The position numbers and the translations under genes were made by a program. Of a DNA stretch of 64,000 nt, positions 1-64,000 are shown one piece after another (the first letter of the stretch is position 1; every line of letters starts with the position of its first letter). The notes under the pieces are model-generated. The model ran no database searches. It saw only the letters and a list, made by a program, of their open reading frames with translations, and was not told the DNA's origin. The DNA is from Panopea generosa (lineage: Eukaryota; Mollusca; Bivalvia; Adapedonta; Hiatellidae): assembly GCA_029582155.1 (NCBI GenBank), contig CM055901.1:24895657-24959656 (forward strand), in the 5' to 3' direction.

Positions 1-591
1 GGTCTAGTGTTAAACATTTGACCTTAGTAAAGGGGGTTGTGGATGCAATCGCCTGCTAGGATCATATGTTGTGTCATTGAGCAAGAACTATTATCCACAT
101 AAATTTCACTTTAAACCAAAAATTAATTCTACCTATCAAGACATAGACTGATTTGTGAAGTTGTAAGAACTTGTTTCACAGTAAATGTAAAGTAAACAGC
201 TTTAAACTGAGATTGTAAAAGAGAAATTTTGCCGGTCCACTAATATGTTATTAATTAAATGTCTTTATAAATGTACCCCACCCTCCTACCGGTACTGCAA
301 ACTTGAAGTGATGTTAAACCTTATTAAAATAAACTTACCTTGGTTATTAATTAGTATGTAAGTTGTATTGTAATGTCGTATAATGATGCATCGAATTCAG
401 GATCAGAGGGTTGGGGCTTCAGTCCTCGCCCACAGCTTTGTGTGGTGTCCATTAGCAAGATGCTTTTCTGGATATGCTTACTGTAGTATTGGTTCTACCC
501 AGATAGATTAAGAACGTGATATGTATTAGTTGTAATAGCTTGTTTCACAATGGAAGTAAAATGGATAAGCTTAGACTAATGTGGACTTTAA

Positions 592-1297
592 ACCTAGCAA
601 TGACCTAAATATGAGCTATACCTCTAGCAATGACCTTAATGTGGGTTGTACACATAGCAATGACCTTAATGTGGATTAAGCACCTAGCCATGACCTTAAT
701 CTGGGTTGTACACCCAAGCAATGACCATAATATGAGCTGTACATCTAGCAATGACTTTAATGTGGGATATACACATAATAATGACTATAATGTTGGCCAT
801 ATAGCAATGGCCTTAATATGAGCTGTACATCTAGCAATGACTTTAATGTGGGATATACACATAATAATGACTATAATGTTGGCCATACACCTAGCAATGG
901 CCTTAATATGAGCTGTACATCAAGCAATGACCATAATGTGGGCTGTGCACCCAGCAATGACCTTAATATCAGCTTTACACATAGCAATTACCTAAATGTT
1001 GGCTATGTGCCTAGTAATGACTTTAATGTGGGCAATACACCTAGCAATTACTGAAATGTTGGCCATGCACATAGCAATGACCGTAATGTGGGCCTTACAC
1101 ATAGCAATGGCCTTAATTTGGGCTATGTATGTAGGTATGGGTTGTACACCTAGCAATGACCGTAATTGGGCCATACACCTAGCAATGGCCTTAATGTGGG
1201 CTATGTACCCATTAGTTACCATAATATGGGCCATACACCTAGCAATGACCATAATATTGGCCATTCACCTAGCAATGGCCTAAATGTTGGCTGTGTA
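592..1297. repeat. 30-bp minisatellite, about 23 copies
   Basis: Imperfect tandem repeat with unit core CCTAGCAATGACCTTAATGT followed by GGGCTGTACA-like sequence. A block of about 86 bp (736-805 and 821-885) is itself duplicated inside the array. The unit length is divisible by three, which explains open frames on both strands here. No gene is inferred. Confidence 0.95.
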
Positions 1298-1769
1298 ATG
1301 AACTTATGAAAGGAAAAAAAGTTGTGTTTCATTTCTCATGATGATTAGCTGTTTTCGCACACAGTATTTACTTGCATGTGGCTAATGGAATGCTAGTTGG
1401 GATTCTTTTCTCAATAATTGTTACTGAAAAAAACTAAAGGGATTGGTTCTGGAATGTTATGGCTTTATAGCTTTGTTTGTCATTTGCCTTTGAAGCTGAA
1501 GTTTTTGTAAGATTTGGGAAGATTAGTTTCTGTGTTGATTGTTGATTACACAACTACTAAAATTAGAATGAGAAAAACATTTCTCTGACAAAATTACTTT
1601 GTTTACTGTATGTTTCAAGGTTAAAGTTAAAATTTCAACTGAAGTTGGTAAGAAACACAAAGGGTGTATTGATAACAATAAAAGACAAAAAATGCATGTA
1701 ATAATATTGTTTTATTGCAAAATTTTACTATTTTTAAGGTGTTTCAATCTATGAGTACTTCCGTCAGTA
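1298..1769. other. Unannotated AT-rich spacer
   Basis: Spacer between two minisatellites. I see no coding signal, RNA gene or recognisable transposon. Confidence 0.6.
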
Positions 1770-3180
1770 ACATACTGTATAGGCAATACCAAGTATTTAT
1801 TGTATTGGCAATGGGAAGTACTTATTGTAAAGGCAGTACCCAGTACTTATTGTATTGACAATACCCAGTACTAATTGTAATGGCAATACCCAGTACTTTT
1901 TGTATTGACAATTCCCAGTACTTATTGTAATGGCAATACCCAGTACTTATTGTATTAGCAGTACCCGCTACTTATTGTATTGTAATACCCAGTACTTATT
2001 GTATTGACAATACCCGGTACTTATTGTAATGGCAATACCCAGTTCTTTTTGTATTGACAATTCCCAGTACTTATTGTAATGGCAATACCCAGTACTTATT
2101 GTATTAGCAGTACCCACTACTTATTGTATTGTAATACCCAGTACTTATTGTAATGGCAATACCCAGTACTTATTGTAATGGCAATACCCAGTACTTATTG
2201 TATTGACAATACCCAGTACTTATTGTAATGGCAATACCCAGTACTTATTGTATTAGCAGTACCCAGTACTTATTGTAACAGCAATACCAAGTACTTATTG
2301 TAATGGCAATACCCAGTACTTATTGTATTGACAATACCTGGTACTTATTGTAATGGCAATACCCAGTACTTATTGTATTAGCAGTTCCCGGTACTTATTG
2401 TATTGTAATACCCAGTACTTATTGTATTAGCAATACCTGGTACTTATTGTAATGGCAATACCCAGTACTTATTGTATTGACAATACCCAGTACTTATTGT
2501 AATGGTAATACCCAGTACTTATTGTATTGACAATACCCAGTACTTATTGTAATGGCTATACCCAGTACTTGTTGTATTGACAATACCCGGTACTTATTGT
2601 AATGGCAATACCCAGTACTTATTGTATTAGCAGTTCCCGGTACTTATTGTATTGTAATACCCAGTACTTATTGTATTAGCAATACCCGGTACTTATTGTA
2701 ATGGCAATACCCAGTACTTATTGTATTGACAATACCCAGTACTTATTGTAATGGCAATACCAAGTACTTATTGTATTGACAATACCCAGTACTTATTGTA
2801 ATGGCTTAACCCAGTACTTATTGTATTGTAATACCCAGTACTTATTGTATTAGCAATACCAGGTGCTTATTGTAATGGCAATACCCAGTACTTATTGTAT
2901 TGACAATACCCAGTACTTATTGTAATGGCAATACCCAGTACTTATTGTATTGACAATACCCAGTTCTTATTGTAATGGCAATACCAAGTACTTATTGTAT
3001 TGACAATACCCAGTACTTATTGTAATGGCAATACCCAGTACTTATTGTATTAGCAGTTCCCGGTACTTATTGTATTGTAATACCCAGTACTTATTGTATT
3101 GACAATACCCAGTACTTTTTGTAATGGCAATACTCATTATTTATTGTAACGGAAATACCCGGTACATAATGTATGCAATA
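1770..3180. repeat. 25-bp minisatellite (50-bp dimer), about 56 copies
   Basis: Unit CCCAGTACTTATTGTAATGG plus CAATA. Monomers carrying GTAATGGCA alternate with monomers carrying GTATTGACA over most of the array, a 50-bp higher-order dimer. A shorter monomer lacking the GGCA/GACA segment recurs. Each unit contains the palindrome AGTACT. Confidence 0.95.
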
Positions 3181-3302
3181 ATGTTTTTTGGAGGCCATCA
3201 AGTCTGGCCTTGGATCAAAGTTACAACCACAGGTGTAATGAATTACTACATTACCACTACTCTATTGCATGCTTAGTTACAGGTGGATTACCTAGTTGCT
3301 AA

Positions 3303-3722
<420 letters not shown>

Positions 3723-3783
3723 GACGGATGACTACATGGAAACAAGGTGGTAGTGTGGGTCCTCTGTGGTTTTATTCTCTGTC

Positions 3784-4070
3784 TTAAAGATATTGAGGTT
3801 TTAAGGAAAATTTATCATAATTTGTCATTACTTTAACTGCATTATACACATTTTGTTACCATAAGTACCTCAACAATTTTAAACACACATGTCTTGGAAT
3901 GGTATTATTTTGATGATAATTTCATTCTGCAGTATAAGAATTTTGATTTGTTTCCTGAGATGAATGGAAGTGAAGATAATTAAAAACGAGATATTGCAAG
4001 ATTTTGCGTGAATATGCGAGCGTTCACAAAATCTCAGTCAATTGCCTTTCCTTCTCTATATAATTCCTTG
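3784..4070 (+). repeat. Dispersed repeat family A, copy 1
   Basis: About 290 bp that recurs at 13414-13704 in the same orientation. The copies share blocks such as GATATTGCAAGATTTTGCGT and GAATATGCGAGCGTTCACAA, with point differences and small indels throughout. No coding capacity or tRNA-like head is visible, so the class is unknown. Confidence 0.85.
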
Positions 4071-5136
4071 ATTTCACTGATGAGGTTTTGGAGTTCAACT
4101 GAACCCAGATATCTCAAGTGAGAAATGTGACTAGTTACTTGTAGAAGTGGAACAGTTCTGCAAATCAGATTGGTGGACATTTGACACAAGATCTTCCTCC
4201 ACCAGTAAAACTACTTGTCACAACACCTATATGACCATGATGAAAACTACTTGTCACAGCACCTATATAACCATGATGAAATGTGTTGACACTGGAATTA
4301 GGTCACGTTCAAATTTTACCTTGTTTTATAATCTAGGTAAACTTACCAATTTTTAACCAAATTAAAAAAAAAAAAAATAAAAAACAAACTAGAAATGGCA
4401 AAATACCATATTGAAATGGTTAACAAAAGAACAGAGTGTAAATAACAGGGAATTTTTAATTATACATTTATAAGGAGGGACAATCAGTAGAGTTGATACT
4501 TTAATTAATACTGCATTTCTGATATTGGAAAAGAAAATAATAACAGAAACAAAATGATTTTGAATATATAGGTTATATTTAATTCTAAAGTTGTCATTGA
4601 AACATACAAATAATATCTATGTATTAAAAAAAATCAATGTTCATACACCTTTTGGTAAATACCTGTTTTATGTAATTTTCTTTATTAAAAAATACATTAC
4701 ATTTAACAAGACTTTTGATTCTGTTTTAGTACCAGTCACTTCCAGACAGTGAGTTAATGTTTATATGTCTCTACCTTTAGGGTATGATTTTCTTATATGG
4801 TACTGATGTCAAAAACTCATAGTTTTCTGTTCTCAATGACTTCTTCACTATACTACTATTTGTAAACACTGTTGGCCCATATCTGTCTCTGCATCATCCT
4901 CAACTTGACCAGGGTTTATCTTATTTGACTCTCAGTAAATTCATCTATATATCTACACCTTTTGAATGGATTGGTCCCAAAACAATGATTGAGTACTCTA
5001 GAAATTTACCGAGTTAAATGGTAAATTAAATTGGGGTAATGCTGTTTATCAGGTATTTGTTCAGCCAGACGTGCTGACATTTGTCATCATTACAGTAAAG
5101 GTATAAATCAAATGTCTTAATATTTGACATGAAAAG
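4071..5136. other. Gene-free spacer with a short duplication
   Basis: A 36-bp direct duplication (about 4206-4277, core AAAACTACTTGTCACA) lies near the start, followed by AT-rich sequence with an A-run near 4361-4385. Nothing else is recognised. Confidence 0.5.
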
Positions 5137-5144
5137 TAAACTAA

Positions 5145-5337
5145 GCAGGGCGATAATTTAATGGATAGAGTTTTGGCTGCTCACGCCAAAGGTTGCGGGT
5201 TCGATCCCCCAATCAACCTGATGCCTCTTATAAAACAACACTCAGTACTGGTTTACCCAGGATGCGGAATCGAAAGCGGTTCATATAAGCTCTGAGCTTT
5301 CATCACAATTGAGCTAAAATAAATTGGTATAAACTAA
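5145..5337 (+). mobile_element. tRNA-derived SINE, family 1 (best copy)
   Basis: A tRNA-like head has the perfect pol III B box GGGTTCGATCC and an A-box-like region near TAATGGATAGAG. It is followed by a unique body (GATGCCTCT... CAGTACTGG... ATATAAGCTCTGAGCTTTCA) and an AT-rich end. Related copies occur at 36600-36785, 29541-29695 and, degraded, 33597-33735. TAAACTAA occurs on both sides, but the element's own end resembles it, so a target-site duplication is uncertain. Confidence 0.85.
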
Positions 5338-6989
5338 TTAAACTATACTATAGCTTTTAAGCAGAATAGCGTAAATTTAAATTTAAAAAAATGTTATATA
5401 TATCTTGTAAAATATATAATATTTCTTCAGTTACAGTAAATTGGCGAGTATCTGACCTAACCAACACAAATGAACAGTATGAAAGAACAAGCACTGAGGA
5501 TGAGATGTGTTAATGTCCGATTAGTATTGTGTGGTTTTCTCTTGTCAGTTACAACAATGAACAACTTTTTTTTAATCCAGTGAAGAATAGTGTATTTTAC
5601 AGTAGTTTTACAGTCCTACACTCTGGTATTCCTTGTATACCACAGTGGCCACCTCTTATAATCATGATTTGGTGGTATGGACTTTTCATCTTTTTTTCTC
5701 CAACAGTATTTCTGTGATTAAAAAAAGAAGCACATCTAAACATTGTTTCTGAGATCCACTATGCCATTAAGCAGTACAAGACATAACTAGTGCTGCAAGC
5801 GAATGATTACTTCCTCACATATTGAGAGGTGGAAGACTTATGGTCGTAGAACAATATTCATAACATATTACAGAGACTTCGTCCGGACAGGGATTTGACC
5901 AGTAGGTTGCGTTTCTTACTGAATTAGCTGGGCTTGACAATATCAACCTTTATTGATTGTGTTATATTAGATTTCATTTTAAAATCAATTCAGTTATTCT
6001 ATTGCAGTTCATATATACATGTAATATGGCAAAAGTTTACTGGTAATCTAAGGCAGGAAACCAATATTCCTTTTGTTATTTATCATAATATGGATTATAG
6101 AAATATGTACAGCCTACAGGAGACCAGCTCTAGTTCCTTATAAAGGATAATTATGATATAGGATTAATATATACAATTTATATAGTGATGAATCGCTAGT
6201 GTACATATCAACTACATGTAGTTAAGATAAAGAACAAATAAATTGTGACAACCTCTAGCTACAATGCAAGTCATTTGTAGGAGCAACAACAGGGGCGTAA
6301 TATGGGGCAAACTCGTTACTTATATAACTCATTGCGAGCCAAAAACGTAATCTTGAAAGCTGCTTTGAATTGAATAGTTCATTGTGGAAGTTTTAAGATA
6401 TTGGAGTTTGCTGATTTGTGTGGCATGAATTCATTCAATGAGATCATACATGTAATATGCATATAAGTTCAAACATAGAATTATGCAATAAATCCAAATA
6501 TATATTATTTGTGTTAAAGATATCTTGAATACAGTTTTTAAAGTTGTGTTAAGAATACTTCTTCTTACAAAAGTTTGAAAATATTAATGTAAAAGTTTAA
6601 GACAAACTAAAGTTAAAGCAATATATTAAAGAAATTTAGCTGACAAAAACATTAAATTTGCTAATACAGTAAGCAAGTTTTGGCCTAATGGGACACACAG
6701 CAATTATGATAACTTTTCACTTGAGTCTTGTTCTGAAAGTTCTTTGATGCAAAAATGTAGATCTATGATGTGCAGGCACTAATTTTGGTTCTATTTAAAA
6801 ATGGGCATAACTCTTGTAAATCCTGGAAAGATTTCGCATATCGCAGGGCCTATTTAAAAGAAAGTGTAGCACATATTTTATTTTTGTTGGTATGATAGTA
6901 AAACGCGAGATGAATATCTTCGTGGCCATACAATGATAGAAATTGGATCACTTTGATCCGTAAAACATGAGTAAAATTTACTGTAAGCA
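5338..6989. other. Gene-free AT-rich sequence
   Basis: Short open frames at 5529-5717 and 5934-6143 show no domain or splice support. I see nothing else. Confidence 0.5.
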
Positions 6990-7000
6990 CTGTCATGTGT

Positions 7001-7285
7001 AGCCGGGTCCGATTAGCTCAGTCCGTTATACATCTGACTATCAACCCAGGGGTCATGAGTTTGATTCCTCACCTAGCAACAGTCTCTGTGATGATTGATA
7101 TACGACATTGTGTCTCATTATCATTTGTCTCTCAGCGCTGATTCAAGTGGAGAAGTTAGTTACATGCAGTGATGGGGTGTGCTCAAGTACTAGTTAATAT
7201 TTCAGGATCCCAGGAAACAGTGGTTAGGTTAACTGATAGTCTTGATGGCATAAAAATGGCGCTAAATATTCAATCAATCAATCAG
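7001..7285 (+). mobile_element. tRNA-derived SINE, family 2, with target-site duplication
   Basis: The head GTCCGATTAGCTCAGTCCG matches the tRNA A box (TAGCTCAGTCCG). AGTTTGATTCCT matches the B box about 45 bp later. The body runs to a GGCGCTAAATATTC end and an (AATC)n tail. Flanking 11-mers CTGTCATGTGT (6990-7000) and CTGACATGTGT (7286-7296) match at 10 of 11 positions and are read as the target-site duplication, so the element is full length and fairly young. Confidence 0.9.
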
Positions 7286-7493
7286 CTGACATGTGTCCTT
7301 TAAAGATTCACCACTGATAAGATTGATTAACTAAAAGGTATTCATAAATAATCTGTTAAATGTTACAACAGCTTTAAAACATTTTACTCAATCTAGCACC
7401 ACTTAAATACTATAGGCGAACATGATTAAAGTAATGAGTCTTAACCATGGGTATAGAGTTGAAGTATTTCTAAATTCAGCATTTAAAGGAAAG

Positions 7494-7655
7494 TTCTAGG
7501 TCTGGTCAGCCCAGTGTCAGTATAATATGACTGGATGGGGTATTATACCATATGTCTGCTGCGTGATACTCCAGAATGACAACACTCAGAATACTGTCTA
7601 AAGTAGACACCGTCTGAAAAATTGTTGAAAGCGACGCTAAATTTCATACAACACC
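7494..7655 (+). repeat. Dispersed bivalve-type repeat fragment
   Basis: Contains GGTCAGCCCAGTGTCAGTAT, GTCTGCTGCGTGATACTCCA and AAAATTGTTGAAAGCGACGC followed by TAAAT. I recognise this combination as the 3' portion of a short interspersed repeat common in bivalve genomes. The end shares the G-A/G-CG-TAAA signature with the SINE tail at 7250-7275. This is recognition from memory, not a search. Confidence 0.55.
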
Positions 7656-8664
7656 AATAACATTTCAATTTGAATGATATGAAATAATGAATATATATTT
7701 TACACTCACAAATTCACACATCGATTATTTTTTTGGGAAATGTGGCGCATTCAATCCATTAACTTTTGTTGTACATTAGCTTCATGTACATGGAAGTCTT
7801 ATGCTGATGATACATTTTCGATAACTTTACAACAATGAAATAGCACAGCTACTGAAAATCATGTATTTATGGCCTTAAAAATCTTTGAATTTACTTTTTT
7901 TTAAAAGTGTTTATTTATTTATTTTATTAATAAGTATACCGAAAAAATCTGTTGTATGATTGTTAAACCTGTCAAATTGTCAAATAAAGCCCCCAACATA
8001 CTTTGGCTGAGGCAGCGTCTAGAATTAGTACAAATATATGTGTATGTATTGAAATAAAATAGTAATGTGGCCTTTATCAGCTCTATGAAATCACCAAAAC
8101 AACAAGAAGTTGTGGGGGGTGGGGGGTCATGAAATTTGGAGTTTGGAAAGGATGAGGTCAAATTTTCAGTCAATTTTTGTCTTGATTGTAAATTCAAAAC
8201 AGAATTTCTGATGTGAACTATGTGGATGACTCTCAGTTTAACAAATAAGGCTCTCCGAGAGAGACACTGAATAGATATATATATAAACAAACAAAAAATG
8301 GTGTTAATAAGTTTCCATTTTAAAAAGAAAACAGCATTTTGTAAGACTTAAGAATAATATTCTTTCTCAAAAGAAAATAATCTAAAATTTCTAACAACAA
8401 ATATTAAATAGTGGACAAGTAATTGGTTTTCTAGATCTTTTTATATAATATTTCTACACATATATACATCATAATTTTTACAATATTATTTTTTCTCGTT
8501 TTTCTTAATGAAAACTCATGCCTCTTTTCAATAATTGAAAAGTTTGGCAAAACTGTTGCACCTTTTTCTCTATTCATTTGTACATACATGAGTTTTACCT
8601 TTCATGGATTTCTTGACAATTCCTGGGCTGTAACTAGACAGTAAATGATGCTGTCAAGTAGGCT
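7656..8664. other. Gene-free AT-rich sequence with a G-run
   Basis: Downstream flank of the GPCR beyond its 3' minisatellite. A G-run of six, T, then six G lies near 8114-8126. The 7897-7930 stretch carries several TTTATT hexamers (AATAAA on the GPCR strand) that could serve as a distal poly(A) signal if the 3' UTR crosses the array. Confidence 0.4.
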
Positions 8665-11598
8665 CGCCACTGAATAAAGCCAAATTAAAATATCAGTCCA
8701 AGAGCGAACAGCGGAGCCGCTTAATAAAGCCAAAGTAAAATATTAGTCCAAGAGTAAACAGCGGAGTAGCAGAATTAAACCATAGTAAAATATCAGTCCA
8801 AGAGGAAACAGCAGAGAAGCGGAGCAAAAACAAAGTAAAATATCAATCCAAGAGGAAACAGCAGAGCCGCTGAATAAAACCAAAGTAAAATATCAATCCA
8901 AGAGTAAACAGTGAAGTAGCAGAATAAAGCCAAAGTAAAATATCAGTCCAAGAGGAAACAGCAGAGCCGCTAAATAAAACTAAAGTAAAATATCAGTCCA
9001 AGAAGAAACAGCAGAGCCGCTGAATAAAACCAAAGTAAAATATCAGTCCAAGAGTAAACAGCGGAATCACTTAACAAAACCAAAGTAAAATATCAGTCCA
9101 AGAGTAAGCAGGGGAGTCACTTAACAAAACCAAAGTAAAATATCAGTCCAAGAGTAAACAGGGGAGTCACTTAACAAAACCAAAGTAAAATATCAGTCCA
9201 AGAGTAAACAGGGGAGTCACTGAATAAAACCAAAGTAAAATATCAGTCCAAGAGTAAACAGGGGAGTCACTTAACAAAACCAAAGTAAAATATCAGTCCA
9301 AGAGTAAACAGGGGAGTCACTTAACAAAACCAAAGTAAAATATCAGTCCAAGAGTAAGCAGGGGAGTCACTGAATAAAACCAAAGTAAAATATCAGTCCA
9401 AGAGTAAACAGGGGAGTCACTGAATAAAACCAAAGTAAAATATCAGTCCAAGAGTAAACAGTGGAATCACTTAACAAAACCGAAGTAAAATATCAGTCCA
9501 AGAGTAAACAGCGGAATCACTGAATAAAACACTGAATAGAACCAAAGTAAAATATCAATCAAAGAGTAAACAGAGGAATCACTGAACAAAACCAAAGTAA
9601 AATGTCAGTCCAAGAGTAAACAGCGGAATCACTGAATAAAACCAAAGTAAAATATCAGTCCAAGAGTAAACAGCGGAATCACTGAATAAAACCAAAGTAA
9701 AATATCAGTCCAAGAGTAAACAGCGGAGCCACTGAATAAAACACTGAATAGAACCAAAGTAAAATATCAATCAAAGAGTAAACAGAGGAATCACTGAACA
9801 AAACCAAAGTAAAATGTCAGTCCAAGAGTAAACAACGGAATCACTGAATAAAACCAAAGTAAAATATCAGTCCAAGAGTAAACAGTGGAATCACTGAATA
9901 AAACCAAAGTAAAATATCAGTCCAAGAGTAAACAGCGGAGCCACTGAATAAAACCAAAGTAAAATATCAGTCCAAGAGTAAACAGTGGAATCACTGAATA
10001 AAACCAAAGTGAAATATCAGTCCAAGAGTAAACAGTGGAATCACTGAATAAAACCAAAGTGAAATATCAGTCCAAGAGTAAACAGTGGAATCACTGAATA
10101 AAACCAAAGTGAAATATCAGTCCAAGAGTAAACAGCGGAATCACTGAATAAAACCAAAGTGAAATATCAGTCCAAGAGTAAACAGCGGAATCACTGAATA
10201 AAACCAAAGTAAAATATCAGTCCAAGAGTAAACAGCGGAATCACTGAATAAAACCAAAGTAAAATATCAGTCCAAGAGTAAACAGCGGAATCACTGAATA
10301 AAACCAAAGTAAAATATCAGTCCAAGAGTAAACAGTGGAATCACTGAATAAAACCAAAGTAAAATATCGGTCCAAGAGTAAACAGTGGAATCACTGAATA
10401 AAACCAAAGTGAAATATCAGTCCAAGAGTAAACAGTGGAATCACTGAATAAAACCAAAGTGAAATATCAGTCCAAGAGTAAACAGTGGAATCACTGAATA
10501 AAACCAAAGTGAAATATCAGTCCAAGAGTAAACAGTGGAATCACTGAATAAAACCAAAGTGAAATATCAGTCCAAGAGTAAACAGTGGAATCACTGAATA
10601 AAACCAAAGTAAAATATCAGTCCAAGAGTAAACAGCGGAATCACTGAATAAAACCAAAGTGAAATATCAGTCCAAGAGTAAACAGCGGAATCACTGAATA
10701 AAACCAAAGTAAAATATCAGTCCAAGAGTAAACAGTGGAATCACTGAATAAAACCAAAGTAAAATATCAGTCCAAGAGTAAACAGCGGAATCACTGAATA
10801 AAACCAAATTAAATATCAGTCCAACAGTAAACAGCGGAGCTGCTGAATGAAACCAAAGTAAAATATCAGTCCAAGAGTAAACAGTGGAATCACTGAATAA
10901 AACCAAAGTAAAATATCGGTCCAAGAGTAAACAGTGGAATCACTGAACAAAACCAAAGTAAAATATCAGTCCAAGAGTAAACAGCGGAATCACTGAATAA
11001 AACCAAAGTGAAATATCAGTCCAAGAGTAAACAGTGGAATCACTGAATAAAACCAAAGTAAAATATCAGTCCAAGAGTAAACAGTGGAATCACTGAATAA
11101 AACCAAAGTAAAATATCAGTCCAAGAGTAAACAGCGGAATCACTGAATAAAACCAAATTAAATATCAGTCCAACAGTAAACAGCGGAGCCGCTGAATGAA
11201 ACCAAAGTAAAATATCAGTCCAAGAGTAAACAGTGGAATCACTTAACAAAACCAAAGTAAAATATCAGTCCAAGAGTAAACAGGGGAATCACTGAATAAA
11301 ACCAAAGTAAAATATCAGTCCAAGAGTAAACAGCGGAGCCACTGAATAAAACCAAAGTAAAATAACAGTCCAAGAGTAAACAGGCAAGTCACTGAATAAA
11401 ACCAAAGTAAAATATTAGTCCAAGAGTAAACAGGGGAATCACTGAATAAAACCAAAGTAAAATATCAGTCCAAGAGTAAACAGCGGAATCACTTAACAGA
11501 ACCAAAGTAAAATATCAGTCCAAGAGTAAACAGGGGAGTCACTGAATAAAACTAAAGTAAAATATCAGTCTAAGAGTAAACAGGGGAGTCACTGAATG
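8665..11598. repeat. 50-bp minisatellite, about 58 copies, 3' of the GPCR
   Basis: Unit core ATATCAGTCCAAGAGTAAAC plus a CAGYGGAATCACTGAATAAAACCAAAGTAAA-type remainder. Most units carry AATAAA on the plus strand. On the minus (GPCR) strand the same segment reads as a pyrimidine-rich TTTTATTCAG, like a 3' splice acceptor. Left-end units are more divergent; the middle (about 9960-11100) is very homogeneous, suggesting recent local amplification. Confidence 0.96.
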
Positions 11599-11824
11599 AT
11601 AATGACAACATTCCTTGATCCCTTCTCTTAAAAACACATGGCAACAGTGACTCAATTAAATCTTAATATGTCTCTGATGTCACGGATTATGTTCTCTCAA
11701 TATATTAACTCTGGCATTTACAATAAACACATAACCTGGACTTTTGTGTACAGAGTGCACAGTAACCAAAACTGCTACATGCAGAGTTAAGTAATGTGGG
11801 AGAGTTGTTCAGTATGTCTAGTTA

Positions 11825-12289
11825 TCACTTGCTGTTACTGTTTAAAGCACATTTATGCAAGAATGGAAACCATTTTGGCTGCAGTAATAACTGTTTAATG
11901 TCATGACCGTCCATCTCGCTAGGTCGTCTCACACCCACAGAATCTGACCGCTGGTCATTGGACTTTTCTCCACCTTGCGACGATGCGCGTGTTGATGTTG
12001 TCGTGGAACGCGTGCTCATCTGCTTTTTTCGCATGTACATTGGTCCTCGAACACACGTGCAAATAGACTGCTTGAAACCATCTCTGAAAGTCTTCGACAT
12101 GAATGCATAGACAAATGGATTGACACAGCTGTTGGCGTAGGAGAGTAGATGGAAAATCATCCTCATGGTTTTGAGCCAACCCATGTTGAGGTAATCCAGA
12201 ACATTGAAGGCGACTAAGACGTTGTTCACCAAGACTGGGGTCCAGCAGACGGCAAATAAAATCACGACCACCATCAGCATCATCACAAC
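11825..12289 (-). CDS. GPCR terminal coding exon 6 (TM6, TM7, C-tail)
   Basis: This exon encodes residues 292-445 and the stop. The acceptor TTAATTACCAG precedes GTT (phase 0). TM6 is VVMMLMVVVILFAVCWTP. TM7 contains LLSYANSCVNPFVYAF, followed by helix 8 (SKTFRDGFKQ), a Cys pair and about 75 tail residues rich in Ser, Thr and Arg. No AATAAA is seen on the gene strand between the stop and 11600, where a 50-bp minisatellite starts, so the 3' UTR end is unresolved. Confidence 0.94.
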   Translation of the reverse strand, partial: VVMMLMVVVILFAVCWTPVLVNNVLVAFNVLDYLNMGWLKTMRMIFHLLSYANSCVNPFVYAFMSKTFRDGFKQSICTCVRGPMYMRKKQMSTRSTTTSTRASSQGGEKSNDQRSDSVGVRRPSEMDGHDIKQLLLQPKWFPFLHKCALNSNSK

Positions 12290-15200
12290 CTGGTAATTAA
12301 AATAAAACACCCAAAAATGTTTACTTAAGACATATACTAGTTTTTTTTGTGTATACATTAAATAGCAAAAGGTTAGGTCACAAGTAATCAAATATTGAAA
12401 TCGGCCCTCCTCAACAAATCATTCACACAAAACAATCAAGTTGGCGATAAGACATTGCTGTAGGAAGATAATGAAATAGTTTCATTGTTTTAATATACGT
12501 ATTCAATGCTGACCTCTAACGAGGAACTTCACTTTAACATAAGTAGTAAAATTTAATAAGATCAATTGTTCATCATCGTCTTTGAGTAAAGTTAATTTTT
12601 GAAATATGTTAAAGAATATTTTTGAAATACATATATATCACCTGTGAATGTTTTTTGAAGGAAAAGGAGAAACATGGTTTGCACCTTATGGATTGAATAT
12701 TTGCAAACAAACCAATATCCAAACCCAACATGAAACTTTGAATCTGCCACTGGTAATTAAATCTTTAGCTAAGCATATAAAAAAACAATATGTTATGCAG
12801 CATAAAAGAACGATTTCAGCGTAAGTCAATTGGCATGAGGCGCGCTTCTCCAAAATGTTAGAAATATTGCACAACATACGAAAAGTTGCTGAAAGCCAGT
12901 ATGGCCCATTTATGTCTGTTCACGTTTTAAGTGACCAGTATTCGAATTGTTTACACGGACAAATTGACCATACCTGTTTACGGGTTCTATCGTCATCCAT
13001 GTAAGCTTTAACCTGGCTAGAGGCCGGTATAGGGGCAGTTATAGGCACCGACCAGGTGGGATTCAACTGATTTGGTTTCGTCTGCGTCTCGCTGGTTGTA
13101 GACACACAACTGAAATGCCAGACAATAAAAATAATTATTCGTATCCGTCGCCATAATGATCGTAACTAAATTTGCAAACAATTAATCGGAACACTACAAT
13201 TGTAAATACTTCATATCGGTGCGTTCAATCAAGGACTTGTATAAAAAGATAGGAAACTTGTATCTCCTGATTAAATGTTGATAAAACAGCACACGAAGGA
13301 TTCGGCAAATTAATCATTCATAACTCACAGGCAACTGATTTCTTAACATGAACTGTAATTTGTATGTAATCTTAGATGTTTAAACATGTTTGATCATGCA
13401 AAACGATCTTGAATTAAAGATATTCAGGTTTGAAGGAAAATTTCTTGTAAATTGTCGTTAATTTAGCTGCAGTATACAAATTTTGTAATCAGATTCATTT
13501 CAACAATTTTAAACACAAATTGTTGGGAATGGTATTGTTTTGATGGGAATTTCATTCTGCAATGCAAGAATTTTGATTTGTGTTCCTGAGGTGAATGAAA
13601 GTTAAGATAATTAAAAAAAAGAGATATTGCAAGATTTTGCGTGAATATGCGAGCGTTCACAAACTGTCAATCAGTTGCATTTCCTTCTCGATATAATTCC
13701 TTGGTTCAATGTTCATTTGGATTAAATCTACCTGGAACATTTTGATCCTGACTCGGACTTGAACTTAAAAAAATAAAATACAATCCAAATAAAACCTTAT
13801 GATCAATACGTGTTCTACTTCGGAAACGGACATGACAATCGTTCTAATATAACAAAGTATAAACGAAGAAGCAAAGCTTTAATCAATATACCTTCCAGAT
13901 CTCATATCAGCTCTCCTGGTAGCCACGTGCCATATGATGGTCGATATCCACGTGTACGTGACCAGCATCACAGACACTGGAATCACGAGGATGATAGTCA
14001 ACATGTACGTCTCGTACACCTTACCAAACGTCGGCTTCTCCCCCCAGTACTTGTGACACCAATTAGCAGGTACTCTATCACCAACCGTGCGGTATTCCTG
14101 CAATACGATACAAGGATAATCGTACATTTGGTAAAGGGGAGTCTTACACTTGGTTGTGAAACGACTGATGTTTGGTCTTACACTTGGTTGTGGAACGACT
14201 GATGTTTGGTCTTACACTTGGTTGTGGAACGACTGATGTTTGGTCTTACATTTGGTTGTGGAACGACTGATGTTTGGTCTTACACTTGATTAAGAGATTA
14301 TTACACTTGGTGTTAAACATGACTGGAAGAAGTGTTACATATTGCAAACAGAAGTCTAGCGCTTGACTGGAAGAAGTGTTACATATTACAAATAGAAGTC
14401 TAGCGCTTGACTGGAAGAAGTGTTACTATTGCACTGTGATTTGTACTCACTATGATACATATAAACTGTTTTCCTGTGATCTGTACGCACTATGATACAT
14501 ATAAACTATTTGCCTGTGTTTTGTACTCACTATGGTACATATAAACTATTATACTCTGATTTGTACGCTCTGTGATACATATAAACTATTTTCCTGTGAT
14601 TTGTACGCACTGTGATACATATAAACTATTTTCCTATGGTTTGTACGCACTATGATACATATAAACTATTTGCCTGTGTTTTGTACTCACTATGGTACAT
14701 ATAAACTATTATACTCTGATTTGTACGCTCTGTGATACATATAAACTATTTGCCTGTGTTTTGTACTCACAAGGTACATATAAACTATTATACTCTGATT
14801 TGTACGCACTGTGATACATATAAACTATTTTCCTGTGATTTGTACTCACTGTGATACATATAAACTATTTTCCTGTGATTTGTACGCACTATGATACATA
14901 TAAACTATTTGCCTGTGTTTTGTACTCACTATGGTACATATAAACTATTATACTCTGATTTGTACGCACTGTGATACATATAAACTATTATACTCTGATT
15001 TGTACGCACTGTGATACATATAAACTATTATACTCTGATTTGTACGCTCTGTGATACATATAAACTATTATACTCTGATTTGTACGCACTGTGATACATA
15101 TAAACTATTATACTCTGATTTGTACGCACTGTGATACATATAAACTATTATACTCTGATTTGTACGCTCTGTGATACATATAAACTATTGCACTGTGATT

Positions 15201-18200
15201 TGTACGCTCTGTGATACATATAAACTATTTTCCTGTGATTTGTACGCTCTGTGATACATATAAACTATTATACTCTGATTTGTACGCACTATGATACATA
15301 TTAACTATTATACTCTGATTTGTACGCACTGTGATACATATAAACTATTATACTCTGATTTGTACGCTCTGTGATACATATAGACTATTGCACGGTGATT
15401 TGTACGCTCTGTGATACATATAAACTATTTCCTGTGATTTGTACGCTCTGTGATACATATAAACTATTATACTCTGATTTGTACGCACTGTGATACATAT
15501 AAACTATTATACTCAGATTTGTACGCACTGTGATACATATAAACTATTATACTCTGATTTGTACGCACTGTGATACATATAAACTATTATACTCTGATTT
15601 GTACGCTCTGTGATACATATAAACTATTGCACTGTGATTTGTACGCACTGTGATACATATAAACTATTGCACTGTGATTTGTACGCTCTGTGATACATAT
15701 AAACTATTTTCCTGTGATTTGTACGCACTGTGATACATATAAACTATTTTCCTGTGATTTGTACGCACTATGATACATATAAACTATTTGCCTGTGTTTT
15801 GTACTCACTATGGTACATATAAACTATTGCACTGTGATTTGTACGCACTGTGATACATATAAACTATTTTCCTGTGATTTGTACGTACTGTGATACATAT
15901 TAACTATTTTCCTGTGATTTGTACGCACTATGATACATATAAACTATTTGCCTGTGTTTTGTACTCACTATGGTACATATAAACTATAATACTCTGATTT
16001 GTACGCTCTGTGATACATATAAACTATTGCACTGTGATTTGTACACACTGTGATACATATAAACTATTGTACTGTGATTTGTACTCACTATGAAACATAT
16101 AAACTATTGTACTCTGATTTGTACTCACTGTGATACATATAAACTATTTTCCTGTGATTTGTACTCACTGTGATACATATAAACTATTGTACTGTGATTT
16201 GTACGCTCTGTGATACATATAAACTATTTTCCTGTGATTTGTACTCACTGTGATACATATAAACTATTGCACTGTGATTTGTACGCTCTGTGATACATAT
16301 AAACTATTTTCCTGTGATTTGTACTCACTGTGATACATATAAACTATTGCACTGTGATTTGTACGCTCTGTGATACATATAAACTATTTTAACAGTATTT
16401 TACATTGTTTGGCTCTCAGTTAAGATAACAAGGATGTTATAGTCTATGATAGAAATTCGGTTAGTTAGTTGTCAACATGTTTATATTTTGATATAAATAT
16501 TTTGTATGTTTGGGTGTTACGATTTGGAAGTTTGATAGAGACAGATTGTACACTGTCAGATCTTGTAAAAACTGCCACGGATTCCTTTATCAGAATGAAA
16601 ATCTCTAGAACTAATCACTAGATGTTAAAACTGGTTATGAAAAAAGATTATTTGATATTAAACAACACTATCACCCACCCAGCCGTTTTTATACGATATC
16701 AACATTATATTGTTTTGTTACAATGGGTTTGGTTTGAAAACAACATTATTTGTACTGAAACTAAAACTGTTTTTTTATTTACATGTCAGGTAACAAAACC
16801 AGCATATAAAAGCGTGTGTTAGTGCATGCATTTACATGTTGGAAATCTATGTCAAAATATCAAGGCGTTTCTAAACGTAAATATATATTTTACGCGTATT
16901 AAAATCTACTTGTTACTGTATATATCCTATGTTTCAAGTAAATAGTATGGTAGTATGTTTTCTAGATAAATGTATCCGTCTCTCCTATTATAACATGTGT
17001 AACCTGAGATGGTAGATAAAAGTAGTAGTTGTTGTTTGTTTGTTGCTGTTGTTTCATGTGAGCGTCATTACGATTATTACGTATTATTTTTTTTTTTTTA
17101 GTTTCAGACTCCAAAATGGAGTCTCATTTATTCTCCCCGTCTCATGCTGTATGAGATGTCGAGGAGGAACATCCCCTCATACAGCTTACAATGAGTGCAC
17201 ATATAAAGAGAAATAATATTCTATGAATGAAATTGTATGTGTGAGCGTTATTATGTTTGTCTAGTTAACAGAGACTATTTACCAAAGAGTTTTAGGTTTT
17301 AATATGACGTGGAAATATAACAATTTATAAAATGTCTATTTTCAAACTTATTTCACACGCAAACACATTTGTTTAATATTGAACACGTGACCGTTTGATG
17401 GGAAAGCATCAACGTATTTATTTATAGAGACACGGTGTTTAAACAGTTGAACTCTTAAGAAGTCTCCCTTCAATATCAGTTTAGGTGCAATTTGTTGAAT
17501 AACAAAACATTCCAGTGTATCGTTTGTTTTACAAACATAAATAATTAATAATAAACTGCGAACAAATGCTGCTGTATGGTTTGGGTGCTGCACCAGACAC
17601 GTGCGCGATAATCTCGCGTGATTGGAGGAAATGCGTGTCCTGCTAAAAACAAGATTTCGTTATCACAACTTCTCCGACATCTGATATTACAGATTAATAT
17701 CCAAATGTTTAAATATAGAATAGTTTATATAAACTCACGTGACTTCAGTATTAATTAACAAAGCATGTATTTTACATAAAAACAAAATAAGACTAAAACC
17801 CAAAAAATGCAAAATTCTAATTATGCAGGATTTGTGGTAACGATTGGCTGATAACGATCAGCGAACAAAAATACCCTGACAACCATGTCTGGTCCTCGAC
17901 TCAGGAATCTGGCGCGTCAGGTTTTTGAATAATAGTTGAATTGTATTGAAATCGCCGGTTTCAATGAGATACTATTCTTCCATACATGATGGGTATATGC
18001 TTTACAGATTTATAGGTGTAAAAGGATTACAATAGCGGAGGATCACATTAGCTGAACCTCCGTCCTGTCACATTTAATTTAAATATTCCCAACCACTTGA
18101 ATTTTTTGGCCTGAGATTGGCTCTAACCCACAACCTTATCGACATCTAGTTACTGACACTGAGAAAGTAAATTAACTGAATCAATCGGACGCGGAGGACA

Positions 18201-21200
18201 CCTCAGTATAAATAAAAATAATTTTATCCATAGCTATGGGCCGTCTGTGGGTTAAAACTGTTAACAACACATGGCCTCCATGCATTTGTCACTGCCGGTG
18301 TCCGTCTATATCCAGCAAAACGTAACCTTTTCCAAAAAAGCCTGTGTCCAGGAAAATAAACTAGATAATGTCAGCAATTGTTTAACTGCTCTGAACGCAG
18401 TCCTAGTTTAATGAGCAGTCAGCTGTTTAACCAATTAAAACCTCGCAATTTCTTCGTCACTATTAAAATATATTTATGTTCGTGTCACGATCAGTTTCTA
18501 TGGGAACCACGTCGTTGTCAGCACGTATATACATCATGTTAATTGGACTGCAGAAACATTCCTAGCAGCGACAGGCGGGCACCTGACTGATCAGTTGCTT
18601 AAGCGGAAGATGAACCACGTGACCATTTGAGAAACGCATTTAGAGTGGAAGTCTTAAATAAACTTCGACGCTTGGTTTTCTAAAAGACAAACGTTTACAG
18701 TTTCTTCTGATAATGTTTCAAAAGTGTTGTTTAAATCAATCGAAATACTTCTCGAACCACCTCGGCGATTGTTTAAACAAACAAGCGTCAAAGATGACAA
18801 ATACTATAAAGTACTATAAATTGCGAGGCAGACAGGGACGCCGTGCTTGGTATCTAGGACTCAGGTTATGATAGTGTCAGTACTGGGGTAAACTTCACTC
18901 GAATTTCAGTTTGTAATTAAAACTTGCGACACAGTAGAAACAAAACTGGGCATGACGCATCATGATATTTTGTACTATCACTGCATACGGAAATATCATA
19001 TATCATAAATCCAAAGTACGAAGGAGTTAGCAGCGTATGTCATGGTTGAGGTTAGGCTGAAGTTAGTCATGAAGATTTACGTGTTTCTCCTGTCAATACT
19101 CAACATGGAACTAACCTGAAACCATAACTTTAGCAGCCTCCAATATTGAAAAGTTACATACTTTCATATCGAAACATGAAAATTGAATATCAAAATAACG
19201 TCTTACTGCCATAGTTGAAACGATCGAAGAAGATTTCCCGCCTCCCATCTGTTTAAATAATTATGTCTTTATGATCTGCTAAAAAACTGCAAGTTTCCAT
19301 TCAAAATATCTCGAAACAAAACCATAATGTAAAAAAGTGATAAAATCGTGATAGTTTACGACAGAGGTGTGCATGTTAGACCGCAACTTGTCAAATTTTG
19401 ACTTGTATTGGCAGTGCTCAGATAATAAATGTTTCGAGAACTGATGTAGTTTAGATTAACACCTGAATAAACACATTTTGTATGAATGTTCCTATTGGCA
19501 TAAACGTCCACATGAAATTCTTTAGTTGAGCGTAACTGCCAACGTATTTAGTTTTATGTGAATTAGAAGTTATACAAGTTCCAGTGCGCAGGACTGAATT
19601 CTAGTGTCAACTTACAGTGCAGTTTGGCGATGTTCAAAACACAGAGTGAAGCGTTTTACAACAGAGTTGAAAAACAAGTATTAAAGAGACACACGGTAAT
19701 TTCAATAAATGTTCAGCTAAAATTGTAACTGAAAGATCTAGATTTTTTTAATAGGGTTTAACGCCATTTTTAATACATTTCAGGTTATATATGGCATATC
19801 CAGTTTTACAGGTGGAGGAATACCCCAGACTGAGTCAGACTGAGTAGAACCGCCGTCCATCCGCAAGTAACTGGAAACTTTCTCAAATAGATTCTTTAGA
19901 GCGAGCAGGACTCGAACCTACGACCTTAGCGATGAGAGGTAAGTGATCTTGAGACAACGCCTTAGACCACTCAGCTACGGAGGACCCCGATCTAGATCTA
20001 CAACCATATCGGTAATACCTCATTATGTATCTTAATTTCTTTCATATTTTTGAAAAGGGGGATTGTTCTGGTATATGAACGAAAGGTGTACTATTTCGTA
20101 CATTTTTGACACAAAAAATAAATGTATTTTAATATCACCATCTGTGGGAAAACATTGTTCTTGTTTAAATAAAGTTATTTTCGCAAAAGAATAAAAACAA
20201 GCAGTTTCTACAATGAAGTGAATTTATTGGATAGTGTGGGGGTCATTGCGATATGGGGCGACAAACTACATTGGATGAGAATTTTAAAGTCCTCCGTTCA
20301 CAAGTTATATAAGACGCGGTCTCAGGAGTTGACATACCGCTCGACGACGAGGGCGTGACATTTTAATCACAAAACATAAGGTATGTTAGCTGCTTGCAGA
20401 ACAAATACGACGACACCCGGATTCCACTCAGATTCCCACTCGGATTCCACTCGGATAACACTCAGATTTGCACTCCGATTCCACTCGGATTCCCACTCGG
20501 ATTCCACTCGGATTAATAGCGATGTGTTTGTATACATATGCACAATAGAGTTAAGGGTTGATATATACATGTAAAGTAGAGTATGTATAAGGGTTAATAT
20601 ACACTTGTACACTAGAGTGTGTATAAGGATTGAGTATGTTTAAGGGTTGATATACACACGTACAATAGGTATGTCTAAGGGTTTATGTACACATGTACAT
20701 TAGGTATGTCTAAGGGTTTATGTACACATGTACATCAGAGTATGCCTAAGGGTTGGATATGTTTAAGGGTTGATATACACACGTACAATAGGTATGTCTA
20801 AGGGTTTATGTACACATGTACATCAGAGTATGCCTAAGGGTTGGATATGTTTAAGGGTTGATATACACACGTACATTAGGTATGTCTAAGGGTTTATGTA
20901 CACATGTATATCAGAGTATGCCTAAGGGTTGGATATGTTTAAGGATTGATATACACACGTACAATAGGTATGTCTAAGGGTTTATGTACACATGTACATC
21001 AGAGTATGCCTAAGGGTTGGATATGTTTAAGGGTTGATATACACACGTATAATAGGTATGTCTAAGGGTTTATGTACACATGTACATCAGAGTATGCCTA
21101 AGGGCTGAGTATATTTAAGGATTGATATACACACGTACAATAGGTATGTGTCTAAGGGTTTATGTACACATGTACATAAGAGTATGTCTAAGGTTTGAGT

Positions 21201-24200
21201 ATGTTTAAGGATTAATATACACTCGTACAATAGATATGTCTAAGGTTTGAGTATGTTTAAGGATTGATATACACTCGTACAATAGGTATGTCTAAGGTTT
21301 GAGTATGTTTAAGAATTGATATACACTCGTACAATAGGTATGTCTAAGGTTTGACTTTGTTTAAGGATTGATATACACTCGTACAATAGGTTTGTCTAAG
21401 GTTTGAGTATGTTTAAGGATTGATATACACTCGTACAATAGGTATGTCTTAGGTTTGAGTATGTTTAAGGATTGATATACACTCGTACAATAGGTATGTC
21501 TAAGGTTTGGGTATGTTTAAGGATTGATATACACTCGTACAATAGGTATGTCTAAGGTTTGGGTATGTTTAAGGATTGATATACACTCGTACAATAGGTA
21601 TGTCTAAGGTTTGGGTATGTTTAAGGATGTCTGAGGGTTTATGTGCGCTCCACATATGGCTATTCCTATACACGCATGACTGCGTTGCCCCTAGGCGAAT
21701 AACTAGGGAATACATAAAGCTATAAAGATGGGTAACTTATGACACACGATTAAGAAGGACCTTATTTGAGTTGATGCCCCTGATATCACGATAAACGTAC
21801 TTGAGCCGTATTGTTCGACATACCATGTAAAATAGAGTATGTATAAGTTCACAATAGAGCATGTTTAAGGTACTTACAATACCGAAGATGATGGGTATGG
21901 CGGCAATAAATGACGTCACCCAGACTGATAATATGACAATACGTGCATGTCGGATGGTACACACTGACCGGGCCTTCAGCGGGTATCGAATGGCAACAAA
22001 TCTGAAAAAAAAAACCACCATATTATGATATTATGGCCGTAAAAATATTTACTTAGAAATTCCCTTAGAAGTTTGCCACTCATCGATGCAGGTTAATAGA
22101 GCAATAAACTAATTTGCTATAGACTTTGTAGATAAATTAAAACTTCTGTATCATATTACAGTTGGGCAGTTACAACTTCTGAAAAGTTAGGAACTGGAGA
22201 CGGTTTTGTTTTGATCTATTTGCAATGACATCATTTGTTATTATGTGTTATTTTGGTTTGTTTATAAAAAGTATAACAAAGAGACACAATGGAGCATATA
22301 GCACATTCCATGTGTGTCCTGCACATTTCATGTGTGTCCTACACACTCCATGTGTGTCCTACACTTTTCATGTGTGGCCTACACTTTCATGTGTGTCCTG
22401 CACATTCAATGTGTGTCCTACACATTTCATGTGTGTCCTGTAATGTGTGTCCTACACATTCCACGTGTGTCCTACACATTTCATGTGTGTCCTGTAATGT
22501 GTGTCCTACACATTTCATGTGTGTCCTGCACATTCCATGTGTGTCCTACACATTTCATGTGTGTCCAGTAATGTGTGTCATACACATTCCACGTGTGTCC
22601 TGCACATTCCATGTGTGTCCTACACATTTCATGTGTGTCCTGTAATGTGTGTCCTACACATTCCATGTGTGTCCTGCACATTCCATGTGTATCCTACACA
22701 TTTCATGTGTGTCCTGTAATGTGTGTCCTACACATTCCACGTGTGTCCTGCACATTCCATGTGTGTCCTACACTTTTCATGTGTGGCCTACACTTTCATG
22801 TGTGTCCTGCACATTCAATGTGTGTCCTACACATTTCATGTGTGTCCTGCACATTCCATGTGTGTCCTACACATTTCATGTGTGTCCTGTCATGTCTGTC
22901 CTACACATTCCATGTGTGTCCTGCACATTCCATGTTTGTCCTACACATTTCATGTGTGTCCTGTAATGTGTGTCCTGCACATTCCATGTGTGTCCTACAC
23001 ATGTTATGTGTGTCTGCACATTCCATGTGTGTCCTACACATTCCATGTGTGTCCTTCACATTCCATGTGTGTCCTACACATTCATTTATAAAATAAAGAC
23101 ATCTTAGAGATAACCGTGTATGTCAAACAGTAAACTGTGAAAACGTATGTAACGTTATGACTTCACTTAACACATTTTTATTCAAAAGAGAAGAGATATG
23201 TAAGAATTCGATGCAAAATGAACTTCCATCTAAAGATTACTTTTGGAAATACATCTGTCTGTATTATACAGCGTTATAAGTATATGTAGGGAAAGTTCAA
23301 ACATTTCCCTCATTTCTTTGATATATGTGATTTATTTTAGTAGTATAAAGCACACTTTTTTACAACAATAGTGTTGTTTTTAATTCCAAAGGGTATATCT
23401 GAAGATAGCCAGTCAGTATGAGTTACATTGCACTTTTCATTTAGATCCATTTATATATTTTGATTGAATCCTCTGTGTAATTATGCAATCAACCGATAAT
23501 TTATTTTGTAAATAATTTCAATTTCTTGTAAAATAAAAAAAAACTCTCAAATCTCTCTCACTCTCTAACGTGTGATGAGATTGTCGAATGTCTCTTTAAG
23601 ATGGACACATGTATACGTCGACTATATTTAAACGGTTTGTTGAGGAATGACCCGCCTCGAAACTCTTAACCCTATAACGGGTTGATAAACACATCTCTTC
23701 TTAAAGGGAATATATCAGTAAAAATCGCTACAAATGTCTAAAATAAAGATATTTTCAAACGGATAAAAAGCATTTCATTATCATTAATTAATAAAATGGT
23801 TGGTATGTCAAATCCACCATAAAAAAGTGTCAAATTTGATTTCTAAATTGGAGTGGTAAACTTGAAACGAAATCCCCTTTCTAAAAATAGACCGCACTAA
23901 AATATTGCTTGACGACCGTCACGTTTACATTCCAACTCTTTCTAAAATGAAACATTTTTATTTAGTGTAGACCTGTATCTATCCAGTTTCAAAATTTTAC
24001 TTTTTTTATATATTCCCTGTACTGAAAAAAAAGTATATTTTCGAAATAAATTGCTTTATATAATAGTGTCTTACGTAACGCCATAGTGCAAGACATCAGT
24101 TTGAACATTGGTAACTTTGAACTAACTTGGGAATATCTTTACCACCCACTCACGCCTGCCGAAAATGTCTTCCAGTGTCAATGTCCAACTCCAACTTTGA

Positions 24201-27200
24201 CAACAATGTCTACTAAACTTACGGTTCTGTTCTCCAGCAGTGTTCTCAAGCACTGTCTACTAAACTTACTGAACGGTTCTGTTCTCCAGCACTGTCTACT
24301 AAACTTACTGAACGGTTCTGTTCTCCAACAATGTCTGCTAAACTTACTGTACGGTTCTGTTCTCCAGAAGTGTCTACTAAACTTACTGAACGGTTCTGTT
24401 CTCCGGCAGTGTTCTCCAGCAGTGTCTACTAAACTTACTGAACTGTTCTGTTCTCCAGAACTGTTTACTAAACTTACTGAACGGTTCTGATCTCCAACAA
24501 TCTCTGCTAAACTTACTTAACGGTTCTGTTCTCCAGCAATGTCTACTAAACTTACTGATCCGTTCTGATCTCCGGCAGTGTCACCTCAACTACTGAACGG
24601 TTCTGTTCTCCGACAGTGTCTACTAAACTTACTGAACGGTTCTGTTCTCCAGCAGTGTTTAATTAACTTTACTGAACGGTTGTGTTCTCCAGCAGTGTAT
24701 ACTAAACTTACTAAACGATTCTGTTCTCCAGCAGTGTCTACTACACTTTCTGAACGGTTCTGTTCTCCAGCAGTGTCTACTTAACTTACCGAACGGTTCT
24801 GTTCTCCGGCAGTGTCTATTAAACTTACTGAATGGTTCTGTTCTCCAGCAGTGTCTACTAAATTTATTTAACGGTTCTGTTTTTCAGCAGTGTCTACTAA
24901 ACTTACTGAACGGTTCTGATCTCCGGCAGTATCACCTCAACTACTGAACGGTTGTGTTCTCCAGCAGTGTCTACTAAACTTACTGAACGGTTCTGTTCTC
25001 CAACAGTGTCTGCTAAACTTTACTGAACGGTTCTGTTCTCCAGCAGTGTCTACTAAACTTACTTAACGGTTCTGTTCTCCAGCAGTGTCTACTAAACTTT
25101 ACTAAACGGTTCTGTTCTCCAGCAGTGTCTACTAAACTTACTTAACGGTTCTATTCTCCAGCAGCGTCTACTTAACTTACTGAACTGTTCTGTTCTCCAG
25201 CAGTGTCTACAAAACTTACTGAACGGTACTGTTCTCCAGCAATGTCTACTAAACTTACTGAAGGTTTTGTTCTCCAGTTTTGTCTATTGAACTTACTGAA
25301 CGGTTCTGTTCTCAAGCAGTGTATACTAAACTTTACTGAACGGTTCTGTTCTCCGGCAGTGTCTACTAAACTTACTGAAGGTTCTGTTCTCCAGCAGTGT
25401 CTTACTCAACTAACTGAACGGTTCTGTTCTCCAGCAGTGTCAACTAAACTTACTGAACGATTCTGTTCCCCAGCAGTGTTTATTTAACTTATTGAACGGT
25501 TCTGTTCAGCATCTGTTTCTACTACACTTACTGAACGGTTCTGTTTTCCAGCAGTGTCTTACTAAACTTATTGAACGGTTCTGTTCTCCAGCAGTGTCTA
25601 CTAAACTTACTGAACGGTTGTGTTCTCCAGCAGTGTCTACTAAACTTACTGAACGGTTCTGTTCTCCAGCAATGTCTACTAAACTAACTGAACGGGTTTG
25701 TTCTTCAGCAGTGTCTTACACACTTACTGAACGGTTCTGTTCTCCAGCAATGTCTACTAAACTAACTGAACGGGTTTGTTCTCCAGCAGTGTCTACTAAA
25801 TTTTACTTAACGTTTCTGTTCTCCGGCAGTGTCTACTAAACTTGCTGAACGGTTCTGTTTTCAAGCAGTGTCTACTAAACCTACTGAACGGTTCTGTTTT
25901 CCAGCAGTGTCTACTAAACTTACTGAACGGTTCTGTTCTCCAGCAGTGTCTACTAAATTTTACTTAACGTTTCTGTTCTCCGGCAGTGTTTACTAAACTT
26001 GCTGAACGGTTCTGTTTTCAAGCAGTGTCTACTAAACCTACTGAACGGTTCTGTTCTCCAGCAGTGTCTACTAAACTTTACTGAATGGTTTTGTTCTCCG
26101 CCAGGGTCTACTAAACTTACTTAACGGTTCTGTTCTCCAATAGTGTTTACTAAACTTACTGAACGGTTCTGTTCTCCAGCAGTGTCTACTAAACTTTACT
26201 GAAGGTTCTGTTCTCCAGCAGTGTCTACTAAACTTACTGAACGATTCTGTTCCCCAGCAGTGTTTATTTAACTTATTGAACGGTTCTGTTCAGCATCTGT
26301 TTCTACTACACTTATTGAACGGTTCTGTTCTCCAGCAGTGTCTTACTTAACTTACTGAACGGTTCTGTTCTCCAGCAGTGTCTACTAAACTTACTGAACG
26401 GTTGTGTTCTCCAGCAGTGTCTACTAAACTTACTGAACGGTTCTGTTCTCCAGCAAGTCTACTAAACTAACTGAACGGGTTTGTTCTTCAGCAGTGTCTT
26501 ACACACTTACTGAACGGTTCTGTTCTCCAGTATCGTTTACTAAACTTTACTGGACGGTTCTGTTCTCCAGCAGTGTCTACTAAACTTTACTGAACGGTCC
26601 TGGTCTCCAGCAGTGTCTACTACACTTTCTGAACGGTTTTGTTCTCCAGCAGTGTCTACTAAATTTACTGAACGGTTCTGTTCTCCAGCAGTGTCTACTT
26701 AATTTACTGAACGGTTCTTTTTCCAGCAGTGTCTTACTAAACTTACTGAACGGTTCTGTTCTCCAGCAGTGTCTACTAAACTTACTGAACGGTTCTGTTC
26801 TCCAGCAGTGTCTACTAAACTTACTGAACGGTTCTGTTCTCCGGCAGTGTTCTCCAGCAGTGTCTATTAAACTTACTGAACTGTTCTGTTCTCCAGAACT
26901 GTTTACTAAACTTACTGAACGGTTCTGATCTCCAACAATCTCTGCTAAACTTACTTAACGGTTCTGTTCTCCAGCAATGTCTACTAAACTTACTGATCCG
27001 TTCTGATCTCCGGCAGTGTCACCTCAACTACTGAACGGTTCTGTTCTCCGACAGTGTCTACTAAACTTACTGAACGGTTCTGTTCTCCAGCAGTGTTTAC
27101 TAAACTTTACTGAACGGTTGTGTTCTCCAGCAGTGTATACTAAACTTACTAAACGGTTCTGTTCTCCAGCAGTGTCTACTACACTTTCTGAACGGTTCTG

Positions 27201-30200
27201 TTCTCCAGCAGTGTCTACTTAACTTACCGAACGGTTCTGTTCTCCGGCAGTGTCTATTAAACTTACTGAACGGGTTTGTTCTCCAGCAGTGTCTACTAAA
27301 TTTTACTGAACGTTTCTGTTCTCCGGCAGTGTCTACTTAACTTGCTGAACGGTTCTGTTTTCAAGCAGTGTCTACTAAACCTACTGAACGGTTCTGTTCT
27401 CCAGCAGTGTCTACTAAACTTACTGAACGGTTCTGTTCTCCAGCAGTGTCTACTAAATTTAACTTAACGTTTCTGTTCTCCGGCAGTGTCTACTAAACTT
27501 GCTGAACGGTTCTGTTTTCAAGCAGTGTCTACTAAACCTACTGAACGGTTCTGTTCTCCATCAGTGACTACTAAACTTTACTGAATGGTTTTGTTCTCCG
27601 CCAGGGTCTACTAAACTTACTTAACGGTTCTGTTCTCCAATAGTGTTTACTAAACTTACTGAACGGTTCTGTTCTCCAGCAGTGTCTACTAAACTTTACT
27701 GAAGGTTCTGTTCTCCAGCAGTGTCTACTAAACTTACTGAACGATTCTGTTCCCCAGCAGTGTTTATTGAACTTATTGAACGGTTCTGTTCAGCATCTGT
27801 TTCTACTACATTTATTGAACGGTTCTGTTCTCCAGCAGTGTCTTAATTAACTTACTGAACGGTTCTGTTCTCCAGCAGTGTCTACTAAACTTACTGAACG
27901 GTTGTGTTCTCCAGCAGTGTCTACTAAACTTACTGAACGGTTCTGTTCTCCAGCAATGTCTACTAAACTAACTGAACGGGTTTGTTCTTCAGCAGTGTCT
28001 TACGCACTTACTGAACGGTTCTGTTCTCCAGTATCGTTTACTAAACTTTACTAGACGGTTCTGTTCTCCAGCAGTGTCTACTAAACTCTACTGAACGGTC
28101 CTGGTCTCCAGCAGTGTCTACTACACTTTCTGAACGGTTTTGTTCTCCAGCAGTGTCTACTTAATTTACTGAACGGTTCTGTTTTCCAGCAGTGTCTTAC
28201 TAAACTTACTGAACGGTTTTGTTCTCCAACAGTGTCTACTAAACTTACTGAACGGTTCTGTTCTCCAGCAGTGTCTACTAAACTTACTGAACGGTTCTGT
28301 ACCTTTCTACACTCATCACCGTGAGCGTGAGGGCGGAACACACCATGGACACAGTCTGAATGTAGTTTACCACCTTGCACATCACCTCTCCCAATTTCCA
28401 CGTATACGAAAAGAAAGCTATACACTGAAAATAACCAAACAAATACCCATGTTTATATACAAATCCTATGCATTGATACAGGATGGGATTTAACTTCTCG
28501 TAAAGAAAGATAAGCTGCGTTTTTTTGTCAATATATTGCACATAATACAAGCAGGAATGTAAGATTAGGCCATAAAGCTACTTTAAAAGCTCAGTCATAT
28601 TGTTCTTATATATGTTTATGCGCACACGAGCGAAAATACGCGCTTGTAAACGTGCAACGTACATAAAACAAATTCGCTTACATAAAAGTTGCTGCACGTC
28701 ATTGTTAGATTGACAATATTAATGTTTCTCAAAAACAAATGTATAAAGGACATATATCTGATTGTATTGTAAATATGACATTAGAGATGTGAGATACTTT
28801 TAATTTCTCAATTTATCTCTGTTTTTTTTTTCTTGCTGTGTTTTTTTTTTACATTAAAGTGTTTTGTATAATTCATTGACTTGACTTAAAATTTAACATT
28901 CCTCGTTATATTGTTTACTCATGTCCAAACAACTTCCTTGCTAAACTTTATTAAAACGTCGCATTAAAATGGTCCTGCATGACTACCCAATCGTGAAACA
29001 ACGGGTATTTCCGTATCCTCCGTATAATACACTTGCGTAGCATAAAAGCCGAGGTGATCAGATTGCATAACTACCATGCATGGACAGGCGCTGACTACAA
29101 CATGACGTTATACTGAAATGATACAACAGTTTGTGGAAATTTCGGTTGATACTTATTATATATACCGATAATTTTCTCTCTGGTCCCGCAATTTCCATAA
29201 TAAATAATCTATGTAGATTTTTTTTGCAGTTAAATTATTTGAGCCATTGCTGATGTAGAATACTTTCTGTGAGGTCGCGTGAAGCATTTCGCGTGAAGTA
29301 TGGGAACGCTGCACGAGATGTATCATTCCCATCATATCTGAATCTATCAACGACAAAATGATTTTCCCAGAATTCAAAGCGAACTAGATTGAACCGTCCG
29401 ATGTTACAGCATTGACTACAGATGTTACGTATCAGGAATCTGGCAACGTGGGTTCTGCGAAGACTGCAGTCTGGCAAATTTCATTGATGAGTAAAATAAC
29501 AAAATCAGTATCCTTTTAGTAGGATGAATAGACAGGGAAGTTTAGTTTCTACTAATTTGTTTTTAGCTCGATTGCGATGAAAGCTCAAAGCTTATATAAA
29601 CCGCTCTCAAGTCCGCTTCCTGGGTAGAACCAGTACTGAGTGTTTGTTTCATGAGAGGCATCGGGTCGACCGTGGGATCGAACCTGCAACCTCAGGGAAG
29701 TTTGACAATAGTAATGATAGTGATAATAGTTATATTATAATAATATCATAATGTAATAGTAATAAAAATATAGTAGTAAAATAAATGAATTTACGAAAAT
29801 AAATATATATTAATTTAATTTCTTGCAGAGTTTTCATGAAATTTAAAATGTATATTTTTATGTAAAATTGTTATTATTATATTTTATTATTGCTTTAGAA
29901 CTACATTATGAAATCTGAACGCCGATTAATCAATAAAAAATTTACAGCTTCCTTTGTAGGTTTAACGACTATTTGTACAGGTATTTTAACACTACGAGTA
30001 CGTGGTCTTAAAGAAGCTGTATTTTTATACATATTTTTAAAAAAATGAACATTAAAATAAGGAAAATGCATTTTTAAAGAAGAAGAAACAAAAATTATTT
30101 ATAACAGCCATTATGCGACAACCCACGGAAGCATTTTCTTTTTCCAATTGTGGTGCTATGCCTTAAGGTTTATAACGCAGTGCTTTAGGCTGGCTTGTTA

Positions 30201-33200
30201 CAGAACCATACCTACTGCAATTAGCCAGCTTTAATACTTATACTGAATTACCTTTAAAGCACAGGTCTACTTTTAGTAAGTTTCGCTGTGGTGTTGCCCC
30301 AATATGAATTGACACCGGTAGATATGACAATCTCAAATTAGAAGATAGAAAATGTCCCTTTTGTAACACAGTTGAAGGTGAAAGTCATGTTACTTTAGAA
30401 TGTCATCTTTATAATGATCTAAGAAATATTTTATTTGAAAAAACGGCTGCAATTAATGATATTTTTTATAATTTGTCAAATGTTGATAAGACAGCATTCT
30501 TATTTTCTCACTCTTCTTTGATTCGTGTTTGTGCCAAAACCTGTTTTAATATATTACAAAGACGTGCATTTTACCTCTGTAAATAATGCATTTTTTGTTT
30601 TATATGTATAATGTTACCTTTTTATCAACTCCTACGTGTATGCTGCAAATCAGTTCTTTTCTGATCTGATCAGAGGGGATAATCGATTCTTTTAGATATT
30701 TTTTATATTGCGCAATAGTGCTTTTATTTTCTTATAAGAATTTTAAAACTTTCTTCATCTTAACACTTCTTTAATAAATCGATTGGCTGCATTACACATA
30801 GTCTTATTATGTTAATAGTTAATTGTAGTTTGCACTGTGTGATAGTCTCTTGTAATTCATATATTTGAATAGCTATGTACATATATTGTATGGTATTAAT
30901 GTTATTGTTATTGCGATGTACATAGATGGGATTGAAATAAAGATTAAATATATATACTAATACGTGTTTGAAACAACTGTCACAGTAATTAATTTCATTA
31001 ACGTATTGTGAAAAACTATACAAAAAAGAGTAAACAATTGAACGATGGATGGTTATCACACCCGCGTCATCTGCATGTTATAAGACTCACTTCTCTGAGT
31101 ATCGGTACACAGCACGTGCTTAGTGCCGGGTTCCCTTAATTGTCTATGTTATATATGCTAGTCTGAGGTTAAGCCAGTATCCAGGAAAATAAAACAAAAG
31201 TTTAAAGGAACTAAACACAGCCTGCCATATGATAAGACGTATAAAATAAATGCAGTTGGATGTAAACGTATGTCATACATATGCCGCCCCGAATGCACAG
31301 AAACAATAAACAATTTATACAAATTTATATATTTTGACTTCCAACTTATAATGAATACTTAGCATCAGACTTATATTTTCAGTTAATTAATAAACTTATA
31401 AATAACTAAGATAATTGTTAAATTGTATTAAACCAATATTTATTAACTTCTCTGATAAACTTATTTTCATGTTTTCATTGTTGTAATATTTGTGTTAGCT
31501 ATAAACGCGCAAAGAGCTGCTTTATGCCTAATAATATATTTGTTTGTTTGTATGTTCGCATTATCCCATCACCTATATTTATTTTATACTTTTTATTTCC
31601 CTTTGTTACAAGGCTGTGTCTGTTTTAAGACAACTGCATTATTGTTCACAAAGTGTGGTGTGAACATTATTTTAGCTCCATTTTTTCGAACCGTAACATT
31701 AAATAGATTTATACCTGAAGCGACCTTATATATTGTAAAGCTAACATTCCTAGTGATTTTCACAAAGGTTTTGATGTAAAATAAAGAATCATGTATAGCA
31801 ACTCATTAAAATGTAATGGAACAATAGTACCTTCATGACACGACATATTTGTTTTAATACAAAAGTACACACATGGACTTCTTAAATTAAAAACATTTAC
31901 GCGTATTTGCTTTCTGATGGCCCTGGTGACTGTCCGAATTTGGTGACTGTCCGACCTTACGAGGAGCAATTCCCACCCCGTTCCCGCCACCTATGCCCTC
32001 TCCCATCCCGAAACACACATTTTCCATTAGTGAACATTTGAACGAAACTTTTAGATCATACAAGGTTTATGAAATGGGTCTCAAGTTTTTAGGTGTTCCT
32101 GGGGGAAATCCCGCAAGTATCTCCATGAAACAATCAATTTTAATAAAATATTACTCTTCCCATAAAGTATATTAATGAATACAGCGGCGTATTGTTCTAA
32201 TGTTCGTGTTTCTTTAAACTGTCCCGTTAAATAAATAATGAATAACCGCATCTGCTGGTGTTTAGTAGTTCCTTTCACATTATGTATTTACAATTATGTT
32301 TGTGAGGACTGCCATCAAGTTGTTGATAAATAATCTTGAAATTTCGTGTTGTTTTTCGTTTGCAATTGACAAAAAGATTTGTTTTATCCTTCAAATCTAC
32401 ATAGTCGAGTTTGAAGAAGTGCTCGGAACTACACCGTGCGTATAAACTACGTGACATTTTTTTGCTTTCATGTCATAAATACTAAGTAATTACATTTAAA
32501 TGTTAATATAGAAAACATTGAGTTTTTGTCTTCAACTTAAGTTTACTACTTACTGTAATGAAAAGATTCAGTTTTATTTATTTAATTTGTTCTAAAACAC
32601 GGTTTATATTTTGTGATACGTAGTATTTCATATTTTAACTCGATTATCAAACTGATAATAGAAATGGGGACGATTGGCGACGTAGACGCGACGATGATGA
32701 TGATAATAAACATAAATGATATAAATATTCGTACATAAATAATAATAACAACAACAGGACTCATACCACTATTACAGATGAAGGAGGTAGAAATAAAACT
32801 TTAGTTCTCTTTTTCTTATTTTTTCCTTTTTTTCAGGGCTTTGTTCTGCAATGGTTTGTTTTTTGCTAGCATGAGTTGAATGATCAGTATTTTAGAAATC
32901 ACCACTAAAAATTTGATGCTGATACCAGCTTTATGGACAACTCTGTGTCATTTCAAATTGATGCTTCGAACCGCATCTAGAGCGAATGGTTGATATAGTA
33001 TTACTCTGTGAATTGATAGGTCTCACAAAAGCATTGCATTTAAAAACAAATTCTGGTCAAGATATGCTTTGTTTTTTTCCCTTTATAAACTATAATGTTA
33101 ATGCTGCTACTTCTATTACTTATGTTGCTGCTACTGCTACTTCTGTTGTTGATGCGTATGATGTGAAAGACAATGAATTACGTCGTTGTTTATCGAGATA

Positions 33201-36200
33201 CCAGTTAAACAAGACAATTTCGTGAGGCTCTAAAACATTATAAGTACGCTGTCTTTATCAGATGAAAGCGTCCTAAAACACAATAAACCATAATGATAAA
33301 GTCTGATAGACTAATAATTTACACATATAACTTTATAACAGTTGTACCGAGAAGTAGTAATTATGATAACAATGATGCAGCCAATATTTCTGAAAAAAAA
33401 GTGCACGCAAAATGTGATAAGTACGTGCACAATCACTATTTACTTTACAGAGATACTGTAGTTTGTATTAATACACGTGCTACGCGGGCTGTCTATATGT
33501 CATGTTATGATTCAACATAATGACTTGTTTTTAAATCACAAATAGCAATAGTTAAACCGATCGTATTTCTAACGGATACAGCTATAACCGGAGGTCGCGA
33601 GAGGTCGCGGGATTTGGCTTGACCTAAGCTGATTGCCTCTCAAAAACAAGATTCACTATTGGTTCTACCCAAGAACAGGGATTCATATATGTCGCAATGA
33701 AGATAAATTAAATTAGTACAAACTAAACTAAATAACATCATTTTGAAAAATCGATTTTAAATGCCATTTTGAGACTTTCGGATTATAGAAAAAAACATAA
33801 TATACAAATAAAACATGTACCGATTTTGACAGTTGCTAGACTGTTTTAAAGTGTACATAACTATAGTATTCATGTATTTTAATACTGATTTTATTGTTGC
33901 TATTCTACAGGATTTCAGTTTTATTACATTTGAGCAATGGTGGTTAATCAGGTCATAGCACATCTGATTTGAGATGACAAATAGTTTCTTAAAATATTTT
34001 TACTAAGCACTTATATAGACATCCTGGTACAGTTGTCAAATTCTCAGTGGTTTAACATGTTTCTGTTTAGTTCACTTTTAGAGCATAAAGTATGTATTGT
34101 TATAGGATGAACGATTGTGGCTCAAATTTGATCACGTATTTATAAGTGTATATACAATGTAAATCGATTTCATGGAAAATAGGTACATGTTTTATTTGTA
34201 CAAAATATAATCTCTATACTGCAGTTTATTAACGCCTGACCCCAACCCTAACCCTATATAATACAGTATCAAAATAAACATATATTAACAATATAGTTTA
34301 GTTATATCATTCTTAAAATAAATTATAAGAGACGAAAATGAACATGTCATCGAAGTGCCGCTGTAATATATAGTCTCTTATAATTCTTTATAGAACGACA
34401 TGTTTTTTTTTTGTTAAATGTAAAGAATGTTTTATTTGATAGTGTGTATATACTGTGTGCTAACCACGATGAGACTTAAATAAAGAATAATTCAATGTAA
34501 AGAAATTAAGAACACTTAACGTTTATCCTTACAATGACTTAAACGTTACAGAAATATAACCACAATAAAAAACTTACAACGATAAAACTTAAAAGTATTG
34601 CTTATATTTACTTTTGTTTATAAATTCATACAATAATTCAAATGAATAAAAGCACTATTGCGCAACTACATAATTTTTTAAATAATCGAATTTCACCTCG
34701 AACGAGATTCGAAATGAACTGATAAGCAGTAAGTTCAAACAATAATAAATATGGAAAGTGAATTGCTAAAATCTATTTGTTAAGTGTTGACTCGTAAACT
34801 GAAATAGTGAGAGTATTTTTCATTCAGCGAAAATGATCATGAACAAAGATGAAACTTACTTCAAATGTAATGTTTTATTTATTTTAATAAAAATGAAGTC
34901 ATTAATATGAAAACTGTCACAAACGTATTTTTTAATGAATTACCACAAATCTAAAAAGTTTCCAAAATTATGAAACCGAAAATGTGTAAAAAGTACGATG
35001 GTCACAAGTCATTAAAAACGTCACAAATGTAAAAACAATTTTTGGTCACAGTAGTAAAAAAAATACTCCCAAAAATGTGAAACTGATTTTTTTTTTTTTA
35101 GAAATATCAAACCAAACACTGGTTGAAGATTTTTGGTGTATATTTAGTACGTTAAAATGATTAATCAAACTAGAATGAAAATATATTTTAATTTATGTTA
35201 TCAATGTATTTTGGCATCATGTGTTATTGCGTGGTTAACAAAGGGTCATTTATTAAATTTTAGCAAACACAGCGCGTGTGTGTGGCCAATGGTGCATTCT
35301 CAGTTGTTTTATGTATCTTTTTCATGTAAAACATATCAATTATTTACGGGAATTTGAATTGAATCTATGAACTGCAGTACCTACGTGTAGCTACGCCAGT
35401 GTATCCGACACTGAATTATCGGATGTACACCAGGAACACTGTCAACCAGTATTCGGTTTCATATTTCTAAAGGAACATCGATTTTACATTTGTAGGAACA
35501 TCGATTTTACATTTGTAGGAATATCTATTTTAACATTTGTGACCGAAACATGTTCTTACAGTGTTATGTTTATATGACGCGTGCATCGGCATGTTTACAT
35601 TTGTAGTTTTCTCCTGTCTGGAATGTTACAAATTAGTTTGTATTTGGGATCCTACCGAAAATCAAAGACTTGCGCGCATATTAAAGAAAAGTTTATCGAA
35701 TTAACTTAAGAAGTAAAGATTTTGAGTTATTTTAATAATGTTTATATTTGAAACGCCAGTGTCTAAATAAAATATGACAATTGTTTTATTTGTGTACTGC
35801 AAACTTTTACGTGATATTATAATGGTGAATTTCAGTAGAAATTAGAAATTTGTGTAAAAATTTTAAGAAAATTTTGAGAAAAAGGTGACTTTTAAACAAT
35901 TATAACCATCAAGAAAAACTGTGAATATCGACATGTCGCCTGATGATTAACTTTTATCCGTAGGTGTGAATATCACCAGTTATTGAAACAATTAAGATTT
36001 TAGACCTTGTTTTTTAGACTTTCGATATAATAATATAAATTAATTTAAGTTTACAAGAGATTCAAGATTTCTTTATTTGTAACTTAAATATATAATGTTT
36101 CTCATTACATACATATATTATACATACAGTCAATATATTTATTTACAACGTCAAGTTTATTGACATATCAGTAAATCTATAGATTAACATAAACAGTTAA

Positions 36201-37583
36201 TTGCCTGTTATTGTCGTAATTTAATAACTCTTCAATCAGTGTGTTTCTGCTTAGTTTCAAACTAGTTTGATAGGCGCCGGCAGTTACAATTAATATCATT
36301 TACAATAATTTGTATATATAACAATCACAGAGGCGATAATCTTTGCCTATTTTTTTAAATCTTATATTTCGTCTTTGTCTGTACATTTTAGTAAAGCAAT
36401 AAAAGTGTCATCAGGTAGGTCATAAGGTAACTGTTATGTTTGTGCTCACCAGTTGTTTTATTTTTTAAACTCAAATGTACGGATTTTTTCTCTAGGGCTG
36501 GTAGACAAGGATCTGACATTACAGCTTCATAAGATATGTATATGTATGTTCTAGCTTTTTACATGTTTTCAAGTCTTTAAGAAAGGATGGGTACATATAC
36601 TGATCTGGAATAAGCATCTTTTCAAACCGCCAGAGGTTGCGAGTTCGATCCCCAGCTCGACCCGATGCCTCTCATAAAACAATACTCAGTACTGGTACTA
36701 CACAGGAAGCGGACTCTAGAGCGGTTCATATAAGCTCTGAGCTTTCATCGCAATCGAGCTAAAATAGATCAGTATAAACTAAAAATACAAATATACCTTA
36801 AAGTGTTGTTTTTTTTTTACAATTTATTGCAATAAAAGCAAATACAGACATAATTTTAGCTTTGCTTAAATTACAAACTTTAAAAAAATAGTTTTTGTTT
36901 AACGTGTATGATATAAACATTAAAATAAAGAAGCAACATATGTAACTGTATGGTATACGCACAGTGAATCAACCTCAGTTTTACAGCTTACCAACATCTA
37001 CAGTTACTATGACGCAAACATAAAGGAAGATTATAGGCTCATTCTCCATGTACAAAATACAACCTTTCATATATACAGAAAGAAAACACGCATCAACAAA
37101 TAAATATGAAGAATGAACCTTGAACATTGATACCAACAGAACTGCAGATTTTCTATAGATACCACGCATATCCAATACTCATCTTGCCGTCTCTTGTGAC
37201 ATACATGTACATGCGCTTCAATGGTCCTTATCTTACCTGACCTAACCTGTGACCCCGGAACACACCGGAGTTGATAATTAAACATTAGAATGACCTACCT
37301 TAATGGGAACGCAGACGACAACCAGCAGCAGGTCTGCAGACGCCAAACTTAGCAGAAACAGGTTCGTGATACTCCGCATACGCTGTCCCCGAGATATTGC
37401 GAATATAACTAACAGATTGCCAACGAGTCCGAGCAGGCCAATAAGACTATAAATGGTTGCCACAGGAACGAATTCCTTTAATGGCAAAGTATCATCAATC
37501 TCATATTCGTACGTAAAGTTACCATAATAATAATAATCATACTCGTGCGTCACGTGCTCGTACGCATTTGTTTCGTTCGACAT
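11825..37583 (-). CDS. Class A neuropeptide-type GPCR, six coding exons
   Basis: A plasma-membrane G-protein-coupled receptor, probably for a neuropeptide. The CDS joins 37583-37299, 28424-28303, 22001-21878, 14097-13892, 13109-12974 and 12289-11825 (1338 nt, 445 aa plus stop). All junctions are GT-AG and phase-consistent (0,2,0,2,0). Residue landmarks: N-glycosylation sequons at N3 and N22 in a Tyr/acid-rich N-terminus; TM1 with G55-N56; TM2 with D84; TM3 Cys C111; ERF at 135-137; TM4 W163; ECL2 Cys C191; TM5 P217 and Y225; a roughly 60-residue ICL3; TM6 CWTP at 306-309; TM7 NPFVY at 348-352; helix 8 followed by Cys 368/370, possibly palmitoylated; and a Ser/Thr-rich tail. Length is normal for the family. 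The TM6-TM7 pattern and ERF-x-AI-x-x-P resemble protostome trissin-, elevenin- and CCK/QRFP-type peptide receptors. I cannot choose among them without a tree, so no symbol is given. No intact neighbouring gene is visible. Confidence 0.93.
12974..13109 (-). CDS. GPCR coding exon 5 (third intracellular loop)
   Basis: This exon completes S246 and encodes residues 247-291. The acceptor is GGCATTTCAG before T. It encodes a hydrophilic loop rich in Thr, Ser and Pro, then the basic segment DDDRTRKQ entering TM6. The donor is CAG/GTATGG (phase 0). It lacks membrane segments, so its assignment rests on phase, boundary signals and the continuity of RTRKQ with the TM6 exon. Confidence 0.85.
13414..13704 (+). 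repeat. Dispersed repeat family A, copy 2, in GPCR intron 4
   Basis: Second copy of the element at 3784-4070, same orientation, ending at a shared TATAATTCCTTG. It occupies over a third of the 782-bp intron between exons 4 and 5, antisense to the gene. Confidence 0.85.
13892..14097 (-). CDS. GPCR coding exon 4 (ECL2, TM5)
   Basis: This exon encodes residues 178-245 plus two bases of S246. The acceptor ATCGTATTGCAG precedes GAA (phase 0). ECL2 carries NWCHKYW, whose C191 would pair with C111. TM5 runs about 206-228 with P217 and Y225. The exon ends RRADMRSG with donor GGAAG/GTATAT (phase 2). A 34-bp tandem array begins about 43 nt upstream of the acceptor. Confidence 0.92.
14140..14296. repeat. 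34-bp tandem repeat, about 4 copies
   Basis: Unit core GGTTGTGGAACGACTGATGT plus TTGGTCTTACACTT, in GPCR intron 3. Its edge lies about 43 nt from the exon 4 acceptor, so it may supply branch-point sequence. Confidence 0.9.
14321..14426. repeat. 44-bp tandem repeat, about 2.5 copies
   Basis: Unit core GACTGGAAGAAGTGTTACAT plus a GCAAACAGAAGTCTAGCGCTT-type remainder, sandwiched between the 34-bp and 40-bp arrays in intron 3. Confidence 0.85.
14427..16390. repeat. 40-bp minisatellite, about 49 copies, intron 3
   Basis: Unit core TGATACATATAAACTATTTT followed by CCTGTGATTTGTACGCACTG. Variants differ mainly after CTATT (ATACTC, TTCCTG, GCACTG, TGCCTG) and in GCACT/GCTCT/TCACT. Variants are grouped in blocks (for example successive ATACTC units near 14950-15180), consistent with local duplication. 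Each unit contains TATAAA on the plus strand. Confidence 0.96.
16391..19734. other. Non-repetitive part of GPCR intron 3
   Basis: AT-rich and without recognisable exons. The only structured piece is a hairpin-bearing segment at 17107-17185 (GACTCCA/TGGAGTC arms, then GCTGTATGAG/CTCATACAGC arms), perhaps a short dispersed element. Confidence 0.5.
19744..19988 (-). mobile_element. tRNA-derived SINE, family 3, intact with target-site duplication
   Basis: Read on the minus strand, the element opens GTCCTCCGTAGCTGAGTGGT, an excellent tRNA Leu/Ser-type A box. It continues through a long variable-arm-like segment to the perfect B box GGTTCGAGTCC. The body ends TATGCCATATATAAC... GGCGTTAAACCC. The direct repeat GATCTAGAT flanks it at 19735-19743 and 19989-19997. 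It lies in GPCR intron 3, sense to the gene. A relative at 58937-59085 adjoins the 84-bp satellite. Confidence 0.92.
20417..20515. repeat. 11-12-bp tandem repeat
   Basis: About eight units of CGGATTCCACT / CGGATTCCCACT in GPCR intron 3, more GC-rich than its surroundings. Confidence 0.85.
20529..21640. repeat. Compound 88-bp / 52-bp minisatellite, intron 3
   Basis: The left part (to about 21170) repeats every 88-89 bp as a composite of TTAAGGGTTGATATACACAC and TAAGGGTTTATGTACACATG subunits. The right part (about 21200-21620) is a 52-bp unit with TTAAGGATTGATATACACTC and GTCTAAGGTTTGAGTATG. The two share subunits, so one probably arose from the other. Confidence 0.93.
21878..22001 (-). CDS. 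GPCR coding exon 3 (ICL2, TM4)
   Basis: This exon completes R136 and encodes residues 137-177. The acceptor is a pure T tract followed by CAG. It starts FVAIRYPLKAR, which with the preceding exon gives ERFVAIRYP, the family's DRY-region motif. TM4 contains W163 (SVWVTS) and ends near P172. The donor is ATT/GTAAGT (phase 0). Confidence 0.92.
22301..23083. repeat. 20-bp minisatellite, about 40 copies, intron 2
   Basis: Unit CACATTCCATGTGTGTCCTG / CACATTTCATGTGTGTCCTA, interspersed with 14-bp short units TAATGTGTGTCCTA. The core is a near-palindrome (ACACATTCCATGTGT). Larger blocks are duplicated (22340-22440 recurs near 22765-22850). Open frames reading CVLHISCVSYTFHVCP-like protein are artefacts of the period. 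Confidence 0.95.
23084..24204. other. Non-repetitive part of GPCR intron 2
   Basis: AT-rich spacer between the 20-bp and 39-bp arrays. No exon, RNA gene or transposon recognised. Confidence 0.5.
24205..28300. repeat. 39-bp minisatellite, about 105 copies, intron 2
   Basis: Unit ACTGAACGGTTCTGTTCTCC plus AGCAGTGTCTACTAAACTT. It is the largest array in the window and contains higher-order duplications: the block at about 24400-24830 recurs at about 26840-27270, and distinctive units at 25458, 26243 and 27743 mark repeated blocks. On the GPCR strand most units carry TTCAGTAAGT, a 5'-splice-site-like motif. The right edge lies within intron 2 at donor position +3. Confidence 0.97.
28303..28424 (-). 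CDS. GPCR coding exon 2 (ECL1, TM3)
   Basis: This exon encodes residues 96-135 plus two bases of R136. The acceptor TATTTTCAG precedes TGT (phase 0). It contains ECL1 with YTWKLGE, the conserved TM3 Cys in VMCK (C111) and the end of TM3, TVMSVER. The donor is GAAAG/GTACAG (phase 2). From intron base +3 onward the sequence is already unit sequence of the 39-bp minisatellite. That puts a second, better-matching donor (GTAAGT) 15 nt further on, in the same phase. Confidence 0.92.
28425..29540. other. 3' part of GPCR intron 1
   Basis: AT-rich spacer. Open frames at 29156-29477 have no recognisable domain or splice support. Confidence 0.45.
29541..29695 (-). mobile_element. SINE family 1, truncated copy
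   Basis: Inverted copy with the body markers TTTAGCTCGATTGCGATGAA, AGCTTATATAAACCGCTCTC and AGAACCAGTACTGAGTGTTT, ending in a B-box remnant GGGATCGAACCTGC. The head beyond the B box is missing. It lies in GPCR intron 1. Confidence 0.8.
30235..30945 (+). pseudogene. Non-LTR retrotransposon 3' end, decayed
   Basis: Frame 30209-30593 reads as the C-terminal Cys/His domain of a LINE reverse transcriptase: STFSKFRCGVAPI, an in-frame TGA, then IDTGRYDNLKLEDRKCPFCN (a Cys-x2-Cys knuckle), HVTLECHLYNDLR and a stop after RRAFYLCK near 30590. The following 350 bp to TGAAATAAAGATTAAATA (about 30945) resembles a LINE 3' UTR. It is heavily 5' truncated, as usual for such copies, and sits in GPCR intron 1. 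The clade is not assigned. Confidence 0.85.
30946..33596. other. Intron 1 sequence without recognised genes
   Basis: AT-rich. Open frames at 31492-31779, 31760-31990 and 32986-33225 show low-complexity, hydrophobic or unsupported products. The stretch 32755-33085 is a dispersed repeat, listed separately. Confidence 0.45.
32755..33085 (+). repeat. Dispersed repeat family B, copy 1
   Basis: Diverged copy of 51488-51830. Shared anchors in order are GGACTCA...CACTATTA, a T/C tract ending TTTTTTTCAGG, ATGCTGATACCA, GACAA.TCTGT.TC, CTCTG.AAATTGA.GG and TCTGGTCAAG. No coding frame is shared, so the class is unknown. Confidence 0.6.
33597..33735 (+). mobile_element. SINE family 1, degraded copy
   Basis: Recognisable through GCCTCTCAAAAACA, TTGGTTCTACCCAAGAACAG, CATATATGTCGCAATGAA and TAGTACAAACTAAACT in the order of the intact copy at 5145-5337. 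The head is lost. Confidence 0.65.
33736..36599. other. Intron 1 sequence without recognised genes
   Basis: AT-rich. Three copies of a 22-bp GGAACATCGATTTTACATTT-type repeat lie at about 35471-35540. A 21-nt segment at 34645-34665 is the exact reverse complement of 30708-30728 in the LINE tail. Nothing coding is seen. Confidence 0.45.
36600..36785 (+). mobile_element. SINE family 1, copy with degraded A box
   Basis: B box GAGTTCGATCCCC, then ACCCGATGCCTCTCATAAAA, CAGTACTGGTACTACACAGG and ATATAAGCTCTGAGCTTTCA, very close to the 5145-5337 copy. The 5' half of the head is not recognisable. Confidence 0.82.
37299..37583 (-). CDS. GPCR coding exon 1 (N-terminus, TM1, TM2)
   Basis: This exon encodes residues 1-95. 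The ATG at 37583-37581 is the only Met codon in frame, with an in-frame TGA a few codons upstream. The adjoining TTG-initiated reading further upstream is not a eukaryotic start. The product begins MSNETNAYEH, continues through a YYYY stretch, then TM1 (about 38-63, LVGNLLV) and TM2 (about 73-95, LASADLLLVVV). The exon ends AAG before donor GTAGGT (phase 0). Any 5' UTR exons lie at higher coordinates and cannot be placed. Confidence 0.93.
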
Positions 37584-38795
37584 ATTTCTCAAACTTCAAT
37601 GGTACGTCGTTTCTTAGAAAAATCCCACTAGAAATAACAACGTTTATGTATAAAGGTAAAAATATATATATTCAATATCTCTACGTCACCAATGTGTTCA
37701 CTTATTATTATATTGAATAGTAAACTATAGTATTGAATATGTCAATCATTTATAATCATGTTAAATATATCACTCAAGTCCTTAATAAAAAACTATACGA
37801 TCACAAATACACTGCACGTGTTGCATGTACGATGATGAAATTATCAATGAAAGTACTGCAGTAGTCGTATCTGTATTATAATCCTCCGCACGGGCAAAAC
37901 CCGATGTTACTTTTAAGTTTCCCGTGACGTTCCAAACCACCACCTTGCATAATCAGAGTCGAACAGATGTGAATAGGATATGTCATTATATCTAAGATAA
38001 ATTCATATAAACATTTATGAAGTAAAAACCAAGTTGAGATCTGATACAGGCTGATATACGTTCTTGGCTGACGGATTTCTGATGTATTTATCACGCTAAA
38101 TAGCAGAAAACTGGAGCGCTCTGTTCGATAGCATCGCCGTCGTATGTATGATAAACGAACACTTTGACTAAAACACCCAACCTCTGTCTAAACGCTTATG
38201 TATTCACAGTTTTGAACTTAATTTATTTATTTAAACAAATTTCCCAGATAATATGCCGAAAAAAAAAATTAAGTTTCTTTTCATTTTTTTTTTCGCTGTA
38301 CGTATACTTGACGTAAGCGATTATGAGATTTCAATTATAGCCGGATTAAAAAGAATATCTGCGAAGTTTCAGTGTGTTGTTGTGCGTGTTTTTTAATGTA
38401 GGTAATAATAATATATTTCAATGTTCCGCGTCCGCCACTCCCTCCTCTCTCGTTCTTGACAACTACTCAAGTTGAGCGATTGTTTTCCCACGGAAGACAA
38501 ACAACACCAAGGAAAAACTAAATTGAATTTATTAAATATTTGTAAAATCAAATTGGAATAACGTGAACTAATTTAAAATGGCACCTCTTACGTGCAAAAT
38601 CTCCCAGCTTCACCTCCTCATCATTCAGCTATGTCCGCCGGTCGCAGTACCGAAATACAAATACATGTATAACGTAATCTTGTCCGGTAAAAAGTATATT
38701 CAAAAGTTTCTTCTCTATTTTTTATGCTATCGAATAAACTAGTTTGAACCCACACATGAATGTCTTTTAGTTCCATCGAAAATTTGTTAGTGTTA
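37584..38795. other. Upstream flank of the GPCR first coding exon
   Basis: This contains any proximal promoter or 5' UTR exon, but no TATA box, initiator or splice donor can be assigned with confidence. The AT-rich sequence shows no other gene. Confidence 0.4.
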
Positions 38796-39113
38796 TGATT
38801 TTCTTGTTTCATTAAACATAAACATATCTACTTTGTTAGATTTACAATTTTCTTGTTTCATTAAACATAAGTAAATCTACTTTGTCAGGTTTGCAATTTT
38901 ATTGTTTCATTAAACATAAATATATCTACTTTTTTAGATTTGCAATATTCTTGTTTCATCAAACATAAATATATCTACTTTGTTAGGTTTACAATATTCT
39001 TGTTTCATTAAACATAAATATATCTACTTTTTTAGATTTGCAATATTATTGTTTCATCAAACATAAATAGAGCTACTTTGTTAGTTTTACAATATTCTTG
39101 TTCCATTAAACAT
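38796..39113. repeat. 49-bp tandem repeat, about 6.5 copies
   Basis: Unit core TTCTTGTTTCATTAAACATA followed by AATATATCTACTTTGTTAGATTTGCAATA-type sequence. It ends about 50 bp before the 48-bp array. Confidence 0.92.
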
Positions 39114-39163
39114 CCATAGGTTGTAAAACGGACATGCGCAGTGTTGTAGCTGAATTATTAATG

Positions 39164-41521
39164 AGAGGTACGTGATAATGCCGAGGCATGGTAACTCTGG
39201 TATAGATGAACAAAGACACGTGAAAATACCGAGACACGGTAACTGTGGTAAAGATGAACAGAGGCACGTGATAACGCCGAGACACAGTTGGTAAAGATGA
39301 ACAGAGACACGTGATAACGCCGAGAGACGGTAACTCTGGTAAAGATGAACAGAGACACGTGATAACACCGAGACACGGTTACTCCGGTATAGATGAACAG
39401 AGGCACGTGATAACGCCGAGGCATGGTAACTCTGGTATAGATGAACAAAGACACGTGATAACGCCGAGACACGGTTACTCCGGTATAGATGAACAGAGGC
39501 ACGTGATAACGCCGAGACACGGTAACTCTGGTAAAGATGAACAGAGACACGTGATAACGCCGAGACACGGTTACTCCGGTATAGATGAACAGAGGCACGT
39601 GATAACGCCGAGACACGGTAACTCTGGTAAAGATGAACAGAGACACGTGATAACGCCGAGACACGGTTACTCCGGTATATATGAACAGAGGCACGTGATA
39701 ACGCCGAGACACGGTAACTCTGGTAAAGATGAACAGAGACACGTGATAACGCCGAGACACGGTTACTCCGGTATAGATAAACAGAGGCACGTGATAACGC
39801 CGAGACACGGTTACTATGGTAAAGATGAACAGAGACACGTGATAACGCCGAGACACAGTAACTCTGGTAAAGATGAACGGGGCACGTGATAACGCTGAGA
39901 CACGGTAACTCTGGTATACGTGATAATACCAAGTTACGATAACTCCGGTATAGATGAATAGAGGCACGTGATAACACCGAGACACGGTAACTCTGGTAAA
40001 GATGAACAGAGACACGTGATAACGCCGAGACACGGTAACTCTGGTATAGATAAACAGAGGCACGTGATAACGCCGAGACAAGGTAGCCCTGGTAAAGATA
40101 AACAGAGGAACGTGACAACGCCGAGACACAGTAACCCTGGTTTAGATGAACAGAGGCACGTGATAATGACGAAACACGACAACTTCGGTAAAGATGAACT
40201 GAGGCACGTGAAAATGCCGAGTTACGATAACTCCGGTATAGATGAACTAAGGCACGTGAAAATGCCGAGTTACGATAACTCCGGTATAGATTAACAAAGG
40301 CACGTGATAACGCCGAGACACGGTAGCTCTGGTATAGATGATCAGAGGCAAGTGATAATGCCGAGACACGATAACTCCGGTATAGATGAACAAAGGCATT
40401 TGATAGCGCCGAGACACGGTAACCCTGGTAAAGATGAACAAAGACACGTGATTACGCCGAGACACGGTAACTCTGGTAAAGATGAACGGGGCGCGTGATA
40501 ACGCCGATACTCGGTGACTGGTAAAGATGAACAGAGACACGTGATAACGCCGAGACACGGTTACTCCGGTATAGATGAACAGAGGCACGGGCTAACGCCG
40601 AGACACGGTAACACCGGTAAAGATGAACAGAGACACGTGATAACGCCGAGACACGGTTACTGTGGTAAAGATGAACGGGGCACGTGATAACGCTGAGACA
40701 CGGTAACTCTGGTATACGTGATAATACCGAGTTACGATAACTCCAGTATAGATGAATAGAGGCACGTGATAGCGCCGAGACACGGTAACTCTGGTAAAGA
40801 TGAATTGAGACACGTGATAACGCCGAGACACGGTAACTCTGGTATAGATGAACAGAGGCACGTGGTAACGCCGATACATGGTAGCTCTGGAAAAGATGAA
40901 CAGAGGCACGTGATAATGCCGAGTTACGATAACTCCGGTATAGATGAACAGAGGCACGTGATAACGCCGAGACACGGTAGCGCTGGTATAGATGAACAGA
41001 GGCACGTGATAATGCCGAGACACGATAACTCCGGCATAGATGAACAGAGGCACGTGATAACGCCGAGACACGGTAACACTGGTATAGATGAACAGAGGCA
41101 CGTGATAATGCCGAAACACGATAACTCCGGCATAGATGAACAGAGGCACGTGATAACGCCGAGACACGATAACTCCGGTATAGATGAACAGAGGTACGTG
41201 ATAATGCTGAGTTACGATAACTCTGGTATAGATGAACTAAGACACGTAATAACGCCGAGACACGGTAACACCGGTATAGATGAACAGTGGTACGTGATAA
41301 TGTCGAGTTACGATAACTCTGGTATAGATGAACAGAGACACGTGATAATGCCGAGACACGGTAACACCGGTATAGATGAACAGAGGCACGTGATAATGCC
41401 GAGTTACGATAACTCTGGTATGGATGAACAGAGACACGTGATAATGCCGAGACACGGTTACTCCGGTATAGATGAACAGAGACACGTGGTAACGCCGAGA
41501 CACGGTAACTGTGGTAAAGAT
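39164..41521. repeat. 48-bp minisatellite with a CACGTG E-box in most units, about 49 copies
   Basis: Unit core AGGCACGTGATAACGCCGAG plus ACACGGTAACTCTGGTAAAGATGAACAG. Nearly every unit keeps the palindromic hexamer CACGTG, while other positions vary (GGTAACTCTGGTAAA, GGTTACTCCGGTATA, GATAACTCCGGTATA variants). A 48-bp period is 16 codons, so frames up to 343 codons stay open on both strands. Codon-neutral substitution is not evident and no Met-led exon structure exists, so no protein is called. It lies 1.6-4 kb upstream of the GPCR start codon. Confidence 0.96.
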
Positions 41522-41598
41522 AGTCTTTTGTAAATAAGTTTTAATTGTATTTACTGTCTCAACCAACAGCTAAGTTTTTAAAACCGTCTAAGTTCTTC

Positions 41599-44500
41599 AG
41601 TGAACTAGTAGATTAATTTCACACAGTAGTTACGATATGTAACAGTAATATATCTATAGTCATGAAATGTAACAATGATATCACTGGTGAGTTATTGAAA
41701 TGATTACAGTGAACTAGTAGGTTAATCTCACACTATAGTCATGAAATGTAACAATGATATCACTGGTGAGTTATTGAACTGACTACAGTCAACAAGTACG
41801 TTAATCTTACACAGTAGTTATGATACATATGTAACAATGATATTACTAGTGAGTTATTGAACTGACTACAGTGAACTAGTAGGTTAATCTCACACTGTAG
41901 TTATGATACATATGTAACAATGATATCACTAGTGAGTTATTGAACTGACTACAGTGAACTAATAGGTTAATCTCACACTGTAGTTATGATACATAAGTAA
42001 CAATGATATCACTGGTGGGTTATTGAACTGACTACAGTGAACTAGTATGTTAATCTCACACTGTAGTTATGATACATATGTAACAATGATATCACTAGTG
42101 AGTTATTGAACTGACTACAGTGAACTAGTAGGTTAATCTCACACTGTAGTTATGATACATATGTAACAATGATATCACTGGTGAGTTATTGAACTGACTA
42201 CAGTGAAATAGTAGGTTAATCTCACACTGTAGTTATGATACATATGTAACAATGATATCACTGGTGAGGTATTGAACAGACTACAGTGAACTAGTATGTT
42301 AATCTCACACTGTAGTTATGATACATATGTAACAATGATATCACTGGTGAGTTATTGAACTGACTACAGTGAACTAGTATGTTAATCTCACACTGTAGTT
42401 ATCATATGTAACAATGATATCACTAGTGAGTTATTGAACTGACTACAGTGAGCTAGTAGGTTAATCTCACACTGTAGTTATGATACATATGTAACAATGA
42501 TATCACTGGTGAGTTATTGAACTGACTACAGTGAACTAGTATGTTAATCTTACACTGTAGTTATGATACATATGTAACAATGATATCACTGGTGAGTTAT
42601 GGAACTGACTACAGTGAACTAGTATGTTAATCTCACGCTGTAGTTATGATATGTAACAATGATATCACTAGTGAGTTATTGAACTGACTACAGTGAACTA
42701 ATAGGTTAATCTCACACTGTAGTTATGATACATATGTAACAATGATATCACTGGTGAGTTATTGAACTGACTACAATGAACTAGTAGGTTAATCTTACAC
42801 TGTAGTTATGATACATATTTTTCAATGATATCACTGGTGAGTTATGGAACTGACTACAGTGAACTAGTATGTTAATCTCACACTGTAGTTATGATACATA
42901 TGTAACAATGATATCACTGGTGAGATATTGAACTGACTACAGTGAACTAGTAGGTTAATCTCACTGTAGTTATGATATGAAACAGTGCTATCATTGGTGG
43001 CTTATTGAACTGACTACAGTGAACTAATAGGTTAATCTTACACAGTAGTTATGATACATATGTAACAGTGATATCACTGGTGAGTTATTGAACTGACTAC
43101 AGTGAACTAGTAGGTTAATCTCACACTGTAGTTATGATACATATGTAACTGTGATATCACTGGTGATTTATTGAACTGACTACAGTGAACTAGTAGGTTA
43201 ATCTCACACTACTTATGATAGATATGTAACAGTGATATCACTGGTGATTTATTGAACTGACTTCAGTGAACTAGTAGGCTAATCTCACACTGTAGTTATG
43301 ATACATATGTAACAGTGATATCTCTGGTGAGTTATCGAACTGACTACAGTGAATTGGTAGAATAATCTCACACAGTAGCTATGATATGTAACAATGATAT
43401 CACTGTATGGTTATTTAACTGACTACAGTGAACTAGTATGTGAATCTCACACTGTAGTAATGATATGTAACAATGATATCACTGGTGGGTTATTGAACTG
43501 GCTACAGTGAACTAGTATGTTAATCTCACACTGTAGTTATGATACATATGTAACAATGATATCTCTGGTGAGTTATCGAACTGACTACAGTGAATTGGTA
43601 GAATAATCTCACACAGTAGCTATGAAATGTAACAATGATATCACTGTATGGTTATTGAACTGACTACAGTGAACTAGTATGTGAATCTCACACTGTAGTA
43701 ATGATATGTAACAATGATATCACTGGTGGGTTATTGAACTGACTACAGTGAACTTGTAGGTTAATCTCACACTGTAGTTATGATACATATGTAACAATGA
43801 TATCTCTGGTGAGTTATTGAACTGACTACAGTGAACTAGTAGGTTAATCTCACACAGTAGTAATGATATGTAACAATGATATTACTGGTGAGTTATTGAA
43901 CTGGCTACAGTGAACTAGTATGTTAATCTCACACTGTAGTTATGATACATATGTAACAATGATATCTCTGGTGAGTTATCGAACTGACTACAGTGAATTG
44001 GTAGAATAATCTCACACAGTAGCTATGATATGTAACAATGATATCACTGTATGGTTATTGAACTGACTACAGTGAACTAGTATGTGAATCTCACACTGTA
44101 GTAATGATATGTAACAATGATATCACTGGTGGGTTATTGAACTGGCTACAGTGAACTAGTATGTTAATCTCACACTGTAGTTATGATACATATGTAACAA
44201 TGATATCACTGGTGAGTTATTGAACTGACTACAGTGAACTAGTATGTTAATCTCACACTGTAGTTATGATACATATGTAACAATGATATCACTAGTGAGT
44301 TATTGAACTGACTACAGTGAACTAGTAGATTAATCTCACACTGTAGTTATGATACATATGTAACGATGATACCTTTGGTGAGTTATCGAACTGACTACAG
44401 TGAATTGGTAGAATAATCTCGCACAGTAGCTATGATATCTAACAATGATATCACTGTAGGGTTATTGAACTGACTACAGTGAACTAGTATGTGAATCTCA

Positions 44501-45378
44501 CACTGTAGTTATGATATGTAACAATGATATCACTGGTGGGTTATTGAACTGGCTACAGTGAACTAGTATGTTAATCTCACATTGTAGTTATGATACATAT
44601 GTAACAATGATATCACTAGTGAGTTATTGAACTGACTACAGTGAACTAGTAGGTTAATCTCACACTTTAGTTATGATACATATGTAACAATGATATCACT
44701 AGTGAGTTATTGAACTGACTACAGTGAACTAGTAAATTAATCTCACACTGTAGTTATGATACATATGTAACAATGATATCACTGGTGAGTTATTGAACTG
44801 ACTACAGTAAACTAGTAGGTTAATCTTACACTGTATTTATGATACATATGTAACAATGATATCACTGGTGAGTTATTGAACTGACTACAGTCAACTAGTA
44901 TGTTAATCTCACACTGTAGTTATGATTTATAACAATGATATCACTAGTGAGTTATTGAACTGACTACAGTGAACTAGTAGGTTAATCTCACACTGTAGTT
45001 ATGATACATGTGTAACAATGATATCACTAGTGAGTTATTGAACTGACTACAGTGAACTTGTAGGTTAATCTCACACTGTAGTTATGATACATATGTAACA
45101 ATGATATCACTAGTGAGTTATTGAACTGACTACAGGGAACTAATAGGTTAATCTTACACAGTAGTTATGATACATATGTAACAGTGATATCACTGGTGAG
45201 TTATTGAACTGACTACAGTAAACTAGTAGGTTAATCTCACACTGTAGTTATGATATGTAACAATGATATCACTGGTGGGTTATTGAACTGACTACAGTAA
45301 ACTAGTATGTTAATCTCACACTGTAGTTATGGTATGTAACAGTGATATCACTGGTGAGTTATTGAACTAACTACAGTG
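41599..45378. repeat. About 83-bp satellite with higher-order structure, about 46 copies
   Basis: Unit core GAACTGACTACAGTGAACTA, then GTAGGTTAATCTCACACTGT, AGTTATGATACATATGTAAC and AATGATATCACTGGTGAGTT. Short units lack the ACAT segment (78-79 bp). Some units carry the 10-bp palindrome TCACTAGTGA. From about 43330 to 44480 a multi-monomer block beginning GAGTTATCGAACTGAC...GAATTGGTAG recurs (43330, 43569, 43972, 44380). Confidence 0.96.
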
Positions 45379-46156
45379 GTTAAGAAGTGACGAAATAACC
45401 ATTGGAATATCAAAAATGCTATGCGTAATTTTGTCATATTCTCTTATGGCAGAGGTGAACAACTTAGCTCCAATGTGACTCTCTTGTTTATTGAAATTCG
45501 TATATGATGTACCACTCTGTCTGAGAAGAAGTTTACATTGTGTTTTGTAGTAATTCATTGTTGAAGGTTAACGGGTCACCACAAACCTTGATTGGTTCGC
45601 GATAGCTGACGTCTTTGACACTTTTAAACCTATTCTGTCGCTGAACATGGCTGTATTGTAGCTGGAACTACACAATTCTAGACATGTCCGGATAAACATC
45701 AGCCGCTCCGTCAGTTCGTTTTATTAATATCATTATTTTGAGATGAGCTGATTTTAGCGGTGATATTTATGACGTTATAAATGTTTATAACGACCGGTTT
45801 ATTAGTTGAAACCGCCCAATGTTACGTGTCAAATTTGTCTGATTCCACACAGCTGGTTGTATTGGAGAGGAAATGGATTAGGATTAAATTCATAATTTAC
45901 AAAGTTTATTATATAATTCGAGATGGTTATTTATATAATAATAATACCAGCAGCAATTTGCTTTCGGATTCATTTCTTGTTACCGGTGAATGTTTTTTTA
46001 TGGCCGGAGTATGATACACGAAGAATCTGAAACGCGCAAATTTACAGTTTACAACTAGTAGTCTCGCCAAACAAAACCCAAATGTACAAAGCAACAGTTA
46101 GAAACAACTCAAAGACAACTAAATAATTGTGTAGGACCCCTGAACGTGATAGTTGT
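45379..46156. other. Gene-free spacer
   Basis: No domain is recognised in the short frames at 45367-45558 (minus) or 45781-46014 (plus). The local base composition is slightly less AT-rich near 45600-45720. Confidence 0.45.
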
Positions 46157-46270
46157 CACACATGTGAACTATTTTTACTACATATGTGAACTATTTTATC
46201 ACATATGTGAACTATTTTTACTACATATGTGAACTATTTTATCACATATGTGAACTATTTTTACTACATA
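46157..46270. repeat. 21/22-bp tandem repeat, about 5 copies
   Basis: ACATATGTGAACTATTTTTA alternating with ACATATGTGAACTATTTTAT. Each unit contains the palindrome ACATATGT or ACATGT. Confidence 0.88.
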
Positions 46271-46535
46271 CGTATATGTATTCCAAAAATATGAAACCTA
46301 AAATTACAAAACTGACGCTGGTAAGCCCTGAATAAGGTGACAAAACGTAAAAAACAGTTTTTGGTATGACGTGTTGCCACCCCCGTGGAACATCTCAGAT
46401 AGTGCACGATTTGCATGAATAATGTGTTTACTTACAAACTTAGATACTGAATATTTTGATGAAAACTTTTTTTTAGAAACTTTTATTTTTTTAATGACAG
46501 AGGATCGGAGCAGAATGATCCATGAGTCAACATTT

Positions 46536-47371
46536 TACACAACAATGTTACATTCAGCACTACTAACATAACGTCTCACAAAACAATGTTACATTCAGCA
46601 CTACTCACATAACATCTCACAAAACAATGTGACATTCAGCACTACTCACATAACATCTCACAAAACAATGTGACATTCAGCGCTACACACATAACTTCTC
46701 ACAAAACAATGTGATATTCAGTACTACTCACATAACATCTCACAAAACAATGTGACATTCAGCGCTACACACATAAATTCTCACAAAACAATGTGATATT
46801 CAGCACTACTCACATAACATCTCACAAGACAATGTGACATTCAGCACTACTAACATAACATCTCACAAAACAATGTGACATTCAGCGCTACACACATAAC
46901 ATCTCACAAAACAATGTGTCATTGAGCACTACTAACATAACATCTCATAAAACAATGTGACATTCAGCACTACTAACAAAACATCTCACAAAACAATGTG
47001 ACATTCAGCGCTACACACATAACATCTCACAAAACAATGTGACATTCAGCGCAACACACATAACATCTCACAAAACAATGTGATATTCAGCGCTACACAC
47101 ATAACATCTCACAAAACAATGTGACATTCAGCGCTACTCACATATCATCTCACAAATCAATGTGACATTCAGCGCAACACGCATAACATCTCACAAAACA
47201 ATGTGATATTCAGTGCAACACACATAACATCTCACAAAACAATGTGACATTCAGCACTAATAACATAACATCTCACAAAACAATGTGACATTCAGCACTA
47301 CACACATAACATCTCACAAAACAATGTGACATTCAGCACTACTTACATAACATCTCACAAAACAATTTGGC
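46536..47371. repeat. 41-bp minisatellite, about 20 copies
   Basis: Unit core ACATCTCACAAAACAATGTG plus ACATTCAGCACTACTCACATA. Variants (GCGCTACACAC, GCGCAACACAC, GATATTCAG) are intermixed. Confidence 0.95.
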
Positions 47372-47652
47372 ACAACACATATTTTATAGTCCCATAGGGA
47401 CTTATGCTTTGCTAAGTATGACATATGTAACATAGTATATGAGAAGTTAATATTGAATAATGCATGCATTACAATATGTGTTAAGTATCCCCATTTCATG
47501 TTCCACTGTTTTTTCGTTTTAAGAAAGGTATATATAGTCCATGATTTCTTCTTTTGTAAGGGATTTCGGAGAAGTAGAACATGTTACTTATTATACGGTA
47601 TTTCATTTCTTAATTTAAACACTTTCTGTTAACACAGACCAGGTTAAATACA

Positions 47653-47672
47653 CCCCCCCCCCCCCCCCCCCC
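47653..47672. repeat. Poly(C) run of about 20
   Basis: A pure C homopolymer within ordinary AT-rich sequence. Its exact length is likely to be unreliable in an assembly. Confidence 0.9.
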
Positions 47673-47934
47673 GTGAGACAATCAGATTAGTAAATAATAT
47701 AAAACTTTGGTGTCCTATGTAACTTGACGTTTATATATAATGGGAAAAATTGTTAAATATTATACAAGATCGAAGTAATGTAATACAGTTAAAAACAAGA
47801 CAGGAAAACATAAATGAGATTATACAAAGCTTTTAATATCTTTGATATAGTATTGTACCGCTTTGACTATAATAATATAATAATATTGGTAACACGAGCT
47901 AGTCTTTCATCTCCATATAGAAGGCGATGTGTAC

Positions 47935-49262
47935 TTAGAGGGCGAAAGATCTTGTCGAGTTAAATAATGTTAATTTTTGGGTTCTATACGTTATGCATCT
48001 TAAAAAAATAATGCTCAGCATCTTCAATTTTACCACAATGTGGACAACAAGAATCAGTTCTAATATGGCTACGTTACGAAACAAGTCATTATTTAAATTA
48101 CTGCAATAATTTCTTAATATTGCTAATATAACTGAAAATTTTCTATATCCATAATAAAAGTGTTGAAGTAATTCAACAGAATTTTGTTTTCTCATGGAGT
48201 GCTTAAATGCATCTAACAACAAAGCGGCTGACTAAAAGTTGTTATTTAAGTGGTTCCAAAATGTAATTGAGGAAGGTATACATGAATTTCTCATGATTTC
48301 AGTTCTTGAAAAGGGTATAGTTATGTCGCTCGTATTTCTTAAATTGCATATTGTTCTTTCATTAACATTTGGTGGGAACAAATCAACCATGTAAGATGGA
48401 ACCATTTGAAACATGATTTATATCACCTACACTTTGATTCAACCAACATTAAAAAAACCCGTAGTTGCTCAGTTAGTTTCGAACTTCACCGACCCAGTTT
48501 TTAACACGAGATTGCTGCTAAATATCGGTTAACATGCCAATGTAAACTAATCTAATATAGTTCAACTCATTTGTTTGAACAATTTTAAACCAATATTCCA
48601 TGATACATAACAATTGTTTAGTTTTGCAAGTACATCTACCTAACTCACCATATCTATATTCATTTTGTGTAGATTGTATAACCCCTAACATTTTTTTTAA
48701 AGATAAGTGTGGAGGCGTTCACTACAAGTAGATATTTTTTATTTTAAAAATAACTTTTAATGCCTGCCAGACAATTTAGCTTATGTCGAAGAAAATGAAC
48801 CATCTGTTGTGAATACAATGTCTTAGCTTCTTCTAATATAATATCAGTATACTTAAATTCTACATTTCTTGCTAATATGCCACCTTACCTAAGACCATGA
48901 CTTTTGTCTTCGACGTGTTTACAACTAACTCCCCCCTTTGACAGTATGCAAATGATAAATTAAGGCCCTTTTGTAAATCTGCAGTATTTTTCGAAAAAAT
49001 AGCAATATCGTCTGCATACAGTAGCATAAACAATCGTCCATATGCGATATATCAATATATTTTGTACCATGTTGACTAAATTCCATCTCAATATCGTTTA
49101 TAAATCTAAGCCACTGATTTTGTTATTTTTAAGTTGTTTGACAGCGTCTGTAATTTCAGTATCAGAGATTTCAATATCAAACTCATAAATCATATTCATT
49201 AACTCGTTATTTTCAAATCTATCATTAAGCATGATATCATCTTCATCTGACACGACAAAATC
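47935..49262 (-). pseudogene. Non-LTR retrotransposon reverse transcriptase, decayed
   Basis: Read on the minus strand from 49262, this gives the RT entry motif EITDAVKQLKNNKISGL. A large internal deletion removes motifs A and B, and the sequence resumes near RFINDIEMEFSQHGTK. The catalytic motif follows: FMLLYADDIAIFSKNTADLQ (about 49040-48980), then LVVNTSKTKVM. Frameshifted thumb sequence follows: ELGRCTCKTK, NWVGEV and, at 48414-48232, PSYMVDLFPPNVNER...NLRNTSDITIP...FIPS-like. The terminal Cys/His domain is DSCCPHCGKIEDAEHYFF, then YRTQKLTLFNSTRSF in another frame. Several stops and frame changes show it is dead. The clade is not assigned. Confidence 0.9.
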
Positions 49263-49478
49263 TGTCTTAAGGATTGTTAACAGTTTTAAAATATTGTAAA
49301 AACACTAAAACACTTAACGTAATGTTTCCTGTTTTTAAGCCACACATACCTTTCAACATATTTCAATAAGACCTAGCATTTTAAAAACGTGCATTAATGT
49401 TATATTTTTTTATTTTGTCTGTATTAAAATTTGGCTTTATCGATTGCACTTTCCTTTTTGATCTGGCATGAACTGTAC

Positions 49479-49510
49479 GGTAGGGTAGGGTAGGGTAGGG
49501 TAGGTAGGTA
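49479..49510. repeat. (GGGTA)n microsatellite with G-quadruplex potential
   Basis: Four perfect GGGTA units in GGTAGGGTAGGGTAGGGTAG context, giving four G3 runs separated by two-base loops. Confidence 0.92.
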
Positions 49511-50063
49511 TGCTTATTTGATAAATGAATATGGAAATAATAAGTAACACAAATTTCTAAAAAGTACCCATTATAGTTAAAATTACTGGCATTTATTTGA
49601 TTATAATATTATATTGGATAAAAGGAGAGAAACTATATAAGAAATATTTTCTTTCGTTTCAATCCTTTTACTAAATATGTTGTGGAATATGCTGTACATA
49701 ATTTATGAATAAATATGTTTAAACCAAAAGATCAATTGTTTCAAATTGTATTTTTATACAAAGGTTTATTCTCATTTAAATTGCATAATATATGTATAAT
49801 TGAAGCTTAACAGAACCTTCTCAAATAAAAAATTAATACAAAAAAACAAAAAAAACAAAAAAAAAAAAACAAAAACAAAATCAATTTAGTAATTTAAGCA
49901 AGGACTTGTACAGATCTCTATATAATTCTTTGATTTAAGTAAATATTTTGAATGTTTATTAATAGTAAAATATAAGACTTGTGTATAGATGTGATGAACA
50001 TCACTCATATATGTGTGTTTCGTATTATGAATTTGTTAAATATTATACTGTTCTTCACTGTCA

Positions 50064-50065
<2 letters not shown>

Positions 50066-50111
<46 letters not shown>
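50066..50111. repeat. (TA)n microsatellite
   Basis: About 22 uninterrupted TA dinucleotides. Confidence 0.95.
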
Positions 50112-50113
<2 letters not shown>

Positions 50114-51487
50114 TTACGGGATTTAAAGCTCATTGGAATTTTGTAATATTAAGGATATATTTATCTCCGAACTGAATTAAGATAATCGGCGATTCGGAAC
50201 CTTTTTTAGCAGCGGTAGAATCTCATGGACGTCCTTCGGTTTTAGAAAACATCTACCCCAAGCTTTGAAGCGCGACTCCTAAACTTATTTAACTTTGCCC
50301 AGATAAAACGGCAGTGAAACGAGTATATTGATTAAGTTGAAATAATATTTTATTCACATACAAGCTTTAATTTACCAACGCATGCGGACACGAAACTTAT
50401 TTTAAAATGCATTTTGTGAAGCTTTGAATTGAAATGAAACTCTAGATTTTACAGTTAGTTAAAAAGAAAAAATGTAATTACGGGTGTATTATAGTACATG
50501 TATATGCAGTGTTGCGAGGCAAGAGTCCTCCGTGACGACCCCGAGTTACTAAAGGTGCTGTCGTCTAACAGCCACATACGTCTCGTCACTGATATTGTTT
50601 CTCGGATCGGAAACTTTATGTGACAAAGGATTGTTGTTTTACTCAGAATCTATTCCAGGTCTTCTTTCACCAATAAACTGGATATGCCAGATGTTATACG
50701 TTGCAAATGGTGTTAAACCCCTTAAAAAAAGTTGCGATGGACGAAGATATCTGTTACAGGTCAATACATCTGAAATAAGGCAGTCTAGTAATGGCTCAGG
50801 TGAACTACATGTAACTAATTTAGAAAGAGACACGAACCATCAAATTGCATGTTAATATCACTAACTAGTTTACTTCAATCTGGAATAAAGTTGTGAAAGT
50901 TAGGAAGTTGTCTGTGTAATGGTTGCCTCATCTTTTATATATCACCAAAAGAGGGTAGATGGCTACACAATAACTGTAACGTTCTCAGGAGTATGACCGC
51001 AACACATTTGCAAATTTGACTACAGATGACGAAACATTGTTTACTATTTTGAGTCTATCGTTATATGGAAATCAAACATGAACATAAAACATTTTTTTTT
51101 CTGGGCGCTGCCAGCCAACGGCTCAACTGTCGATCAGTGATTCATTTGTTTACCCATTAAACAGACTGAAGTTATGCATTTAATTATTTTGTAAACTTTG
51201 AAGGAGTAAAACGTCATTCTTTCAATAACCACTCCTTCTCTTGCTGTAATGAAACTTAGAGATAAGAAAAGACATGGATTACTGCATACTTTGAAGATAA
51301 AATGGTAAAACGTTTGCACGAAAATCAAAGAAACAGTTTTATAAAGAAGCTGTTGAATAAAGTAGAAGTTCTAAAAAACCATGAATCAGTATAATTAATT
51401 GTCTGTTTTTAATACAAGTAAAAAATTAATTACGTTGATGATATTGATAAAGATGATGTTGACAATAATGCCAACCTTTCTGTTCGT

Positions 51488-51830
51488 AATGGACTCACAC
51501 GACTATTATCTCCCTTAAATACTCCGGCCAGATGGAGGAGATAGTACTTAAATATTGTCCCATTTTTCTCTCTTTTTTTTCAGGATTTTACATTGCAGTG
51601 ATTTATGTTACCATAAGTTTAAAAGTCAATATTTGAGAAAACACCAGTGAAAAAATAATGCTGATACCACATTTCTAGACAATTCTGTATCTATACTTAA
51701 TGGATCTAATCATATCGTTGGCGATTGTTTACTCTGGAAATTGACGGGTGTCACAAAACTACTGATTTTTTGAAAAAAGAAAAACCTGGTCAAGGTTTAT
51801 TTTTTGTTTATAATTGCAGATCTTGAACCA
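51488..51830 (+). repeat. Dispersed repeat family B, copy 2
   Basis: Counterpart of 32755-33085 in the same orientation, sharing a pyrimidine tract followed by TCAGG, then AATGCTGATACCA, GACAATTCTGTATC and CCTGGTCAAG in order. Heavily diverged. Confidence 0.6.
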
Positions 51831-53237
51831 GTGAAGAATTTGAGCCCAGACACATGCTGCAGATTTTGATTTTTCACAGTGTTGTTGACAATAATGGTAC
51901 AATGGAGCCCCATGAGAAATTTAATAGTGGTGTGAGACGTAATACATATCTGCGAACGTACTTTAAGACGACTGCTATATAGTTTTTGTCATTTTTCCTA
52001 TGGATAGAATTTTACGAATCATCCCACTATTTAAGAATACTGTATGTTCAGACAATATCAGAAATAAACAATACAAAATACATTGCAGTATTTTTGTTAT
52101 TTCTTCACCAATAATGTACCCGTCTTTGAATTTTGTCTAAAATGGGGGTTTTGCAGGAAACACACACACAAAAAAGTTGTTTACAAATATAATATAGTTT
52201 AATAGAAAAAAACAGTACTAATATGAATACAGATAGTAATACATGACCTGGGAAAGTTAGTTTTAAGATCGAATTTAACCGTTTGGGATTTAAACAAAAT
52301 CATTCCGGCCGAGCGACATTTTTTTTGTAATTTTGAGTGGAAAACAAGTTATTTTTCAAATATACTAGTAACTTTATTTTAAACAACGAGGTAAACTGTG
52401 TTTTATCATTTAATTTTTCATTAGAATTGGTATCAAAGATCAGTATGTGATATTTTAGACAACTCTTATCGTTTCACTATCACAAAATATTTGAAAAACA
52501 ACAATTTATTATATCAAAATTGCATAATACATGTATTTGTCCCGGCCGAAATTATTTATTTTATTAAAAAAACAACAAAACAGTTTAATTAAAGCTTAAA
52601 ACTACATTCCTAGTATTATCTGTGTGCATCCGTATCTTTGTGTTTATTAAATTATATATACAAAAAAGTTTAAATAATATTGTGTATTTCTCGTTAATTT
52701 GGTTTTTTACGACTAAGTTCAAGGACCGATAATGTTGTTGGTGAGATAATACCACAAAACGGAAAGGTTACTTTTGTATTATTTCTGATATTGCGTAAAC
52801 ATACATGTATCTTAAATACTGGGAAATTTCGTAAAATTGTATCCATTGGAAGCAAATATTAGTAACCAAAATCACTATAGACAACATCCGTAATAAAAAA
52901 CTTCTCTTTGGGGTTAAATACATATATATACAACTGCTTCCAACAATTCAAATATATTTTTTTCGAAGAAAACACTTCACTTTAAAATCACCCGTTAAAG
53001 TTTAAAGTATTTTTTGCAAACTTATAAAAAGATATTAATATATATAAACCACTTTCTGAGTAAAAAAAATAACGTGTCAAAACACCCAAACCACGGGACT
53101 TCACGAATTTGATTAATGTATATCTCTAACATAGTATTAAAATATACACACGTTGAAAAAAATAAGTACATGTTCTACCATAAAAACATTTATAAATAAT
53201 ATACTGTCATGATGTCGTTTGTCCAAATATCATGTGT
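51831..53237. other. Gene-free AT-rich region
   Basis: No open frame of note, no transposon or RNA gene recognised. Confidence 0.5.
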
Positions 53238-53410
53238 AACGATTTCTATTTTATTCAGCGGTGACCATTATTATTTTTATACGAATCGCTCCCGAGCTCG
53301 TTTGCGGAGAAGAACAAATACTAGATGTTGTTTTTATGTGGCCATCAGGTGATGCCTGGAATCGAGATTGCGATTTCTGGCATGAGCGGCTAACAATATC
53401 AACGGCACTA
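53238..53410. other. Possible coding exon, strand unresolved
   Basis: A less AT-rich island is open on both strands. On the plus strand it follows the acceptor-like TTCTATTTTATTCAG and reads APELVCGEEQILDVVFMWPS. On the minus strand it reads SQSRFQASPDGHIKTTSSIC and stops at TAA, followed by AATAAA-like sequence. No family is recognised. It could equally be non-coding. Confidence 0.15.
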
Positions 53411-54095
53411 CCGTCCCACTTAGAAATGTCCGTTTTCTTTCCATAATGACGTTTTAAAAACTGCACTACAACCCCGCTTAGAAATGATCGTTTTACCATA
53501 ATGGTGTTTTTAGAAATGTCCGTTTTACAATAATAACGTTCAACTACTGCACTACCGCCCCGCTTAGAAATATCCGTTTTACCATAATGACATTTTAATT
53601 GCTGCACTACAGCCCGCTTATATTTGACCGTTTTACCATTATGACGTTTTAAGAAATGTCTATTTTACCATAATGACGTTTTAATTGCTGCAATACAACC
53701 CACTTATAATTGACCGTGTTACCATAATGACGTTTTAATTGCTGCACTACCGCCCGCTTATAACTGACCGTTTTACCCTTATGACGTTTTTTAGAAATGC
53801 CCTTTTACTATAATGACGTTTAACTACTTCACTACCGCCCCGCTTAGAAATGTCCGTTTTTTTACCATAATTACGTTTAACTACTGCACTACCGACCGCT
53901 TATAATTGCCCGTTTTACCATTATGACGTTTTTAAAAATGTCCGTTTTACAATAATGACGTTTAACTACTGCACTACCGCCCCGCTTAGAAATGTCCGTT
54001 TTACCATAATTGCGATTTTATTGCTGCACTACCACCCGCTTAGAACTGTCCGTTTTACCATACTTGCGATTTTATTGCTGCACTACCGCCCAGCC
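53401..54095. repeat. About 55-bp irregular tandem repeat, about 12 copies
   Basis: Core blocks CGTTTTACCATAATGACGTT, TTAATTGCTGCACTACCGCC and CGCTTAGAAATGTC recur with frequent internal deletions, giving uneven spacing. More divergent than the other arrays, so probably older. Confidence 0.88.
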
Positions 54096-54874
54096 TAGAA
54101 AAAGTGTCATTCATGATTTAGGTACAGGCATACAATGCCAAGGTTCCAAAGAATTCTCTAAAATACGCGTAGGCCTACGCTAGTCACAAGGTACGAATAA
54201 ATCCAAGTTTTCCGACCTGCAAACGTCATTATGTCAAATTAACAGACGGCCTTTTCCCCTCCACCGAGATAAACGTGTCGATATGAATCTCAGATTAACA
54301 GGAATGCCAAATGCTTCAGTGTGAAATAATTCCAACATGGGAGTGAAGTGGAACAGATTATTGACTTAAACTGTCACAGTTTCTCGTTACACCATATATT
54401 CACATTATTTATTTATTCATGTCTCATCATACGTAATATACAACATAGAACATTGTACACTTTACATAAAATAATATATGCTATGCTAAGAAGAATTATA
54501 AATACAAATTATAAAGACAAAAGACAAATAATTTAACTCATAAAATATTTTTTCTAATCACATATTATTATTACATTAATTCATTTTATTTTTTAAAAGT
54601 CGAAAACCCATTGCTAATCTTGATTTCCGTCTAAAATTAAAAACAAAATAATTAATTCACATGTCATTTATCAAAATATAAAACAACATACAACACATTA
54701 ATAATTACAGTATTCAATGCTAAATCAACATATCTGTATAAATGTATATTCAAATACTGAGAATGAATTTTATAGTATGAATTTATGTATTATAAATGTA
54801 TATTTAAGTATTTCATAGTCGCCAGAAATAGACATCGGTATTGTATTACAATGGTTACCATAAATTATGCATAA
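54096..54874. other. Gene-free spacer
   Basis: AT-rich, nothing recognised. The last six bases (TAGCAC, from 54875) begin the target-site duplication of the next element. Confidence 0.5.
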
Positions 54875-54880
54875 TAGCAC

Positions 54881-56060
54881 TGTGACAACCCTTAGTGTAA
54901 CAAAAACCCTTAATGTAACAATTGTTACACTAAGGCTTGACACCACAACCCTTAGTGTAACAAAAACCCTTAATGTAACAACTGTTACACTAAGGCTTGA
55001 CACCGCAACCCTTAGTGTAACAAAAACCCTTAATGTAACAACTGTTACACTAAGGCTTGATACCGCAACCCTTAGTGTAACAAAAACCCTTAATGTAACA
55101 ACTGTTACACTAAGGCTTGACACCGCAACCCTTAGTGTAACAAAAATATTTTGTTACACTAAGGGGCAATATGTGATACAATGCTGCAATATGTAAGACT
55201 TTATTTAGGAAATCATCTTCTATATAATATCTCTACATATCATGGCAAATTACACAATGTATACGATTTATTTGTTTAATACTGATACGTATTGATTATG
55301 CAACAGCCTTGAAATGGCGGCGTGTATAGTGGGGTGGTGAGTGGGGGTATAGTGCTAGCCATGTCCGTCCATCTGTCTATCTGTCTGTCCCCTATCCCCG
55401 GAAATAAGATTTTTTCACCAAAATACATTCACATAAAATTCATTTTGTTAAACTTACGGTTGCGGTTATCAATAGCGTTTAGTGTAACAAAAATACTTCG
55501 GAGATATCGGACGTTTTTCTTAACTTCTGGTAAATAGTTTTTATTTAAATATGAAGTGGTAAAACGAACATTTAAGGAGACTCATAATATTATATTATTT
55601 TGCTGTTTATTTACGTTTTTTAACAAGAATTGGAGAAAATAAGTGTACTAAATTCCTTCCAACATTGTTACTTTTTTCAAACACTAAGGGATTATTGTAT
55701 TAGTAATAATCCATAATAACAAAATGCCCAAGATAAAAACACAGTAAATATTTTTTTCAACTGTTTTTTCGACCGTCCAAAAAACAACAAACACTAAACC
55801 GTAGACGCTAAACTACCCATTTGTGTGTGCGTACGGACGAACATGGGTAACACTATATTCACCAATTTTAAAGCAGGGAAAAATAAATCTATATTTGAAA
55901 AAAATTGTTACACTATGTGAACCCATTTTATATCAATACATGTACCAAACATACGCTTAGTGTAACATTTGTTACACTGAGGATCGCAAACGTAACCCTT
56001 AATGTAACAAAACCCATTTTTGTTACACTAAGGGTTTTTGTTACACTAAGGGTTGCCACA
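54881..56060. mobile_element. Non-autonomous TIR transposon, 1180 bp, 6-bp target-site duplication
   Basis: The left end TGTGACAACCCTTAGTGTAA and the right end (read inverted) TGTGGCAACCCTTAGTGTAA form terminal inverted repeats that continue through CAAAAACCCTTA. Direct repeat TAGCAC flanks it at 54875-54880 and 56061-56066. Subterminal copies of CTTAGTGTAACA and its complement form a 60-bp tandem array at the left (about 54890-55146) and scattered copies at 55478, 55900 and 55960-56050. No transposase domain is seen in the interior frames. TG...CA ends with a 6-bp duplication do not let me name a superfamily. Confidence 0.8.
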
Positions 56061-56066
56061 TAGCAC

Positions 56067-58936
56067 AACACTTCAACAATAAATTTGCTTTAAAATCAAC
56101 AAGCTCATTTCTCTTCGTTGACTGCAGCAGTGTTAGAAATCTTAATATACATGTACTTGGATGATGAATACAAAATAAAATATGAATAAATGTGTACCTT
56201 AACCCTTAACTTCATATAGACGCCTTTAGACACCTCTTATATAGACGCCTTTGGACTCCTAATATAGAAGGCTTTTGAATTATTTGGTGAATTATGTTTA
56301 TATTAACTGACAGAGTGGAAAACAGTGCAGGAAGTGTTACGAGCAATCTGAACTTTTCCTGCACTGTTTTCAAAGACCTTCTGTGATTGGTGCGGGAAAA
56401 CGCGTATCTATGGAGTAAAGGGTTAACGCTTTCATATGCAAAACAGTTTATCAACGAATTTCGCCAACAAATATATACATGTATTTCACTAATTTATCCA
56501 TGTCTCGCTATCCGTGTGCTTGCGTTTCTGCCGGTTTCCATCCTTAAAATATTGGAATAGTTGCTGCATGATATTACAGCTTGTGGTTGGAATTTTAACA
56601 TAGGCGAGGGAAGCTTTTTTGTCATTTCGATTTCACTAGTCACGGAATAAAAACATGTTCATATTGAGAAAATGTATGTCTATGTTGGTAATGATTTTAT
56701 ATTTGTGTCTTCACTTGTTATTACCAAATGCAGACGACCCGTCATCTGCCTGCGTCACAAATTGTTTACATCCGAATATAATATACTAGTTACCACAGTT
56801 GTATGGGTGCAGGGCAGGGGCCACGTCTTGAAAACCGTTGCGAATCTGTATAGTGACGATTTGTCAGTTGATATATAAGAAAACAGGAAGAGGGATGTGT
56901 TGATTATCATACATTTCAAGAAGTAAAACCATTTTGAATCAGAAGATTTATAGCACGAATACGCAGCGTTTACATTTTTATGTAAACTCATCACACAATT
57001 ATCATTGGTTTTGTTTTATCTTCCTTTAGTAATTGTATTCTTGAGATCTTACGATGGTGGCCATACGAACGTATCAAAATATGTTGACTTGAGTTTTATT
57101 TCTTGTCACATTATAAACATAATTCAGATAGTATGACGTATTCTCATATAACACAACGTGTAACTAATAACCGCTCGTATCTTAATTACTGGAGCTACTT
57201 AAGAAACACAGATAAGTGAAGTGAGTACGTTATTTATTATTAAAGCTGTCTTCTCCGTCCGTGTAAAATAGAATCCTTCCGCAGCTTCATTGCTATACAC
57301 CGTCTTGAGCAATCTCCTTCGTAGAGTTATCGTTCGTTACATTCACCTCTGCAACCGTCTGCATGTCAAGATTTTTGAAGAAACTTAGTAATTACAGTTC
57401 ACGCAGTTGTAAGCATATTTTTAAAACCAGACAATAAAACGAGAAAAAAACAGCAATATTTTACATTAGAACAAAAAACAATAAAGCAGCTTTTACACGA
57501 ATAAATGATGAATCATTTTTCTTGTATTTTACGCATATCGATTTCCCGATTAATACGCGTTTGAAATGACAGTGATCATGTGACTGGAAAGTCCCGTGAA
57601 GCCGAAAGTAGTCCGGCGCCAATGACAGTGACGAATGTGTTAGAGAGTGGGTCATGAGTGGTACCGTCTTTACTTTATACAGTATTCCAGTTATATCACG
57701 ATCCATCGCTAGATTTAAATAACTTAATTAACAGATACTGTAAAATCTCTCTCGGTGCCACAGCTTGGTCTGCTGGTAAAGCGTCAACCGCGCCTGGTTT
57801 TTACATTAAACATGCGCTAATTGTTTAACGGTAGCTCAAAATGCTATTCAGCTGGAGAAGTAAAATCGGATGGACTCGCTCGGTGTAGAAATAATTTCAT
57901 TGGATAACTTTTAGATACATAACGTTCTTCTGCACCACTCTCACAATTGTGCAATACTTGAAATCTCGATTCGGTAGTTCCTTTAATTATTAATGTATAT
58001 GGACCTCATGTAATACATAATTTGTATTAATGTGTAGTTGTAAAACACATACACTATTTGAAAAGAGAAGACAGTGACAATCAACAAGGGAAACTGCTTA
58101 TTGACAAGTTTTAAACTTTTTAATGTCCAACGCAAATAATATAAAATTAAAATTTTGAACTTATCAATATATATAAACAGTAACATTAATAAAGTTTTAC
58201 CCCAAAAATGGAAATGTGTTGCCAGTAACTACGTGTATTTAGTAAAGTCCAGTTGACCTGACGCGAGATCGACTATCGCTCCGCCCACTGGCCATGTGGC
58301 ATTGTTTGTCCAAGTAAATACAATGTGGTGTTTACCTGAACATAATCAGTTTGTCTAAGGAAAATGGCGGCGTAACAACCGATATAGATAGCTGGTTGGA
58401 TAATCGACTTGTTTGATTGACAGTCCCGCGACATATTAATTCTATAACAAAGCAGTAAGCATTTCTGAAATCAACAAATATATTGTAGCTTTAAATATGC
58501 CCCAAGTGTTGTTTACAGTGGGGGGCATGATATACACTGATGTATCGACGACTTAGCGTTAAATACAACTGAAAGTCTAAACGTTGCAACACGTGTGTTG
58601 ATTACAGATACTGACAAAGAGAACTGAAAAATGAAAACATTTAAGCAGATCTACTGATTTAGTGCAACGGGTTCAAGAATGTTCGTCACCGTTGACATAC
58701 AAAGAGCACGCCGATATATTTTAGTTCAACAAAGCTTTCAATAGCAATTGAGACCCGTTTGATATAAAACACGTTTTAAATAAAATGTTGGCAAATAAGT
58801 ATACACCAATATGTTATGAGAATTATTACACCATCGTGCAATTAACAAAAAGGTTGATGTCATGCGTGCGACGTCGAGTGCAAAACTGATATTGTCTTCA
58901 AAACGATAGCACGTGGATCTATACACAAAATTATTT
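56067..58936. other. Gene-free region with one weak exon candidate
   Basis: Mostly AT-rich. The minus-strand segment 57366-57290 encodes MQTVAEVNVTNDNSTKEIAQ, ending at a TAG inside GGTGTATAG, with two N-glycosylation sequons. It could be a first coding exon (donor GGTGTA would be poor) but has no partner exon, so it is not called. Confidence 0.3.
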
Positions 58937-59085
58937 TAATGCCATTTTTGTCATAAAACAGAATTTATGGCATATCCAGTTTTGTTGGTGGAGGCAGTCC
59001 TTAAATGGAATCTGAACAGAACTGTCCATTCACAAGTTACTGATAAAAATTCTCATATACAGTTTTTTCAGACCAAGCTGGATTC
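58937..59085 (-). mobile_element. SINE family 3, second copy (body)
   Basis: Aligned with the intact copy at 19744-19988 through GGCATATCCAGTTTT, GTGGAGG, TGTCCATTCACAAGTTACTG and the B-box complement GGATTCGAAC. More diverged than the first copy. Its tRNA-like head runs directly into the 84-bp satellite. Confidence 0.85.
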
Positions 59086-60345
59086 GAACACATGACATAA
59101 GCAGTGTGAGATAGGCGGACATTAGGTGACATCGCTGACGTAGACCACGTGGCCACAGACCCTACAAACGAACACATGACCTCAGCGGTGGGAGATAGGC
59201 GGACATTAGGTGACATCGCTGACGTAGACCACGTGACCACAGACCCAATAAACGAACACATGACCTCAGTGGTGGGAGATAGGCGGACATTAGGTGACAT
59301 CGCTGACGTAGACCACGTGACCACAGACCAAATAAACGAACACATGACCTAAGCAGTGTGAGATAGGCGGACATTAGGTGACATCGCTGACGTAGACCAC
59401 GTGGCCACAGACCCTACAAACGAACACATGACCTCAGCGGTGGGAGATAGGCGGACATTAGGTGACATCGCTGACGTAGACCACGTGACCACAGACCCTA
59501 CAAACGAACACATGACCTCAGTGGTGGGAGACAGGCGGACATTAGGTGACATCGCTGACGTAGGCCACGTGAACACAAAACCTACAAACGAACACATGAC
59601 CTCAGTGATGGGAGATAGGCGGACATTAGGTGACATCGCTGACGTAGACCACGTGGCCACAGACCCTACAAACGAACACATGACCTCAGCGGTGTGAGAT
59701 AAGCGGATATTAGGTGACATCGCTGACGTAGACCACGTGACAAAAGACCCTACAAACGCACACATGACTTCAGCGGTGGGAGATAGGCGGACATTAGGTG
59801 ACATCGCTGACGTAGACCACGTGGCCACAGACCCTACAAACAAACACATGACCTCAGCGGTGGGAGATAGGCGTACATTAGGTGACATCGCTGACGTAGA
59901 CCACGTGGCTAAAGACCCAATAAACGAACACATGACCTCAGCGGTGGGAGATAGGCGGACATTAGGTGACATCACTGACGTAGACCACGTGACCACAGAC
60001 CCTACAAACGAACACATGACCTCAGTGGTGGGAGACAGGCGGACATTAGGTGACATCGCTGACGTAGGCCACGTGAACACAAAACCTATAAACGAACACA
60101 TGACCTCAGTGATGGGAGATAGGCGGACATTAGGTGACATCGCTGACGTAGACCACGTGGCCACAGACCCTACAAACGAACACATGACCTCAGCGGTGGG
60201 AGATAGGCGGATATTAGGTGACATCGCTGACGTAGACCACGTGGCCAAAGACCCTACAAACGAACACATGACCTCAGCGGTGGGAGATAGGCGGACATTA
60301 GGTGACATCGCTGACGTAGACCACGTGGCTACATACCCTACAAAC
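59086..60345. repeat. 84-bp satellite derived from a SINE tRNA-like head, 15 copies
   Basis: Unit (plus strand) GACCTCAGCGGTGGGAGATA, GGCGGACATTAGGTGACATC, GCTGACGTAGACCACGTGGC, CACAGACCCTACAAACGAAC, ACAT. On the minus strand a unit reads TGTGGCCACGTGGTCTACG (A-box-like), a long middle and GAGGTCATGTGTTCG (start of a B box), colinear with the head of SINE family 3. Period 84 equals 28 codons, so frames of up to 319 codons stay open on both strands. No protein is called. CCACGTGG (E-box) and TGACGTAG recur once per unit. Confidence 0.93.
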
Positions 60346-60392
60346 GAAAATTAAATGATGATTTCTTATACAAAAGTTTCTTAATGTTTATA

Positions 60393-60434
<42 letters not shown>

Positions 60435-62774
60435 ATGATTAATTGTCGTCGTCGTCGTCACCATCATGATCGTTGCGGTAATCACTTGTCATCACTGTAA
60501 CGCAAATATCATCGTCATTTGTCGATTTTATATAAGTATATGATTGTCAAGTTTATTTCAAGTGCAAGTTTAGACCAGTGGTGTGTCCTAGCTGTGATTA
60601 ACAAATAAGTCAATACATGCGCTATAAACTATATTGGACTACAGCAAAACTAGACATGAAGCTCCACGTGTGTAAATATATATATATGTATAGTCGTCAT
60701 GATGCAATTATATCCTTCGCAGCAATAATCATTCACAAACACGGAAATTGTCATTTTTTTTCTCCAGAAAAAAACCCAACAAACTGCATGGCATCAAGTG
60801 ATAATAGTTAACGCAAACACACATTTCATTTTTGTTCAATTAAACATTCATTTTTTCATCAAAATGCATCAATCACATGTTAAAGACAGTAATACGTTTT
60901 TTTCAGTGCTGCGGGGTGAAAACAGATCAATATCTGCAAGGCATCAAGGGCAAATACTGAACTGTTTTTGCAAGCATACAAGCAGCCGCAACACCGTGCA
61001 TCAAAATACATCAATCACGCGCTGAGGACATTTACTGCATTTTCGTTCATATCTGCCATTCCCTGAACACATGAGAAGATGTGTGTTCGGTGTTTAAATT
61101 TTCCGTCTTATCCAACTTCATATCTTGAAGTGTTTTTGAAATATTTGCCTCTGAGTGACGCTTATTTAGGCTCTACCTGATAAAATGTATCGACGTATTT
61201 ACAACATGCCGCCGTGATTTTGACATAACGGGCTGGTTGTTATCACAAACAGCTAGACGTCGATTTATTAAATTTCACCACTGTATCATTAACTCGGGAA
61301 TTTCAGGAGCTTAATTGACGTTTACTTAATAGAGGGCTTTTTAACTAATGTCTTTCATAGAGAGCAGTATGCATTATCGATATGTTGATCTTGTTTAACC
61401 AATTATCAAAATAATACAATATTATTTTGAATGCTGTTTTACTATGTTTTCTTTCCTATTTTATCGTATGCTATTGCAAAATGTATGTTTTATAACAAAT
61501 ACTCACTTGGGGGGAAAATAGCGTGGTTGCGTCTCATCGTGTTTTATTGCTGATTTCACTCAAACTTGTTCTATTATGATATAATGTGGCAAGTAAGAAA
61601 AACAAAAGAAATTTAACTCTTTTTCTATGTCTGCAATTGCTTACACTTATTGCATAATTTAGGTCAAACGTTGCAATTGCGTTCTATTTCCTTAGCCATG
61701 TGTTATAACGTGTTGCCCCACTTACTTCCAATATGTCAAAGTTCCGCGCGCTTAACCAATCAACAACGTCAAATAAAAGTCGGTAAATTTCGGCTTGCAC
61801 AACCGTGTCCTTTTACGTCATTTTCTTTACTGCCACAGTTGATAGATCCTGTATTCTTAAGGTATATAGGTCTATTACACAGTTGAGTTTTGTTCTTTGT
61901 TCTATATAAAATAAGGTCTAGTATTCCCATGGTAAAAAAAGAATACCACATAGACGTAGTTGTTTGTTTTTAGCAGGAAAGTATACCCACATAAAAATGC
62001 ACAATAACTGGTAGGTTGAACATCTTTTTTAAAGGGGGTGCAGTGACACCCTGAGATTTTTTGATAAAAGAAGTCCTCAAATGCTCATAAATACATGCAT
62101 ATCATGTTGAAATCCTATAAAAGTCACTTTTAAACACCAGTGATGTCTTATTGCAGTATATGCTATGCTAACTTTTGCTCTATTCATCTGCAGTAAGAAA
62201 TCGTAAACACTATGAACCATTTTGAAAATATTTCAAAACCAAATTGCATAGGCCTTTTTTTAAAACGTTAGAATCATGAGAAAAAGGGGCGTAACTGTGT
62301 AATGAGACGTATGCAAGTGCTTCCTTTCAGTTTCCTAAATAAAATGGACAGAGGTATGTATGTATTTTATTTTAATGGCAAACAAATCAATATTGAATAA
62401 ACTGCTATTTCTTTGTTGCATAAATCTGTTTGTACTTTATTATACATATATACTTTTATTATACTTCGAATATTTCGTAACAATCAATGATTTGAAGAGC
62501 TTCCATACGAATTAACTGAGTATTCTTAGACAGGAAGGAACAACGAGACCGAAATTTGGGTTTTAAATCTAAAAGTTTAAACCTGTTTCAAAATATGAAC
62601 AGAACATTGCTTTCTAACCGCTTTATCAAGAAATGGATTACAATCTCTAGCAAAAACAAGTGTATGAATTTATCCAATGGCATTATAACGTACACAGCCG
62701 GGACGTCGCGCATTTATCTCAGACAGGCATATTTACTACATTGCTTGCAAAAACAATTTTCAGGCTGAGTTTTT
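60346..62774. other. Gene-free region with microsatellites
   Basis: (ATT)n at about 60394-60432 and a short (GTC)n at 60447-60459. Short frames at 60617-61025, 61650-61886 and 62556-62768 have no recognised domain. Confidence 0.5.
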
Positions 62775-63838
62775 TAGCTCGACTATTCGAATAATAAAGA
62801 GCTATTCTACTCACCTGGGCGTCGGCGTCGGTGTCGGTTTTAAAGTTTTGCATGCAAGTCTCTATCTCAGTAACATTGCATGTATTGACATGAAACTTTA
62901 CACAAGACTCCCCAGTCGTCAAACCTTCTACAATAACTAAGTTAGATAACCCTTGCATGAATATAATGAAAATTATTGCCCTTTTACTGGTTAAAGTTTT
63001 GTGTACAGGTACCATCAAGTCCATATCTCACCAACCACTCAATGTATTTGATTAAAACTTCACACACGACTTCCCTGTCATCAAACCTACTAAAATAATG
63101 AATTCAGATACTTTTATATAAATATAATGGAAGTTATTGTCCTTGTTTAACTTAGAAATTATGGTTAAAGCTTTGCGTGCAATAACCATCAAATCCTTAT
63201 CCCAGTAACCATTTCATGTATTTGATTGAAACTTCACAGTCATCAAACCTACTGAAATAACTAGGATAGATAACTGGTGTATGATATAATGCAAATTATT
63301 GCCCTTGTTTGACTTGGAAAATATTATCAAAGTTTTGCATGCAAGTACCATCAAGTCCATATCTCACCAACCACGCAATGTATTTGATTAAAACTTCACG
63401 CCAGTCATCAAACCTACTAAAATAACTAAGTGAGATAGCTCTTGCATGCATATAATGAAAAGCATGGCCCTTATTTGACATAAAAATGTTGGTTAAAGTT
63501 TTGCGTGCAAAGTACGATCAAGTCCATATCACAGCAACCACTCAATGTAATTGATTGAAACTTTACGTAAGGTTTTGAAATCATGAAACCAACTAAATTA
63601 ATCAAGTGACTCCTGCCAGATTATTTTGCAAATTAGAGCCTTTGTTTAACTTAGATATTCTATTATAACTCAGCAGTCACTTCATATATTGGATTGAAAC
63701 TTCATACAAGGTATTGCAGTTGTAAGATCTACTCAATGTTATAAGTCAGATAACTCTTGTTTGCTTGAATTTGTCATCAGTCACAATCAAATTGGTACTT
63801 TTGTGTCAAATATTCTTATAGTCGAGCGCGCTGTGTTA
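62775..63838 (+). repeat. Internally repeated dispersed element (bivalve type)
   Basis: Begins TTTAGCTCGACTATTCGAAT...CACCTGGGCGTCGGCGTCGG and ends TATAGTCGAGCGCGCTGTGT...CTCTTGTT. The ends share an inverted GCTCGACTAT. In between are about six tandem modules of 150-170 bp, each with AAAGTTTTGCATGCAAGTAC, ATCAAGTCCATATCTCACCA, TTGATTAAAACTTCAC and GTCATCAAACCTACTAAAAT. I recognise this arrangement from bivalve genomes but cannot name the family. Open frames here are by-products. Confidence 0.75.
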
Positions 63839-64000
63839 TCGGCATCTCTTGTTATCCTAGTGTCCACAGGTTTGAAGAATTATGACCCGTGTTGGACGTG
63901 TCAGTTAATATATACATATCGTTCAGACAGTCAGATTTACGTGCAAATACAAGTATTCTCAGACAACCAAGTTATGATGGATTTATCTTATAAAAACTGA

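Follow-up and report, generated by a model that had tools for sequence, protein, structure and literature searches.

The receptor gene and the array behind its second exon

The window, a 64,000-nucleotide stretch of Panopea generosa DNA, carries on its minus strand a gene for a rhodopsin-type G-protein-coupled receptor (GPCR) with six coding exons, encoding a protein of 445 residues in a frame that is intact across all of the joins. The protein matches Pfam 7tm_1 (PF00001) with an E value of 3.2e-61 over residues 55–352, corresponding to positions 1–260 of the 260-position profile, such that the domain covers the whole receptor and places it in class A. Among receptors with solved structures the best match is orexin 2 (7.5e-45), followed by the CCK and galanin receptors, a ranking by similarity and not by a tree. 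The coding exons, the two splice donors behind exon 2 and the minisatellite that adjoins them are as follows.

37299..37583, minus strand: coding exon 1, from the start codon, with donor AAG/GTAGGT (open frame and splice signals)
28303..28424, minus strand: coding exon 2, ending GTAGAAAG in phase 2, within the codon for the ERF arginine (paralogs have homologous exon ends)
28297..28305, minus strand: native donor AAG/GTACAG (gap-free alignment to a solved receptor across ERF/VAI)
28282..28290, minus strand: repeat-derived second donor TCA/GTAAGT, 15 nt downstream and in frame
24241..28300, minus strand: 39-bp minisatellite, 103.1 copies (Tandem Repeats Finder)
21878..22001, minus strand: coding exon 3, with acceptor junction TTTCAG/ATTTGTTGCC, where the arginine codon is completed
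13892..14097, minus strand: coding exon 4
12974..13109, minus strand: coding exon 5, third intracellular loop
11825..12289, minus strand: coding exon 6, to the stop codon

The ERF motif occupies residues 135–137 with its arginine at position 136 (R136), and the phase-2 intron behind exon 2 follows the AG of this arginine codon. Introns that split the codon for the DRY arginine are described as recurring among class A GPCRs, with ancient origin versus repeated gain being debated (PMC3151243). Compared with the introns described there, the intron of the focal gene lies at the same position and has the same AG before it, and only the adjoining array is particular to it.

Alignment of 104 units of the 39-bp minisatellite gives a consensus on the transcribed strand of ACAGAACCGTTCAGTAAGTTTAGTAGACACTGCTGGAGA. 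The exact hexamer GTAAGT is present 56 times on the transcribed strand of the array and not at all on the other, and is held by 69 of the 104 units when indels are allowed in the unit alignment. The repeat is nearly private to this locus: a 26-nt core of the unit has 66 matches (with up to three mismatches) in the 1.47-Gb genome, 65 of which are in this array, and as to a wider source of the unit in that genome, there is only one match outside the array, with three mismatches, on C3. Minisatellites in general are common here, making up 37% of the window (from a hand-merged list) and 9.4% of a sample of 42 loci (178,350 bases), the latter being a rough figure in that the sample was drawn around GPCR genes and contains some overlap between loci.

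Several minor features of the window were also noted. Between a 34-bp minisatellite (14141–14288) and the exon 4 acceptor downstream of it lie 43 nt. On the plus strand the 39-bp unit (24241–28300) looks acceptor-like (TACTAAACTTACTGAACGGTTCTGTTCTCCAG), having a stretch that resembles a branch point as well as a run of pyrimidines ahead of CAG, and the plus strand of intron 1 (30308–30586) contains a 92-residue open frame that by eye resembles the end of a reverse transcriptase protein of the LINE type. A scan for bacterial promoters and terminators found nothing, and has no bearing on the GPCR gene.

Two donors and their relative strength

A first-pass annotation of this DNA had placed the exon 2 donor at GAAAG/GTACAG, with repeat sequence beginning at intron position +3 and a second donor, TTCA/GTAAGT, 15 nt past the native one. 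These positions hold: the last exon base is 28303 and the intron begins with GTACAG at 28302, the edge of the Tandem Repeats Finder array is at 28300, and use of the second donor would make 28288 the last exon base. We take the first donor to be productive, because the receptor it gives aligns without gaps to the solved orexin receptor across the junction (ERF/VAI) and matches the paralogs described below. The second GT is a whole number of codons downstream and is reached without a stop, forming an in-frame tandem alternative 5′ splice site, and use of the second donor would, as had been predicted, insert YRTVQ after R136, with TAA as the following codon. That only the donor of the first unit can give a full-length receptor is likewise borne out, as the first in-frame stop starts at intron nucleotide 17; every donor beyond intron nucleotide 19 takes in an in-frame TAA, and five further GTAAGT sites that were checked individually each read through it.

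The statement that the second donor is the better match to the consensus stands in part. It is the better of the two at positions +3 to +6 and the worse at −3 to −1 (TCA versus AAG), and which donor ranks higher overall varies with the measure. A consensus matrix of donor frequencies scores the second donor at 5.45 and the native donor at 4.10, a difference of +1.35 bits, U1 pairing is about equal (−5.6 kcal/mol for the second donor and −5.7 for the native), and a matrix derived from donors of the same genome favours the native donor (4.86 versus 1.84). The own-genome matrix was built from 18 hand-read donors, namely the four others of the focal gene, ten at the DRY position and four in the third intracellular loop. 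Of 14 genomic stretches taken for this purpose, L043 was left out (no readable donor in the match), and L035 and L036 were inspected and likewise not included; the matrix is small and scored its own training members, and it leans against the second donor because it is self-trained and because the exon side of DRY sites is constrained by coding. With the three measures in disagreement, the superiority of the repeat-derived donor is not established.

The U1 5′ end used for pairing is canonical in this genome, as the single U1 gene that was read begins AUACUUACCUG. At least 42 U1 snRNA matches are present in the genome, and 41 are above the cut-off; among the 42 listed, 19 are lined up with a spacing of about 2 kb at G000:C2:1137285-1176714, and nine more are at C5:44282540-44303106.

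The native donor comes out as weak by all three measures, being the lowest of 19 with the own-genome matrix, second lowest of 19 with the consensus matrix and joint lowest of 18 in U1 pairing. Dozens of intact GTAAGT copies follow it, and real competition between donors is plausible. One explanation makes the array a field of decoys, in which U1 bound at +15, +54, +93 and beyond would compete with the native donor, such that some transcripts carry the stop and are degraded and receptor output drops in an array-dependent manner. A weak native donor, 56 exact GTAAGT copies, a canonical U1 5′ end (AUACUUACCUG) and the in-frame TAA included by all donors beyond intron nucleotide 19 are each consistent with such a field of decoys. 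However, four sites within exon 2 outscore the native donor with the consensus matrix, and of the two that were paired with U1, GAG/GTGATG (−8.1 kcal/mol) binds better than the native donor and ATG/GTGTGT (−4.7 kcal/mol) binds worse. Because sites internal to exon 2 outscore or outpair the native donor, site scores alone do not settle which donor is used, and we consider the decoy explanation unlikely.

The five-residue YRTVQ insert would lengthen the junction between TM3 and loop 2, presumably with a loss of coupling. The description of this position as critical for G-protein coupling is a fair one, in that mis-splicing at the same junction in Drosophila Tre1 is reported to impair the receptor severely: the scattershot allele of tre1 carries an acceptor mutation through which eight residues are lost including the arginine, and the arginine is itself essential (PMC2911388). 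The two cases are alike in that splicing is altered at the same protein junction, with an in-frame length change of a few residues. Unlike scattershot as it is described, which is a mutant, the donor here is natural, and would potentially add five residues and keep the arginine. Because the arginine stays in the insert form, that the insert disables rather than tunes the receptor is something we only infer.

Paralogs, turnover of the array and chance

The contig also carries three close paralogs in which exon 2 stops at the base where it stops in the focal gene, the junctions being GAGAG/GTTTGT (paralog A), GAAAG/GTAAGA (B) and GAAAG/GTATAG (C), and seven further matches, judged by sequence, appear to share the DRY-codon intron. 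No in-frame second donor of native strength is present within 60 nt of exon 2 in paralogs A, B and C, and we rejected a second donor conserved across the paralogs for this reason. The minisatellites nearest to exon 2 of paralog A (at least three copies, in the stretch read) are approximately 1.9 kb upstream and 4.5 kb downstream, and the stretches read for paralogs C (8 kb) and B (1,251 bases) show no minisatellite.

Elsewhere in the genome, ten matches to the GPCR query are clustered at G000:C18:15488611-16079015, with open frames of 355–366 residues (eight of them 361 residues) and no internal stops. Two loci 0.64 Mb apart, L012 and L013 (G000:C19:2567148 and 3207990), each contain a GPCR-like open frame and share the set of minisatellites around it, as a recent duplication would leave them.

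Within the array the conservation of the GTAAGT window is 0.933, compared with a mean of 0.923, and ranks 12th of the 39 windows in the unit. No selection on GTAAGT was seen across the 104 units, and with this rank there is no hint that the donor is kept by selection. U1 sites can protect introns from premature polyadenylation (telescripting), and the many U1 sites of the array might shield the 6.3-kb intron in this manner; the confinement of all 56 exact GTAAGT copies to the transcribed strand would suit this role. We nevertheless regard it as extremely unlikely, as the hexamer is without sign of selection, and, among the paralogs, A lacks minisatellites of at least three copies within approximately 1.9 kb of exon 2, while C and B show none in the 8 kb and 1.25 kb read, respectively.

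A further explanation is that the animal makes use of a second receptor isoform, regularly produced from the +15 donor and altered in its coupling loop. The donor is in frame and free of stops, belongs to the only usable unit, and is preferred by the consensus matrix, but there is no such donor of native strength within 60 nt in the three close paralogs, the hexamer is conserved no more than the rest of the unit, and the repeat is confined to this locus apart from the single three-mismatch match. Together with the severe impairment reported for damage to the same junction in Drosophila Tre1 (PMC2911388), these observations make a functional isoform very unlikely.

The five top-scoring internal duplications of the array are blocks of 240–850 bp with 96.6–98.0% identity. 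Identity to inner units reaches 98% in those that adjoin exon 2, which indicates that turnover extends to the very edge of the array, at the exon. Assembly might have miscopied blocks so nearly identical, leaving the edge at the exon as an artefact, but the window contains no N and the contig, 76.7 Mb long, continues from the edge unit into an intact coding exon, and we find an artefact exceedingly improbable. Highly unlikely too is a polymorphic minisatellite serving as a splicing rheostat on a neuropeptide receptor, in which the first unit would regularly send part of the transcripts into a coupling-altered isoform, later units would consign others to decay, and turnover of the array would vary the receptor output between individuals.

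The chance of obtaining a second donor was estimated from 20,000 trials in which random non-array sequence continues behind GTACAG, using the consensus matrix and with the junction codon checked. An in-frame, stop-free donor of at least native strength occurs within 60 nt in 6.8% of the trials and within 15 nt in 4.1%, and a donor as strong as the observed +15 site occurs within 60 nt in 3.7%. When the real unit is placed in all 39 phases, the first unit offers a GTAAGT that is in frame and stop-free in six of them. Second in-frame donors of at least native strength are present in two of the 19 introns of the focal gene and its relatives (with the junction codon checked in the focal intron only), the two being the focal one and, within the same gene, intron 3. 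The intron 3 site is ATG/GTATGT at +54 (21824 region of the window, minus strand), in frame and stop-free, and scores 7.48 versus 6.92 for its native donor; it falls outside the Tandem Repeats Finder arrays.

Under random placement of the four intronic array blocks, the probability of an array within 2 nt of a splice junction is 0.0045, with the 2-nt threshold having been set after seeing the case. The distance from array to splice site is thus rarer than the presence of a second in-frame donor. A growing array that is halted by selection at the GT would explain the 2-nt distance.

A proposed origin and its relation to known systems

The sequence feature is real, and its interpretation is unproven. 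We think it probable that a minisatellite of the ordinary kind expanded until it met a constrained donor, with the native donor making the receptor and the +15 donor being seldom used or a source of low-level noise. Local tandem duplication would have made an intronic minisatellite that is almost private to this locus, and the array would then have grown up to the second base of the phase-2 intron in the ERF (DRY-type) arginine codon of an intact neuropeptide-type GPCR, where selection on the exon and its GT presumably halts it. The unit may carry GTAAGT on the transcribed strand simply by chance, with the phase of the first unit setting one copy in frame at +15. Splicing at the native donor would yield the receptor, and the +15 donor would be used seldom or as low-level splicing noise, its product with YRTVQ after R136 probably being a poorly coupled receptor.

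This origin is favoured by the exact anatomy, the gap-free orexin receptor alignment, the exon ends of the paralogs, the near-private unit, the unexceptional conservation of the hexamer, the turnover up to the exon, the equal U1 pairing and the commonness of minisatellites here. The weak native donor, the +1.35 bits of the second donor with the consensus matrix, the dozens of intact copies behind it and the value of 0.0045 for the array edge count against it. If the second donor is used, then neutral growth of a repeat against an exon can install a switch at the motif with which a receptor contacts its G protein; if it is unused, the locus is a natural test of splicing that ignores dozens of near-consensus donors right behind a weak real one.

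The minisatellite of human IFI6 is said to sit at an exon-intron boundary. The array described here reaches such a boundary too, and its units carry donor-like sequence in the transcribed orientation. In IFI6 the minisatellite repeats are described as acting as alternative splice donors, with three mRNA species reported (PMC4526556, a citing paper), and this is the closest precedent, the likeness being minisatellite units with a donor sequence that is used to give isoforms in IFI6 and is predicted here. The focal case differs from IFI6 in that the gene encodes a GPCR, the donors are candidates, and only the first unit is usable, as TAA follows. It would be a further member beside IFI6 if the +15 donor is used.

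Other repeats have been connected with splicing in different ways. The VNTR in intron 6 of TERT, with a 38-bp unit, influences splicing, reportedly through G-quadruplexes acting at a distance (PMC11830802); both it and the focal array are intronic and have units of similar length, but the TERT repeat, in the account given there, supplies no donors. A minisatellite of C. elegans is described as enriched near multiple splicing choices (PMC4039745).
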